From Buchnera aphidicola (Macrosiphoniella sanborni) (GTDB lineage: Bacteria; Pseudomonadota; Gammaproteobacteria; Enterobacterales; Enterobacteriaceae), in contig NZ_CP034864.1 of assembly GCF_005080885.1 (NCBI RefSeq), positions 271,282-335,281 of the forward strand: a stretch of DNA of 64,000 bases, given 5' to 3'. A model generated the notes under the pieces. It saw only the letters and a list, made by a program, of their open reading frames with translations, made no database searches and had not been told where the DNA came from. A program made the translations under genes and the position numbers. The first letter of the stretch is position 1. Each line of letters opens with the position of its first letter. Positions 1-64,000 of this stretch are shown one piece after another.

Positions 1-498
1 GAACACAATGAACACAATGAACTAATTCATATACTACGAAAACATTTAAAGACATCTAAAGAAGAAATAATCAAACAAAAAATTAAGAGTGAAAAAGAAA
101 TAATAGCTTGCTATGAAAGACTTAATAAAGATATAGAAAAATTTAGAAAATTTTCTCTAGAAAGAATTCTTAAAGATTTTCTTCCTATTATTGATAATAT
201 TGAACGCGCATTGGATCTAATAGAAAAAAGTCAATCGAAAGAACATTTTTTAGAAGTGATAAATAAATTACAATTTATTAATGATATATTAAAAAAATGT
301 TTTATGATATTTAATATTAAAAAAATAGATAATGTCAATGTATTATTTGATCCATCTATACATCAAGCCATGTCTGTTGATTACACTGAAGAAATAGAAT
401 CAAATAAAATTATTAAAGTTATGCAACCTGGTTATATTCTACATGATTCTCGTTTATTACGTCCTGCTATGGTTATAGTATCTAAAAAAAAAATATAG
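1..498 (+). CDS. grpE: GrpE nucleotide exchange factor, 3' part (5' end outside window)
   Basis: The frame is open from base 1 to a TAG at 496-498, giving 165 visible residues; the start lies upstream of the window. GrpE releases ADP from DnaK in the cytosolic Hsp70 cycle. The first about 60 visible residues are a charged helical stretch typical of the GrpE dimer stalk, followed by LPIIDNIERAL, where the family has LPVIDSLDRAL. The C-terminal beta domain ends in PGYILHDSRLLRPAMV, the family signature. A 9-bp unit, gaacacaat, is repeated at 1-18 and encodes EHN EHN. Buchnera genomes are known to carry two grpE copies; the one next to smpB is the likely match, which I infer from context only. 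Confidence 0.93.
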   Translation, partial: EHNEHNELIHILRKHLKTSKEEIIKQKIKSEKEIIACYERLNKDIEKFRKFSLERILKDFLPIIDNIERALDLIEKSQSKEHFLEVINKLQFINDILKKCFMIFNIKKIDNVNVLFDPSIHQAMSVDYTEEIESNKIIKVMQPGYILHDSRLLRPAMVIVSKKKI

Positions 499-884
499 AA
501 ATTGATATATTTTAGATTTAATAATGTTATTAGATTTCTTATTGATTATTAAATCTAAAAAAGTTATAAAATATTTTTTTTATCTTTTTTCTTAGAGATA
601 AAAAATTAAATATCTATGTCTTTTAGTTCTATTTTTATGTTATCTGTTAATATGAATTTATTAATTTATTCAATTTTCTACATTTATTATTATGCAATGT
701 ATAATAATATCATTGAGAGATTGCATCTATTACATTAAGATAAAAGAATATTAAACTCTTATTTTAAATATAAGCTTTACTTTATAGATAACATTAAATA
801 TTTAATAAATTATATATAATATCTAAATAATAAACATATTAATAATATATTTGAAATAATTGCAATGTTGGAACTCATTCACTT
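499..884. other. 386-bp intergenic gap, grpE to smpB
   Basis: No open frame of note. In E. coli nadK, recN and bamE lie between grpE and smpB, and none of them is recognisable here. The gap holds a perfect hairpin at 510-560 and a weaker 10-bp one (arms 576-585 and 596-605). No tmRNA-like sequence is visible, although ssrA neighbours smpB in E. coli. The AT-rich 3' end presumably contains the smpB promoter, but I cannot pick one convincingly. Confidence 0.6.
510..560 (+). terminator. Perfect 16-bp hairpin after grpE
   Basis: Arm 510-525 (ttttagatttaataat) is the exact reverse complement of 545-560, with a 19-base loop. It begins 11 bases after the grpE stop codon. It lacks an immediate U-tract; a T8 run starts at 574. 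It could be a terminator or an mRNA 3'-end stabiliser. The stem is almost all A/T, so the call is tentative. Confidence 0.4.
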
Positions 885-1367
885 ATGTTACATAAAGCAA
901 AAAAATGTAAGAAAAGATCTATAATTATACTGAATAAAAAAGTATATCATAATTATTTTATTGAAAAAATATTTCAATCTGGTCTTAGATTAGAAGGTTG
1001 GGAAGTCAAATCTATTAGGGCGGGAAAAATAAATATTTCAGAAAGTTATATAATAAGTCATCTGAATGAAATGTATCTATGTAACGCTTTAATACAACCT
1101 TTACATATGTCTTCGAATCATATTTTTTGCAATCCTACAAGAAAAAGAAAATTATTATTACATAGAAATGAAATTGATTTTTTATCTATTCAAAAAAAAA
1201 ACAAAGGATACACAATCGTATCATTATCTATGTTTTGGAAAAAATCTTGGTGTAAATTAGAATTTGGATTAGCAAAAGGTAAAAGTCTACAAGACAAAAG
1301 AATGGATACCAAAAAAAAGGAATGGGAGAAAGAGAAATTAAAAATAATAAAAAAAATTTCATTATGA
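885..1367 (+). CDS. smpB: SmpB, tmRNA-binding protein
   Basis: 160 residues, the same length as E. coli SmpB. SmpB binds tmRNA and carries it to stalled ribosomes for trans-translation. The family blocks are present in order: [20 protein letters not shown] (about 37-56), [31 protein letters not shown], and [10 protein letters not shown] before the basic C-terminal tail. A run of ten A (1192-1201) lies inside the gene without breaking the frame. The stop codon overlaps the downstream tadA start as ATGA, so the two are probably translated together. The tmRNA gene itself is not in the window. Confidence 0.97.
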
Positions 1368-1855
1368 ATGAAAAAAATATTATCCAAGATCAACAAGACA
1401 TTCGTTGGATGAAAGTAGCTTTAAAATATGCATATTATGCTAAAAGCAAAGGTGAAATTCCTATCGGTTCAATAATAGTACTTAAAGAACGTATTATAGG
1501 AATTGGTTGGAATAGTTCTGTGACTAAACATGATCCAACTGCTCATGCAGAAATTATGGCATTACGTCATGCTGGCAAAACAATAAAAAATTATCGCCTA
1601 GTAAACAGTACATTATATGTAACTTTAGAACCGTGTATTATGTGTTGTGGAGCAATTATACATAGCCGTATTAAACGTTTAGTATTTGGTACAAATTGTA
1701 TTAAAGATAATCAAGAATATTCTTTGAAAAAAATTTTTATCCATTTAGGAAGTAATTATACAATAGATATAAAAAATAATATTATGAAAAATAAATGCTC
1801 AAAAATTTTAATTAATTTTTTTCAAAATAAAAGAAAAAAAAATATTATTAAATAA
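1364..1855 (+). CDS. tadA: tRNA-specific adenosine deaminase TadA
   Basis: Zinc deaminase that converts adenosine to inosine at the wobble base of tRNA-Arg(ACG). With the start at 1364 it is 163 residues. I chose that ATG because it gives a 4-base ATGA overlap with smpB and an N terminus like E. coli TadA; an in-frame ATG at 1322 would add 14 lysine-rich residues lying over smpB. The catalytic motif is H61-A-E63 (in [11 protein letters not shown]), and the zinc cysteines are C91 and C94 (PCIMC). The gene ends 21 bp from the convergent acpS with no room for a terminator. Confidence 0.96.
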
Positions 1856-1876
1856 TTCTATATCATTAATTATATC

Positions 1877-2257
1877 TTAAGCTTCTAATATAACTAAGGC
1901 ATAAGCATATTTTTTTTGATCTGATATACTGACGTGTACAAATTTACATTTTAATTCTTGAGATCTTTTAAAAGCATTTTTTAAAAAACGTAATTGTGGT
2001 TTTCCTAACAAATCATGATAAAATTCTAATTCATTAAATTGAATACCATTATTAATACCTGTTCCTAATGCTTTACATGCAGCTTCTTTAGCTGAGAATT
2101 TTTTTGCAAGAAAATTCAATTTATTTTTTGTTTCAATATAATGATTCCATTCTTGTATAGATAAAATTCTTTTAGCAAAATGGTTTTTATATTGAAATAA
2201 TATTTTTTGAATACGTGATATTTCAACTAAATCAGTTCCTATTCCAATAATAGACAT
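1877..2257 (-). CDS. acpS: Holo-[acyl-carrier-protein] synthase AcpS
   Basis: 126 residues, as in E. coli. It transfers 4'-phosphopantetheine from CoA to acyl carrier protein, activating it for fatty-acid synthesis. Magnesium ligands D9 (IGIGTDLVEI) and E58 (SAKEAACKALGTG) are both present. In E. coli acpS is the last gene of rnc-era-recO-pdxJ-acpS. Here recO and pdxJ are missing and a 103-bp gap with a long hairpin separates era from acpS. Confidence 0.97.
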   Translation of the reverse strand: MSIIGIGTDLVEISRIQKILFQYKNHFAKRILSIQEWNHYIETKNKLNFLAKKFSAKEAACKALGTGINNGIQFNELEFYHDLLGKPQLRFLKNAFKRSQELKCKFVHVSISDQKKYAYALVILEA

Positions 2258-2284
2258 AATTTTAATAAACCTTTTAAAATATTG

Positions 2285-2330
2285 TTTTTAAAATTAGTTA
2301 AATTATTTGATTTTTAACTAATTTTAAAAA
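2285..2330. terminator. Perfect 18-bp inverted repeat between era and acpS
   Basis: Arm 2285-2302 (tttttaaaattagttaaa) is the exact reverse complement of 2313-2330, with a 10-base loop. It lies between the era stop and the acpS start, where E. coli has recO and pdxJ. The outer five pairs are T:A, so on either strand the stem ends in A rather than in a free U-run. It may attenuate or terminate transcription between era and acpS; this is inferred from structure alone. Confidence 0.4.
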
Positions 2331-2360
2331 AATAATTATTTTAACATATATTTTTATGTT

Positions 2361-3203
2361 TTATTTTACCCATAAAAAAAGATGAATTTTATTATGAAAT
2401 TCTTGCTCTATTTTTTTTCTTGAAATTATGCTAATTTTTTTTATTTTTTTTCCTTGATAACCAATAACAATTTTTTTATGTCTTATATTTTTTACTTGTA
2501 TTATAGCAGTAATATGCATTTCTTCTGTCTTATTTTTTTTACAAGATTCAATTATAACTTTTATTTCGTTAGGTAATTCGTCTCCTAAAAATAATATTAA
2601 TTGTTCTCGAATTATTTCGGAAATAGTAAAAAATTCAGAATTAGTTGTAAAATAAGATGCAGGGTATATATGTTTTTTTTTAGGTAAATAATTTTTAATA
2701 ATATTATTTAAAAAATTTAAACTTTTTATTTTTTTTACAGAAAGAGGAATAATATCTATAACATTTCTTTGATTTTTTAGAAAATCTATAAAAGGTAACA
2801 AAATTATTTTTTTGTTAATTTTATCAATTTTATTAATTATAATAATAATTGGTATGTTATTTTTTTTTATTTTATCAAAAATTATTTGATAATCTTCCAT
2901 CCAAAAAATTTTATCAATAATAAATAGTATTAATGAAGAAAGTTTTACTATTTTATAAGATTCTTTTTGTTCATATATAATGTTTTTCTTTTGTGTATCT
3001 AATATAACACCAGGTGTATCTACATAAATTAATTGATAAGAATTTTGAGTTATAATACCAATAATATTATTTTGTGTTGTATATTTTTTTTTAGATGAAA
3101 TAGAAATTTTTTTACCAATGATTTTGTTAAGAAATGTAGATTTTCCAACATTCACTTTACCAATGATAGTTATATATCCACAGTAAGTTTTTTGTGTTTT
3201 CAC
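2361..3203 (-). CDS. era: GTPase Era
   Basis: Ras-like GTPase with a KH domain that binds the 3' end of 16S rRNA and checks 30S assembly. 280 residues against about 301 in E. coli. Visible motifs: P-loop GKVNVGKS (15-22; the usual form is GRPNVGKS), G3 DTPG (62-65), G4 NKID (124-127), and the KH-domain GxxG as GYQGKKIKK near the C terminus. The start is GTG at 3203, overlapping the rnc stop as GTGA, so translation is likely coupled to rnc. The overlap leaves no room for a later start that keeps the N-terminal CGYITIIG strand. Confidence 0.97.
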
Positions 3204-3880
3204 TCGACACCTAATTGAATTAATGCTTTTTGTGCTGCATCTTGTTCTGCTTTTCTTCTACTGGAACCAGTACCAATTAAACATTCTGCAAGCATGCTAA
3301 TTTTACAATGAATAGTAAATAATTGATTATGTGCTTCACCGTATACTTCTACAATAAAATAAGTAGGTAAAGCTAAATGTTTTGACTGTAAATATTCTTG
3401 TAATCGTGTTTTAGGATCTTTTTGTTTCTCTCCAGGACTAATTTTTTCTAAACGTTTTTCATACCATTTTAATATTAATTCTTCTACTGTTTTAATGTTA
3501 CTATCTAAATAAATACTTCCTATTAACGCTTCTACAGTATTTGCTAAAATAGATTCACGACGGAAACCTCCACTTTTTAGCTCTCCTTGTCCCAATTTTA
3601 AATATTCTCCTAAATCAAATTCATAAGCAATTTCTGCTAATGTGTTACCCCGAACTAAAGTCGCTCTCATACGACTCATATCACCTTCATTAATATATGG
3701 AAAATGTTGATATAAAGCATTAGCAATAACAAAACTGAGAATTGAATCACCTAAAAATTCTAATCGTTCATTATGTTTACTACTGGCACTGCGATGTGTT
3801 AATGCTTGTTTCAAAAGATCTTTATGAGTAAAAGTATATCCTAATACTTTTTGTATTTTTTTTGTTACAATATGATTCAT
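3200..3880 (-). CDS. rnc: Ribonuclease III
   Basis: 226 residues, identical in length to E. coli RNase III. It cleaves double-stranded RNA in rRNA precursors and mRNAs. The nuclease signature is [10 protein letters not shown] with E38, E41 and D45; E65, E100 and E117 are also present. The canonical fourth-motif aspartate (D114 in E. coli, LADTVEAL) is Asn here (N114, LANTVEAL). The C-terminal dsRNA-binding domain is intact (KTRLQEYLQ to [13 protein letters not shown]). The order lepA-lepB-rnc-era matches E. coli, and rnc and era overlap by 4 bases. See the finding on N114. Confidence 0.97.
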
Positions 3881-3991
3881 GTTATACCGATTTAAAAAAT
3901 ATTTTGATGAATTATTTATATAACAGAAAAAAAGATTTAATATATATTTATTATATACATATACGCAAAAATATAAATATTATATGATTTT

Positions 3992-4924
3992 TTAATATAT
4001 ATTTCCAATTCTGTTTATACGTATACCAGTCGGCCATTCATTTTCGTTCTTATCAAAACTCATCCATATTTTAATAGCTTTTCCCACTAAATTTTCTTCA
4101 GGTACAAACCCCCAATAACGACTATCTAAACTATTATCACGATTATCTCCCATCATAAAATATTTATTTTTAGGGACAATCCAAGTTAATTTAGGCATAT
4201 TTTTTTGATGAAAATAATTCTGTTTTGAATTCTTTATATTATTTAATAACAGTATATTATATTTCATAGTATTAGTATTTTCTTCAACAATATCATAATA
4301 TAATAAATCATATGTTTTTTTCGATTTTATTGAATTATTATTTTTATCTAAAAAATATATTTTTTGAAAAAAATTACTTAATTGAGGTTTTGAATAATGA
4401 AAAACTAATTCTTCTTTGCAATTTTTTTGATTAATATAATTTGTACATATATGTATATGTTTTTTTTGAGTATCATATGTAATTTTATCTCCAGGTAATC
4501 CTATTACACGTTTAATATAATTTGTATTATAATCATATGGATGTCTAAAAACTACAATATCACCGCGTTGAGGATGACCAATATTAATTAAAGTTTTATG
4601 TGTAATAGGTTCTTTTACACCGTATGTAAATTTTTCTACTAAAATAAAATCACCTATTAAAAGAGTAGGCATCATAGAACCTGATGGGATATGAAAAGGT
4701 TCATAAATAAATGAGCGTATGATAAATATAGTTAAAAAAATTGGGAAAAATGATGCTAATGATTCAAAAAAATATCTTTTATCACTTGCTTTTAATTGAT
4801 GTTCATTCTTATTTTTTTTTTTATTTAAACAATAATATTGAAGATTTTTAATACAATAATAAATCCAAAAAATACCTGTTATAAGTGTACTTGTTAGGAA
4901 AAAAAGAGTTACTATATATGCCAT
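3992..4924 (-). CDS. lepB: Signal peptidase I
   Basis: 310 residues against 324 in E. coli. Inner-membrane serine-lysine protease that removes signal peptides from exported proteins. Two N-terminal membrane segments (about 3-24 and 57-72) flank a short basic loop. The nucleophile is S83 in IPSGSMMPT, the general base is K138 in YIKRVIGLPGDK, and box E is GDNRDNSLDSRYWGFVP. The cytoplasmic loop contains an 11-A homopolymer in the coding strand (4812-4822). It follows lepA by 16 bp, as in E. coli, so the two are probably one transcript. Confidence 0.96.
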   Translation of the reverse strand: MAYIVTLFFLTSTLITGIFWIYYCIKNLQYYCLNKKKNKNEHQLKASDKRYFFESLASFFPIFLTIFIIRSFIYEPFHIPSGSMMPTLLIGDFILVEKFTYGVKEPITHKTLINIGHPQRGDIVVFRHPYDYNTNYIKRVIGLPGDKITYDTQKKHIHICTNYINQKNCKEELVFHYSKPQLSNFFQKIYFLDKNNNSIKSKKTYDLLYYDIVEENTNTMKYNILLLNNIKNSKQNYFHQKNMPKLTWIVPKNKYFMMGDNRDNSLDSRYWGFVPEENLVGKAIKIWMSFDKNENEWPTGIRINRIGNIY

Positions 4925-4940
4925 TTTTGATTGCCTTATA

Positions 4941-6734
4941 TTAATTTTTATTAGTATTTAAAATTTTAAAAAATATTGTTTTAGGTACATTGATATTTCC
5001 TATTTTTTTCATTCTTTTTTTGCCTTCTTTTTGTTTTTTTAATAATTTTTTCTTTCTACTTATATCTCCTCCATAACATTTTGCTAATACATTTTTTCTT
5101 AGCTGTTTAATTGTTGAACGTGCTACAATAGTATTATTTATCATTGCTTGAATAGAAATATCAAATTGGTGTCGAGGTATTAAATTTTTGATTTGCTCTA
5201 CGATTTCACGAGCACGATATTGCGCATTTTTATAATATGATATCATTGTTAATGCATCTATCTTTTCTGAATTAATTAAGATGTCTATTCTTACCATTTT
5301 TTCAGATTTAAAACATTTAAAATCATATTCTAGAGAAGCATAACCGCTAGATACAGATTTTAATTCATCAAAAAAATTTAGTACTACTTCATTCATAGGA
5401 ATGTCGTATTTTAATAAAACTTGATGTTGATGATAAATCATATTTGTTTGAGTCCCTCGTTTTTTTATACATAATTTTATTACTGCTCCAAGAAATTGAG
5501 GTGGTAGTAAAATATTACATTCAACGATAGGTTCTTGAATTTCTTTTATATTATTTACATTAGGAAAGCGTGAAGGACTATCTAGATAAAGAATTTTTCC
5601 ATTAGTTAATGTTATTTTATAAATAACTGTAGGTGCTGTTGAAATTAAATCAATAGAATATTCTCGTTCTAAACGAGCTTGAATTATTTCCATATGTAAT
5701 AAACCTAAAAACCCACATCTGAATCCAAAACCAAGTGCAGAAGAGTTTTCTGGTTCATAAAATAGTGATGAATCATTCAAACTAAGTTTTCCTAATGAAT
5801 CTCTAAAAGTTTCATATTGATCTGATGTGACGGGGAATAAACCAGCATATATTTGAGGTTTAATTTTTTTAAATCCTTGTAACATATTTTTTGCTGGATT
5901 ATGAGCTTTGGTTAATGTGTCGCCAACAGGAGCAGCAATGATATTTTTTATACCACAAATAATCCATCCTACTTCACCGCATCTTAATTCTAATTTATTG
6001 ACTTTTTTTGGTGTAAAAATTCCTAATTGTTCTACAAAGTAATTTTTTCCTGTACTCATAACTTGAATTTTATCTTTATGGAATAAAGTTCCATTTTTAA
6101 TTCTTATTAAAGAAACAACACCTAAATAATTGTCAAACCATGAATCAATAATTAACGCTTGAAGAGGTGCTTCTATTAAACCTTTAGGTGAAGGAATATA
6201 AGTAATAATTTGTTCTATAAGTTCTTTAATACCTTGTCCTGTTTTAGATGAACATCTAATCGCATTTAAAGCAGGTATTCCTATAATATCTTCTATTTCT
6301 TTAGATACTTTATCTGCATTTGCATTAGGTAGATCTATTTTATTTAATACAGGAAGAATTTCTAGATTCATATCCAATGCAGTATAACAATTTGCTAATG
6401 TCTGTGCTTCTACTCCTTGAGTTGCATCTACAACTAGAAGCGCGCCTTCACAAGCTGATAATGATCGAGAAACTTCATAAGAAAAATCAACATGACCTGG
6501 AGTATCAATAAAATTGAGATGAAACACTTCACCTGATTTATTTTGATAATTAATCATAACACTACGTGCTTTAATAGTGATACCTCTTTCTCTTTCTAAT
6601 TCCATTGAATCTAAAACTTGATTAGACATTTCTCTTTGAGAAAGTCCACCACATATTTGTATTAATCTATCTGATAAAGTTGATTTTCCATGATCAATAT
6701 GGGCTATGATAGAAAAATTTCTTATATTTTTCAT
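4941..6734 (-). CDS. lepA: Elongation factor 4 (LepA GTPase)
   Basis: Translational GTPase related to EF-G, acting on ribosomes in initiation and back-translocation. I start at the ATG at 6734, giving 597 residues (E. coli 599) and the conserved N terminus [19 protein letters not shown]. The open frame continues 42 codons upstream, but that extension is Lys/Tyr/Phe-rich and unlike any LepA. Motifs: G1 AHIDHGKS (11-18), RERGITIKA switch I (48-56), DTPGHVDF (77-84), NKID (131-134), and the LepA-specific C-terminal domain with [11 protein letters not shown]. It is first in the leftward lepA-lepB-rnc-era run. Confidence 0.96.
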
Positions 6735-6906
6735 ACTTTTATACTGTAATATATTTTTTATATATTTTAACATGCAGTAAAAATATTTTTTATTATTTTT
6801 TAAAAAAATATAATGTTTTTTACAAGATAATGTATTGTAGAAAAAAAATACAATATACAATATAAAAAATTTTTAATAATATAAAAAATAAACTAATATA
6901 TAAAAT

Positions 6907-8019
6907 ATGAAAATAAAAAATGCTAAAAAAGTAATTGTGGCTATGTCTGGAGGTGTAGATTCATCTGTTGCAGCATGGATGTTAAAAAAGAAAAATTATA
7001 AAGTAGAAGGTTTATTTATGAAAAATTGGGAAGAAGATGATCAACAAGGATATTGCAATTCTACTCAAGATTTATTTGATGCAGAAATGGTATGTAAAAA
7101 ACTAAACATATATCTTCACAAAATAAATTTTTCTTTAGAATATTGGGAATATGTTTTTAAAAAATTTTTAGATAAATATAAAAAAGGAATCACACCAAAT
7201 CCTGATATACTATGTAATAAAGAAATTAAATTTAATATATTTTTTAAATATGCTATTAAAGTATTAAAAGCAGATTATATTGCTACAGGTCATTATGCTC
7301 GTATCACAAAATATGATGGAAAATATGTTTTATTAAAAGCTATTGATAGAAATAAAGATCAAAGTTATTTTTTATATACTTTGAATTCTATTCAACTTAA
7401 AAAAATTTTATTTCCTATTGGGCATTGGAATAAAAATATAATAAGAAATTTTGCTAAAAAAATAAATATGCGAATTTCGAAAAAAAAAGATTCTACTGGA
7501 ATATGTTTTATTGGACCTAAGAAATTTAAAAATTTCTTAAATCTTTATCTTGAAGAAAAAAGAGGTGATATAGTAACAGTATCTGGGGAAATTCTTGGTC
7601 AACATAATGGAATTTTTTATTATACTTTAGGTCAAAGAAAAGGTTTAGGTATTGGTGGGATAAAAGAAAAATATAACTTACCCTGGTATGTTGTAGAAAA
7701 AAATATTCAAGAAAATAAATTAATTGTTGCTCAAGGATCTAGTAATATATATCTTATGTCTATAGGCTTGATTGCAAAAAATATACATTGGATTAAAAAA
7801 AATGATTTATCTTTTCCCTTATCTTGTACAGCAAAAACAAGATATCGACAAAAAGATATTGCGTGTAACATTGAATATGAAAAAAATAAACGTTTAAAAG
7901 TATTATTTGATTCACCTGTTATTGCAGTTACACCAGGACAATCAGTAGTATTTTATTTATCAGAAGTATGTATAGGTGGGGGGATTATTGAATCTCGATT
8001 GCCATTATCGGAATTATGA
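6907..8019 (+). CDS. mnmA: tRNA-specific 2-thiouridylase MnmA
   Basis: 370 residues. It thiolates U34 of Lys, Glu and Gln tRNAs using ATP and sulfur relayed from IscS. The PP-loop is SGGVDSS (14-20). The catalytic cysteine pair is C103 (NPDILCN) and C200 (STGICFIG). GQRKGLGIGG in the central region and the C-terminal beta barrel are recognisable. Its last four bases overlap hflD (ATGA at 8016-8019). The order mnmA-hflD-purB is that of E. coli. Confidence 0.97.
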   Translation: MKIKNAKKVIVAMSGGVDSSVAAWMLKKKNYKVEGLFMKNWEEDDQQGYCNSTQDLFDAEMVCKKLNIYLHKINFSLEYWEYVFKKFLDKYKKGITPNPDILCNKEIKFNIFFKYAIKVLKADYIATGHYARITKYDGKYVLLKAIDRNKDQSYFLYTLNSIQLKKILFPIGHWNKNIIRNFAKKINMRISKKKDSTGICFIGPKKFKNFLNLYLEEKRGDIVTVSGEILGQHNGIFYYTLGQRKGLGIGGIKEKYNLPWYVVEKNIQENKLIVAQGSSNIYLMSIGLIAKNIHWIKKNDLSFPLSCTAKTRYRQKDIACNIEYEKNKRLKVLFDSPVIAVTPGQSVVFYLSEVCIGGGIIESRLPLSEL

Positions 8020-8681
8020 TTTTTTCGAATACGAGGATTTTTATAATTAAAAATATATATTCTATTACTTTATCGTTAGCAGGTATATGTCAATCAGCTC
8101 ATTTAATTCAGACGTTAGCTTATTCTGGAATATGTAATCAAAATGCGTTCAATACATGTTTAATTAGTATTTTAAAAATTAATACTAATTCAGTAATTGA
8201 AATATATGGAAATCATGAAAAAAATTTGAGGATAGGATTAAAAACATTAATATCTTTTTTAACTTTTTCTAATTTTTCTCATTCATATATTGAATTTATT
8301 ACGTATATTTTTAAAATGATTACTATTCAAAAGAAAATAAAAAAAAATCATATAGCAACATCTTCTTTAAGAAAGAATATATTATTAATATCTAATCAAT
8401 ATAATATTCATTCTGATATTAATATCATTACTGATCAAATAGCAGAATTATATATTAAAATTATTAGTTCTTTAGGTTCTCGTATTTTAATAAAAGGCTT
8501 AAAAAACTTTTTAAAAAATTTACATATACAAAAAAAAATTAGATGTTTACTATTTTCAGGCATTCGTGCAATCGTTTTATGGAATCAATATTATGGAAAT
8601 CAACTTCAATTAATCTATTTTAGAAAAATTCTTATTAAAAAAGCAAAAAAAATATTATTTAAATTAAATACTACTACTTGA
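8016..8681 (+). CDS. hflD: HflD family protein (YcfC)
   Basis: 221 residues against 213 in E. coli. It is mostly helical and a peripheral membrane protein in E. coli, where it affects lambda lysogeny through CII. That role cannot apply to a symbiont without phage, so the retained function is unknown. Recognisable family blocks are ITLSLAGICQSAHLIQTLA near the N terminus, the NLRIGLKTL segment, and AGIRAxVLWxQ as SGIRAIVLWNQYYGNQLQL near the C terminus. The start overlaps the mnmA stop as ATGA. The N-terminal about 8 residues are extra relative to E. coli. Confidence 0.92.
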   Translation: MIFSNTRIFIIKNIYSITLSLAGICQSAHLIQTLAYSGICNQNAFNTCLISILKINTNSVIEIYGNHEKNLRIGLKTLISFLTFSNFSHSYIEFITYIFKMITIQKKIKKNHIATSSLRKNILLISNQYNIHSDINIITDQIAELYIKIISSLGSRILIKGLKNFLKNLHIQKKIRCLLFSGIRAIVLWNQYYGNQLQLIYFRKILIKKAKKILFKLNTTT

Positions 8682-8710
8682 ATATAATTATAAAATATAA
8701 GATATGAGAT

Positions 8711-10081
8711 ATGAAATTAACTTCTTTAACAGCTATCTCTCCTATTGACGGCCGATATGCTAATAAAACTATATTATTAAGAAATATTTTTAGTGAATTT
8801 AGTTTTTTAAGATATCGTCTCAAAATTGAAATTCAATGGCTAAAAAAAATTATTAGTATATCTGAATTATTACATAATAAAAAGATTTTATCTAAAGATG
8901 TATTATATCTTGATGATATCTTTGAAAAATTTAATGAAAAAGATGCAATTGCTATTAAAAATATAGAAAAAAAAACAAAGCACGATATTAAAGCTTTAGA
9001 ATATTTTTTAAAAAATAAAATATCTCAATCTAAAAATCTTATGTCTATTTCTGAGTTGGTTCATTTTGGATGCACTTCAGAAGATATTAATAATTTAGCA
9101 TATGCATTAATGCTGAAAGATGCTCGTGATATAATTATTCTGCCATTATGGAAAAGAATTTTAAATATCTTAAAAAAAATGACTTTTAAATATCAAAATT
9201 CTTCTTTACTATCTTTAACTCATGGGCAACCAGCAACTCCATCAACTATGGGAAAAGAAATTGCAAATTTTTACTATCGTATGAAGCGTCAATATTTGAG
9301 AATGAATAATATAGAAATATTAGGAAAAATGAACGGAAGTACAGGTAATTATAATGCTCATTTAGCTGCTTATCCGAATATTAATTGGTATAAAATTACT
9401 GGAGATTTTGTAAATTCTTTGGGTGTTACTTGGAATCCGTATACTACTCAAATTGAACCACATGATTATATTGCAGAGCTTTTTTCCTGTATTACTCTTT
9501 TTAATACAATATTAATTGACTTTAATCGTGATATATGGGGCTATATTTCTTTGAATTATTTTCATCAAAAATGTGTTGATGATGAGATAGGTTCTTCAAT
9601 TATGCCACATAAAATTAATCCAATTGATTTTGAAAATTCTGAAGGAAATTTAGGGTTATCAAATGCTTTAATGAATCATATGATTAATAAATTACCTATT
9701 TCTAGATGGCAACGTGATTTAAGTGATTCTACAGTATTACGTAATATAGGTGTAGCTATTTCTTACTCAATAATTGCATATCATTCTGTATTATTAGGTA
9801 TTTCAAAATTAGAAATTAATGAAAAAAAATTATTACACACTTTAGATCAAAATTGGTCGATTTTATCTGAACCAATTCAAACTGTTATGCGTCGTTATGG
9901 GATTAAAAATGCCTATGAAAAATTAAAAAATATTACACGAGGAAAAGAAATTAATAAAAATATTATACATGCATTTATTTCTAGCTTAAACATTCCAGAA
10001 AAAGAAAAAGAACGTTTAAAAAATATAACTCCTAGTAATTATATTGGTTATTCTAGCCAAATAATTAATAAAATAAAATAA
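8711..10081 (+). CDS. purB: Adenylosuccinate lyase
   Basis: 456 residues, as in E. coli. It acts twice in purine metabolism, on SAICAR and on adenylosuccinate. The fumarase-superfamily signature loop is SSIMPHKINPIDFENSEGN, with the catalytic serine near residue 295. The N terminus (LTAISPIDGRYANKT) and SRWQRDLSDSTVLRN are as expected. It sits 29 bp after hflD, in the E. coli order. The 569 bp that follow contain no gene. Confidence 0.97.
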   Translation: MKLTSLTAISPIDGRYANKTILLRNIFSEFSFLRYRLKIEIQWLKKIISISELLHNKKILSKDVLYLDDIFEKFNEKDAIAIKNIEKKTKHDIKALEYFLKNKISQSKNLMSISELVHFGCTSEDINNLAYALMLKDARDIIILPLWKRILNILKKMTFKYQNSSLLSLTHGQPATPSTMGKEIANFYYRMKRQYLRMNNIEILGKMNGSTGNYNAHLAAYPNINWYKITGDFVNSLGVTWNPYTTQIEPHDYIAELFSCITLFNTILIDFNRDIWGYISLNYFHQKCVDDEIGSSIMPHKINPIDFENSEGNLGLSNALMNHMINKLPISRWQRDLSDSTVLRNIGVAISYSIIAYHSVLLGISKLEINEKKLLHTLDQNWSILSEPIQTVMRRYGIKNAYEKLKNITRGKEINKNIIHAFISSLNIPEKEKERLKNITPSNYIGYSSQIINKIK

Positions 10082-10650
10082 TATTTAATTATTTTTAAAA
10101 TGTGATACAAAATAATTATTGCATTATTTTTAAAACTTAAAATATAAAAATTATTTATTCTAAATTTTCTCGCTAGCCTGATGATAATAATCAATCTAAA
10201 GTCTATGAAATTAATATAAATTTAGTCTATATTAGAAAAATAAGAAGTGCATTTTTCATAAGAAAAAAAATTAAAATTTTATTGAAAAATTGTATAATTT
10301 CAAAAAAAATATTAGTATAAGATTATTTTTTTTAAATTTAATACTATTAACAATTAAGATATAATAATTAAATGTTTTATAAACTTATTATATCTTTATG
10401 AAATACAAAAATTTTTTTAGAATATATTTAAAAAATACTCTATAAATAATAACAAATAATAAATAGTACTAACAGATTAGCATAATGAAAACATTTAAGA
10501 TTATTATTATATATAAAAAATATATAAAAAATATCGAGAAATTCAATTACTAATTTATTTTAAAAAGGTTATAATAATTTTATAAACGTAAAAAAAAATT
10601 AAACATAATAATTTATATTAATTATCATATTTATCATTGAGATTTATCAT
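10082..10650. other. 569-bp intergenic gap, purB to fabI
   Basis: The largest gap in the window. I see no open frame, tRNA or rRNA. It contains a small AT hairpin just after purB (arms 10109-10116 and 10123-10130). A short, less AT-rich patch near 10170-10186 (tctcgctagcctgatga) stands out from its surroundings. It could be a decayed gene remnant joining the two E. coli-like blocks, or an unannotated small RNA; I cannot decide. The 3' end should carry the fabI promoter. Confidence 0.5.
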
Positions 10651-11439
10651 ATGAGTTTTCTAAAGGGAAAAAAAATTTTAATCACAGGAGTGTCAAGTAG
10701 TAGATCGATTGCTTTTGGTATTGCCAAATCGTTATACTATCAACAAGCTGAATTAGGCTTTGTATGCCAAAATAAAAAAATAAAAAATAAAATAAAAGAT
10801 TTAGCAAATTCTGTAAAATCTCGTGTTATATTGTCTTGCGATGTTTCTAAAGATCAAGAAATTAAGTCATTATTTATAAACTTAAGAAAAACATGGAAAA
10901 AGTTTGATGGTTTAGTTCATTCTATTGCTTATTGTCCTAAAGAACATTTAAATGGAGATTTTATTACTAACACTACACGACAAGGATTTAATATCGCACA
11001 TGAAATTAGTTCTTTTAGTTTTATTGCTTTAGTAAAAGAATGTAAAAATATGTTAAATAATTTTTCTTCTTTATTAACTCTATCTTATTTAGGTGCACAA
11101 CGTGTAATACAAAATTATAATGTAATGGGTTTGTCAAAAGCTTCATTGGAAGCTAGTGTTCGTTATATGGCATATTCATTAGGAAAAAAAAATATCCGAG
11201 TTAATGCGATTTCATCAGGTCCCATTAAAACGATTTCTTCTCATAAAATCAAAGATTTTAACAAAATAAAAAATTTTTCTTATTCTTCTGCGTGTATAAA
11301 ACAACCTATTACCATTGAAAATATAGGAAATGTAGCATCTTTTTTATTGTCTAATTTGTCTTTTGGTATTACTGGATCAGTTATTTATGTGGATAATGGT
11401 TTTAATATAAACAGTATGTATATAGAAAATATATTATAA
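10651..11439 (+). CDS. fabI: Enoyl-[acyl-carrier-protein] reductase (NADH) FabI
   Basis: 262 residues, as in E. coli. It performs the last reduction in each fatty-acid elongation cycle. Rossmann-fold nucleotide-binding start GKKILITGVSSSRSIAFGIA; SDR-type catalytic pair Y156 and K163 in YNVMGLSKASLEA; substrate-loop region GPIKT. Several loops are rich in Lys/Asn compared with E. coli (for example QNKKIKNKIKD), the usual bias of this genome. Isolated between two gaps, so probably its own transcription unit. Confidence 0.96.
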   Translation: MSFLKGKKILITGVSSSRSIAFGIAKSLYYQQAELGFVCQNKKIKNKIKDLANSVKSRVILSCDVSKDQEIKSLFINLRKTWKKFDGLVHSIAYCPKEHLNGDFITNTTRQGFNIAHEISSFSFIALVKECKNMLNNFSSLLTLSYLGAQRVIQNYNVMGLSKASLEASVRYMAYSLGKKNIRVNAISSGPIKTISSHKIKDFNKIKNFSYSSACIKQPITIENIGNVASFLLSNLSFGITGSVIYVDNGFNINSMYIENIL

Positions 11440-11598
11440 AATTATTTCTAATTTATTATTAAAATAAGTTATTATAAATTATTTAAAATTTAAAAAAATA
11501 ATTGTTAAGTCTATTTAACACAAAAATAATAAATTTAAATATACTTTTAAATTTATAAAATTATTCATTTTTTAACGTGACAATTAGGTTGTATTATT

Positions 11599-13536
11599 AT
11601 GTTTCAAAATAATCCATTACTCACAAAATTAAAAAAAAATCTACATGCTAAAATACCAAGAGTTGAAGGTATTGTAAAAAGTCATGAAAGAGGATTTGGA
11701 TTTTTAGAAGTAGATGCACAAAAAAGTTATTTTATACCTCCTAAAAATATGAAAAAAGTAATGCATGGTGATAAAATTATTGCATTATTAAAAATAGAAA
11801 AAGATAGAGAAATAGTTGAACCAGAAAAGTTAATTGAAGCCTTTTTAAATAGATTTGTGGGAAAAATAGAAAAAAAAGAAAATAGATTATTTATAACACC
11901 AGATCATCCATTTTTAAAAGAGCGTATCATATGTCAACCTAATCAAAATTGTATGAATATTTTTGAACATGGAGATTGGGCAATAGCTAAATTAATACGA
12001 CACAAGTTAAAAGGAGATCATATTTTTTATGCTGAACTACATGAAAAAATTACAAAAGAAGATGATCCATTTACACCCTGGTGGGTAACATTAGCAAGAC
12101 ATCAAATTGATAGAACAGAACCATTAGCAGAAGAAAATGATCTTATATTAAAAGACAATTATCCTAGAAAAGATTTAACAAATTTAGATTTTATTACTAT
12201 AGATAATATTAATACAAAAGATATTGATGATGCATTGTTTGTAAATGAAATGCCTAATGGTAAAATCAGTTTAATTATAGCTATTGCTGATCCAACAGCA
12301 TATATTAAAAATGGTAGTAAATTAGATAGTATTGCATCACAAAGAGGTTTTACAAATTATTTGCCTGGATTTAACATCCCTATGTTACCCCGTAATTTAT
12401 CAGAAGATATATGTTCATTAAATCCTAATAAACGTCGTCCTGTTTTAGCATGTCATGTTATCATTTTAAAAGATGGTAGTATTTCTAATAAAATTCATTT
12501 TTTTTTAGCATGGATTAAATCTAAATCAAAATTATCTTATGATCATGTTTCAGATTGGATTGAAAAATTAGGCAGATGGGTTCCACCAATGCCATCTATT
12601 CAAAAACAAATATTAACTTTACATCGTTTGTGTTTATTGCGTATTAAATGGCGAAAAATAAATGCAGTAGTATTTAAAGATACTTTAGAATATCGTTTTC
12701 ATTTCTCTGAATATGGACATGTTATAGATGTTTCAGTAGAAAAAAGACGAATTGCTCATAAAATAATAGAAGAATGTATGATAATTGCTAATATCTCTGC
12801 AGCACGTTTTTTATCTAAAAATCTTGGTTTTGGTATATATAATACACATAGCGGTTTTGATATTGTAAATGCTGAAAATGTGGTGTCTTTTTTAAAAAAT
12901 TACAATTTAAATTTTAATGCACAAGAAATAACTACTCTTAAAGGTTTTTGCAATCTTAGAAGAGTTTTAAATATTATATCAAATAATTATATTGATAGTC
13001 GAATTCGCCGTTTTCAATCTTTTGGAGATTTAAGTATTATCCCTGGTCCTCATTTTGCACTTGGTTTTTTAGAATATGCAACTTGGACTTCTCCTATTCG
13101 AAAATATAGTGATATGATTAATCATCGTTTATTAAAATCTATTATTCAAAAAGAAAAAGCAATCAAACCTGATGAAGAAATAAAATTCAAAATAAGTGAA
13201 CAAAGACGTCGTAATCGTATCGCAGAGAGAGACATTTCAGATTGGCTTTATGCTATATTATTAAAACAAAAAAAATATCATAATAAAAAATTTTATGCTG
13301 AAATAACTGATATTTCTAGACATGGTATAAGAGCACGATTAATAGAAAATGGTGCGTATGTTTTTATTCCTGGAATGTTTGTTCATGAAATTAGAGAAGA
13401 ATTAAATTTTAATCAAGAAGTTGGAAAAGTCTTTATTAATGATATTATGCATTATCAAATATCTGATATAATTCAAGTGATATTATTAGACATTCGTTTA
13501 GAAACACGAAGTATCATTGCTAAAATTGAACGTTAA
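11599..13536 (+). CDS. rnb: Exoribonuclease II (RNase II)
   Basis: 645 residues against 644 in E. coli. Processive 3'-5' hydrolysis of single-stranded RNA. Domains in order: two N-terminal cold-shock domains (to about 170), the RNB catalytic domain with D202, D208, D210 and D211 in IDNINTKDIDDAL, the conserved PLRKYxD-like segment TSPIRKYSDMINHRLL, and a C-terminal S1 domain starting around FYAEITDISRHGIRARL. No truncation. The next gene, ychE, follows 64 bp later. Confidence 0.97.
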   Translation: MFQNNPLLTKLKKNLHAKIPRVEGIVKSHERGFGFLEVDAQKSYFIPPKNMKKVMHGDKIIALLKIEKDREIVEPEKLIEAFLNRFVGKIEKKENRLFITPDHPFLKERIICQPNQNCMNIFEHGDWAIAKLIRHKLKGDHIFYAELHEKITKEDDPFTPWWVTLARHQIDRTEPLAEENDLILKDNYPRKDLTNLDFITIDNINTKDIDDALFVNEMPNGKISLIIAIADPTAYIKNGSKLDSIASQRGFTNYLPGFNIPMLPRNLSEDICSLNPNKRRPVLACHVIILKDGSISNKIHFFLAWIKSKSKLSYDHVSDWIEKLGRWVPPMPSIQKQILTLHRLCLLRIKWRKINAVVFKDTLEYRFHFSEYGHVIDVSVEKRRIAHKIIEECMIIANISAARFLSKNLGFGIYNTHSGFDIVNAENVVSFLKNYNLNFNAQEITTLKGFCNLRRVLNIISNNYIDSRIRRFQSFGDLSIIPGPHFALGFLEYATWTSPIRKYSDMINHRLLKSIIQKEKAIKPDEEIKFKISEQRRRNRIAERDISDWLYAILLKQKKYHNKKFYAEITDISRHGIRARLIENGAYVFIPGMFVHEIREELNFNQEVGKVFINDIMHYQISDIIQVILLDIRLETRSIIAKIER

Positions 13537-13600
13537 AGTTTAAAATAATTTTTTTATATTATCATTTATAAAAATATTTTATATAAATTGGGAAAATAAT

Positions 13601-14248
13601 ATGAGTATTTCAATCTTTGATTTATCTATATATATAAAATTTTTTGTAGGTTTATGTGCTTTAGTGAATCCAATCGGAATGATCCCTATCTTTACAGCTA
13701 TGACGAATCATCAATCTTTTTTAGAAAGAAAAAAGACTAACTTAATAGCAAATTTTTCAGCATCATTAATTTTACTTATATCATTATTTTTTGGTAGCAA
13801 TATTTTAAATATTTTTGGCATATCTATTAATTCTTTTCGTATAGCAGGTGGTATACTCATTATTAGTATAGCTTTTTCTATGATTAATGGTCAATTTATA
13901 AATCAAATCAAAACAATCAAAGATAAAAAAGAAGAAAATAAATTAGACAGTATCAGTGTTATTCCATTAGCAATGCCTTTAATTGCAGGTCCTGGGGCAA
14001 TAAGTTCGACTATTGTTTGGAGTACATATTATCCAAATTGGATTAATTTATTTGGATGTACTTTAGTTATTGTATTTTTTTCATTTATATGTTGGTTATG
14101 TTTTGAAGCTGCTCCATGTGTAGTGCACATTGTAGGAAAAACAGGAATTAATATTATTACTCGTATTATGGGTTTATTATTAATGTCTCTTGGAATAGAA
14201 TTCATTAATATTGGAGCAAGTTCTATTTTTCCTGGATTATTACATTAA
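13601..14248 (+). CDS. ychE: MarC-family inner-membrane protein YchE
   Basis: 215 residues, the family length. Hydrophobic throughout, with about six predicted membrane segments. Typical MarC motifs are LVNPIGMIPIF in the first segments and IPLAMPLIAGPGAISS in the middle. The biochemical role of YchE/MarC is not established; an early link to antibiotic resistance was withdrawn for MarC. A purine-rich gggaaaat lies upstream of the ATG. It precedes lipB by 10 bp and is probably cotranscribed. Confidence 0.93.
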   Translation: MSISIFDLSIYIKFFVGLCALVNPIGMIPIFTAMTNHQSFLERKKTNLIANFSASLILLISLFFGSNILNIFGISINSFRIAGGILIISIAFSMINGQFINQIKTIKDKKEENKLDSISVIPLAMPLIAGPGAISSTIVWSTYYPNWINLFGCTLVIVFFSFICWLCFEAAPCVVHIVGKTGINIITRIMGLLLMSLGIEFINIGASSIFPGLLH

Positions 14249-14258
14249 TAAAATTTAG

Positions 14259-14945
14259 ATGTTTTTGGAAAATCTTGTGCAACAAAAAATTATATTCTTT
14301 CAAAATTTAGGTATTCAAAATTATTTAGATATTCTTAAAAGAATGAATAATTTTACAATATCACGTAATTTATATACCTTTGATGAAATTTGGTTTGTTG
14401 AACATTATCCTATTTTTACTCAAGGATTATCAAATAAAAAAGATAATATACTTTTTTTTAGTAAAATTCCTATAGTTAATTCTGATAGAGGAGGAAAAAT
14501 CACATATCATGGACCTGGACAACAAATATTATATGTCTTAATTGACTTAAGACGTCGTAAAATAAGTGTACGTGAATTGATTGATATGTTACAAAAAATA
14601 GTAATAGAAACTCTAAATTATTTTTCTATTTCTGCATGTACTAATAAAAAAATGCCAGGTGTGTATGTAAACGAAAAAAAAATATGTTCTCTAGGATTAA
14701 GAATAAAAAAAGGATCAACCTTACATGGTTTAGCACTAAATGTTAATATGAATTTAACACCATTTAATTATATTAATCCTTGCGGAGAACCTGAGATGAA
14801 AATGACGCAAGTACAAGAGTTTAATAAAGAAGTTAAAATGATAGATATAAGAAATATATTAATTAAAAAATTAACTGAATATTTACAGGTTGTTATATTA
14901 AAAAAAAAATATGAAACTAAAATTATTCATTATTTTACAAAATAA
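14259..14945 (+). CDS. lipB: Octanoyltransferase LipB
   Basis: 228 residues. It moves octanoate from acyl carrier protein to lipoyl domains, the first step of lipoate assembly. Signatures: SDRGGKITYHGPGQQILYVL with the family histidine, GVYVNEKKICSLGLRI with the catalytic lysine, HGLALNVNMNL, and the catalytic cysteine in NPCGEPEM. The start 10 bp after ychE gives an N terminus slightly longer than in E. coli. Its acceptor here would include SucB, encoded at 55120-56331. Confidence 0.96.
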   Translation: MFLENLVQQKIIFFQNLGIQNYLDILKRMNNFTISRNLYTFDEIWFVEHYPIFTQGLSNKKDNILFFSKIPIVNSDRGGKITYHGPGQQILYVLIDLRRRKISVRELIDMLQKIVIETLNYFSISACTNKKMPGVYVNEKKICSLGLRIKKGSTLHGLALNVNMNLTPFNYINPCGEPEMKMTQVQEFNKEVKMIDIRNILIKKLTEYLQVVILKKKYETKIIHYFTK

Positions 14946-15088
14946 AATAATGATGTTTGACATTTTTATTATGATATTTTTAACATAAAAAATCTTATAT
15001 ATATTTAATAGTTAATAAAAAAAATTATTTTTATAACAAATAAGTATATTTTCCCCATTTTAAAAATGAAAAAATAAATATTATTAAT

Positions 15089-15982
15089 ATGAATAAAAAT
15101 TATAAAATAATAAAAAAAATAAAAAAACCAAATTGGATTAAGATTAAAATACCGATTAATACAGAACGCATATATCATATAAAAAGTACTTTACGGAAAA
15201 ATAATTTATATTCAGTTTGTGAAGAAGCACAATGTCCAAATTTATCAGAATGTTTTAATAATGGTACAGCAACATTTATGATTCTTGGATCAATATGTAC
15301 TAGAAATTGTCCTTTTTGTGCAGTACAACACGGTATACCTAATTCTGTAAATATAGAAGAGCCTAAAAAATTATCTAGTGCTATTTTTGATATGAAAATT
15401 AATTATGTAGTTATTACATCAGTTGTACGTGATGATTTATATGATGGTGGGGCTCAACATTTTGTTGATTGTATTAGATCAATTCGGGATAAAAATACTG
15501 TAAAAATTGAAATATTAGTACCTGATTTTCGTGGAAGAATTAAGTTAATTTTAAATATTTTTCATAAAGGATTACCAGATGTTTTTAATCATAATATCGA
15601 AAATGTACCTCGTATATATAAAAAAATTCGTCCCGGAGCAAATTATAAAAAATCTCTATTATTATTAGAATCATTTAAAAATACATATTCTCATATACCA
15701 ACAAAATCAGGATTTATGTTAGGTTTAGGTGAAAAAGATTCCGAAATTACTCAAGTTATGAAAGATCTTCATTCTAGTGGCGTTGAATTATTAACAGTAG
15801 GTCAATATCTTCAACCAAGTGTGAATCATCTACCAGTACAACGTTATATATCACCTCTCGAATTTGAAAATATTAAAAATGAAGCTTTATCTATTGGTTT
15901 TTCTAATGCTTTTTGTGGTCCTTTTGTTCGTTCATCTTATCATGCTAGTTTTCAATCACCTATATCGATTAAGAAATTATGA
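15089..15982 (+). CDS. lipA: Lipoyl synthase LipA
   Basis: 297 residues (E. coli 321; the difference is mainly at the N terminus). Radical-SAM enzyme that inserts two sulfurs into octanoyl domains. The auxiliary cluster ligands are C44, C49 and C55 ([12 protein letters not shown]) and the radical-SAM cluster is C70-x3-C74-x2-C77 (CTRNCPFC). The C-terminal serine ligand motif RSSYHA is present. It follows lipB after 143 bp. It requires reduced flavodoxin or ferredoxin; fldA is in this window. Confidence 0.97.
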
Positions 15983-16087
15983 TATTAATTATTTAATATC
16001 ATGCAATGTTTTACGTTATATAAAAAAAATAATTTTATTAAAAATGTATTAAATATAATATTTTTTATTAATGTATATTTTTATACT

Positions 16088-16092
16088 AGAGG
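16088..16092 (+). promoter_or_regulatory. Ribosome binding site that sets the pyrF start
   Basis: agagg, 7 bases before a GTG at 16100. It is the only good Shine-Dalgarno match in the region, and it favours the GTG over the ATG at 16001. Confidence 0.7.
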
Positions 16093-16099
16093 CAATATA

Positions 16100-16813
16100 G
16101 TGTTGAATCCTAATTTATTAAAAATACCAAAAATTATTATTGCATTAGATTTTTGTAATAAAAAGTCAGCTATGAAATTAGTAGATCTTCTCAATCCATC
16201 TATATATTATTTAAAAATTGGAAAAGAAATGTTTACTATTTTGGGCTGTAAATTTATTAAAGAATTACATAAAATGGGATTTAACATATTTCTTGATTTA
16301 AAATTTCATGATATTCCAAACACTGTTTTTAATGCTACAAAAGCAGCTGCAGATTTAGGAATATGGATGTTAAGTGTTCATGCTTCTGGTGGCAAAAAAA
16401 TGTTAATTTCTGCAAAAAAAGCATTAAAACCGTTTAAGAAAAATTCACCTTTATTAATAGCTGTTACAGCATTAACTAGTCTAAAAGAAGAAGAATTAAA
16501 AGAAATTGGAATTCATATTTCATTAACAGAATATATTTTAAAATTATCTAAATTATCTAATGAATGTGGTCTAGATGGAATAGTTTGTCCAGGAAAAGAA
16601 GCAAAAAGAATTAAATTTTTATTTGGAAATCAATATAAAATTATTACACCAGGTATTAGAATTTCGAAAGATTCATTATATGATCAAAACAATATTATTA
16701 CTCCTAAAGAAGCAAAAGAATTAGAAATAGATTACATTGTGATAGGTCGTTCTATCACTATGTCAAAAAATCCGATTAAAAAATTAGATTTAATTATTAA
16801 ATCTATGCAATAA
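16100..16813 (+). CDS. pyrF: Orotidine 5'-phosphate decarboxylase
   Basis: Final step of UMP synthesis. I start at the GTG at 16100 (237 residues; E. coli 245). The longest open frame from an ATG at 16001 would add a 33-residue Phe/Tyr/Asn-rich extension with no counterpart in the family and no ribosome binding site. Active-site charged network D66-x-K68 and D71 in FLDLKFHDIPNTV. HASGG and the phosphate-binding TPGIR and VIGRSIT are also present. The terminal codons run close to ribA, which starts 54 bp downstream. Confidence 0.95.
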   Translation: MLNPNLLKIPKIIIALDFCNKKSAMKLVDLLNPSIYYLKIGKEMFTILGCKFIKELHKMGFNIFLDLKFHDIPNTVFNATKAAADLGIWMLSVHASGGKKMLISAKKALKPFKKNSPLLIAVTALTSLKEEELKEIGIHISLTEYILKLSKLSNECGLDGIVCPGKEAKRIKFLFGNQYKIITPGIRISKDSLYDQNNIITPKEAKELEIDYIVIGRSITMSKNPIKKLDLIIKSMQ

Positions 16814-16857
16814 ATTTGAATTCAAAAGTATTTACAAAATATGTTTAATTTTAAATT

Positions 16858-16862
16858 AGGAG
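16858..16862 (+). promoter_or_regulatory. Ribosome binding site that sets the ribA start
   Basis: aggag, 5 bases before the ATG at 16868. It selects that codon over the upstream in-frame ATG at 16841. Confidence 0.8.
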
Positions 16863-16867
16863 AATTT

Positions 16868-17446
16868 ATGCAGTTAATTGAAAAATCTATATTACCTACT
16901 CCTTGGGGAAATTTTTTTATATTTGGTTTTGAAGAAAATAAGAATGGTAAAAATCATATTGCTCTCGTATACGGAGATATTCAGAAAAATATACCTATTT
17001 TATCTAGAGTACATTCAGAATGTCTCACAGGAGATGCTTTGTTTAGTCTACGTTGTGATTGTGGAGCTCAATTGGAAATGTCTATGAAAAGAATTGCAAA
17101 AGAAGGCAATGGAGTGTTAATTTATCATCGTCAAGAAGGAAGAAATATTGGTCTTCTTAATAAAATAAAAGCATATGCTTTACAAGATAAAGGATTAGAT
17201 ACAGTTCAAGCTAATCAAAAGTTAGGTTTTTCTGCAGATGAACGAGATTTTTCTTCATGTGCTAGTATTTTTACCTTATTAAATATTAACAAAATTCGTT
17301 TGTTAACAAACAATCCGTTTAAAGTGCAAATGCTTCGTAATGCTGGAATTAATATAGTTGAAAGGATTCCTCTTATCACAAAAAAAAATTCTAAAAATGC
17401 TTATTATTTAAAAACTAAATCCGAGAAAATGGGACATTTATTATAA
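16868..17446 (+). CDS. ribA: GTP cyclohydrolase II
   Basis: First committed step of riboflavin synthesis. 192 residues from the ATG at 16868 (E. coli 196), with the matching N terminus [14 protein letters not shown]. The zinc ligands are C52, C63 and C65 ([15 protein letters not shown]). GTP-binding and catalytic blocks: [20 protein letters not shown] and [10 protein letters not shown]. The C-terminal KAEKMGHLL form is kept as KSEKMGHLL. It is the last gene of the rightward pyrF-ribA pair, converging on cls. Confidence 0.97.
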
Positions 17447-17485
17447 ATATAATTAATTTTTCATATATTGTATTTTTAATATGTA

Positions 17486-17504
17486 GGGGTTTTTAACAAA
17501 CCCC
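17486..17504. terminator. GC-rich hairpin between convergent ribA and cls
   Basis: Arms ggggttt (17486-17492) and aaacccc (17498-17504) with loop ttaac, 39 bases after ribA. Runs of G and C are very rare in this DNA, so the stem looks selected. There is no U-tract on either strand, so it would be an atypical, possibly bidirectional, terminator. Confidence 0.5.
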
Positions 17505-17592
17505 CAAGAAAATAATGATATAAATTTTTAATCTCTTAAAAAAAATATTTTAATTTCTATTTAGTTATTTATCATTTTTTATGTAATTAAAA

Positions 17593-19053
17593 TTACAATA
17601 ATGGACTTAAAAAATAAAATATTTTTTCAAGAATTCTAGTCCAATAAGATCTCATTGACCAAATTTTTTTATCTAATAATTGAGAATCTAAAATGTATTG
17701 ATTTTGTACAGCAAATAAATTGTTTCCAAAATGACTGTCATCAATAACTAAAGTAATTTCAAAATTTAACCAAAGACTTCTCATATCTAAATTCACAGAT
17801 CCAATTAAACTTAATTGTTGATCTACTAGTATACTTTTACTATGCAATAATCCTTTTTTAAATTGATAAATTTTTACACCTGCTTCTAATAATTCACTAA
17901 AAAAAACTCTACTAGCCCATTTTACTAGAATAGAATCATGATCTAAAGGAATAATAATACTAACGTTAACTCCTCTTTGAGCAGCAGTACAGATTGCTTG
18001 TAATAAATCTTCACTTGGAACTAAATAAGGAGTTGTCATAATTAATTCATGTTTAGCAGAATAAATAGTAGTTAATAATGCTTGATGGATCATATTTTTA
18101 GGAAAACCTGGCCCAGAGGCAATTACTTGTACACTAGATTTTTTATTGAATTCGTTTTTTAAAATATTATTATTAGGTAATTGTGGCAAAATTTTACAAC
18201 CTGTTTCTATTTCCCAATCGCAAGAATAAATTATTCCTATAGCAGACGCAATTGGACCTTCTATTCTTATCATTAAATCAATCCATTGACCTATATTAGA
18301 AGACTTTTTAAATAAATCAGGATCTACAAGATTCATACTGCCAGAATAAGTAATATAATTATCAATTAATACAATTTTTCGATGTTGTCTTACGTCAATA
18401 CGTCTTAAAAAGATACGTGATAAACTAAATTTAAGAGCTGCTACTACTTGAATTCCAGCTTTTTTCATAATATTAAACCAAGGGCTTTGAAAAAATTCAA
18501 TACTTCCTGCAGAATCAAGCATTAATCTACAATGTATCCCTCGTTGTGCTGAATCAATAAGAGCTATTGCAACATCATCTGCTATTCCACCTGGTTTCCA
18601 AATATAAAATACCATTTCAATATTTCTACGTGCTAAATAAATATCACGTATAAGTATTTGCATAGTTTTTTTAGTATTACTTAACAATTCAACTTTATTG
18701 CTTTTAATACCGGATATGCCTTGTCTATGTTTACATAATTGAAATAATGAATCAGCTACTTCACTGTTTTGTTTTTGAAAAATATGTTGACATAACTTAA
18801 GTTCATTTAGCCATTGATTAGAGATAGACCAAATTTTATTTGCAATTTTTTTTTGTCTTTTTCCTAAATATAATTCACCAAAAAAAAACCAGATAGAAAT
18901 TCCAATAAAGGGTATAATATAAATTGTTAAAAGCCATGACATAGAAACTGGTATACTACGACGTTTCATTAAAACTCGAAAAGTAATATTAGCAATCAAT
19001 AACCAATATGTTAAAAATAAAAAGTATTTTATTAAATTATAGAAAATATTCAT
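17593..19053 (-). CDS. cls: Cardiolipin synthase A
   Basis: 486 residues, exactly the length of E. coli ClsA, and collinear with it. It condenses two phosphatidylglycerols into cardiolipin at the inner membrane. Two N-terminal membrane segments (about 7-27 and 37-57). Two phospholipase-D HKD motifs: HRKIVLID near residue 219 and HSKSILVD near 404, each followed by the conserved GSxN. It ends FFYFLSPLL-like, as in E. coli. It is the only phospholipid-modifying enzyme in the window. Confidence 0.97.
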
Positions 19054-19362
19054 GAATTGAAGTTCCTATTTATGCTTTTATTAAAAATATTTTTGATGTT
19101 TAATTGAATATTTTCAAAAACATAAATTATATTTAAAATATGTATCAAAATAAATTAATAATACAATTTAATTTTTAACATTTCTTTAACTAATTTTGAA
19201 TATATAATTTAATTTAAAATATATAAAATTTTTTTACAAACTTTATTAAAATAGTCAATTGATCATGAAAATATTTTTATATTAGAGAATATCTGATATT
19301 TTAAAAATATTTTTTATAAAAGTTTAAAACAATGATTTTTAAAATCTAGTTTATATTGTTAT
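19054..19362. other. 309-bp intergenic gap, yciA to cls
   Basis: Both neighbours are leftward, so this is the region upstream of cls and downstream of yciA. Almost pure A/T with no open frame, tRNA or clear hairpin. It presumably holds the cls promoter. Confidence 0.5.
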
Positions 19363-19770
19363 TTAAATAATACTCATAGGTAATAATTCGCGAGGTTTTC
19401 CTGTATCATCAATAGCTACATAAATAAATTCTGCTTCTGCAGCACAGTAATATTGACCTAATGGTTTAGAATGAATTTTTTTAATCCATATTGCTATATT
19501 AATTTTAATAGAACTTTTACCAATTTCAATGCAGCGTCCATAACACGTGACAATATCACCAACTGATATAGATTTTAAAAAATTAAGATTATTTACTCTA
19601 ACTGTAACAACTTTTCCACCTGAAATTTCTTTTGCTAGTATTGCTCCACCGATGTCCATTTGAGACATAATCCAACCACCAAATATATCTCCATTAGAAT
19701 TAGTATTTGAAGGCATAGAAAGCGTTTTTAGAACTATTATGCCTTGTGGTAATTTATTGTTTTCTAGCAT
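19363..19770 (-). CDS. yciA: Acyl-CoA thioesterase YciA
   Basis: 135 residues (E. coli 132). Hot-dog fold hydrolase of a wide range of acyl-CoAs. The active-site helix motif NSNGDIFGGWIMSQMDIGG (about 21-39) and VTVRVNNLNFLKSISVGD are almost as in E. coli. It sits with yciB and yciC upstream of trpA in the E. coli order, with ompW, yciE, yciF and yciG missing. The physiological substrate is not certain. Confidence 0.95.
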   Translation of the reverse strand: MLENNKLPQGIIVLKTLSMPSNTNSNGDIFGGWIMSQMDIGGAILAKEISGGKVVTVRVNNLNFLKSISVGDIVTCYGRCIEIGKSSIKINIAIWIKKIHSKPLGQYYCAAEAEFIYVAIDDTGKPRELLPMSII

Positions 19771-19808
19771 TATTTAAATTTTCACTTTATAATTATGTTA
19801 TACAATAG

Positions 19809-20342
19809 TTATTTCTTTTTTAATTTTATATAATTTATATAAATAGCAGTTATTAAAATTAAAAAAAATATTAAAATAGTACATCCAAATACTTTAAATA
19901 TGACCCAAGTTTGTTCTGAAAAATATAATGCTATGTAAATATTTAAACATGCACAAAATAAAAAAAATGCAGACCAAAAAATATTAATTTTATACCAACT
20001 AATATCAGATATTTTTATATCTTTTTCTAAAAATCTTTGCAGTATTGGTTTTTCTGTGAATAATTGACTAATTAACAATATAATTGAAAAAATAGTGTAA
20101 ATGATTGTTATTTTCCATTTTATAAACTGAGAATTATGAAAAAATATTGTCAAAAAACTAAAAAATGAAACCATAAAAAAACTAAATAAATTAATTTTAT
20201 CGATTTCATTATAAATAATCCAATAAAAAACACATATTAATCCTGATGTAATAATTAAAGAACCAGACGCTATAAAAATATCATAAAATTTATAACAAAT
20301 AAAAAATATAAACATTTGTAATATATTTAAAATTGGTTTCAT
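19809..20342 (-). CDS. yciB: Inner-membrane protein YciB (IspA/IspZ septation family)
   Basis: 177 residues (E. coli 179). Five or so hydrophobic segments with the family pattern, including the short FxxKFYDIFIASG segment near the N terminus and KPILQRFLEKDI in the middle. In E. coli it is linked to envelope synthesis and septation. The molecular activity is unknown. It follows yciC by 21 bp and is probably cotranscribed with it. Confidence 0.92.
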   Translation of the reverse strand: MKPILNILQMFIFFICYKFYDIFIASGSLIITSGLICVFYWIIYNEIDKINLFSFFMVSFFSFLTIFFHNSQFIKWKITIIYTIFSIILLISQLFTEKPILQRFLEKDIKISDISWYKINIFWSAFFLFCACLNIYIALYFSEQTWVIFKVFGCTILIFFLILITAIYINYIKLKKK

Positions 20343-20363
20343 AATATAGACCTAAACAATATT

Positions 20364-21113
20364 TCAATTTTTAAAACGCAAAGAAATCATATAAAATCGA
20401 AATAAGTATATAATAAGAACAGAAAATAATATATTTAGACTTATATTTAAAATTAAAAATTCAATATTTTTATTTAAAATGTATATATGTGAAAATAATA
20501 TTGTCAAAAAAAACTTTGATAACATCCAAAATAAAACAGCCGGACCTATTAATTTAACATTCTTCCAAGATAAATCTATACTAATACGAATAGAATCTAT
20601 TAGACTATATTTTTTAAAAAATAAAATAATAGGGGATAAAGGTAATATTATTGATAATAATATCCCTGGAATAATTAATAATACGAAACCTAATTGTATC
20701 ATGATTACGTTTAAGAAATTTAATATAAATAAACTAGGTGCGAAAGAAAAAAAAGAATATATTAATGATATAATTGATTCTCTTTTATTTTTTGATAAAT
20801 TTGAAATTAAAATAATAATACTACCTAATAATATTGTTTTACTTATTAGTAATATCATAATCTTAAGTATAGAATATTTGAATAATGCATATTTTTGATG
20901 TAAATTCATATTATTAATTAAATCTAATAATGAATTAGTACTAATAAAATTATTGTTTTCTATTATAGAAGAAATATGGATGTCAGGTGTAAAAAACATA
21001 TCCATTAAAACATTGAGAAATGTAACTAATACAGCGATAAAAACAATAATTCTTATTTGTTTACAAAAAAAATAGCACGTATCATGATATAATTCACTTA
21101 CCGTAATTTGCAT
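20364..21113 (-). CDS. yciC: UPF0259 membrane protein YciC
   Basis: 249 residues from the ATG at 21113 (E. coli 247). I prefer this ATG to the in-frame one at 21119 because an aaggag box lies one base before the earlier codon but 7 bases before this one, and because it gives the E. coli-like N terminus MQITVSELYHDT. Six hydrophobic segments; recognisable are LVLLIIPGILLSIILPLSP and the C-terminal VLIIYLFRFYMISLR. Function unknown. Confidence 0.92.
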   Translation of the reverse strand: MQITVSELYHDTCYFFCKQIRIIVFIAVLVTFLNVLMDMFFTPDIHISSIIENNNFISTNSLLDLINNMNLHQKYALFKYSILKIMILLISKTILLGSIIILISNLSKNKRESIISLIYSFFSFAPSLFILNFLNVIMIQLGFVLLIIPGILLSIILPLSPIILFFKKYSLIDSIRISIDLSWKNVKLIGPAVLFWMLSKFFLTILFSHIYILNKNIEFLILNISLNILFSVLIIYLFRFYMISLRFKN

Positions 21114-21120
21114 ATGCATA

Positions 21121-21126
21121 CTCCTT
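21121..21126 (-). promoter_or_regulatory. Ribosome binding site of yciC
   Basis: aaggag on the minus strand, a full Shine-Dalgarno core. Spacing favours the ATG at 21113 over the ATG at 21119. Confidence 0.7.
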
Positions 21127-21223
21127 ATAAATTATTAATATAATATGAAGATTATACATATTATTTTAGATAAGCATATTTTTAAAAACATAATACAATT
21201 ATCTCTTTTAATAAAGATTTTTA

Positions 21224-22030
21224 CTATATCTTAGTAGCTAGTTTGAATAATCTAGTAGTTTTTTTTATTTTTTTTATCATGTGATGTTCTTCATTCAAAT
21301 ATTTTTCAATAATATTTATAATAGCTGAACCACATATTACCCCAGATAAACCAGAGGATATTGCTTTTTGAATTTGTATAGAATTCGAAATTCCAAAACC
21401 TTGTAATAAAGGAATCGAATTATATTTTTTTATTCTTTTTATAAAATCTCTAGATAAAGCTGATTGTTGATTGTTTATCCCAGTAACTCCAGAACGAGAT
21501 AATACATAGATATATGCTTGTGCATATAAAGAAAGCTGATATAAAAAATTATTATCTGCATCTGGAGGACAAACAAAAATAGAATCAATATGATATTGAT
21601 TGGCAATATTATAAAAAATTTTTGATTCTTCAATAGGAACATCAGCTATAAGAACTGAATCCACACCAGAATTTAAACATTGTTCATAAAAATTATTAAT
21701 ACCTTGATTATATATAAGATTAGCATATATTAAAATACCAATGGGTATATTTTTATTTTTATTACGTATTTTTTTTAAAACATTAAAATAGTCTAAAAAA
21801 GTTTGGTTATTAGATAAAGCACGTAAATTTGCTTTTTGAATAGTTGGTCCATCTGCTAATGGATCTGAAAATGGAATACCAATTTCTAAAGCATCTGCAC
21901 CATGATCAATTAAAATATTAATAATTTTTATTGAAATTTCTAAAGAAGGATCGCCTAGAACTATAAATGGAACAAAACAGCCTTCTTTTAAAGAAGTTAA
22001 TTTCTTAAACATTTTTTGATATCGATTCAT
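21224..22030 (-). CDS. trpA: Tryptophan synthase alpha subunit
   Basis: 268 residues, as in E. coli. It cleaves indole-3-glycerol phosphate and passes indole to TrpB through the alpha-beta tunnel. Catalytic E49 and D60 are in place ([17 protein letters not shown]). The phosphate-binding GFGISN and the GVTG loop ([10 protein letters not shown]) are present. The start lies 26 bases inside the 3' end of trpB, so the two are tightly coupled. It is last of trpD-trpC-trpB-trpA. Confidence 0.97.
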
Positions 22031-23216
22031 TATTCTTCTCTTTTTTTGTTAAAATATCATGAATAGTAAAAATGTCTTTATCACCTCGACCAGATAAATT
22101 AACAATTAAAATTTGTTTTTTTGTAGGTTCAGCATGTATTAATTTTAATGCATATGCTAAAGCATGAGAAGATTCTAAAGCAGGAATAATACCTTCTTGT
22201 TTACATAATATTTGAAATGCACTTATAGCTTCTTCATCAGTAATTGATACATATTTAACACGATTAATACTATTCAACCAAGCATGTTCAGGACCAACTG
22301 ATGGAAAATCTAAACCTGCTGAGATTGACCAAGATTCTTGAATTTGTCCTTCTTTATTTTGCATTAAATGTGATTTCATTCCAAAATAAATTCCCGGTCT
22401 ACCATGTGTTAATGGTGCACCATGTTTTCCTGTTTTAATTCCGTAACCAGCTGGTTCTACACCAATTAAATTAACTTTATCATTTATAAAATCTGAAAAA
22501 ATACCAATTGCATTAGATCCTCCTCCTACACATGCAATTATTGAATCTGGTGATTTTTTTTCATATTTAAAAATTTGTTTTTTTGTTTCTTTACCGATAA
22601 TTCTTTGAAATTCACGAACAATAGTAGGATAAGGATGTGGTCCAGCTGCAGTACCAATCATATAATAAGATTTGTTATAAGTATCTGACCAATCTCGTAA
22701 TGCTTCATTACATGCATCTTTTAATGTACCTGAACCATTTGTCACTGATATTACTTCTGCTCCCATTAATTGCATTCGAAATACATTAGGATGTTGTCTT
22801 TGAACGTCTTTAACTCCCATATAAATCCTGCATTTTAAATTTAATAATGCACAAGCAATTGCAGTAGCTACACCATGTTGTCCAGCACCAGTTTCTGCAA
22901 TAATTTCTTTTTTTTTCATTCTAATAGCTAAAAGAGCTTGTCCTAATACTTGATTTGTTTTATGTGCACCTCCATGTAATAAATCTTCTCGTTTAAGATA
23001 TAAGCGTGTTTTTGTACCTTTAGTTAGATTTTTACATAAAGTTAATGGAGTAGGCCTACCAGCAAAATTTTTTAATAAATCATGAAGTTGTTTTTTAAAG
23101 TCAGAATCTCTTTGAGCAGAAACAAAATTTTTTTCTAATTCAAGTAAAGCTGGCATTAATATTTGTGGGACGTACATACCTCCAAATTCACCAAAGTAAG
23201 AATCGAGCAGCGTCAT
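22005..23216 (-). CDS. trpB: Tryptophan synthase beta subunit
   Basis: 403 residues (E. coli 397). PLP enzyme joining indole and serine. The Schiff-base lysine is K86 in [15 protein letters not shown]; the phosphate-binding GGGSNAIG and GAGQHG loops are intact. The extra C-terminal residues ([10 protein letters not shown]) come from the 26-base overlap into trpA. The translation start lies in one copy of a 13-bp direct repeat; see the separate entry. Confidence 0.97.
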
Positions 23217-23246
23217 ATAATGATTTCCTAAGTGTCATATAATGAT
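23212..23246. repeat. 13-bp direct repeat at the trpB start
   Basis: gtcatataatgat occurs at 23212-23224 and 23234-23246 (22-bp period). On the minus strand each copy contains an ATG. The inner one starts trpB and has AGGA upstream. The outer one opens a 16-codon out-of-frame reading frame running into trpB. It looks like a partial tandem duplication of the start region. Confidence 0.75.
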
Positions 23247-23270
23247 GTTTTATATATGTGTTCAAAGAAA

Positions 23271-24632
23271 TTAATAATATCGTAATTTATTAAAAATTAA
23301 TTTAATTTTTTTTACATCTTTAATACCTGGAGATATTTCTACACCTGAATTAAAATCTAAACCTGAACAATTTAGTAAAGATGCTTGAATAACATTATTT
23401 ATGTTAATTCCTCCAGCTAAAATAACATTATCAAAAACATTTTTATTTAAAATAGACCAATTAAAAGACTTGTTACTTCCACCAAAAGAAGAATCAAATA
23501 TATACATATTTACATTCTTGAAATTACGTTGAGGAAGTATTGATTTAATAGAGTAAGCTTTCCATATTTTAATTTCTGGAGACAGTAATTTTCTTAATTT
23601 ATTAATATATTTCTGATCTTCATTACCATGTAATTGAATTGCATATAAACAAAGTTCTTGTGCAATTCTTATGATAAGTTGTATTTCTGTGTTTTGAAAT
23701 ACACCAATGTACCTTAATTGACTATTAACAATAATTTTTTTTGCAATTTTTTCATTTATATAACGTAAGGAATGTTTTACAAAAATTAAACCGCCATAAA
23801 TTGCTCCATATTTTTCAACATATGTAACATCAATATCCCGGGTTAGTCCACAAACTTTATTATTTCCTAATATTGTAGAACGTACTGCGATATCTAAATT
23901 TTTTTTAGACATCAAATGGGAACCAATCAAAAAACTATTTACAAATTTACTCAGTTCTCTAACTTGATGATATTTAATAATACCAGATTCACTTATTATA
24001 ATCTTATTATTTGGTATTAAAGGAGCTAGTGTACGAGTACGATTTAAATCAATTGATAAATCATGTAAATTACGATTATTAATACCAATAATATCAGCAT
24101 TTAATTTCAGAGCACGTTTTAATTCATTTAAATTATTTACTTCAGTTAATATGCTCATATTTAATTTTTTTGCAACTGTAGATAACTCTTGATATTTTAT
24201 ATCATCTAATACAGATAACATCAATAAAATAGCATCTGCATTATAATATCTAGCTAAATAAACTTGATATATATCAATAAAAAAATCTTTACATAAAATA
24301 GGTTGAGTAATATATTCTTTTACTATATTAATAAATTTAAAATCTCCATCAAAATACTTCTCATCTGTTAAAATTGAAACAGCAGAAGCATATTTTTTAT
24401 AGATATTAGATATTTTAATTAAATCAAAATTATTTCTAATAATTCCTAAAGACGGTGATTTTTTTTTATATTCTAAGATAAAAGATGGTTTTTTTTGTTT
24501 TAAAGCATTATAAAAATTTCGTGTGTTTTTATTAATTTGATGTTGAAAACCAACTAAAGGTTGTTTTTTTTTTCTAAAAACAATCCAATCATATTTATCT
24601 TTTATAATTTTGTTAAGTATTGTTTCTTGCAT
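23271..24632 (-). CDS. trpC: Bifunctional indole-3-glycerol phosphate synthase / phosphoribosylanthranilate isomerase TrpC(F)
   Basis: 453 residues, the fused form typical of enterobacteria. Residues 1 to about 255 are the IGPS barrel (FILEYKKKSPSLG; SESGI). The remainder is the PRAI barrel (QLHGNED; LAGGININN; GLDFNSGVE). It catalyses steps 3 and 4 of tryptophan synthesis. It overlaps trpD by 20 bases and lies 54 bp from trpB. A ten-base homopolymer (A in the coding strand, 24564-24573) falls near the 5' end without disrupting the frame. Confidence 0.97.
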   Translation of the reverse strand: MQETILNKIIKDKYDWIVFRKKKQPLVGFQHQINKNTRNFYNALKQKKPSFILEYKKKSPSLGIIRNNFDLIKISNIYKKYASAVSILTDEKYFDGDFKFINIVKEYITQPILCKDFFIDIYQVYLARYYNADAILLMLSVLDDIKYQELSTVAKKLNMSILTEVNNLNELKRALKLNADIIGINNRNLHDLSIDLNRTRTLAPLIPNNKIIISESGIIKYHQVRELSKFVNSFLIGSHLMSKKNLDIAVRSTILGNNKVCGLTRDIDVTYVEKYGAIYGGLIFVKHSLRYINEKIAKKIIVNSQLRYIGVFQNTEIQLIIRIAQELCLYAIQLHGNEDQKYINKLRKLLSPEIKIWKAYSIKSILPQRNFKNVNMYIFDSSFGGSNKSFNWSILNKNVFDNVILAGGININNVIQASLLNCSGLDFNSGVEISPGIKDVKKIKLIFNKLRYY

Positions 24633-25641
24633 ATTTATCTTCTTTTAGCATATCAGAAATATTTTTAATATTTTTATAAACTTCTCCACTTCTAATTTTA
24701 TTTAATGCTAACTGAGTATTTTCCTGTAAATTATTATGTCCAAATATTTTAAATATCATTGCAACATTAGCAGCTATTAATTCTTCATCTAATCTATTGC
24801 CTCTACCCTGCATAATTTTTTTGAAAATTTCATAATTGTCTTCTATAGAATGAATTTTAAATATGTTTTTAGGATGTTGTTCTAAGCCAAAATCTTTTGA
24901 TGTTAATTCATATGTATATATTTCTTGATCTAATAGTTCAGAAACATATGTAACATCAGATAGAGTAACTTCATCAGTATGATGACTATGTAAAACTATA
25001 GCTCGTTTATATTTTAAAATTTTTAATATATTAATCACAGGATTAATTAATTTTTTATTATAAACTCCAATAACAGAAAAAGGAGGTTTAGCTGGATTAA
25101 GAAAAGGTCCTAATAAATTAAAAATAGTTTTAATTTTTAAAGTCTTTCTCACATGATCAGAATACTTAAAACCATCATGATATTTAGGAGCAAATAAAAA
25201 ACAAATATTCCAATGATCTAAAGTTTGTATAGATTTTTCTAAAGATGCATTCAAATTAATATTAAATTTACTTAAAAGATCAGAAGATCCTGATGTACTT
25301 GAAATAGCTTTATTACAATGTTTAATAATTTTGAAACCACATGCTGCTGCAACAAAAGCACTAGCCGTTGAAATATTCATAGTATTACTTGAATCTCCAC
25401 CTGTTCCAACTATATCTGAAAAAATATAATTAGGTTGTGGAAAATATCGCATATTTTCTAAAAATGCACGTATTGCTCCTATAATTTCATCTGTAGATTC
25501 ACCTCGTATTTGCATAGCTGTTAGTATAGAAGCTAATTGTACATCTTTAATATTACCAGAAGAAATTAATTTAAATAATTGATAGCTTTCATCTTGATTT
25601 AAAAATTTAGCATTATAAATTTTATTTAAAATATTTTTCAT
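24613..25641 (-). CDS. trpD: Anthranilate phosphoribosyltransferase (monofunctional)
   Basis: 342 residues. It joins anthranilate and PRPP. E. coli TrpD is a fusion with the glutamine amidotransferase TrpG; this protein starts directly at the transferase domain. Motifs: GTGGDSSNTMNISTASAF (PRPP loop), KHCNKAISSTSGSSDLL (normally KHGNR; Gly is Cys here), and APKYHDGFKYS. A taaggt box precedes the ATG. It is first in the leftward trpDC(F)BA run. Neither trpE nor trpG is next to it; in Buchnera these are known to be plasmid-borne in many lineages. Confidence 0.97.
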   Translation of the reverse strand: MKNILNKIYNAKFLNQDESYQLFKLISSGNIKDVQLASILTAMQIRGESTDEIIGAIRAFLENMRYFPQPNYIFSDIVGTGGDSSNTMNISTASAFVAAACGFKIIKHCNKAISSTSGSSDLLSKFNINLNASLEKSIQTLDHWNICFLFAPKYHDGFKYSDHVRKTLKIKTIFNLLGPFLNPAKPPFSVIGVYNKKLINPVINILKILKYKRAIVLHSHHTDEVTLSDVTYVSELLDQEIYTYELTSKDFGLEQHPKNIFKIHSIEDNYEIFKKIMQGRGNRLDEELIAANVAMIFKIFGHNNLQENTQLALNKIRSGEVYKNIKNISDMLKEDKYARNNT

Positions 25642-25853
25642 TTATTACCTTAAGTTTTAAGTATTATTAGACTAAAAAAATAAAATATTTTAAAATTTAT
25701 ATCTTCTTAAAATTCCACAATAATCTATTGATGTAAATAATTCAATTGAAATTTAAAAACTTTTTTTCAAAATATTACAAATCATTTTAATCTTAAAAAT
25801 AAAATATTACTGTCATTATTAAATATGATATGTGTTATATTTTTATTTTTTTT

Positions 25854-25857
25854 GGAG
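25854..25857 (+). promoter_or_regulatory. Ribosome binding site of the EamA-type permease
   Basis: ggag, 9 bases before the ATG at 25867. It supports that start over the in-frame ATG at 25825. Confidence 0.65.
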
Positions 25858-25866
25858 TTTTATAAA

Positions 25867-26766
25867 ATGAGTAAAATATTAGTTATAATATTATTTTCTT
25901 TAGTTGCTGTTACTTGGGGGACTACTTGGATTGCAATGAAAATCGCAATAGAAACTATTCCTCCATTTTTTGCTACTGGTATACGTTTTTTGATAGCAGC
26001 TCCTTTATTAATTATAGTGGCATATTATACAAAAACACCTCTTTTATTTCCATCTGGACAAAGATGGTTTCAGTGTATGATTGTTATTTTTTATTTTTCT
26101 ATACCATTTACATTAATGTTATATGGAGGAATGTATGTCAGTTCTTCAATAGCTTCAATGATATTTTCAAATATGCCAGTAGCTGTATTGGCAGTATCAT
26201 TTTTATACTTTAAACAAAAATTATTTTTAACTCAAAAAATAGGAATATTTATTTCTTTTATAACATTATCAATAATTTTACTGATAGAATTAAAATCACA
26301 AAATTTTTTTCAATGGAAGGGAATGTTAGCTTTACTTTTTGCATTATTCAGTCATGCTATAATTTATTCTGAATGTCAGAAAAAATATCGCAATATTTCT
26401 GTTATTACATTTAATGCTTTACCATCTTTATTATCTGGAATATTTTTATCAGTTATATCTTGGTATATAGAAAACCCTCAAATTGAAAATTTTTCTAATA
26501 AATCTATTTTAGCTATAGTTTATCTAGGAGATTTTTCTGGTATTTTTGGTATTCTATCTTATTTTTATCTGCAAAAAAAGGTTAGCGCATTTTATGCTTC
26601 TACTGTTTTTATCATTTTTCCAATAATTGCTATATTTTTAGAATATTATTTGTATAAAAATATAATTTTACTTTATAAAGTATGGTTTCTTTTACCATTA
26701 ATTATAGGAATATTATTGACTTTAATTCCATTCGATTATAAAAAAAATAAAAGGTCTTATAAATGA
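25867..26766 (+). CDS. EamA/DMT-superfamily permease
   Basis: 299 residues from the ATG at 25867; an in-frame ATG at 25825 would add 14 hydrophobic residues. About ten membrane segments in two EamA halves. The first half begins [16 protein letters not shown] (typical WG..F/W..K start) with [18 protein letters not shown]. The charged C-terminal tail is short. Known relatives export amino acids (RhtA, YddG) or other metabolites; the substrate here is not determinable. It is divergent from trpD with about 225 bp between, and its stop overlaps the rluB start as ATGA. Confidence 0.88.
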
Positions 26767-26831
26767 ATCAAAAAATACAGAAATTATTATCTCATTTAGG
26801 ATACGCCTCTCGTCGAGGTATTGAAAAATGA
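26763..26831 (+). pseudogene. rluB: rluB 5' piece, frame-broken S4 domain (22 codons)
   Basis: ATG at 26763 overlaps the permease stop (ATGA) and encodes [19 protein letters not shown] plus three residues before TGA at 26829. This matches the start of the E. coli RluB S4 RNA-binding domain (LQKVLARAGHGSRREIES). The next residues of that domain are in the frame starting at ATG 26828. One extra A in gaaaaatga (26823-26831) would fuse the two frames and give IEKMIKDENISINGK, aligned with IESIIEAGRVSVDGK. It is a one-base deletion, a coupled two-piece gene, or a sequencing error. Confidence 0.8.
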
Positions 26832-27520
26832 TCAAGGATGAAAATATATCTATTAATGGAAAAAAAGTAACTCTTGGTCAACGTATTAATCTAAATAATC
26901 CTGGAAAAATCATGATAAAAGGGAAAACAGTTTCTATAAAACATCAATCATTTCAAACTAAAGTAATTCTTTATAATAAACCTGAAGGAGAAATATGTAG
27001 CAAATATGATACTAGACATCGTTCTACTGTCTTTGATAAATTGCCACCATTAAACTATTATCGATGGGTTAGTATTGGTAGATTAGATCTTAATACTAGA
27101 GGATTATTATTATTTACAAATAATGGCAGTTTAGCAAATAAACTCATGCATCCTAAAAATATGGTAGAAAGAGAATACTATATGCGAGTTTTTGGTAACA
27201 TTAATAATAATAAAATAAATATTTTAAAAACTGGAGTTAAAGTTAAAAATGGTTATGCTGCTTTTAAAAGCATAGAATTTGTTAAAAACAAAAAATTAGC
27301 TAGTAATAAATGGTTTAAAGCTATTTTATGCGAAGGGAAAAATCGTGAGATTAGAGATATGTGGAAAACCGTTAAATGTGAAGTGAGTCGTTTAATTAGA
27401 ATACGATATGGAAACATCATTTTACCTAAACGATTAAAATTAGGACATTGGATAGAATTAAATTCTACATTATTAAAAAATTTATATAATTTAGTGTCTT
27501 TTAAAGAAGAAAAACAATAA
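26828..27520 (+). CDS. rluB: 23S rRNA pseudouridine(2605) synthase RluB, main body
   Basis: 230 residues. It makes pseudouridine 2605 in 23S rRNA. The catalytic aspartate is in GRLDLNTRGLLLFT. Also present are YNKPEGEICSKYD, MHPKNMVEREYYMRVFG, EGKNREIRDMWKTVKCEVSR and IRYGNIILPKRL. The C-terminal basic extension of E. coli RluB (about 35 residues) is absent. The start overlaps the stop of the 22-codon 5' piece as ATGA, which could allow reinitiation. The catalytic domain is complete; about a third of the S4 domain is in the other frame. rluB-sohB-topA is the E. coli order minus btuR, yciK and yciN. Confidence 0.93.
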   Translation: MIKDENISINGKKVTLGQRINLNNPGKIMIKGKTVSIKHQSFQTKVILYNKPEGEICSKYDTRHRSTVFDKLPPLNYYRWVSIGRLDLNTRGLLLFTNNGSLANKLMHPKNMVEREYYMRVFGNINNNKINILKTGVKVKNGYAAFKSIEFVKNKKLASNKWFKAILCEGKNREIRDMWKTVKCEVSRLIRIRYGNIILPKRLKLGHWIELNSTLLKNLYNLVSFKEEKQ

Positions 27521-27597
27521 AATTATTATAATATTTATACACTTTTTATATTTTTGATGATAAAAAGTTTTTCCATTTTTTTTAAAAGGTTTATTTT

Positions 27598-28590
27598 GTG
27601 AATTTACTTATAAATTATGAATTATTCTTATCTAAAATTATAACTTGGATCATAATTAGTGCTTTTATATTAATATTATTTAATACAATCAAAAAAAACA
27701 AAATCAAAAATAAATTAAAAATTACCTTACTAGATAATGATTATAAAAAAATAAAAAATAATATTTTATTATCTAAAATGACTAAATCTGAAAAAAAAAT
27801 ATGGCAAAAAAAAGAAAAAAATAGAAATAATAAAAAAACATATAAAAATAAAACATTATATATTTTAGATTTTAAAGGTGATGTGTATGCAAATCAAGTG
27901 ATAGGATTACGAGAAGAGATATCTGCCATACTATCAGTAGCAGAAAAAGATGATGCAGTTTTAGTGCGTTTAGAAAGTTCAGGAGGAGTTATTCATGGAT
28001 ACGGATTAGCTGCTTCACAGTTAAATAGGTTACGTCAAAAAGGAATATATTTAATTGTATCCGTAGATAAAATTGCAGCAAGTGGTGGATATATGATGGC
28101 ATGCGTTGCGAATTATATTATTTCAGCTCCATTTGCAATAATTGGTTCTATTGGTGTAGTAGGCCAAATACCTAATTTTAATAAATTACTAAAAAAATAC
28201 AATATAGATGTTGAACTTCATACCGCAGGAGATTATAAACGTACTTTAACAATGTTTGGAAACAATACAGAAGAAAATCGAAATAAATTTTGTGAAGAAT
28301 TAAATATTACACATACACTTTTTAAAAACTTTATTAAAGATATGAGACCTAATTTGAATATTGAAGATGTCTCTAATGGAGAACATTGGTTTGGAACCAT
28401 TGCTTTAAAAAAAAAATTAGTAGATCAAATTGGTACGAGTGATGATATATTACTATCTAAAATGGAAAAATATAATTTATTAAATATTAAATATACTTAC
28501 AATACAAAAATATCAGAACGTTTAGCTAAAATATTTTTGAATAAAGTAGAAACATTTTTATTGAAAATATTTTTTTATAAACATTATTAA
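27598..28590 (+). CDS. sohB: Inner-membrane serine protease SohB (S49 family)
   Basis: 330 residues (E. coli 349) from a GTG at 27598, preceded by aaaagg. One membrane anchor near residues 14-30, then a Lys-rich linker, then the SppA-like catalytic domain. The Ser-Lys dyad is S162 (KIAASGGYMMAC) and K214 (HTAGDYKRTLT). The N terminus (LLINYELFLSKIITW) matches E. coli. In E. coli it suppresses htrA loss; natural substrates are unknown. A ten-A tract (28407-28416) lies in frame. Confidence 0.95.
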   Translation: MNLLINYELFLSKIITWIIISAFILILFNTIKKNKIKNKLKITLLDNDYKKIKNNILLSKMTKSEKKIWQKKEKNRNNKKTYKNKTLYILDFKGDVYANQVIGLREEISAILSVAEKDDAVLVRLESSGGVIHGYGLAASQLNRLRQKGIYLIVSVDKIAASGGYMMACVANYIISAPFAIIGSIGVVGQIPNFNKLLKKYNIDVELHTAGDYKRTLTMFGNNTEENRNKFCEELNITHTLFKNFIKDMRPNLNIEDVSNGEHWFGTIALKKKLVDQIGTSDDILLSKMEKYNLLNIKYTYNTKISERLAKIFLNKVETFLLKIFFYKHY

Positions 28591-28688
28591 TATATTCAAA
28601 ATATAAAAAAATTTATCATAAACTAAGTATATATACTTTTTTTTATAGTTTCAATCCATATAATTTAGTATGATTTATCGGATAAAAT

Positions 28689-31295
28689 ATGTCAAAATCT
28701 CTTGTTATAGTAGAATCTCCAGCAAAAGCAAAAACTATAAATAAATATTTAGGTCATGAATATATCGTCAAATCTAGTATAGGACATATAAGAGATTTAA
28801 TAACTAATAAATTGAAAAATCAATATAAAAATAACATTAAAACTAAAAAAAACCCTTTTTTGAAAAATAGTAAAAAAAATTTTTTTATTAAAAATATAGG
28901 TATTGATCCTCATAATAATTGGAAAGCTGAATATTATATTTTACCTGGAAAAGAAAAAATTATTTCTGAGTTGAAAAATATTGCTCGAGAAGTTGATCAT
29001 ATATATCTTGCTACAGATTTAGATAGAGAGGGAGAAGCAATAGCTTGGCATTTAAAAGAAGTGATAGGTGGTGATATTTCTAAATTTAGTCGTGTAGTAT
29101 TTAACGAAATAACACAACATTCTATTGAAAAAGCATTTAAAAATGTTATTGATATTAACATGAATCAAGTCTATGCACAGCAAGCACGTCGTTTTATGGA
29201 TCGAATTGTAGGTTATATGATTTCACCTTTATTATGGAAAAAAATTTCTAAAGGTTTATCTGCAGGACGTGTTCAATCTGTAGCAGTACGTATTATCGCA
29301 GAACGTGAAAATATTATAAAAAATTTTATATCTGAAGAATATTGGAAAGTATATGTATCTTTTTTATTCAAAGATAAACATAAGATTATTATGGATATAA
29401 CACATTTTAATAATAAAAAATTTTACCCTAAAAATAAAAATGAAGTCAATTTAGCAATAGACAAAATTAAACAATCTTCATTTTTTATTAAAAAACTTGA
29501 AAAAAAAATTATTTATGAAGAACCACCTGTACCATTTATCACTTCTACTTTGCAACAATCTTCTAGTTTATCTTTAGGTTTTAGTGTGAAAAAAACAATG
29601 TTTTTAGCACAAAAATTATACGAAGAAGGTTATATAACTTATATAAGAACTGATTCTTATTATTTAAGTAATTATGCATTAAAAAAAGCCCGTGTATATA
29701 TACAAGAACAATATGGAAAAAATTATTTACCTAAAAAATTTAATATACATATTAATAAAAAATCTTCTCAAAAAGCTCATGAAGCTATTAGACCTTCAAA
29801 TATTGAAATACAAAATATAAATTCAAATATTTTAAATGCTGATGCTAAGAAATTATACAGATTAATTTGGAAACAATTCATATCTTCTCAAATGAAATCA
29901 GCTAAATATCAATCTATTAATATCATTATTCAGTCTAATTTATTTAAATTACAAAAAAAAATAAAAATTATTTTATATGATGGTTGGACAAAAATTTTCA
30001 AAAAAAACAACGAAACAATTTTTAAAACATCTATGTTTAATGTAGGTCACTCAGTACTTCTTGACGAAATTATAATTAATCAAAAATTTACCAAGCCTCT
30101 ACCACGTTTTACAGAAGCGTCTTTAGTTCGTGAATTAGAAAAAAAAGGCATTGGAAGACCGTCTACTTATTCTTTTATTGTATCTAAAATACAAGAAAGA
30201 GGATATGTTAAAATTAAAAATAATAAATTTTATGCAGAAAAAATAGGAGAAATATTAACTGTAAGATTAAAAAAAAGTTTTAGCAATTTAGTTGATTATA
30301 ATTTTACTGCGAATATGGAAAAAAAACTTGATCAAATTGCAGAAAATAAACTGATATGGACTACTTTGTTAAATAATTTTTTTAAAGATTTTTCTATACA
30401 ATTAGAAAAAGCTAAAAAATTACCAGAAGAAGGTGGTATGGAACTCAATACTATGGTATTAACTTCTATCGAATGTTCTTATTGTTTTAAAAAAATGGGA
30501 ATAAAAAATGCTATTACTGGTGTTTTTTTAAGTTGTTCAGGCTATAATAATTCTGAACTTAAAAAACGTTGCAAAAACACTATCGATCTTGTTTTAATAG
30601 AAGATGATCTTGTTATAGAAAATAATATCAAAGAAGTTAACTATAAAAAAACAAAATTACATTCTCAATCAATTAATAAATGTGAAAAATGTCATATGTT
30701 TATGAATAGTTACTTTATTAATGAAAAAATGAAATTACATATTTGCACTAATAATCCTAGTTGTATCGGTTATAAAATTGAAACAGGAAATTTTAATAGT
30801 CCTCTTTATTTAACTAAAATTGTAGAATGTGAAAAATGTCATAGTAATATGACATTAAAAATAGGTCGATTTGGAAAATTTTTTATATGTATTAATCAAA
30901 AATGCAAAAATACAAGAAAAATTTTACCTAATGGTGATATATCCCCTCCAAAAATTGAACCTATTCCATTTCCAGAATTATTATGTACTAAATCTAATGC
31001 ATGGTTTGTGTTACGAGAAGGTATTTCTGGTATTTTTTTCGCTGCAAATAATTTTCCTAAATCACGTGAAACTAGATCTCCATTTGTAGAAGAACTAGCT
31101 AAATTTCAACACTTATTGCCTAAAAAAATACACTACTTATCTACTGCCCCCATAAGAGATGATCAAGAAAATAAGACAATAGTATGTTTTAATAGAAAGA
31201 ATCAAGAATATTATGTTGCTTCTAAAAAAAAAGGAAAATTTACCGGTTGGTCAGCTATATTTCGTGATAATAAATGGTATGTTTTAAATAAATAA
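28689..31295 (+). CDS. topA: DNA topoisomerase I
   Basis: 868 residues (E. coli 865). It relaxes negative supercoils behind transcription. Toprim domain with SLVIVESPAKAKTI (E9) and ATDLDREGE (110-116). The catalytic tyrosine is Y318 in YITYIRTDS. The C-terminal region retains the zinc ribbons with their cysteine pairs (CSYC, CEKCHMF, CEKCHSN) and the distal DNA-binding domain, so unlike many reduced genomes the full-length form is kept. It converges on suhB with a 20-bp gap and no visible terminator. Confidence 0.97.
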   Translation: MSKSLVIVESPAKAKTINKYLGHEYIVKSSIGHIRDLITNKLKNQYKNNIKTKKNPFLKNSKKNFFIKNIGIDPHNNWKAEYYILPGKEKIISELKNIAREVDHIYLATDLDREGEAIAWHLKEVIGGDISKFSRVVFNEITQHSIEKAFKNVIDINMNQVYAQQARRFMDRIVGYMISPLLWKKISKGLSAGRVQSVAVRIIAERENIIKNFISEEYWKVYVSFLFKDKHKIIMDITHFNNKKFYPKNKNEVNLAIDKIKQSSFFIKKLEKKIIYEEPPVPFITSTLQQSSSLSLGFSVKKTMFLAQKLYEEGYITYIRTDSYYLSNYALKKARVYIQEQYGKNYLPKKFNIHINKKSSQKAHEAIRPSNIEIQNINSNILNADAKKLYRLIWKQFISSQMKSAKYQSINIIIQSNLFKLQKKIKIILYDGWTKIFKKNNETIFKTSMFNVGHSVLLDEIIINQKFTKPLPRFTEASLVRELEKKGIGRPSTYSFIVSKIQERGYVKIKNNKFYAEKIGEILTVRLKKSFSNLVDYNFTANMEKKLDQIAENKLIWTTLLNNFFKDFSIQLEKAKKLPEEGGMELNTMVLTSIECSYCFKKMGIKNAITGVFLSCSGYNNSELKKRCKNTIDLVLIEDDLVIENNIKEVNYKKTKLHSQSINKCEKCHMFMNSYFINEKMKLHICTNNPSCIGYKIETGNFNSPLYLTKIVECEKCHSNMTLKIGRFGKFFICINQKCKNTRKILPNGDISPPKIEPIPFPELLCTKSNAWFVLREGISGIFFAANNFPKSRETRSPFVEELAKFQHLLPKKIHYLSTAPIRDDQENKTIVCFNRKNQEYYVASKKKGKFTGWSAIFRDNKWYVLNK

Positions 31296-31315
31296 AATTT
31301 TTTTATTTTAAATAT

Positions 31316-32104
31316 TTAATAGTTTTTTATTTTTTCTGTAATTAATCTAATAAACTTTGGACTACTAATAATATTTCCAAAGCAATCATGATTATTTTCA
31401 CTTGTTCTTTGAAAATTACTAATTAAACAACCTGATTCTCGAGCTTGCAATGCACCTGCTATAATACATGTTGGTTTTAAATTAAAATCTAAAAAACCAT
31501 CTATTTTTCCTGCTGCCACATAAGCTAAATCGAGTAGAACAGAACCAGTGCATCTCAAAGAAATTCCACATAAAATTAGTTGTTGATATATTTGAACATA
31601 TGATAATCTGTGATTAGGCATTTTTCTAGGTAAATGTATTGCAACTGTAGTAGAATCTAAAGTATTTATATTACTGCATCTTGTTCGATAACCATTTAAT
31701 TGTGAACCTTGTCCTTTTACAGCTGTAAATAAATCATTTTTTATAGGATCATATATTACCGAAATTTCGGTGATATTTTTTATAATAATAGCAATAGATA
31801 TACAAAAATGTGGAAAATACTTAATAAAATTTTTTTTACCATCTAATTCATTAATTAACCAAATAGTATTTTTTTCATGCTGATTTAATAAAATATCTTT
31901 ATTATTTTTTAAAATAATGTGATGAGGATAAGATTTATATATAATATTACTGATTATTTTGTTAGTGTGATATATAATATTTTTGATAAAAATTTTCTTT
32001 TTTTCTTGATCTTCTTTAATAAATTTACGTGTATCATAATTTTGAATAATAAAGTTTCCTCCTTGTCGTACTGCACGAATGGCAATATTTAACATTGGAC
32101 GCAT
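31316..32104 (-). CDS. suhB: SuhB-like inositol monophosphatase family protein with degenerate active site
   Basis: 262 residues (E. coli 267) and collinear with SuhB: MRPMLNIAIRAVRQGGNFI at the start, YDPIKNDLFTAVKGQGSQLNG in the middle, TGSVLLDLAYVAAGKIDGF near the end. The phosphatase site is mostly gone. E. coli E67 is N67 here, D84 is N85 in INELDGKKN (normally DPLDGTTN), and the WD aspartate D212 is C213 in KPTCIIAG. D87 remains as D88. In E. coli, SuhB is also a subunit of the rRNA antitermination complex with Nus factors, a role separable from catalysis. I infer that only the structural role persists. It stands alone between topA and rlmN. Confidence 0.94.
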   Translation of the reverse strand: MRPMLNIAIRAVRQGGNFIIQNYDTRKFIKEDQEKKKIFIKNIIYHTNKIISNIIYKSYPHHIILKNNKDILLNQHEKNTIWLINELDGKKNFIKYFPHFCISIAIIIKNITEISVIYDPIKNDLFTAVKGQGSQLNGYRTRCSNINTLDSTTVAIHLPRKMPNHRLSYVQIYQQLILCGISLRCTGSVLLDLAYVAAGKIDGFLDFNLKPTCIIAGALQARESGCLISNFQRTSENNHDCFGNIISSPKFIRLITEKIKNY

Positions 32105-32264
32105 TAAAATCTCCTATAGTTCGTGTAAAAATTATTAAAATATTAACATATTTTACATATATTTAATATGTAATTAAAATTAATTCATTTATAATATAAT
32201 ATTATTATGAAATATAAAATAATGATTTTATAATTATATATTTTAGCTTACAGTATATAAAAAT

Positions 32265-33341
32265 ATGTATATAAATAAAATGTTTGAATCTAAAATTAAC
32301 TTATTAGATTTACATCGTGATAACCTAAGAAATTTTCTTTTTTCATTAGGAGCTAAAAGTTTTGTTACAGAACAAATTATGCAGTGGATTTACCATCATT
32401 CTTGTACTGATTTTAATAAGATGTTTAATATTAGTATAAAAATAAGAAATCAATTATATAAAAAATCTATAATATTTTCATCAAAATTTATAGAAGAAAG
32501 AATTTCTTCTGATGGTACGATTAAATGGATTACTGATATTAATAATCAAAAAATAGAAACAGTTTATATACCAGAAAAAAAACGTTCTACTTTATGTGTA
32601 TCTTCACAAATTGGATGTCCTTTAACATGTCATTTTTGTGCTACTGGACAAAAAAATTTTCAAAGAAATTTAAAAGTATCTGAGATTATTTCTCAAATTT
32701 GGCAAGCAAATAATATACTTAAAAAAAAAAATATTGCAAACCGTATTACTAATATAGTTTTTATGGGTATGGGTGAACCTTTATTAAATTTAAATAATGT
32801 TGTATCTGCACTAAAAATCATTCTAGATGAATATGGTTTTAATTTATCGAAACGTCGTGTTACTTTATCTACATCAGGTATTGTTCCGGCACTAGAAAAA
32901 TTAAAAAATATGATTGATGTTTGTTTAGCAATTTCTTTGCATGCTCCAAATGATTATATAAGAAATCTGATTATGCCAATTAATAAAAAATATAATATTC
33001 ATTCTCTTTTAAATGCAGCAAAAGAATATTTAAAATCTTCTTTTGCTAATAGAGGAGGAATTACAATAGAGTATGTCATGCTTAATAAAATTAATGATTC
33101 AAATGATAATGCTGAACAATTATCTGATTTATTAAAAAATATACCTAGTAAAATTAATTTAATTCCTTGGAATCCATTCCCTGGTTCATCTTTTTTATGT
33201 AGTAATATTGATAGAATTAATACATTTGCAAACATTTTAAGAAAAAAAGGATTTACTGTAATTATTAGAAAAAATAGAGGACAAGATATTAATGCTGCAT
33301 GTGGTCAATTAACTGGAAAAAAAATAAATACTATTAAATAA
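32265..33341 (+). CDS. rlmN: Dual-specificity 23S/tRNA adenine-C2 methyltransferase RlmN
   Basis: 358 residues from 32265 (E. coli 384); an ATG five codons in (MFESKINLLDLHRDN) is equally possible, and neither has a good ribosome binding site. Radical-SAM enzyme methylating A2503 of 23S rRNA and A37 of some tRNAs. Cluster ligands C118-x3-C122-x2-C125 (GCPLTCHFCATGQ), a conserved C111 before them, SAM motif FMGMGEPLLN, and the essential C-terminal cysteine in DINAACGQL. rlmN-ispG-hisS is the E. coli order without rodZ. Confidence 0.96.
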   Translation: MYINKMFESKINLLDLHRDNLRNFLFSLGAKSFVTEQIMQWIYHHSCTDFNKMFNISIKIRNQLYKKSIIFSSKFIEERISSDGTIKWITDINNQKIETVYIPEKKRSTLCVSSQIGCPLTCHFCATGQKNFQRNLKVSEIISQIWQANNILKKKNIANRITNIVFMGMGEPLLNLNNVVSALKIILDEYGFNLSKRRVTLSTSGIVPALEKLKNMIDVCLAISLHAPNDYIRNLIMPINKKYNIHSLLNAAKEYLKSSFANRGGITIEYVMLNKINDSNDNAEQLSDLLKNIPSKINLIPWNPFPGSSFLCSNIDRINTFANILRKKGFTVIIRKNRGQDINAACGQLTGKKINTIK

Positions 33342-33392
33342 TTATTGATTTTATAATGTTTATTTTTTTAAACAATACTCAATTAAAATATT

Positions 33393-34499
33393 ATGAATAA
33401 ATATAACAAGATTAATAGAAGAAAATCTGATCGAATTTATATCGGAAAAGTTCCTATTGGAAATAATGCACCTATTGCAGTACAATCTATGACTAATACC
33501 CAAACTTCAAATACTTTAGAAACAATAAAACAAATTTTAGCTTTACAAAAAATAGGAGCTGATATTGTTCGTGTTTCTATTCCAACTTTAGAAGCTGCTG
33601 AATCTTTTAAAATCATTAAAAAAAAAATTAACATTCCATTAATTGCAGATATTCATTTCGATTATAGATTAGCTTTGAAAGCTATACAATATGGAGCTGA
33701 TTGTTTAAGAATCAATCCTGGTAATATTGGTAATAAAAAGAGAATATCAGCAGTTATTAACTGTGCAAAAGATGCGAATATTCCCATTCGCATTGGTGTG
33801 AATTCAGGATCATTAGAAAAAGATATATTAAAAAAATATAAAAGCCCCACTGCAGAAGCTTTAGTAGAATCAGCTATAAGGCATATTGAATATTTTGATA
33901 ATTTTAATTTTAATCAATTTAAAGTTAGTGTGAAATCTTCTGATGTATTTTTAGCTGTTGATTCTTATCGAATGCTTAGTAATAAAATTACACAACCTTT
34001 ACATATTGGTATCACAGAAGCTGGCGGATTAAGAAATGGAACTGTAAAATCTTCAATAGGTATATCGCTTTTATTATTAGAAGGTATAGGAGATACATTA
34101 AGAATTTCATTAGCAGCTGATCCGATTGAAGAAATAAAAGTGGCTTTTGATATTTTACAAACCTTAAAAATAAGAAGAAGAGGAATTAATTTTATTGCTT
34201 GTCCAACTTGTTCTAGACAAGAATTTGATGTAATTAATGTGGTAAATCAATTGGACAAAAAATTAGAAGATATTTCTATACCTTTAGATATTTCTATTAT
34301 TGGTTGTATTGTTAATGGAATAGGAGAAGCAAAAACAGCAACATTAGGATTAATAGGGGGTTATAAAAAAAGTGCATTATATACAAATGGAATACGTCAA
34401 AAACATCAAATAAAAAATGAAAATATTATAGAAGAAATGGAAAAAAAAATTAGAAAAAAAGTAAACGAATTAAATAATTTAAAAAAAAATCATAATTAA
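33393..34499 (+). CDS. ispG: 4-hydroxy-3-methylbut-2-enyl diphosphate synthase IspG
   Basis: 368 residues (E. coli 372). Penultimate step of the MEP isoprenoid pathway, with one [4Fe-4S] cluster fed by flavodoxin. TIM-barrel start with [13 protein letters not shown]; cluster ligands in [11 protein letters not shown] (two Cys) and the third Cys in [12 protein letters not shown]. The usual NGPGEA is NGIGEA here, with the glutamate ligand kept. It lies between rlmN and hisS, with gaps of 51 and 35 bp. Confidence 0.96.
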
Positions 34500-34534
34500 T
34501 TTTTATTTATTAATATTTGAAATAAGAGAAAAGA

Positions 34535-35809
34535 GTGAAAAAAGAAATAAAATCAATTCGGGGTATGCATGATTATCTACCTCAAGAATTAATAATATGG
34601 AATTATGTAGAAACAATATTAAAAGAAGTTCTCACTAGTTATTGTTATTTAGAAATTAGATTACCTTTATTAGAAAAAACTGCTATTTTTAAAAGAGCTA
34701 TAGGGGATATTACTGATGTGATAGAAAAAGAAATGTACTCTTTTAATGATCGAAAAGGTAGTAGTTTAACTTTACGTCCAGAAGGTACAGTAAGTTGTGT
34801 TAGAGCTATAATACAAAATAATTTATTAAAGAAAAAAAATAATAGATTTTGGTATATGGGTCCAATGTTTCGCTATGAAAGACCTCAAAAAGGAAGATAT
34901 CGTCAATTTCATCAATTAGGAGCAGAAGTATTTGGTTTAGATACTGAAGATATTGATTTAGAAATGATTATGTTAATTAATCGTTTATGGAAAAAAATTG
35001 GAATTGGTTCATATGTACAATTAGAAATTAATTATATTGGTTCTAAACAAGAACGTTTTGAATATAAAAAAGAATTAGTTTCTTTTTTAAAAAAATATGA
35101 ACATCTATTAGATGAAGATTGCAAAAGAAGATTATATACTAATCCCTTACGAATTTTAGATACTAAAAATCACAATGTAAAAAAAATATTAAAAAATGCA
35201 CCATTATTAAGTAAATATATTAGTTCTCATTCTAAAAATTCTTTTAAAAATTTATGTAATATGCTGGATTGTTATGGTATTAAATATAAATATAATCCCT
35301 ATTTAATTAGAGGATTAGATTATTATAATAATACAGTATTTGAATGGATAAGCACAGAACTAGGATCGCAAAATACTATTTGTGCGGGAGGTAGATACGA
35401 TTCTTTAGTACAAGATATGGGAGGAAAAAAAACTTCTGCTATAGGATTTGCAATTGGAATCGAACGTTTAATTTTGCTTATTCAACTAAAAAAAATTTTT
35501 TCTAAAAAATTAGAAGAAATTAATATTTACATTATTTTTATAGAAGATAATGATAAACATCATGCAATAGAATTATCTGAAGAAATAAGAAATGTCTATC
35601 CAAAATTAAAAGTCTTTATTAATTTTTTTAAACAAAATTTAAAAAAAAAAATAAAAAATGCTATTAATTCTTTAGCAAAAATTATTATTTTAATAAATAA
35701 TCAAAAAATTAAAAAAAAAATTTTTATAGTGAAAGATGTAAAAAAAAATACAGAATATTTTCTTATGAAAAATGAGTTAATGATAAAAATCAAAGATATA
35801 TTCAAATAA
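34535..35809 (+). CDS. hisS: Histidyl-tRNA synthetase
   Basis: 424 residues, as in E. coli, from a GTG at 34535. Class II motif 2 [14 protein letters not shown]; histidine-specific motifs [15 protein letters not shown] and [14 protein letters not shown]; motif 3 region [11 protein letters not shown]. The C-terminal anticodon-binding domain is Lys/Asn-rich and contains an 11-A run (35641-35651) that stays in frame. The sequence upstream of the GTG is purine-rich (aagagaaaaga), a weak ribosome binding site. Confidence 0.96.
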
Positions 35810-35832
35810 TTTTTTAGTTAAATTTAATATTT

Positions 35833-35836
35833 AGGA
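35833..35836 (+). promoter_or_regulatory. Ribosome binding site for the TTG start of glyA
   Basis: agga, 7 bases before TTG at 35844. No in-frame ATG or GTG lies near the conserved N terminus. Confidence 0.65.
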
Positions 35837-35843
35837 CAAGACA

Positions 35844-37094
35844 TTGAATAATAAAACAAATTTTTCAAAATATGATCCAGAAATATGGAATGCAATAGAA
35901 AAAGAAAAAATAAGACAAGAAAATCATATAGAATTAATTGCGTCAGAAAATTATACTAGTAATTATATTATGTATGCACAAGGTTCGCAATTAACAAATA
36001 AATATGCAGAAGGATATCCTAGAAAACGTTATTATGGTGGTTGTAAATATGTAGATATTATTGAAGAAATAGCTATTAATAGAGCAAAAAAATTATTTAA
36101 TGCTGATTTTGCTAACGTTCAACCTCATTCTGGATCTCAAGCAAATTTTGCTGTTTATACAGCATTATTAAAACCTGGTGATACAATATTAGGTATGAAA
36201 TTATCACATGGAGGTCATTTAACTCATGGTTCTTCTGTTAATTTTTCAGGTAAAATATATAATGTTATTTCATATGGTGTAGATAACAACGGAATTATTG
36301 ATTATGAAGAATTATTACGTTTGACAAAAAAAAATAAACCTAAAATGATTATTGGTGGTTTTTCAGCATATTCTGGAATTTGTGATTGGAAAAAAATGCG
36401 TGATATTGCAGATACAGTGAATGCTTATTTCGTTGTAGACATAGCTCATGTTGCTGGTTTAATAGCAGCAAAAATTTATCCAAATCCTATTGATTATGCA
36501 CATGTTGTTACTAGTACTACTCACAAAACATTAGCAGGTCCTCGCGGTGGATTAATTCTTGCTAAAAATGGAAGTGATGATTTGTATAAGAAAATAAATT
36601 TATCAGTTTTTCCTGGTGCACAAGGAGGACCATTAATGCATGTAATCGCTGCAAAAGCTATTGCATTTAAAGAAGCTTTAGAACCCGAATTTAAAATATA
36701 TCAAAAACAAATAGTGAAAAATTCTCAAAGTATGGTTCAAAGATTTTTAGAAAGAGGATATAGTATTGTTTCTAATAATACTTGCAATCATCTTTTTTTA
36801 ATTAATTTAACTAATAAAAACATCACTGGAAAAGATGCTGATATTACCTTAAGTAAAGCTAATATAACTGTTAACAAAAATACTATACCTAATGATTTAA
36901 ACAGTCCTTTTATTACTTCAGGTATACGTATTGGAACACCTGCTATTACTAGACGTGGTTTTAAAGAACAAGAAGCATATGATGTAGTGAACTGGATAGC
37001 TGATATTTTAGATGATATTAATAATAAAAAAAATATTTTTAATATCAAACAAAAAGTATTAGAAATGTGTCTAAAATATCCTGTTTATATTTAA
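35844..37094 (+). CDS. glyA: Serine hydroxymethyltransferase
   Basis: 416 residues (E. coli 417). PLP enzyme interconverting serine and glycine, the main source of one-carbon units. The start is TTG at 35844 with an agga box; the next ATG is 43 codons in and would delete conserved sequence. [36 protein letters not shown], and the PLP lysine in [13 protein letters not shown] are all intact. It converges on bioD with 71 bp between. Confidence 0.97.
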
Positions 37095-37165
37095 TTAAAA
37101 AAATTTTTAAAATTTATTAAAAAATAATAATTTTGCATGTTTTAATTTAAAAATCATCTTCAACT

Positions 37166-37840
37166 TTATTTTGGTAGTATTATATTAATTTTATTATAAT
37201 CAATTTTATTTTTATTTTTTAAATATGGAATTTCACCTAAAAAAGGAGATTTAATATAATTTAATAAAGTTTGAATATAATGTATATTATATTGATTATT
37301 TGGAACAATATTATTGGCTATCCAACCTCCACATTGTATGTTTTCTGAAAAAATAGCTTGTTCTGTTAAAATAGCGTGGTTTATGCATCCTAATTTAATT
37401 GCAATTACAATAATAACAGTTAATTTTTCTTTTTTTACCCAATTTGAAAAAGTATCTTTATAAGATAATGGGGTATACCATCCACCAGCACCTTCAATAA
37501 TAATCCAATTACTTTTTTTTGCAATTTTTTTTAAACCTAAAGACATATTTTGTTTTGTAATATCCCTTTTATAAAGACAACTTAAAATATGAGGAGGAGC
37601 GTTTTCTAAAAATGCAATTGGATTAATTTCTTGGTTACTTAATTTTATAGCACTGTTCTTTTTAAGAATCAGTGTATCATTATTTAAAATAATATTTGAT
37701 TTTTTTTTACCTCCTGAAGAAATAGGTTTATATCCTGCTGTTTTATAACCATGATAAGTAGCTTTTTTTAATAAAATACTACTTGCAATAGTTTTTCCTA
37801 CGTTTGTATCTGTTCCAGTAATAAAAAATTTTTTAATCAT
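37166..37840 (-). CDS. bioD: Dethiobiotin synthetase
   Basis: 224 residues (E. coli 225). ATP-dependent ring closure of diaminopelargonate to dethiobiotin. P-loop GTDTNVGKT (9-17), substrate lysine and serine in YKPISSG, and IIEGAGGWYTPL. In E. coli it ends bioBFCD. Here bioF and bioC are absent and 353 bp of A/T separate bioB from bioD, so it may have its own promoter. Confidence 0.96.
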   Translation of the reverse strand: MIKKFFITGTDTNVGKTIASSILLKKATYHGYKTAGYKPISSGGKKKSNIILNNDTLILKKNSAIKLSNQEINPIAFLENAPPHILSCLYKRDITKQNMSLGLKKIAKKSNWIIIEGAGGWYTPLSYKDTFSNWVKKEKLTVIIVIAIKLGCINHAILTEQAIFSENIQCGGWIANNIVPNNQYNIHYIQTLLNYIKSPFLGEIPYLKNKNKIDYNKINIILPK

Positions 37841-38193
37841 AATTATGTCTTAATTTCTTTTTGAATATGGAAAATAATAAAAGATATTTTATTTTACAAT
37901 ATTTTACATACTTAATATTAATAAAAATTTTTAAAAAAATTTGTTATTAATGAAATAAATAATTCTTTATTAAAATGTTATTAGTATTTAATCAATATGT
38001 AAATGAAGTAACTCGATATAAATTATTATTTATATTTTAAATATAATATATAATAATATTGAGTTACTTTAAAAATAATATTATTTTTAATGAAAATGTC
38101 AGCTGATATATAATCTATTAAGAAATAAATTGTTTAAAAACATTTATAGTTGCAATTTAATACATAATAAAATTTTTTAGATAAATTTTTAAT
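37841..38193. other. 353-bp gap between bioB and bioD (site of lost bioF and bioC)
   Basis: No coding frame and no recognisable bioF or bioC fragment. It contains one structured element: arms aagtaactc (38006-38014) and gagttactt (38061-38069) are perfectly complementary and extend by about five more pairs inward. It may be the bioB terminator, since both genes read leftward, or the scar of the deletion. Confidence 0.5.
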
Positions 38194-39225
38194 TTATGAT
38201 ATATCTGCATTATAGTACTGATTTTTATTAATTTTTAATGATGAAACTAAAGAATTATATTTAAATTTTTTTGATGTATTATATTTTTGATATTCTGGAT
38301 GTAAATTCAATTTTTTTAATAATTTTAAATCATTTTGTTCTTCTGGATTCTCTGCAGTTAATAGTTTGCATCCATAAAAAATAGAATTTGCTCCAGCCAT
38401 AAAACACATAGCCTGAGTTTGATCATTCATATTTTTACGTCCAGCAGATAATCTAATATAAGATTTTGGCATCATAATACGCGCAGCAGCAATAATACGA
38501 ATGAAATCAAATGGATCTACATTTTTATTATTTTCCATTGGCGTTCCTGGTATTTTTACTAACATATTTATAGGTACACTTTCTGGTGGGATAGATAAAT
38601 TAGATAATGTCATTAATAATTCAATACGATCTTGTTTTTTTTCACCTAATCCTATAATTCCTCCAGAACAAATTTTTATACCGGAATTACGTACTACATT
38701 AAGTGTATTAAGTCGTTCTTGATATGTGCGAGTAGTGACAACATTACTATAAAAATTTTCAGATGTATCTAAATTATGATTATAAAAATCTAAACCTGCA
38801 TTTGATAATTTTTTTGCTTGTATATCATTTAAAGAACCTAAAGTCATGCAAGTTTCCATACCTAACTTTTTTATTTCTTGGATAATTTTTTCTAAATAAG
38901 GAATATCTTGTTCTTTAGGATTTTTCCATGCAGCTCCCATGCAAAATCTACTTGAACCTGAAGATTTTGCTTTTTTTGCAGCATTAATAATTTTTTCTAT
39001 TTCTAATAAAGATTCTTTTTTTACATCTGTTTTGTATCTAGCACTTTGAGGACAATATTTACAATCTTCTGGACAAGATCCAGTTTTAATAGAAAGTAGT
39101 GTGCTAATTTGTATACTGTTAGGATTGAAATATTTTCTATGTTCTTGTTGAGCTTGAAACATCAATTCAAAAAAAGGTTTTTCAAAGAGCATTCTTGTTT
39201 TGTCTGCAGTCCATTTTTTTTTCAT
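38194..39225 (-). CDS. bioB: Biotin synthase
   Basis: 343 residues from the ATG at 39225 (E. coli 346). A ggag box 6 bases upstream selects this codon over a TTG at 39237 and an ATG at 39231, and the N terminus MKKKWTADK then matches E. coli. Radical-SAM enzyme inserting sulfur into dethiobiotin. C51-x3-C55-x2-C58 (CPEDCKYC) holds the SAM cluster, and YNHNLDTS and RLSAGR hold the second-cluster ligands. It is divergent from bioA, as in E. coli. Confidence 0.96.
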
Positions 39226-39231
39226 ATTCAT

Positions 39232-39235
39232 CTCC
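39232..39235 (-). promoter_or_regulatory. Ribosome binding site of bioB
   Basis: ggag on the minus strand, 6 bases before the ATG at 39225. It decides between three nearby in-frame start codons. Confidence 0.7.
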
Positions 39236-39305
39236 AAAAAAATTATGTTTTTTCTTTAATTAAAGGTTTATACTGAATTATTTCATATTTTATATATAAA
39301 TTATT

Positions 39306-40592
39306 ATGAGTCAATCTGATACACTTTTTGATTATAAACATATTTGGCATCCTTATTCTTCAATGATTAATCCTCATCCGTGCTATACTGTAATTTCTGC
39401 TAAAGGTGTTTATTTAAAATTAAAAAACGGTAAAAATATAATAGATGGGATGTCTTCATGGTGGTCCGCAATACATGGCTATAATCATCCTGTTTTAAAT
39501 AAAGCTTTAAAAAAACAAATTAGAAAAATGTCACACGTAATGTTTGGTGGAATTACTCATCCTGCAGCAATTGCATTATGTCGGCAATTGATATCATTAA
39601 CACCAAAAAAACTAGATTGTGTTTTCTTGTCAGATTCTGGTTCAGTATCAATTGAAGTAGCAATAAAAATGTTAATACAGTATTGGCAATCATTAGGTCA
39701 AACAAGAAAAACATTTTTAACAATTCGAAATGGTTATCATGGCGATACTTTTGCTGCTATTTCAGTTTCTGATCCTAACAATTCGTTTCATAAAATATAT
39801 CATAATATATTACTAAAAAATTTATTTGCTGATGCACCAGTTTCTTCTTTTCACGATAATTGGAATAATAGCGATATTATATCTTTTACAAAAATAATAG
39901 AAAAAAATTCTTACAAAATCGCTGGAGTTATATTAGAACCTATAGTTCAAGGTGTAGGTGGAATGCGTTTTTATCATCCCACTTACTTAAAAAAAATAAA
40001 AATTTTATGTGAATATTATTCTATCCCATTGATTTTTGATGAAATCGCAACAGGATTTGGAAGAACTGGAAAAATTTTTGCTTTTGAACATGCTGATGTC
40101 ATTCCAGATATACTATGCTTAGGAAAATCAATTACAGGTGGAACAATCACTTTAGCTGCGACTTTAACATCGCGTTACATCGCAAATACTATTAGTCAAA
40201 GTGAAACTAATTGTTTTATGCATGGTCCAACTTATATGGGTAATCCATTAGCATGCGCTGTAGCTAATGCTAATATAAAAATATTAAAAACTAACATATG
40301 GAAAAAACAAGTATATAATATTGAAAAACAACTTTCTACAAGTCTACTACCATTAATTGATCACCCTTATGTTATTGATGTACGTGTTTTAGGAGCTATC
40401 GGAGTGGTTGAATGTTCCCGTTCAGTTAATATGTTATTAATACAAAAATTTTTTGTTGAACATGGTGTTTGGATTAGACCATTTAAAAAATTAATTTATA
40501 TTATACCACCTTATATTATTAGTACTCAGGCATTAAATAAGTTAACTAATGTTATCATAGATGCGTTGAATCATGATTTTCTATTTTTATAA
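39306..40592 (+). CDS. bioA: Adenosylmethionine-8-amino-7-oxononanoate aminotransferase
   Basis: 428 residues (E. coli 429). PLP aminotransferase making diaminopelargonate from KAPA with SAM as amino donor. IWHPYSSM at the N terminus, GMSSWWSAIHGYNHP, IFDEIATGFGRTG, and the PLP lysine in LCLGKSITGG are all present. The 80-bp divergent region to bioB holds only one half-site-like GGTTTA, not a full BirA operator. The stop lies 7 bp from the convergent pgl. Confidence 0.96.
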   Translation: MSQSDTLFDYKHIWHPYSSMINPHPCYTVISAKGVYLKLKNGKNIIDGMSSWWSAIHGYNHPVLNKALKKQIRKMSHVMFGGITHPAAIALCRQLISLTPKKLDCVFLSDSGSVSIEVAIKMLIQYWQSLGQTRKTFLTIRNGYHGDTFAAISVSDPNNSFHKIYHNILLKNLFADAPVSSFHDNWNNSDIISFTKIIEKNSYKIAGVILEPIVQGVGGMRFYHPTYLKKIKILCEYYSIPLIFDEIATGFGRTGKIFAFEHADVIPDILCLGKSITGGTITLAATLTSRYIANTISQSETNCFMHGPTYMGNPLACAVANANIKILKTNIWKKQVYNIEKQLSTSLLPLIDHPYVIDVRVLGAIGVVECSRSVNMLLIQKFFVEHGVWIRPFKKLIYIIPPYIISTQALNKLTNVIIDALNHDFLFL

Positions 40593-40599
40593 ATTTATT

Positions 40600-41604
40600 T
40601 TAATCTAAACTATGTACAAGTATCCATATAGGTCTATGACCTGTATCATATGTATTGAGTTGATTTAATTCTCCAGTATTTTTGCAAATATCATAGATAG
40701 CTAATCTATTAGATTTTTCACCCGCAACAATTAAATATTGATTGTCGGGATCAATACAAAAAGATCTAGGTTGCAATTCTGTTGGATAACTTTTAATAAA
40801 AATAATTTTTTTATTATCAGAATCAATATGAAATAATGAAATAATATTCAAATATCGATCAGAAACATATAAAAAACGTCCGCATGATGTTAAATGAATA
40901 TCAGACGACCAATAATTTTTTAATAATTTATTAGAAGTAATATTAATATTTTGTATATTTTTTACTTGAATAGTATTTTTTGTATTATCAATTTTCCAAA
41001 CATCTACAGTTCCATTTAACTCATTAATAGTATAAAAAAAATCTTGATTTGGATGGAAAGTAATATGACGTGGTCCAGATTGTTTTTGAGTATAAAGTAT
41101 TTTTTGTTCAGTATTTTTTAATATTCCAAAATCAGTTAAATAATACAAATAAATACAATCTTCTTTTAGAGATGTAACAAATAAGACATTATATTTGTAA
41201 TTTACTTTAGCAGCATGACAACCTTGTATATTACAAATAATTTGAATAGGATTATGAGGAATTCCATTTTTATCTAATCGGCTCACAATAAGAGTATTAG
41301 AATGATAAGAACTACAAAATAGTAATTTCTTATTTTGATCAAAAGAAAGATAGTTCGCTTTTCCTGGAAAAGAAATTGCATGTTGTTTATTAAGATAACC
41401 ATTTTTATCTATATTAAAAGTAATAATTTGATTATCTTTTGAAATTCCAGCATATAATAATTTTTTATTTTTAATAATATTGATAGGTTGAACTTGACTG
41501 TATATTTCTACTTTTTGTATTAAATCTATGCTGCCATTGTTATATAAATTCCATACTTCTATACTTTGACTATCTGAGTTTGAAATATAAATAACTTTTT
41601 TCAT
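40600..41604 (-). CDS. pgl: 6-phosphogluconolactonase (YbhE/Pgl type)
   Basis: 334 residues (E. coli 331). Seven-bladed beta-propeller lactonase of the oxidative pentose phosphate pathway. Start MKKVIYISNSDSQSIEVW; repeated blade motifs such as PRHITFHPNQDFFYTINE and SCGRFLYVSDR; C terminus DTGHRPIWILV. It is next to the bio cluster, as in E. coli. Confidence 0.95.
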   Translation of the reverse strand: MKKVIYISNSDSQSIEVWNLYNNGSIDLIQKVEIYSQVQPINIIKNKKLLYAGISKDNQIITFNIDKNGYLNKQHAISFPGKANYLSFDQNKKLLFCSSYHSNTLIVSRLDKNGIPHNPIQIICNIQGCHAAKVNYKYNVLFVTSLKEDCIYLYYLTDFGILKNTEQKILYTQKQSGPRHITFHPNQDFFYTINELNGTVDVWKIDNTKNTIQVKNIQNINITSNKLLKNYWSSDIHLTSCGRFLYVSDRYLNIISLFHIDSDNKKIIFIKSYPTELQPRSFCIDPDNQYLIVAGEKSNRLAIYDICKNTGELNQLNTYDTGHRPIWILVHSLD

Positions 41605-41720
41605 ATAATTTCTCTAATTTTTTGTCAAATAAAACAACGATAATAGTATTTAAAGAAATATTGTCAAAATAAATACAATATGAAAAATATTTATTTAGAT
41701 GATATATTATTAAATAAATT

Positions 41721-44159
41721 TTATAGAGCATGTTGATATAAATTTCTTAATAAATTTATAATCCATTTGAGACGTAAATAATCATCGTCTAAATTTATAA
41801 TAAATTGAATTTTTCTCGAATTTACCATTTTCCAAATATTAGGTTCTTTTTGAAATATTTTTAGTAAATATTCAATATTTAAGGAATTTTTATAATGAAA
41901 TTCTATTAATCCTATTTTTTTATTAGATTTTATATATTTAATGCCTAATTGATAAGCTATCAATCGAATTTTTGCAATTAAAACTAAATTTTTAGCAAAT
42001 GCAGGAAGTATGCCAAATTGATCAAAAAGTTCATTTTTTATTTCTTCTACTTGTTTTTCATTTTTGGCATTTGCAAGTTTTTTATAAAAAAATAGTCTTG
42101 TATTAACATCAATAATATAATTCTCAGGTAATAAAGAAGATACATACAATTTGATTTCTAACGATTGTTGTAAAATTTTATCTTTAGACAAAGATTCACC
42201 TGTTTTTAATAAATTTACAGCATTTTTTAATAGTTTTATATATAAAGAAAAACCGATATTTTTTATATGTCCACTTTGTTCTTTTCCTAATATTTCTCCT
42301 ACTCCTCTAATTTCAAGGTCGTGATTTGATAAAGAAAAGCCTCCTCCAAAATTATCTACTGAAGAAATTGCTTCTAATCTTTTTTTTGCATCTATAGTAA
42401 TATTCTTAAAATTATTTACAAGAAATAAGGCATATGCTTGATGATTTGATCTACCAACACGACCACGCATTTGATGAAGTTGTGATAATCCAAAATGATC
42501 TGCATTTTCAATAATAATTGTATTTGCTTGAGGTATATCAACACCACTTTCGATGATTGTAGTGCATACTAAAACATTAAATTTATTATTATAAAATTGA
42601 TTCATGACTTTTTTAAAGTCAAGATTATTCATTTGTCCGTGTCCTACTTTAATTTTTGCTTCAGGGATCAACATTGATAACTTTTTTGCAACATTAATAA
42701 TATTTTGAACTTTATTATATACATAATAACTTTGCCCACCTCTTAAAATTTCACGTAATATTGTTTTTCTTATTAATATAGGATTATATTCTTGAATAAA
42801 AGTTTTAATAGCTAGTCTTTTAGCTGGAGGTTTAGATATAATAGATACATCTTTTATACCAGTTATAGCCATATTTAAAGTGCGGGGTATAGGTGTAGCT
42901 GTTAATGTTAAAATATCAATATTAGAATATATTTTTTTAATAATTTCTTTATGATTTACACCAAATTTATGCTCTTCATCAATAATTAATAAACCAATAT
43001 TAAACCATTTTATTTTTTTAAATAATAGTTTATGAGTGCCTATCAAAATATTAATTTTTCCGTTTTCAGATTTCTGAAAAATTGAATTTTGTTCTTTTGA
43101 TGTTTGCAATCTAGATAATATATTAATAATAAAATTGTAATTTGAAAAACGTTTTCGAAAATTTTTGTAATGTTGTTGTGCTAATAAAGTTGTTGGAACT
43201 AAAATAACAACTTGTTTATTATTCCAAACTGATATAAAAGATGCTCGCATTGCAATTTCTGTTTTTCCAAAACCAACATCGCCACAAATTAAGCGATCCA
43301 TAGGAACTGATTTTTGCATATCTTTTATTACAGATTTCATTACTTCATTTTGATCTTTTGTTATTTTAAACGGACAATCTTGACAAAAAAGTTCATATGA
43401 TTTTTTTTCTATTAAAAAAGAATAACCTGTTTTAGTTGCCCTTTTTGAATAAATGCGCAACAAATAAGCTGCATGATCATAAATAATACTGCTAATTTTA
43501 TTCTTTTCTTTATTCCATTCTTCACCACCTAATTTATGAAGAGGAGCATGTTCTATCGACGTTTCAGTATAAGGTGAAACAAGGTGTAAATAGGAAACAG
43601 GTACATATAATCTATCTCCTTCTGCATAGGAAATAATTAAATATTCTGATTTTATGCTAGCTGTTTTAATAGTAGTTAATCCTTGATATCTTCCAATTCC
43701 ATGTTCAATATGTATAATAGGATGATTTAAAATTAATTGAGATAAACTGCTTTTTTGAAAAGAATTAATATTTCCGGATTTTTTTAAATATTTTTTATTA
43801 TGAATTAATCCTATTAATAAATCTTTGGTAGAAATAAATAAAATATTATTTTTTTTATCCAAGAAACTATTTTGAATTTTTTTTATCATATAAAAATAAT
43901 TAATATTTTCTTTAATATTAATAATATTTTGAATATGTTGAGGAAAAATTTTATTTTGTTGTAAATATTTTAAAATCTCATTCAAAGATTTTTCTGGTGC
44001 TAAAGAAAAAATTATTTTCCCTGAAAACAAATATAAATAAGATAGTAATGTCTTGATATTATCTAGATGATTTACATTATGAAATAAATTTAATATTTTT
44101 TGATATGTAACATTAATAATATTTTTATTTTTTGAAATTTTATTTTCTATAATTTTCAT
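41721..44159 (-). CDS. mfd: Mfd transcription-repair coupling factor, lacking the N-terminal UvrB-like module
   Basis: 812 residues against 1148 in E. coli; alignment by motif spacing puts the start just before domain D3. So D1a, D2 and D1b (the UvrB-like part that binds UvrA) are absent. Present: D3, the RNA-polymerase-interacting domain at about 135-205 (IHIEHGIGRYQGL), P-loop GDVGFGKT (293-300), DEEH (394-397), TATPIPRT, QMRGRVGRSNH, and the C-terminal D7 region. The upstream 397 bp contain no readable N-terminal part. Likely an RNA-polymerase-displacing translocase without repair recruitment. Order mfd/lolCDE as in E. coli. Confidence 0.95.
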   Translation of the reverse strand: MKIIENKISKNKNIINVTYQKILNLFHNVNHLDNIKTLLSYLYLFSGKIIFSLAPEKSLNEILKYLQQNKIFPQHIQNIINIKENINYFYMIKKIQNSFLDKKNNILFISTKDLLIGLIHNKKYLKKSGNINSFQKSSLSQLILNHPIIHIEHGIGRYQGLTTIKTASIKSEYLIISYAEGDRLYVPVSYLHLVSPYTETSIEHAPLHKLGGEEWNKEKNKISSIIYDHAAYLLRIYSKRATKTGYSFLIEKKSYELFCQDCPFKITKDQNEVMKSVIKDMQKSVPMDRLICGDVGFGKTEIAMRASFISVWNNKQVVILVPTTLLAQQHYKNFRKRFSNYNFIINILSRLQTSKEQNSIFQKSENGKINILIGTHKLLFKKIKWFNIGLLIIDEEHKFGVNHKEIIKKIYSNIDILTLTATPIPRTLNMAITGIKDVSIISKPPAKRLAIKTFIQEYNPILIRKTILREILRGGQSYYVYNKVQNIINVAKKLSMLIPEAKIKVGHGQMNNLDFKKVMNQFYNNKFNVLVCTTIIESGVDIPQANTIIIENADHFGLSQLHQMRGRVGRSNHQAYALFLVNNFKNITIDAKKRLEAISSVDNFGGGFSLSNHDLEIRGVGEILGKEQSGHIKNIGFSLYIKLLKNAVNLLKTGESLSKDKILQQSLEIKLYVSSLLPENYIIDVNTRLFFYKKLANAKNEKQVEEIKNELFDQFGILPAFAKNLVLIAKIRLIAYQLGIKYIKSNKKIGLIEFHYKNSLNIEYLLKIFQKEPNIWKMVNSRKIQFIINLDDDYLRLKWIINLLRNLYQHAL

Positions 44160-44556
44160 AATAGATTATTTCTTTAAAAAAAGTAATAATTATTGATTTT
44201 TAAAAAATTGTTTTTTTTTGATACATTTTATTGAAAAAGTTTTATGATGTTTAATCATATGTTCTTACATATGCTAATTTTTGTTTAGATTAAAATTATT
44301 TTTTAAAATTCTGAGATATTTAAAATTTTTGGATAAAGTTCTTAAAATACTTAAAAGTATTCTTATTTTAATATTTATATTAAAATTCTTAATTAATAAA
44401 GTATAGAATATTAATATATATTATAGAGATGATATTTATAAATTAAATATAATTTAATTTTTATTAATAACATATATCTTTTATTACTAAAAAAAACATT
44501 GTATAAAATACTTAAAATATAAAAAGATTTTTTATTTGTTTAAGAAAATATAAAAA
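44160..44556. other. 397-bp divergent intergenic region, mfd / lolC
   Basis: Promoter region for both mfd and lolC by position. No ORF. In E. coli ycfT lies here; no remnant is visible, nor is the missing mfd 5' half. A short palindrome with arms aatactt and aagtatt spans 44346-44361. I cannot assign -35/-10 elements reliably in DNA this A/T-rich. Confidence 0.5.
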
Positions 44557-45777
44557 ATGTATAAACCTATATATCTGTTTATCGCTTTACGTTATTTATG
44601 GAATATTTATTCACCTAATTTTAAAAAAATTTTTGTTATTTTATCTATTATTAGTATCACTATAAGTACTATTGCATTGATTATTACAATATCTATGATA
44701 AATGGATCTGAAGAATATTTTAAAAAAAATATTTTATCTATAATTCCCCATTTAATTATTACTAATAACAACCAATATGTTAAAAAAATAGATTTTCCTA
44801 AAGGTATTCTACAAATAAATAATATTGAAAAAATTTCTGATTTAATTTGTAAAGAAATTATTGTACAAAATAGGAATAATATTTCTGCTGCAGAAATAAT
44901 GGGTGTAGATAAAAGTAATCATGATAATATCATCAATTATAAAATAGAAAATATTTTAAAAAAATTAAAACCAAATAGATATAATGTAATTATCGGAAAA
45001 AAATTGGCTCAAAAACTTCATGTACATACTGGCGATAAAATTAATTTAATACTTTTATCAAATGCAAGAAATAATTTTTCAGGAAAAATTTTTAATCAAA
45101 ATATATTTAAAATAATCGATATTTTTTCCACTTCTAGTGAGGTTGATTATTATCAAATATTAATGAATAAAAAAGATAGTTTAAATTTTTTAAGATATTC
45201 TAAAAATTATATTAGTGGATGGAGAGTATGGTTAAAAAATCCATTAAATTTAGATTTTTATCAATTTAAACAATTTAAACAATTTAAAAAAATAAAAAAT
45301 AAATTAATATTATTTGATTGGACACTGCAAAAAGGTGAATTATTTAAAGCTATGAAGATTGAAAAATATATTATGTTTTTTTTATTTTTTTTAATATTAA
45401 TATTATCTATTATAAATATATTTATAAATTTAACTACATATATATTAGAAAATAAGCACGTTATTTCAATTTTACAAACACAAGGATTATCTAATTCGAA
45501 AATTATGCTAATATTTATTATATTTGGTTCAGGAAATGCTATCATTGGTAATATATTAGGTACAATCATTGCTATTTCATTAATTATACAAAATGATCTG
45601 TTAAAATTTTTCATTAACTTTTTTTTTGATGAAAATAATATAACAATTTTAATTTTACCTCATCAAATTTTTATCATTAATATCATATCTATCTTACTAA
45701 CTATTTTTGCAACATTGTATCCGTCCTGGAAGGCTATTCAATTAAAACCAGTTAGAGTTTTATCTAAAAATGAATAA
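44557..45777 (+). CDS. lolC: Lipoprotein-releasing ABC transporter permease LolC
   Basis: 406 residues (E. coli 399). One N-terminal membrane helix, a large periplasmic domain, and three C-terminal helices: the MacB/FtsX-like topology. The N terminus IYLFIALRYLWN and the C-terminal LYPSWKAIQLKPVRVL match LolC rather than LolE. With LolD and LolE it extracts outer-membrane lipoproteins from the inner membrane. A 9-bp repeat adds QFK units in the periplasmic domain. It overlaps lolD by 8 bases. Confidence 0.94.
   Translation: MYKPIYLFIALRYLWNIYSPNFKKIFVILSIISITISTIALIITISMINGSEEYFKKNILSIIPHLIITNNNQYVKKIDFPKGILQINNIEKISDLICKEIIVQNRNNISAAEIMGVDKSNHDNIINYKIENILKKLKPNRYNVIIGKKLAQKLHVHTGDKINLILLSNARNNFSGKIFNQNIFKIIDIFSTSSEVDYYQILMNKKDSLNFLRYSKNYISGWRVWLKNPLNLDFYQFKQFKQFKKIKNKLILFDWTLQKGELFKAMKIEKYIMFFLFFLILILSIINIFINLTTYILENKHVISILQTQGLSNSKIMLIFIIFGSGNAIIGNILGTIIAISLIIQNDLLKFFINFFFDENNITILILPHQIFIINIISILLTIFATLYPSWKAIQLKPVRVLSKNE
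45262..45288 (+). repeat. Three tandem copies of caatttaaa inside lolC
   Basis: Perfect 9-bp unit at 45262-45270, 45271-45279 and 45280-45288, encoding (QFK)3. It lies in a segment longer than in E. coli LolC, so it looks like a recent in-frame expansion. Confidence 0.85.
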
Positions 45778-46456
45778 TATTATTATAAAATGTATTAATT
45801 TAAGCAAATCTTATCAAGATAGAGATTTTAATTATGAGATTTTGAAGAATATATCTTTTGAATTAAAAAAAGGAGATATAACTGGTATTATCGGACAATC
45901 AGGTTCAGGAAAAACTACTTTTTTACATGTATTATCTGGATTAGATACTCCTACCTCTGGTCAAATTTTATTTTATGGTCGACCCTTTGATTCAATGACA
46001 TCTTATGAAATAGCAAAATTTAGAAATACAAAACTAGGTTTTATTTATCAATTTCATTATTTAATGTTAGATTTTAATGTCTTAGAAAATGTTGCCATAC
46101 CTCTTTTAATTAATAATAAAAGTGTTAAAGAATCTGAAGAAACAGCATATCAAATATTAAAAAAAATAAAATTAGAACATAAAATAAAAAAATATCCATC
46201 TGAAATTTCTGGAGGTGAAAGACAACGTGTTGCCATTGCTAGAGCTTTTGTAAATAAACCAGATTTAATTATAGCAGATGAACCAACTGGTAATTTAGAT
46301 GAATATAATATTCATATTATTTTAAATTTAATATTTGAATTTAATACTAATTTTAAAACATCTTTTTTGATTGTAACACATGATCCTATTTTGATAAAAA
46401 AAATACCTTTTTTGCTTCACATGAAAAATGGAGAATTATTTAATTATGAAAATTAA
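45770..46456 (+). CDS. lolD: Lipoprotein-releasing ABC transporter ATPase LolD
   Basis: 228 residues (E. coli 233). Walker A GQSGSGKT (42-49), family segment [21 protein letters not shown], signature [13 protein letters not shown], Walker [13 protein letters not shown]-loop VTHDP. It energises LolCE. The start overlaps the lolC stop, and lolE begins 15 bp after it. Confidence 0.96.
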
Positions 46457-46471
46457 AACAAGATTAATGAA

Positions 46472-47707
46472 ATGAATTTTTTACCTATTTTAATTGCAAA
46501 AAAATTATATTTAAAAGATAAAAAAAATTACACAATATTTTTTGTTACAATCTTATCTAGAATAGGTATATTTATCAGTGTATTTGCATTAATTATGAGT
46601 TTTAGTGCATTAAATGGATTTCAAAAATTATTAAATAACACAGTATTATCTACTTTACCTCATGCAATTATACAATTGACTGAAAAATCATATATAAACT
46701 GGAAAGATATGATTATTAAATTAAAAATGTTTCCAGAAGTTTCTTATTCTGAACCTTATATTATTAAAAATGGATTACTTATTGTTAAAAATAAAATTAA
46801 AACAATTGAAATGAAAAGTTTTAGACATATTAAATATTTAAAAAAAAATCTTCTTTATTTAGATAAAAAAAATATTTTTTTGACAAAAAAAAATATCAAT
46901 GAAATTATAATTTCATCTTATTTAGCAAAATATTTATCAATTAAAATAGGAGATTCAATTGATTTGATTTTTTTTAATGAAGATAATAATCATATAAGTT
47001 CATATTTCAAACATTTTTCTTTTAAAATTTCAAATATATTTGAGTCAAATGGTATATTAGATACAAACCTTGTATATATTCCATTTAGTTTTTTTAAAAA
47101 TTTTTTAAATATTAATGATAATATTAACAGCATTGAATTACATATATCTGATCCATTACATGCAGATCAAATTATTTTAAATATTTTAAAAAAAATGCAT
47201 ACTCCCTTGCTTACATATACTTGGATGAATCATTATGAATTTATATATCATAATATTAAAAAAATCAAAACAATTGTATATTTAATTCTTATACTGTTAG
47301 TTATCATTTCATGTTTTAGTATTGCATCTATTTCTCTTATGACAATATCTAAAAAAACGCAAGAAATCGCTATTTTACGTAGTATCGGAGCAAGCAATAT
47401 TCTAATTCATCTTATTTTTTTATGTTATGGTTTACGTTCTATTTTAATAGGAAGTGTGATAGGTTTATTTACAGGGATAATAATTATTATTAATTATAAA
47501 AACATAAGATTTTTTCTAGAAAATAGATTTAAAGATAACATCTTATTTGATAATTTTTATTATCATAATTTTTTTCTATTAAAAATAGATTTATTAGATA
47601 TTATGACAATATTTATAAGTATTATAGGAATAGGTATTATAACAAATTGGTATCCAGCATATTGTGCCTCAAAAATAAATCCTAGTAGTATACTAAAAGA
47701 ATATTAA
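46472..47707 (+). CDS. lolE: Lipoprotein-releasing ABC transporter permease LolE
   Basis: 411 residues (E. coli 414). Same topology as LolC: helix, about 230-residue periplasmic domain, three helices. SISLMTISKKTQEIAILRSIGAS before the second helix and NWYPAYCASKINPSSILKEY at the end are family motifs. Low identity elsewhere, with Lys/Asn/Ile enrichment. It forms the heteromeric permease with LolC. Confidence 0.94.
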   Translation: MNFLPILIAKKLYLKDKKNYTIFFVTILSRIGIFISVFALIMSFSALNGFQKLLNNTVLSTLPHAIIQLTEKSYINWKDMIIKLKMFPEVSYSEPYIIKNGLLIVKNKIKTIEMKSFRHIKYLKKNLLYLDKKNIFLTKKNINEIIISSYLAKYLSIKIGDSIDLIFFNEDNNHISSYFKHFSFKISNIFESNGILDTNLVYIPFSFFKNFLNINDNINSIELHISDPLHADQIILNILKKMHTPLLTYTWMNHYEFIYHNIKKIKTIVYLILILLVIISCFSIASISLMTISKKTQEIAILRSIGASNILIHLIFLCYGLRSILIGSVIGLFTGIIIIINYKNIRFFLENRFKDNILFDNFYYHNFFLLKIDLLDIMTIFISIIGIGIITNWYPAYCASKINPSSILKEY

Positions 47708-47765
47708 TTAATAATTTTTAAATGAATAAAGAATTTTATAAAAAAATTTTTTCAATGGTGAAAAC

Positions 47766-48770
47766 ATGACTATTAAAATAGGAATTAATGGATTTGGTCG
47801 TATTGGACGTATATTATTTCGACTTGCTCAAAAACGTTCAGGTATTCAAGTAGTAGCTATTAATGATTTATTAAGCCCTGAGTATATTGCTTATATGCTT
47901 AAATATGATTCAACACATGGTAAATTTAAAGAAAATGTTCAAGTAACAAAAAACAATATTATTATTAATGATAAAAAAATTCGTATTACTTCTATTAAAG
48001 AACCTGAAAAATTAATGTGGGGTGATTTAGAAATCGATGTAGTAATTGAATCTACCGGTCTTTTTTTAACACAAGAAACAGCTTATAAACATATTTTATC
48101 CGGATCAAAAAAAGTAATTATTACAGGACCGTCTAAGGATGACATTCCAATGTTTGTCAAAGGTGCTAACTTTGATAAATATAAAGGAGAAAAAATTGTA
48201 TCTAATGCATCTTGTACAACTAATTGTTTAGCTCCTTTATCTAAAGTCATTGATGATGAACTTGAAATTATTGAAGGTTTAATGACAACAGTTCATGCTA
48301 CTACAGCTACTCAAAAAATTGTTGATAGTGCATCTTGTAAAGATTGGAGAGGTGGTAGAAGTGCATTGCAAAATATTATCCCTTCTTCTACAGGTGCTGC
48401 AATAGCTGTAGGTAAAGTATTACCACAACTTAATGGTAAATTAACTGGTATAGCATTTCGAGTGCCAGTATCAAACGTGTCTGTTGTAGATTTAACAGTA
48501 CGTTATAAAAAATCTGCTTCGTATTACGAAATATGTGACATTATTAAAAAAGCCTCCCAAGAAGATATGAAAGGCATTATTGGATATACTGAAGATGAAG
48601 TAGTTTCTACAGATTTTAACGGAGAAGAATTAACTTCTATTTTTGATGCAAAGGCAAGTTTATCTTTAAATGATAATTTTGTTAAATTAATTTCTTGGTA
48701 TGATAATGAAACTGGTTATTCTAGTAAAGTTCTTGATTTAGTTTATTTAATGTGTAGCACTAAAATATAA
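47766..48770 (+). CDS. gapA: Glyceraldehyde-3-phosphate dehydrogenase A
   Basis: 334 residues (E. coli 331). Glycolytic NAD-dependent dehydrogenase. Rossmann start [10 protein letters not shown]; catalytic C150 in [10 protein letters not shown]177 in [16 protein letters not shown] at the end. Codon use is less extreme than in its neighbours, consistent with high expression. A long perfect hairpin follows. Confidence 0.97.
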
Positions 48771-48804
48771 TGATTTGCATATAAAATACTTTTTATTTTT
48801 TAAA

Positions 48805-48846
48805 ATTAAATGCAGTATTAAGTTTGTACTTAATACTGCATTTAAT
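48805..48846 (+). terminator. Perfect 19-bp hairpin after gapA
   Basis: Arm attaaatgcagtattaagt (48805-48823) is exactly complementary to 48828-48846 with loop ttgt. It lies 35 bases after the gapA stop. The longest perfect stem in the window. The following bases are T-rich (atttt, then a T6 run) but not an immediate U-tract. Probably the gapA terminator, and it also faces the convergent fldA. Confidence 0.7.
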
Positions 48847-49054
48847 ATTTTAAAAATATTTTTTAATTCAATAAGATTTATTATAATATTAAAAATAACT
48901 GTTTTTAAAACAATTGAAAAATTATTTTATATTTTTCTAAAAAATATATAATATGATTACATTTATTAAGGTATTTATTTAATCTAATAATTTTATAATC
49001 TGTCTAAAATGTATTATTTTGAAATAATACAAAGCATCTTTACAAAAAATTTAT

Positions 49055-49573
49055 TTAATCAGTTTCAGAAAAATGAGGAAGAATTATTTTTAACCATTCT
49101 TTAATTCTATTTTCAGTTTTTTCTGGTTGTCGATCTTCATCTAATATTAATCCAATAAAATATTCATTATTTAATAAAGCTTTAGATTGTTCAAAAAAAT
49201 ATCCTTTTGTTGGCCATTGGCCAATGATATGTCCTTTATTTTTTGTGATAATATTATAAATTACTCTTATTGCATCACAAAAATATTCACTATAATCTTC
49301 TTGATCACCACATCCAAATAATGCAATGGTTTTCTTAGAAAAATTAATTTTTTTCAAAGTTGGTAAAAAATCATCCCAATCGCATTGCATTTCACCATAA
49401 TACCAAGTAGGAATTCCTAATATTAAACAATTAAATTTTTCAATATCTTGTTGAGAAGATTCACTAATATCATGTAATATAGCACGATCATACCCTATGT
49501 ATTTTTGAATTGATTTAGCTATTTTTTCTGTATTACCAGTATCACTTCCAAAGAAAATACCTATTTTTTTCAT
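49055..49573 (-). CDS. fldA: Flavodoxin I
   Basis: 172 residues (E. coli 176). FMN-binding electron carrier for radical-SAM and MEP-pathway enzymes. Phosphate loop [12 protein letters not shown]; aromatic FMN stackers in [15 protein letters not shown] and [13 protein letters not shown] strong aagga box precedes the ATG. In E. coli it lies beside seqA/fur; here fur is absent. Confidence 0.97.
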
Positions 49574-50029
49574 TTTGCTATCCTTGAATAAATATATTTA
49601 CAAAAAATATATATAATAGTTTATTAATATTCTTTTATAGTAATAAGTTGTTAAGTTGTTAATAAAATTCTTTCTATAAAAATTATTTAAAAAAATAAAT
49701 ATTTAATATTGAATATGTCAAGGAATTGATATAATAAATCAGATAAGATAAAAAATTTTAAATATAAAATACTAAAATATAAAATACTATTTAAATATCA
49801 AAAAAAATTAATAAAAAAAATTGTTCCTCGATTTTTTTTATTTTATTTAAATTATAATTTTAAGAATAAAAAATAATTTTATTACTAATTTATAAACTTA
49901 AAATATTTAATAGTTTTAGATTTTAAAAAAAATGTTTTTCTACACTAAAATAACTGAAACATTTTAAAACAAAAATAATATATTATATAAAATGTTTTAA
50001 ATAAATTAATATATATTTATTCAAAAATT
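49574..50029. other. 456-bp divergent intergenic region, fldA / phrB
   Basis: No coding frame or tRNA. It contains two small perfect tandem duplications: aagttgtt twice at 49645-49660, and aaatataaaatacta twice at 49760-49789. It must include the promoters of fldA and phrB, which I cannot place. Confidence 0.5.
49760..49789. repeat. 15-bp perfect tandem duplication
   Basis: aaatataaaatacta at 49760-49774 and again at 49775-49789, in the fldA-phrB spacer. Confidence 0.8.
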
Positions 50030-51463
50030 ATGACAAAAAATCTAATATGGTTTCGAAATGATCTTCGTGTACATGACAATACAGCTTTATATGAAGCATG
50101 TAAATTTGATCAAGATCAGGTATTAAGTTTATTTATTGCTACTCCTCAGCAATGGAATTATCATTGTATGTCTGATAAAAAAAAATCTTTTATGTATTAT
50201 CATTTAAAATCTTTACAAAAAGAATTATTCAAATTAAATATTACTTTATATTATCATGAATCTACTAATTTTTTACATTCAATACAATATTTGATATTCT
50301 TTTGCCAAAAATATAAAATAAATAATTTATTCTATAATTATCAATATGAAATCAATGAAAGAAAACGTGATTATTTAGTTAAAAAAGAACTTTCTCAAAA
50401 AGGTATTTTTGTAAAAGGGTTTCACGATAATCTTTTAGTATCTAATAATAATATTAAAAATAAACACAATAAACCATATAAATTATTTTCATTTTTTAAA
50501 AAAAAAATAGTGACATATTTACATGAAAATAGACTAAAAAATTTATTAGTTCCATCGCAGAGAAAATTCAAAAAAAATATTTTTTTAGCTTCTATGCCTC
50601 CAGAACATTTTATTTTAAATTTTAATAAAAATATTTTTCCTATTGGTGAAAAAGAAGCTATAAATCGTTTAAAAAATTTTTGTTTATATAAATTTAAAAA
50701 TTATTCTCTTAAAAGAAATTTTCCTTTTTTAGATAGTACTAGTATTTTATCTCCATATTTATCTGCAGGAATAATATCATCTAGACATTGTCTAATAATG
50801 CTACAAAATATAAAAAGTAAAGAATCATTTAAAAATATTCTAAACTCTTCTTGGTTTAATCAAATATTATGGCGTGAATTTTATTATCATTTATTAATTG
50901 GTTTTCCTGAAATTAGTAAATATCAATCATTAACTAAATGGGAAACAGAAATTATTTGGGCAAATAATATAAAATATTTCGATGCATGGAAAGAAGGAAG
51001 AACAGGATTTCCAATGGTAGATGCTGGCATGAGACAATTAAACCAAATAGGCTGGATGCATAATCGATTGAGAATGATTACTTCTAATTTTTTAGTAAAA
51101 AATCTTTTAATTGATTGGAGACAAGGAGAAAAATATTTTATGTCTCATTTAATTGATGGCGATTTAGCATTAAATAATGGAGGATGGCAATGGTCAGCAT
51201 CAATTGGTTGCGATTCTGTTCCTTATATTAGAATGTTTAATCCATTGTGTCAATCAAGATCATATGATATCTCTGGAGATTTTATAAAAAAATTTATTCC
51301 AGAATTAAAAAAAGTTCCCAATCAGTATATTCATCAACCATATGAATGGTCTCAATCTGAAAGATTGAAATTAGATTATCCCCAACCTATTATCGACTAT
51401 AATATCAGTAGAAAAAATTTTTTGTTTATGTTCAATAAAATAAAAGTAAAATATAAAAAATAA
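50030..51463 (+). CDS. phrB: Deoxyribodipyrimidine photolyase
   Basis: 477 residues (E. coli 472). FAD enzyme reversing UV cyclobutane dimers with light. N-terminal antenna-binding domain from NLIWFRNDLRVHDNTAL; FAD-binding C-terminal part with GRTGFPMVDAGMRQL, GWMHNRLRMI and LALNNGGWQWSAS, including the tryptophans of the electron-transfer chain. Full length. phrB-ybgI order as in E. coli, 13 bp apart. A ten-A tract (50498-50507) lies in the gene. Confidence 0.97.
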   Translation: MTKNLIWFRNDLRVHDNTALYEACKFDQDQVLSLFIATPQQWNYHCMSDKKKSFMYYHLKSLQKELFKLNITLYYHESTNFLHSIQYLIFFCQKYKINNLFYNYQYEINERKRDYLVKKELSQKGIFVKGFHDNLLVSNNNIKNKHNKPYKLFSFFKKKIVTYLHENRLKNLLVPSQRKFKKNIFLASMPPEHFILNFNKNIFPIGEKEAINRLKNFCLYKFKNYSLKRNFPFLDSTSILSPYLSAGIISSRHCLIMLQNIKSKESFKNILNSSWFNQILWREFYYHLLIGFPEISKYQSLTKWETEIIWANNIKYFDAWKEGRTGFPMVDAGMRQLNQIGWMHNRLRMITSNFLVKNLLIDWRQGEKYFMSHLIDGDLALNNGGWQWSASIGCDSVPYIRMFNPLCQSRSYDISGDFIKKFIPELKKVPNQYIHQPYEWSQSERLKLDYPQPIIDYNISRKNFLFMFNKIKVKYKK

Positions 51464-51476
51464 GGTCTAAAAAATC

Positions 51477-52220
51477 ATGAATAATTTTCTTTTAGAAGAA
51501 ATTATTAATAAAAAATTATCATCTAATCAATACAAAGATATAGTTCCTAACGGTTTACAAATTGAAGGTAAACCAATGATTAAAAAGATCATTACCGGTG
51601 TTACTGCTTGTCAAGCTTTATTAGAACAAGCATTATTTTATAATGCTGATGCTATAATTGTTCATCATGGTTATTTTTGGGAAAATGAGTCAAGATATAT
51701 ACATAATATGCAAAAAAAAAGATTACAAACTATACTTTCTAATGAAATTAATTTATATAGTTGGCATTTGCCATTAGATATTCATCCAAAGTTAGGTAAT
51801 AATGCGCAAATTGCTAAAAAATTAAATATTTCAATACAAGGAAATATTTTACCTTATGTTTTTTGGGGCCTAATGGATAAAAAAATCACAGGTTTCGAAC
51901 TTGTAAATAGAATTAAAAATAAATTCAATATTATTCCTATACATTTATTTGAGAATGCTCCTTTATATATTAATCGCATTGCTTGGTGTAGTGGTAGAGG
52001 TCAAAGTTTTATTAAAGAAGCATATAAATTAGGTGTTGATGCTTTTTTAACCGGTGAAATTTCAGAAGAGACTATGCATATTTCCAGAGAATTAGGTATA
52101 CATTTTTTTTCTTTAGGACATCACATAACTGAAAAAGATGGCATCAAATCTTTAGGAAAATGGTTATATAATAAATACAATCTGAATGTTCATTTTATTA
52201 ATATTGATAATCCAGCATAA
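51477..52220 (+). CDS. ybgI: NIF3-family dinuclear metal protein YbgI
   Basis: 247 residues, as in E. coli. The metal-binding residues are in IIVHHGYFWENES, SWHLPLDIHP and LGHHITEKDG. Sometimes named GTP cyclohydrolase 1 type 2 homologue; the real function is not settled, with DNA metabolism or repair suggested by linkage to phrB. Probably cotranscribed with phrB. Confidence 0.95.
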   Translation: MNNFLLEEIINKKLSSNQYKDIVPNGLQIEGKPMIKKIITGVTACQALLEQALFYNADAIIVHHGYFWENESRYIHNMQKKRLQTILSNEINLYSWHLPLDIHPKLGNNAQIAKKLNISIQGNILPYVFWGLMDKKITGFELVNRIKNKFNIIPIHLFENAPLYINRIAWCSGRGQSFIKEAYKLGVDAFLTGEISEETMHISRELGIHFFSLGHHITEKDGIKSLGKWLYNKYNLNVHFINIDNPA

Positions 52221-52313
52221 TTTTTCAAATTAACATAATAATTTTTTTTAGTATTACTATATAATAATTAAAATATTTATAAATTCTTATAAATATCTTT
52301 TTTTTATTTTAGG

Positions 52314-52347
52314 TATATATCATATTTATAGATATATATCATATTTA
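52314..52347. repeat. 15-bp direct repeat upstream of sucA
   Basis: tatatatcatattta at 52314-52328 and 52333-52347 (19-bp period), just before the sucA start. Simple A/T composition, so it may be chance or slippage. Confidence 0.6.
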
Positions 52348-52374
52348 ATATGCAAACTTTATTGATAAAACATC

Positions 52375-55104
52375 ATGAAAATAAATGAAAAAGACACTTT
52401 ATTAGATATTTATTGGTTGTGTAGAGATAATCAAGATTATTTAGAAAAAATATATCAAGATTTTTTAATAAATCCTGAATCTATAGATATTACATGGAAT
52501 AAAATATTTGTAGAATTTTTTCAAGACACAAATAATACTAAAAGTACATATAATATAGAAGATCAAAAAAAAATAATCATAAATAAAATAAATTCTATGA
52601 TTAATATATTTCGAATAAATGGGTACACACAATCTCAAATTGATCCATTAAAATTAACCAAACAAAAAAAAAATAAAGATTTACAGTTAATTTTTTATGA
52701 TTTTAAAAAAGAAGATTTAAATAAAAAAATTCAAATAAATTTTCAAAATTGTTCTAATTTTGAAACTAATATCGTTAATTTATACAATATATTATCTAAA
52801 AAATATTGCGGTTCTATTGGTTTTGAATACATGTATATAGAAAATCTATTAGAAAAAACATGGATTACAAATTATATAGAATCTTATTTTGATAAAAATT
52901 TATTTAATTCAGTAGAAAAAATCAATTTTTTAAAACAAATAACTTATGCTGAAACTTTTGAAAAACATCTTGGAAAACAATTTCCTGGAATCAAACGTTT
53001 TTCTTTAGAAGGAGCAGAAAGTTTAATTCCTATGTTACATGAAATAATTAGATTTTCAAAAAACAACAATATTTCTGAAATAATATTAGGTATGGCTCAT
53101 AGAGGAAGATTAAATGTTCTTGTTAATGTATTAAATAAAAATCCAAAATTTTTATTTAATGAATTTTTAGAGATACATTCACTCGAAAAAAATAGTGGTG
53201 ATGTAAAATATCATATAGGTGGAAGTGCTGAAATAAAAAACAAAAAAAATAATATAATAATTAATATGGCATATAATCCATCACATTTAGAAATAATTAA
53301 TCCAGTAATTACTGGAATAGCTCGATCATCTATTGATAATGAAAAAAAAGTTAATAGTAATATTTTGCCTGTGAGTATACATGGAGATGCATCTATTATT
53401 GGTCAAGGAGTAGTACAAGAAACATTAAATTTATCTCAAACAGAAGGTTATAAGATTGGGGGTACTGTTCATATAGTAATTAATAACCAAATTGGTTTTA
53501 CTACTTCTAATTCTCAAAATCTTCGATCTAGCAAATATTGTACTGATATTGCTAAAATGATTGATGCACCTATCTTTCATGTTAATGCGGATGATATAGA
53601 AGCATCAGTTTTTGCTATCCAATTAGCTCTTAATTTTAGAAAAAGATTTCAGAAAGATGTTTTTGTAGATTTAGTATCTTATCGACGTCATGGACATAAT
53701 GAAGTAGATGATCCTTCAGTTACTCAACCTATAATGTATCAAAAAATTAAAAACCATCCAACTGTTAGAGAAATATATTCTAATTTATTGATATCTAAAA
53801 AAATAATTACATCAGAAAAAAATGAAGAAATAATAAAAAAATATTATTTGAAACTACACAATGGAGAGAATATTTTTTCAAAATCTAAAGAAATTTTTTT
53901 TAAAAATGAACAAAAAGAAATTTTCTTAAAAAAAAGATCTATAAAAAATATAAATATTATAAATTTAAAAAATTTAGCTATATTAATTAATACTATCCCT
54001 CAGCATGTTCAAATGCATAAAAGAGTTAAAAAATTATATCAAGAAAGATTAGAAATGGCTCAAGAATTAAAATTATTTGATTGGGGTGCAGCCGAAACAT
54101 TAGCTTATGCTACAATTATTAATGAAGGCATTTCTTGTCGCATCTCTGGAGAAGATGTAAGTAGAGGTACTTTTTTTCATCGTCATGCATATATTCATAA
54201 TCAAATAGATGGTTCTATTTATGTTCCTTTAAATCATATTAAAAAAGAACAAGGCAAATTTCAAATTTGGGATTCAGTTTTATCAGAAGAATCTGTTTTA
54301 GCTTTTGAATATGGATATTCTTTGTATCCATCTGAAACACTAACTATTTGGGAAGCTCAGTTTGGTGATTTTGTTAATGGTGCTCAAATAGTTATTGATC
54401 AATTTATTAGTTCAGGTGAACAAAAATGGAATAAAAAATCTAATTTAGTGATTTTTTTACCTCATGGTTATGAAGGTCAAGGACCTGAACATTCATCAGC
54501 TAGAATTGAACGATTTCTTCAATTATGTGCAGAAAAAAATATGCAAATATGCATACCCACTACATCATCACAAATATTTCATCTTTTATGTCAACAAATA
54601 TTTAAAAAAATTTATAAACCATTGATTATTTTTACTCCAAAGTCTCTTCTCAGGCAACCAATGGCATATTCTTCTTTAAAAAGTTTAGCAGAGGGAAAAT
54701 TTCAACAAGTACTTCATGAAGAAAATTATATTAATAAAAAAGAAAAACGTCTTATTTTTTGTTCTGGAAAAATATATTATGATCTTTTACATAACAAAAT
54801 AAAAAATAATATTGAATATATTATTTTAATTCGAATTGAACAATTATATCCATTTCCGAAAAATGAAATCATAAATATATTAAATAATTATTTTTATATA
54901 AAAGATTTTATATGGTGTCAAGAAGAACCTTACAATCAAGGAGCATGGTCATATATTCAACATCATTTAAATAAAATTTTACCATCTTCTATTTCATTAA
55001 AATATATTGGACGAAAAGCTTCTGCATCACCTGCAGTTGGTTATATGTCTATACATAAAAAACAACAAGAAAAAATAATTAATAATGCATTAACAATTAA
55101 TTAA
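52375..55104 (+). CDS. sucA: 2-oxoglutarate dehydrogenase E1 component
   Basis: 909 residues (E. coli 933). Thiamine-diphosphate decarboxylase of the 2-oxoglutarate dehydrogenase complex. [46 protein letters not shown] and [17 protein letters not shown] carry the substrate and cofactor residues; [17 protein letters not shown] follows. In Buchnera the TCA cycle is otherwise largely lost, and this step supplies succinyl-CoA for lysine synthesis. sucB begins 15 bp downstream. Confidence 0.97.
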
Positions 55105-55119
55105 ATAACAGGATAAAGA

Positions 55120-56331
55120 ATGAAAATAATCAATATTCTTGTTCCAGATTTACCAGAATCTATTAGTAATGCAACAATTGTAAAATGGCATAAAAAAGTT
55201 GGAGAAATAGTTAATTATAATGACAATATAGTAGATATTGAAACAGATAAAGTTATGTTAGAAGTATCTTCACCATGCAATGGGATATTAAAATCAATTT
55301 TAGAAAAAGAAGGACAAATAGTTAATTCTCATCAAATATTAGGTGAAATTGATCAATTAGAAATTATAAAAAATAACAATATTAATCATAATATTTTAGA
55401 AAAAAAAAAATACATAACAGATTTAAAACAAGATTCTGTTGATCCAGAACAATTGTCTTTTATATTAGAAAATAAAAAAGAACATTTTACTCCATCAATA
55501 AGACGCTTAATCAAAAAAAATAAAATTAATCATGATGTTATAAAAGATATAATAAAAAAAAACGATAAAAAAAATCTTCAAAATATTTTAAAAAAAAATA
55601 CAGAAGAATCAAACACAACTATATCTAATAATAATTTTGAAAAAAGAGTAAAGATGAGTCAGTTAAGACAAACTATTTCAAAACGATTATTAGATAGTAC
55701 AAATAATATGGCTATGCTGACAACTTTTAATGAAGTAAATATGAAGCCCATAATTACTTTAAGAGAAAAATATGGAGAAGATTTTCAAAAAAAACATGGT
55801 ATTCGAATGGGTTTTATGTCTTTTTTTGTAAAGTCAGTGGTAGAATCATTAAAAAAATTTCCACAAATTAATGCATATATAGATAATACAGATATCGTTT
55901 TTTATAAACATTTTGATATTAATATTGCTATTTCAACACCAAGAGGATTAATTACACCTGTATTAAGACATGTTGAAAATATGACAATGTCAGATATAGA
56001 AAAAAAAATAAAAGAATTATCTCTTAAAGGTCATGAAAATAAAATTAATTTTAAAGAATTAACAGGCGGTAATTTTACCATTACTAATGGTGGTGTTTTT
56101 GGATCTTTAATGTCTACTCCTATCATAAATCCTCCTCAAGCTGCTATATTAGGTATGCATGTTATTCAAGAACGTCCTGTAGTTGTAAAAGGAAAAATTG
56201 AAATTCTTCCAATGATGTATATAGCTTTATCTTATGATCATCGTTTAGTAGATGGAAGAGAATCTGTTCAGTTTTTAATGTCTATAAAAAATATATTAGA
56301 AGATTTTGTTCGTATTTTAATTGATATATAA
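55120..56331 (+). CDS. sucB: 2-oxoglutarate dehydrogenase E2 (dihydrolipoyl succinyltransferase)
   Basis: 403 residues (E. coli 405). Lipoyl domain at the N terminus with K44 in [12 protein letters not shown]; peripheral-subunit-binding domain [14 protein letters not shown]; catalytic domain with the His-Asp motif in [11 protein letters not shown]. The linker between lipoyl and binding domains is Lys/Asn-rich and holds an 11-A run (55400-55410). K44 is the expected target of LipB/LipA encoded at 14259-15982. sucC and sucD do not follow. Confidence 0.97.
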
Positions 56332-56436
56332 TTTTTTTATTTGCTTCTATTTTAGTAGTATAAAATTTGATAAATCAATAATTACAATAATCATAAAAAT
56401 TAAAAAATGAAATAATAAATTATTATAAGAGAAAAA

Positions 56437-57132
56437 ATGAAAAATAATAAAATAATCTTGATACGACATGGTCAAAGTGAGTGGAATGAATTAAATAAAT
56501 TTACTGGATGGCATGATGCTAAATTATCAGAAAAAGGAAAACAAGAAGCAAAATTTGCGGCGTTTTTATTAAAAACAGAAAAATTTTCTTTTGATTTTGC
56601 ATATACATCTGTATTAAAACGAGCAATTCATACTTTGCAATATATTTTAGATGAACTAAACCAAAATTGGTTGCCAGTTGAAAAATCTTGGCGTTTAAAT
56701 GAAAGACATTATGGTGCTTTAGAAGGATTAAATAAAGATGAAGTAACTAAAAAATATGGAGAAGAACAAGTCCTAATTTGGAGAAGAAGTTTTAATATCA
56801 AGCCTCCACAAATTGATATACAAGATAAACGTTTTCCGGGAAACGATTTGCGTTACGCTAATTTAAATAAATCTGATATTCCTATAGGAGAAAGTTTAGA
56901 AAATACTGCAAAAAGAGTTATTCCTTATTGGAATGAAGTAATTTATCCAAAATTAAAAAATAATAAAAAAATACTTATTGTTGCTCATGGTAATTCTTTA
57001 CGTGCTTTAATTCAATATCTTAATAAAATAAATAATCAGGATATTATAGAATTAAATATTCCAACTGCAAAACCTATTATTTTAGAATTTGATAAAAATT
57101 ATTCTCCAACAAAATGGTATTATTTAAAATAA
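56437..57132 (+). CDS. gpmA: 2,3-bisphosphoglycerate-dependent phosphoglycerate mutase, short C terminus
   Basis: 231 residues; E. coli GpmA has 250. The phosphohistidine is H11 in [25 protein letters not shown] and the second histidine in [10 protein letters not shown] are intact. The protein stops at KWYYLK, where E. coli continues about 19 residues as a flexible tail over the active site. The frame ends cleanly with TAA. A glycolytic gene, alone between sucB and pfkA. Confidence 0.96.
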
Positions 57133-57321
57133 TTACATTATAAAATTATTTTTTATATCTTTCATCTATAAAAAGTTAATACTAAATTAGTATAAAAATA
57201 TTCGTCATTTTATTAATATTAAATAAATTTATATATACTTCAAAATTCTGATATTTTTTTAAAAAGTACAATTAAATTGTATTAAAATGAAATTTTTATC
57301 GAAGTTTAAATAGAGGTTCTA

Positions 57322-58284
57322 ATGATTAAAAAAATTGGAGTCTTAACTAGTGGTGGTGATGCTCCAGGTATGAATGCTGCAATTAGAGGAGTCGTTAGAA
57401 CAGCGTTAAGTGAAAAATTAGAAGTTTTTGGAATTTATGATGGATATTTAGGTTTATATGAAAATAGAATGGTAAAACTTGATAGGTATAGTGTCTCTGA
57501 TATGATTAATCGAGGAGGGACATTTTTAGGTTCTGCTAGATTTTCGAGTTTTTGTAAAAAAAATATACGTTCTATTGCAGTAAAAAATATTCATAAAAGA
57601 AAAATAGATGCTCTTGTTGTAATTGGTGGAGATGGTTCTTATTTAGGAGCTAAAAAATTAACAGAAATGGGAATTCCATGTATTAGTCTTCCAGGAACAA
57701 TTGATAATGATGTTGCAGGTACTGATTATACAATAGGTTATTTTACAGCTTTACAAACAGTTGTTGAAGCTATTGATAGATTAAGAGATACTTCTTCTTC
57801 TCATCAACGTATTTCTATAGTTGAAGTTATGGGTAGATATTGTGGAGATTTAACTTTATCTGCTGCTATCGCTGGTGGATGTGAATTTATTGTATTACCA
57901 GAAATTCGTTTTAAAAAAGAAGAACTAGTTCTTGAAATAGAAGAAGGTATTGCTAAAGGTAAAAAACATGCTATCGTTGCAATTACAGAACACATTTGTG
58001 ATGTAAAAGAATTAGCAGAATATATTCAAAAAAAAACACATCGTGAAACTAGAGCAACAATTCTTGGACATATTCAAAGAGGTGGTGCACCAAGCGCGTA
58101 TGATCGCATATTAGCTTCAAGAATGGGTGCATATTCAATTGAATTATTATTAAAAGGTTATCAAGGTAAATGTGTGGGAATTAGAAATGAAAAAATGGTT
58201 TTTAACGATATAGAAAATGCATTAAAAAATATGAAATGTATTTTTAAAAAAGATTTATTAATCACTGCTAAAAAACTATACTAA
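57322..58284 (+). CDS. pfkA: 6-phosphofructokinase I
   Basis: 320 residues, as in E. coli. Start [19 protein letters not shown]; catalytic [15 protein letters not shown] with D127/D129; [10 protein letters not shown] for [19 protein letters not shown]. An agaggt box lies before the ATG. It is followed at once by a GC-rich hairpin terminator. Confidence 0.97.
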
Positions 58285-58287
58285 TAT

Positions 58288-58322
58288 AAAATTAGTGCCG
58301 GTCTTTCCGGCGCTCTAATTTT
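58288..58322 (+). terminator. GC-cored hairpin terminator of pfkA
   Basis: Inner stem gccgg (58297-58301) and ccggc (58307-58311) with loop tcttt; outer arms aaaattag (58288-58295) and ctaatttt (58315-58322). The outer 3' arm supplies the U-run. It begins 4 bases after the pfkA stop. One of the few GC-rich structures in the window. Confidence 0.85.
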
Positions 58323-58364
58323 AATATTATTTATCTTGAAAAAAGATAATATAGGTTATGTACA

Positions 58365-59153
58365 ATGAATATTTATAGAAAAAAAAATATCATAAAAAAA
58401 TGTTTATTTGAATTTTTAGGAACAGGTTTAATAATATTTTTTGGTATTAGCTGTTTAGCTACATCAAAATTAACAAATATTAAACTTAATGAATTTGAAA
58501 TTAGTTGTATTTGGGGTTTAAGTGTTTCTATTTCAATATATTTAACTTCGACTATATCTGGTGCACATTTAAATCCAGCTATTACTATTTTTTTTTGGTT
58601 ATCTAACAAATTTAATAAAAGAAAGGTATTACCATATATAATATCTCAAGTATTTGGTTCTTTTTTTTTTACTCTTGTAGTATATTATTTTTATAATCAA
58701 TTATTAACCACATTTATAAAACAACATAACATTATTGTTGGTTCAATAGAAAGTATTGATGTAGCTTGTATTTTTTGTATCTATCCGAACTATAATAATA
58801 GCTTTTTATATGATGCTTTAGTAGAAATATTTGCAAATACGCTATTTATTATTATTTTATTAGAATTTAATAATAAAAAACATAATTTTTTCCTACAAAA
58901 TCAATTTATTAAACCTCTTTTAGTAGGAATGTTAATATGTATAATTAATTTAGTTATGAATCCTTTAAGTAATATAAGTTTAAATCCAGCGCGCGATCTG
59001 GGTCCTAAAATATTTTTAAGTTTAATTGGATGGGGAACTTTATCATTTACTGGCGGTAATAATAATCTTTTATATTGTTTAATACCTACAATTGGTCCCA
59101 TACTAGGTGCTAATTTAGGAGGTTGGATATATAAAAATATTAATAGTAATTAA
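58365..59153 (+). CDS. glpF: Glycerol uptake facilitator (aquaglyceroporin)
   Basis: 262 residues (E. coli 281; a shorter C-terminal tail). Six membrane helices and two half-helices with NPA boxes: GAHLNPAIT (N70) and SLNPARDLGPK (N207). By alignment, two selectivity-filter positions differ from E. coli GlpF: G191 is N195 and F200 is I204, while W50 and R210 are kept. Glycerol kinase glpK, next to glpF in E. coli, is absent here. It converges on tpiA with 11 bp between. Confidence 0.95.
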   Translation: MNIYRKKNIIKKCLFEFLGTGLIIFFGISCLATSKLTNIKLNEFEISCIWGLSVSISIYLTSTISGAHLNPAITIFFWLSNKFNKRKVLPYIISQVFGSFFFTLVVYYFYNQLLTTFIKQHNIIVGSIESIDVACIFCIYPNYNNSFLYDALVEIFANTLFIIILLEFNNKKHNFFLQNQFIKPLLVGMLICIINLVMNPLSNISLNPARDLGPKIFLSLIGWGTLSFTGGNNNLLYCLIPTIGPILGANLGGWIYKNINSN

Positions 59154-59164
59154 TTGATGTTTTA

Positions 59165-59926
59165 TTAAAAAATATCATGCGAAGTTTTTACAATTTTTAA
59201 AAAAATTTCAGCATTTAAAGATGCATTACCGATTAATAAACCATCTATATCAGGTTGAATAATAAATGATTTTACATTTTTTATATTAACAGAACCACCA
59301 TATTGTACAATAATGTTTTTAATAGATGAATCGTTTTTTTTAATATAATTTTTTATAAATTCATGTATTAATTGTACATCTTTTGGATTAGCTGATATAC
59401 CTGTTCCAATAGCCCAAATAGGTTCATAAGCAATAATTATATTTTGAAATGCTAATTTTCCTAATTTTTTTAGTATACAATCTAATTGATTTTTAATAAT
59501 TTTTTTAGTATTACCATTATCTTTATCTATCTTTGTTTCACCTACGCATAAAATCGGTGTTAAATTTAATTTTTTAATCAAACAAATTTTTTCTGCAACA
59601 AGATCATCAGTTTCATTATGCCATAAACGTCTTTCAGAATGTCCAACAATAACATATTTCGCACCTATTTCTTCTAACATTAAAATAGAAGTTTCACCAG
59701 TAAATGGACCTGTCAAATGAATGTCTACATTTTGAGCTCCAAGAAAAATATTCATTTTTTTTATTTTTTTATAAACTCGTTCTAAATATACAGTAGGAGG
59801 TGCAATAACAATAGTGTTCTTTTCTAAATAATTTAATGCATATAATTGAAAATATTCAAAAAAACTAGAAATCATATTAATATTTCCATTTAATTTCCAG
59901 TTTGCTACTATAAAAAATTTTTTCAT
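59165..59926 (-). CDS. tpiA: Triosephosphate isomerase
   Basis: 253 residues (E. coli 255). K11 in ANWKLNG, catalytic H96 in VGHSERR, catalytic E168 in AYEPIWAIGTG, and phosphate-gripper QYGGSVN. Glycolytic. Converges on glpF. Confidence 0.97.
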   Translation of the reverse strand: MKKFFIVANWKLNGNINMISSFFEYFQLYALNYLEKNTIVIAPPTVYLERVYKKIKKMNIFLGAQNVDIHLTGPFTGETSILMLEEIGAKYVIVGHSERRLWHNETDDLVAEKICLIKKLNLTPILCVGETKIDKDNGNTKKIIKNQLDCILKKLGKLAFQNIIIAYEPIWAIGTGISANPKDVQLIHEFIKNYIKKNDSSIKNIIVQYGGSVNIKNVKSFIIQPDIDGLLIGNASLNAEIFLKIVKTSHDIF

Positions 59927-59951
59927 ATTGACCTTTTAAAACTTAAGATAA

Positions 59952-60004
59952 TAGAAACTAAGCATATTTATAAATAAAATAAGTATATATTAACTTAGTT
60001 TCTA
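59952..60004 (-). terminator. Inverted repeat downstream of ihfB
   Basis: Perfect 11-bp arms tagaaactaag (59952-59962) and cttagtttcta (59994-60004) with a 31-base loop. Located 21 bases after the ihfB stop on the minus strand and just upstream of tpiA. Possibly the ihfB terminator; the loop is long. Confidence 0.45.
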
Positions 60005-60025
60005 CTATAAAAATATTAAGATATA

Positions 60026-60310
60026 TTATTTATATGTATTTGCGCGATCACGTAATTGTTTTCCTGGTTTAAAATAAGTCACATATTTTTCATTCAGTTG
60101 TACTATTTCCCCAGTTTTAGGATTTCGACCAATACGAGGAGAACGATAATGTAGGGAAAAACTACCAAACCCTCGAATTTCAATCCTTTTTCCTTTTGCT
60201 AATGACGTTGTCATATGCTTTAACATTTCTATTATAGCTAGTCTTATTATTTTATTAGAAATATGAATTTTTTTTTTAGTAATTTTTGTAAATAATCCTG
60301 ACTTCGTCAT
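60026..60310 (-). CDS. ihfB: Integration host factor beta subunit
   Basis: 94 residues, as in E. coli. DNA-bending nucleoid protein of the HU/IHF family. Signature [21 protein letters not shown] with the beta-arm proline; [12 protein letters not shown] end. The partner ihfA is not in the window. Order aroA-cmk-rpsA-ihfB as in E. coli. Confidence 0.97.
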
Positions 60311-60396
60311 AAAACCTCTGCGATTTATATGTCTTAAAAGTTATTTTTTATTAATGTTTATTTTAAAAATAAAATTTTTTATTTTAAATAGAATAA

Positions 60397-62076
60397 TTAT
60401 TCAGTATTTTTAGCAGCGTTAAATGCAGCTGTCATAACATTAGAAAAATTATCATTATTTTTTTTATTGTTAGATATTATTGTAGAATCTTTTTTTTCTT
60501 TTTCGTCAGGAATGTGAATTACAAGATAAATTATTCTATTTTTTCGATCAAAACTAGATAATTTTACTAAAATTTTATCTTCAAAATTAAATTGATTGAT
60601 TATTTTTTCAGAATTTACTCGAGGAATATCAGATAATCTAATAATTCCTTCTAAATGAGATTCTGGTAATTGTACAATAATATGTTTTTTATCAATAGAT
60701 TTCACTTTTCCTGTGATAATTTCATTTTTTTTAAAATTAGAAACATATGTGCTAAACGGATCTTCTTCTAATTGTTTAATTCCTAAAGAAATACGTTCTC
60801 TTTCAGCATCTACTTGTAAAACCACGGCAGAGATTTCATCATTTTTTTTATATTTTTTAACTGCTTCTTCACCAGATATTGTCCAAGAAATATCAGATAA
60901 GTGTACTAATCCATCAATTCCTCCATTTAACCCAATAAAAATACCAAAATCTGTAATAGATTTTATTCTTCCAATCACACGTATTCCTTTTTTATGAGTT
61001 TCTGAAAATTCTTTCCATGGATTAATTGTACATTGTTTTAATCCTAAAGAAATTCTTCTTCTTTCTTCATCAATATCTAAAACTGTTACTTCAACGATAT
61101 CGTTTACAGAAACTACTTTAGATGGATGTATATTTTTATTAGTCCAGTCCATTTCTGATACATGTACTAAACCTTCAACACCTTCTTCAATTTCAACAAA
61201 ACAACCATAATCTGTCAAATTTGTAACACGTCCAGTTATTTTTTTTTCTTCTGGATAACGCTTAGAAATATCAATCCATGGATCTTCACCTAATTGTTTT
61301 AACCCTAATGAAACACGTGTTCTGTCTCTATCGAATTTTAAAATTTTTACTTGAATCTCATCTCCTACACTTACAATTTCACTAGGATGTTTTACTCTTT
61401 TCCAAGCCATATCAGTAATATGTAAAAGACCGTCTACTCCGCCTAAATCTACAAAAGCACCATAATCTGTTAGATTTTTTACAATTCCCTTAAGATGAAT
61501 ACCTTCTTGTAAATTTTCTAATAGTTGATCTCGTTCTGCACTATTTTCTGATTCAATAACAGCTCTACGTGAAACAACAACATTGTTACGTTTTTGATCT
61601 AGTTTAATTACTTTAAACTCTAATTCTTTACCCTCAAGATGTATGGTTTCTCGTACTGGACGTACATCAACTAAAGAACCAGGTAAAAATGCACGTATAT
61701 CATTCAATTCAACAGTAAAACCACCTTTAACCTTACCGTTAATAATTCCAGTCACTGTTTTTGATTGTTCATGAGCTTTTTCTAATATTAACCATGCTTC
61801 ATGTCGTTTTGCTTTTTCACGAGATAACAACGTTTCACCAAAACCATCTTCAATAGCATCTAACGCAACATCAATTTCATCGCCTACATTAATATCTATT
61901 ACACCTTGAGAATTTTTAAATTGTTCAGAAGGAATAGAAGATTCAGATTTTAAACCAGCATCAACTAAAACAATATCTTTTTCTATTGCAACGACAATAC
62001 CCCGAATAATTGAACCTGGACGAGTTTTAATCTCTTTTAAAGATTCTTCAAATAATTGAGCAAAAGATTCATTCAT
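60397..62076 (-). CDS. rpsA: 30S ribosomal protein S1
   Basis: 559 residues (E. coli 557). Six S1 OB-fold repeats at about 21-87, 105-171, 192-260, 277-347, 364-434 and 451-520, recognisable by [41 protein letters not shown] and [21 protein letters not shown]. The first two repeats anchor S1 to the ribosome; the others bind mRNA leaders. Codon use is less A/T-extreme than in its neighbours, as expected for a highly expressed gene. Confidence 0.97.
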
Positions 62077-62207
62077 ATTAATAATATACGAAATTTTGTT
62101 AATTGTTTATTTTAACTTCATGCTAAAATAATCTTGTTTAATATTATCTTGTAATAATCCTTATTAAAGAATGTTTATGATTTTAAAATTAAATGAATTA
62201 TAAATAA

Positions 62208-62863
62208 TTATATTTCTATTTTTTTTAAAATAATTTCTATTATAGATTTAATAACTTCTGATAAAGTCATATAAGTAGAATCTAATATTATAGCATTTTT
62301 TGGTATGCATAAAGGAGAAAATAATCGATTTCGATCAGATTCATCACGATTCTTCATTTGCATAAATAATTCTTCATAATTTACATGATAACCTTTTTTT
62401 TTAAATTCTATTGCTCTTCGTTGAACACGTACTTCTAAATCAGCATCTAAAAAAAATTTGATCACAGCATCTGGAAATACTGCTGTACCCATATCACGCC
62501 CTTCTGCTATTAAACCTGATAAATATTTTAAAGACCTTTGTTTATTAATTAATATTTTCTTCATATTAGGATAAGTTCCTAATTGAGAAGAAATATTACT
62601 AATTATCTCAAGATGTTTTGTTTTATGAAAAACATCAATAGTTTTTTTTTTATTAATGAGAAATTCAAATTATCTAATAAAAAGATCATATTTTTTTCAA
62701 TAATTTCAATATTTTTATGTAATGCTAAAAATGCTATAAATCGATAAATACATCCTGATTCTAGTAGAAACCAATTTAAATTATGCGCTATTATTTTAGA
62801 AACTGTACTTTTACCGACACCACAAGGACCATCAATAGTTATAATAGGATTTTTGTTTATCAT
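62208..62863 (-). pseudogene. cmk: Cytidylate kinase, interrupted by a -1 frameshift at a 10-A tract (possibly rescued)
   Basis: Phosphorylates CMP and dCMP. The 5' frame (62863 to 62603) gives 86 residues with P-loop GPCGVGKST (12-20) and SGCIYR; the last 12 are out of frame. The 3' frame (to 62208) has GLIAEGRDMGTAVFPDA and RDESDRNRLFSPL. The frames part at ten A in the coding strand (62642-62651). Adding one A gives KKKTIDVFHKTKHLEI and then SSQLGTYPNMKKI, restoring a continuous protein of about 218 residues (E. coli 227). All catalytic blocks are otherwise intact. RNA-polymerase slippage at poly(A) is documented in insect endosymbionts and could restore function; a sequencing error is the alternative. 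Confidence 0.9.
62642..62651 (-). repeat. Ten-A homopolymer at the cmk frameshift
   Basis: T10 on the plus strand, A10 in the cmk coding strand. The reading frame changes exactly here. Length is in the range where transcriptional slippage is reported. Confidence 0.9.
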
Positions 62864-62889
62864 ATTTTATCTTTAATATATAAAAATTT

Positions 62890-64000
62890 TTAATTATTAC
62901 AAATAGATAAAAACTCTTTAAAATAATTCGGAAAAGTTTTTGACACACAACTAGGATTAAGTATATTTACACCAATACCAGATAAACAGATAAGTGAAAA
63001 ACACATAGCTATACGATGATCATTATAAGTATTAATATTAGAATATTGAAAAACTTGAGGAGGAGAAATAGATAAAAAATCTTTTCCTTCTTTAACAATA
63101 GCACCAATTTTTTTTAATTCAATACTCATCGCAGATAGACGATCAGTTTCTTTAACTCGCCAATTATATATGTTTCTAATAGTAGTAGTACCCTGTGCAA
63201 ATAAAGCAACTATAGCAATAGTCATTGCGCTATCTGGAATATGATTCATATCTAAATTTATTGCTGTTAATGTATTACGAATACAAGTAATAGAATAATC
63301 TTCCCATAAAATTTTTGCTCCCATTTTTTCTAAAACATGAGCAAAATTTATATCACCTTGAATACTTTTTTTTCCAATACCAACAACTTTAACTGTACCA
63401 CCTTTAATAGCAGCAGAAGCTAAAAAATAAGATGCTGAAGAAGCATCTCCTTCAATTTTATATTCTCCTGGAGTAGTATATGATTGTTTTCCTTTGATAT
63501 AAAAAATACGATAAGAATCGTGCGTAATATTTACTCCAAAAGATTTAATTAAACTTAGAGTAATATCAATATATGGTTTTGAAATTAAATCTTGTTTAAT
63601 AAAAATAGTTGTATCTTTCAAAGCAAGTGGTGCACTCATTAATAAAGAAGTTAAAAATTGACTAGAAATATTACTATTTAAAATAATAGAACCACCAATA
63701 AAACCACCTTTAGTTCGTATTGGAGGATATCCAACATTTTTTTGATATTCAATATCAGCTCCTCCTTGTTGTAATGCATCTACTAAATCTTTTATTGGTC
63801 TTTCATGCATTCTATCTTCGCCATGAAGAAAAACATCATTTTTTTTTAAAGATAATACTGCAAGCAAAGGTCGAATCGCAGTACCTGCATTTCCTAAATA
63901 CAATGATACTGATTTAGATAGAAAAAAAGATTGTCCTATACCTTCAACATAACACGTTTTTTTATCATCAGATAAACTATAATTAATGCCTAATTTTATT
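62890..64000 (-). CDS. aroA: EPSP synthase, 3' part (5' end outside window)
   Basis: 3-phosphoshikimate 1-carboxyvinyltransferase of the shikimate pathway. The frame stays open to the right edge, giving 369 visible residues; about 58 N-terminal residues lie beyond. An internal TTG at 63903 is not the start, since conserved sequence (for example [11 protein letters not shown]) continues upstream. [30 protein letters not shown] with the catalytic Asp, and [13 protein letters not shown] are present. It precedes cmk by 26 bp in one leftward unit. Confidence 0.96.

Follow-up and report, generated by a model that had tools for sequence, protein, structure and literature searches.

The kinase gene cmk of Buchnera aphidicola (Macrosiphoniella sanborni) is split at a run of ten A and may be rescued by RNA polymerase slippage under weakened constraint

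The cmk gene of Buchnera aphidicola (Macrosiphoniella sanborni), here G000, is read in two frames that meet at an A-run, and we lean slightly toward the view that it is rescued by RNA polymerase slippage at this run, with weakened constraint in G000. Selection behind the tract, reversion of the reading frame and an old out-of-frame ancestor together would make long-term slippage rescue the best explanation for the group as a whole.

The gene was found in a window of 64 kb, i.e., the whole stretch of 64,000 nucleotides that was analyzed, where the gene order on the minus strand is aroA, cmk, rpsA and cmk runs from 62863 to 62208. Both neighbors are intact and in the same orientation: upstream, aroA (62890 to 64000) extends beyond the window end and is complete in L056; downstream lies rpsA (60397 to 62076). 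The front open reading frame (ORF) of cmk (62603 to 62863, minus strand; 86 aa) begins with ATG, carries the P-loop GPCGVGKST and matches the family model TIGR00017 with 71 bits; it exits the kinase frame at the A10 tract and stops after 13 codons. The back ORF (62208 to 62564, minus strand; 118 aa from the first ATG; TIGR00017, 115 bits) carries the CMP-binding and lid parts, AEGRDMGTAVFPDA and RDESDRNRL. The shift site lies at 62642 to 62651 on the minus strand, seen as T10 on the plus strand, in agreement with a prior sequence-only reading in which the two cmk frames met at ten A. Between the tract and the back ATG lie approximately 25 to 26 codons (62565 to 62641, minus strand; TIDVFHKTKHLEIISNISSQLGTYPN) that are readable only with a frame shift; the sequence-only reading had noticed these hidden residues, which do exist, and had assigned them to the third frame, which is wrong, as they share the frame of the back ORF and precede its first ATG.

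When one A is added at the tract, cmk reads through without a break for 216 aa beyond the first residues, and the product scores 197 bits against TIGR00017 over residues 5 to 210 and 190 bits against PF02224. Given the TIGR00017 cut-off of 135.55 bits, both halves fall below it, while the shifted full-length reading passes as Cmk in both models. The earlier proposal that a single A restores the kinase is borne out by these scores; its addition that the product matches E. coli Cmk throughout is not, since the protein lacks several residues in the region of the tract. The break at this run of at least nine A on the coding strand is the single lesion of the gene, and a whole-genome search (632,796 bases, three contigs) returned the same two cmk pieces only, with a second cmk absent; the sequence itself was looked at in the window and in selected further stretches.

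The survey of the genus covered 36 genomes, G000 and 35 relatives, with cmk in frame in 15, out of frame in 14 and degraded or without a match in 7 (G001, G005, G008, G010, G016, G018 and G019). In all 14 out-of-frame genes, one single-base change at one A-run gives full length, with no other stop or shift, and 13 of them break at the same run, of 9 to 11 A. A break at the same run in 13 of 36 genomes, each otherwise free of lesions, is far beyond chance. The degraded genes of G001, G008 and G010 contain many stops, and there are no intermediates between these and the lesion-free split genes. Addition of one A is what 13 of the 14 genes need; the sole case of the opposite direction, G021 (L077), needs the loss of one A or the gain of two. 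The gene of G023 (L079/L050) breaks at another, more upstream A10, near base 137, again as a single lesion with open sequence behind it, and its sister lineages G001, G008 and G010 carry degraded cmk.

At the position of the G000 tract, the Acyrthosiphon/Macrosiphum relatives have A9 in homologous register, and the extra A of G000 comes from a preceding T->A change. The same out-of-frame configuration, A9 followed by CT in register, is common to G000 and six relatives, and this argues against an assembly or sequencing error in which the true genome would read A11. Some sequencing methods do make errors in long A-runs, as described for 454 reads (PMC3890641); even so, we consider an error of this kind very improbable.

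Selection was assessed with a codon model with branch classes on a species tree from SerS, SerC, AroA and RpsA. Five genomes (G006, G029, G020, G032 and G011; clade X) are out of frame by descent, the posterior for an out-of-frame ancestor being 0.97 to 0.99. Behind the tract, omega in clade X was 0.14, equal to that of in-frame branches (0.14), and omega = 1 was rejected (p = 7.8e-24). In the stretch before the back ATG (62565 to 62641), omega was 0.16 overall and 0.14 in clade X, where omega = 1 was again rejected (p = 1.4e-5). The back part of cmk in clade X, pre-ATG residues included, is under full purifying selection. These data also bear on whether the two ORFs could be used separately, with translation restarting at the ATG at 62564 to give a split enzyme. 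The back ORF does possess an ATG, but a restart leaves unexplained why some 25 residues before it are as constrained as the rest, and we give this arrangement hardly any credence. Retention of A9 or of AAA codons in the tract itself showed no excess, with 33 to 46% expected by chance.

The history of the frame state was better described when reversion was allowed: the log-likelihood was -31.4 with reversion versus -35.4 without, a gain of 4.1 (p ~0.004), and on 60 of 60 bootstrap topologies the gain was 3.1 to 9.1 log units, computed with equal branch lengths because bootstrap trees carry none. Estimated rates of cmk loss did not differ between the states, at 0.92 out of frame and 0.90 in frame, both poorly constrained. 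The ancestor of G000 and the Acyrthosiphon group was reconstructed as out of frame with a probability of 0.83 to 0.93. According to PMC3164680, the Uroleucon-Acyrthosiphon split is dated at 41 ± 7 My, and dead Buchnera genes are usually deleted over such a time span. In the common ancestor with Acyrthosiphon, some 41 My ago, cmk was probably out of frame already. As a mutational hot spot, the run may have been hit independently in some lineages, which could account for part of this sharing; the A9 and CT flank held in common argues for descent in most cases. Altogether, as far as genome comparison reaches, the results show that single-A changes have long been concentrated at this A-run in Aphidinae Buchnera, with the gene broken and restored there many times, that cmk can stay out of frame for long periods and still return to frame, and that purifying selection continues to act on the protein part behind the run.

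Gene order, plasmids and the tree agree in placing G000 within Buchnera, where it belongs to the Uroleucon/Macrosiphum group, as sister to G016 and G019. Omega of its back part was 0.36, differing from the background of 0.16 (p = 0.028) and from omega = 1 (p = 0.016), on a terminal branch that takes in the Uroleucon-group stem because the sister genomes are without cmk. Omega of the front part was 0.17 (omega = 1 rejected, p = 0.003), and the controls on the same branch were not raised (aroA, 0.05; serC, 0.10). The G000 gene also carries five changes at otherwise invariant sites, the highest count of any genome. The raised omega and these changes therefore suggest that constraint persists in G000 but is weaker. 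The sequence-only reading had argued from well-conserved downstream sequence against an old null mutation; that cmk is more than a dead gene is strongly supported for the clade, where selection behind the tract is purifying, other lesions are absent and the frame has reverted, whereas in G000 itself the back part is relaxed, although still distinguishable from neutrality. Rescue in G000 is less certain, and may be weakening, because of this relaxed back part and the loss of cmk in both nearest relatives.

The same observations are what would be expected of a young pseudogene, in which the tract slipped, or rescue ceased to matter, in the G000 lineage and the gene is heading for deletion as in its sisters. 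The degradation or loss of cmk in 7 of 36 genomes adds to this reading, since the gene is therefore dispensable. Against it, omega = 1 is rejected for both parts of the G000 gene, there is no second lesion, and the out-of-frame state was probably inherited from the ancestor common with the Acyrthosiphon group rather than newly acquired. By pseudogene criteria, then, G000 cmk has no further lesion and a constraint that is reduced yet present, and we regard a young pseudogene as a real but lesser possibility.

In the slippage rescue that we favor, RNA polymerase copying the A-run would add one A in a fraction of cmk transcripts, and these transcripts would be translated into full-length Cmk. A lower dose of the enzyme would suffice, so that repair of the DNA would be only weakly favored. 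In G000 this rescue would probably still be working, or have stopped only recently, and the enzyme would be under weaker constraint. RNA polymerase slippage is, on these comparative grounds, the most likely rescue agent. In Buchnera RNA, nearly all insertions are of a single A or T within runs, and they become exponentially more frequent as runs lengthen to 11 (PMC5574713). That poly(A) frameshifts are rescued in insect endosymbionts, as the sequence-only reading stated, is indeed on record: in other genes of aphid and ant symbionts, measurements showed 12 to 50% of transcripts to be corrected (Tamas 2008, as relayed in PMC5009743). Counting against slippage rescue, a transcription-error survey of another Buchnera strain, LSR1, reported no frame restoration (PMC5574713).

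The identical protein, with IKKKTID at the junction, would arise if the ribosome, instead of RNA polymerase, slipped by -1 on A AAA AAA. The slippery heptamer is present in the zero frame, inside ATA AAA AAA AAA, and exactly a -1 shift is required in 13 of the 14 broken genes; the remaining gene, that of G021, requires the opposite shift. In G000, a possible hairpin, GATGTTTT...AAAACATC, begins 5 nt behind the tract (z = -1.8), and a gap of 5 bases behind the slippery site is the typical spacing of -1 frameshift stimulators. A conserved hairpin behind the tract was not found, however, as z scattered around 0 in the 13 out-of-frame genes, nor was a Shine-Dalgarno-like motif (GGAG/AGGA) in the 24 bases before the tract. 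A stimulator may not be needed, because plain A-run slippage needs none, and we hold translational rescue to be unlikely, if conceivable. The G000 element, GATGTTTT-loop-AAAACATC, is an 8-bp inverted repeat at 62612 to 62636 on the minus strand and is absent as a conserved element in relatives.

Compared with dnaX-type -1 ribosomal frameshifting, cmk shares the slippery A AAA AAA, and 13 of the 14 genes likewise need a -1 shift; it differs in that conserved stimulators were not found, one gene goes in the other direction and a dual-product design is not apparent. The Buchnera and Blochmannia cases of Tamas 2008, as conveyed by PMC5009743 and PMC3164680, resemble cmk more fully: a single A-run indel in an AT-rich endosymbiont, conservation on both sides and restoration of the frame by one additional A. 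In those cases corrected mRNA was measured, whereas for cmk the correction is inferred from evolution alone; for cmk, in turn, age and repeated reversion of one site were tested over 36 genomes. Homopolymer frameshift genes number 8 to 18 per genome in Aphidinae Buchnera, with murF repeatedly affected, according to PMC3164680; the lesion type is that of cmk, and several lineages are hit in one gene. The paper treats frameshift genes as inactivations, possibly regulatory, while for cmk the present analysis demonstrates reversion and continued selection once the frame had shifted; cmk may itself be in Table S3 of that paper. Homopolymer-frameshift genes are merged in PMC3890641, with cmk among the genes of an M. 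persicae strain. Homopolymer frameshifts in endosymbionts and their possible rescue were thus known, and what is new for cmk are the quantitative tests of selection after the shift, of reversibility and of likely age.

We also offer, tentatively and with rather less confidence than the rescue itself, a broader reading in which the cmk A-run would be a reversible frame toggle in Aphidinae Buchnera, more than 40 My old, with out-of-frame genes that are functional, revert and are lost no faster. The reading frame in the DNA would be near-neutral because slippage at expression buffers it. In symbiont genomes, frameshifted genes like cmk are classed as pseudogenes; if it is true that 14 of 29 retained cmk genes can be out of frame for tens of My and are still selected as proteins, the gene inventories and metabolic models built for reduced genomes would contain a systematic error. 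The cmk run further provides a comparative test of the need for correction, with A8, A9, A10 and A11, in and out of frame, at one locus in many hosts.

Within the window, approximately 50 sense-strand A-runs of at least nine A lie inside ORFs; part of these were compared with homologues, and the sole gene-breaking one found was that of cmk. Two other candidates for broken genes were rejected: era (2361 to 2900), thought to be a second split gene, was an artifact of ORF calling through which a single frame reads, and smpB/tadA (885 to 1855) proved to be two overlapping but separate intact genes. A scan of contigs for Cmk returned only distant Cmk genes. In a wider sample of the family (198 genomes, 154 genera), cmk was found in 178 genomes, and outside Buchnera almost all the matches listed were single open frames. 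The 400-kb genome of another genus, G094, gave two separate cmk matches and possibly contains another split cmk.
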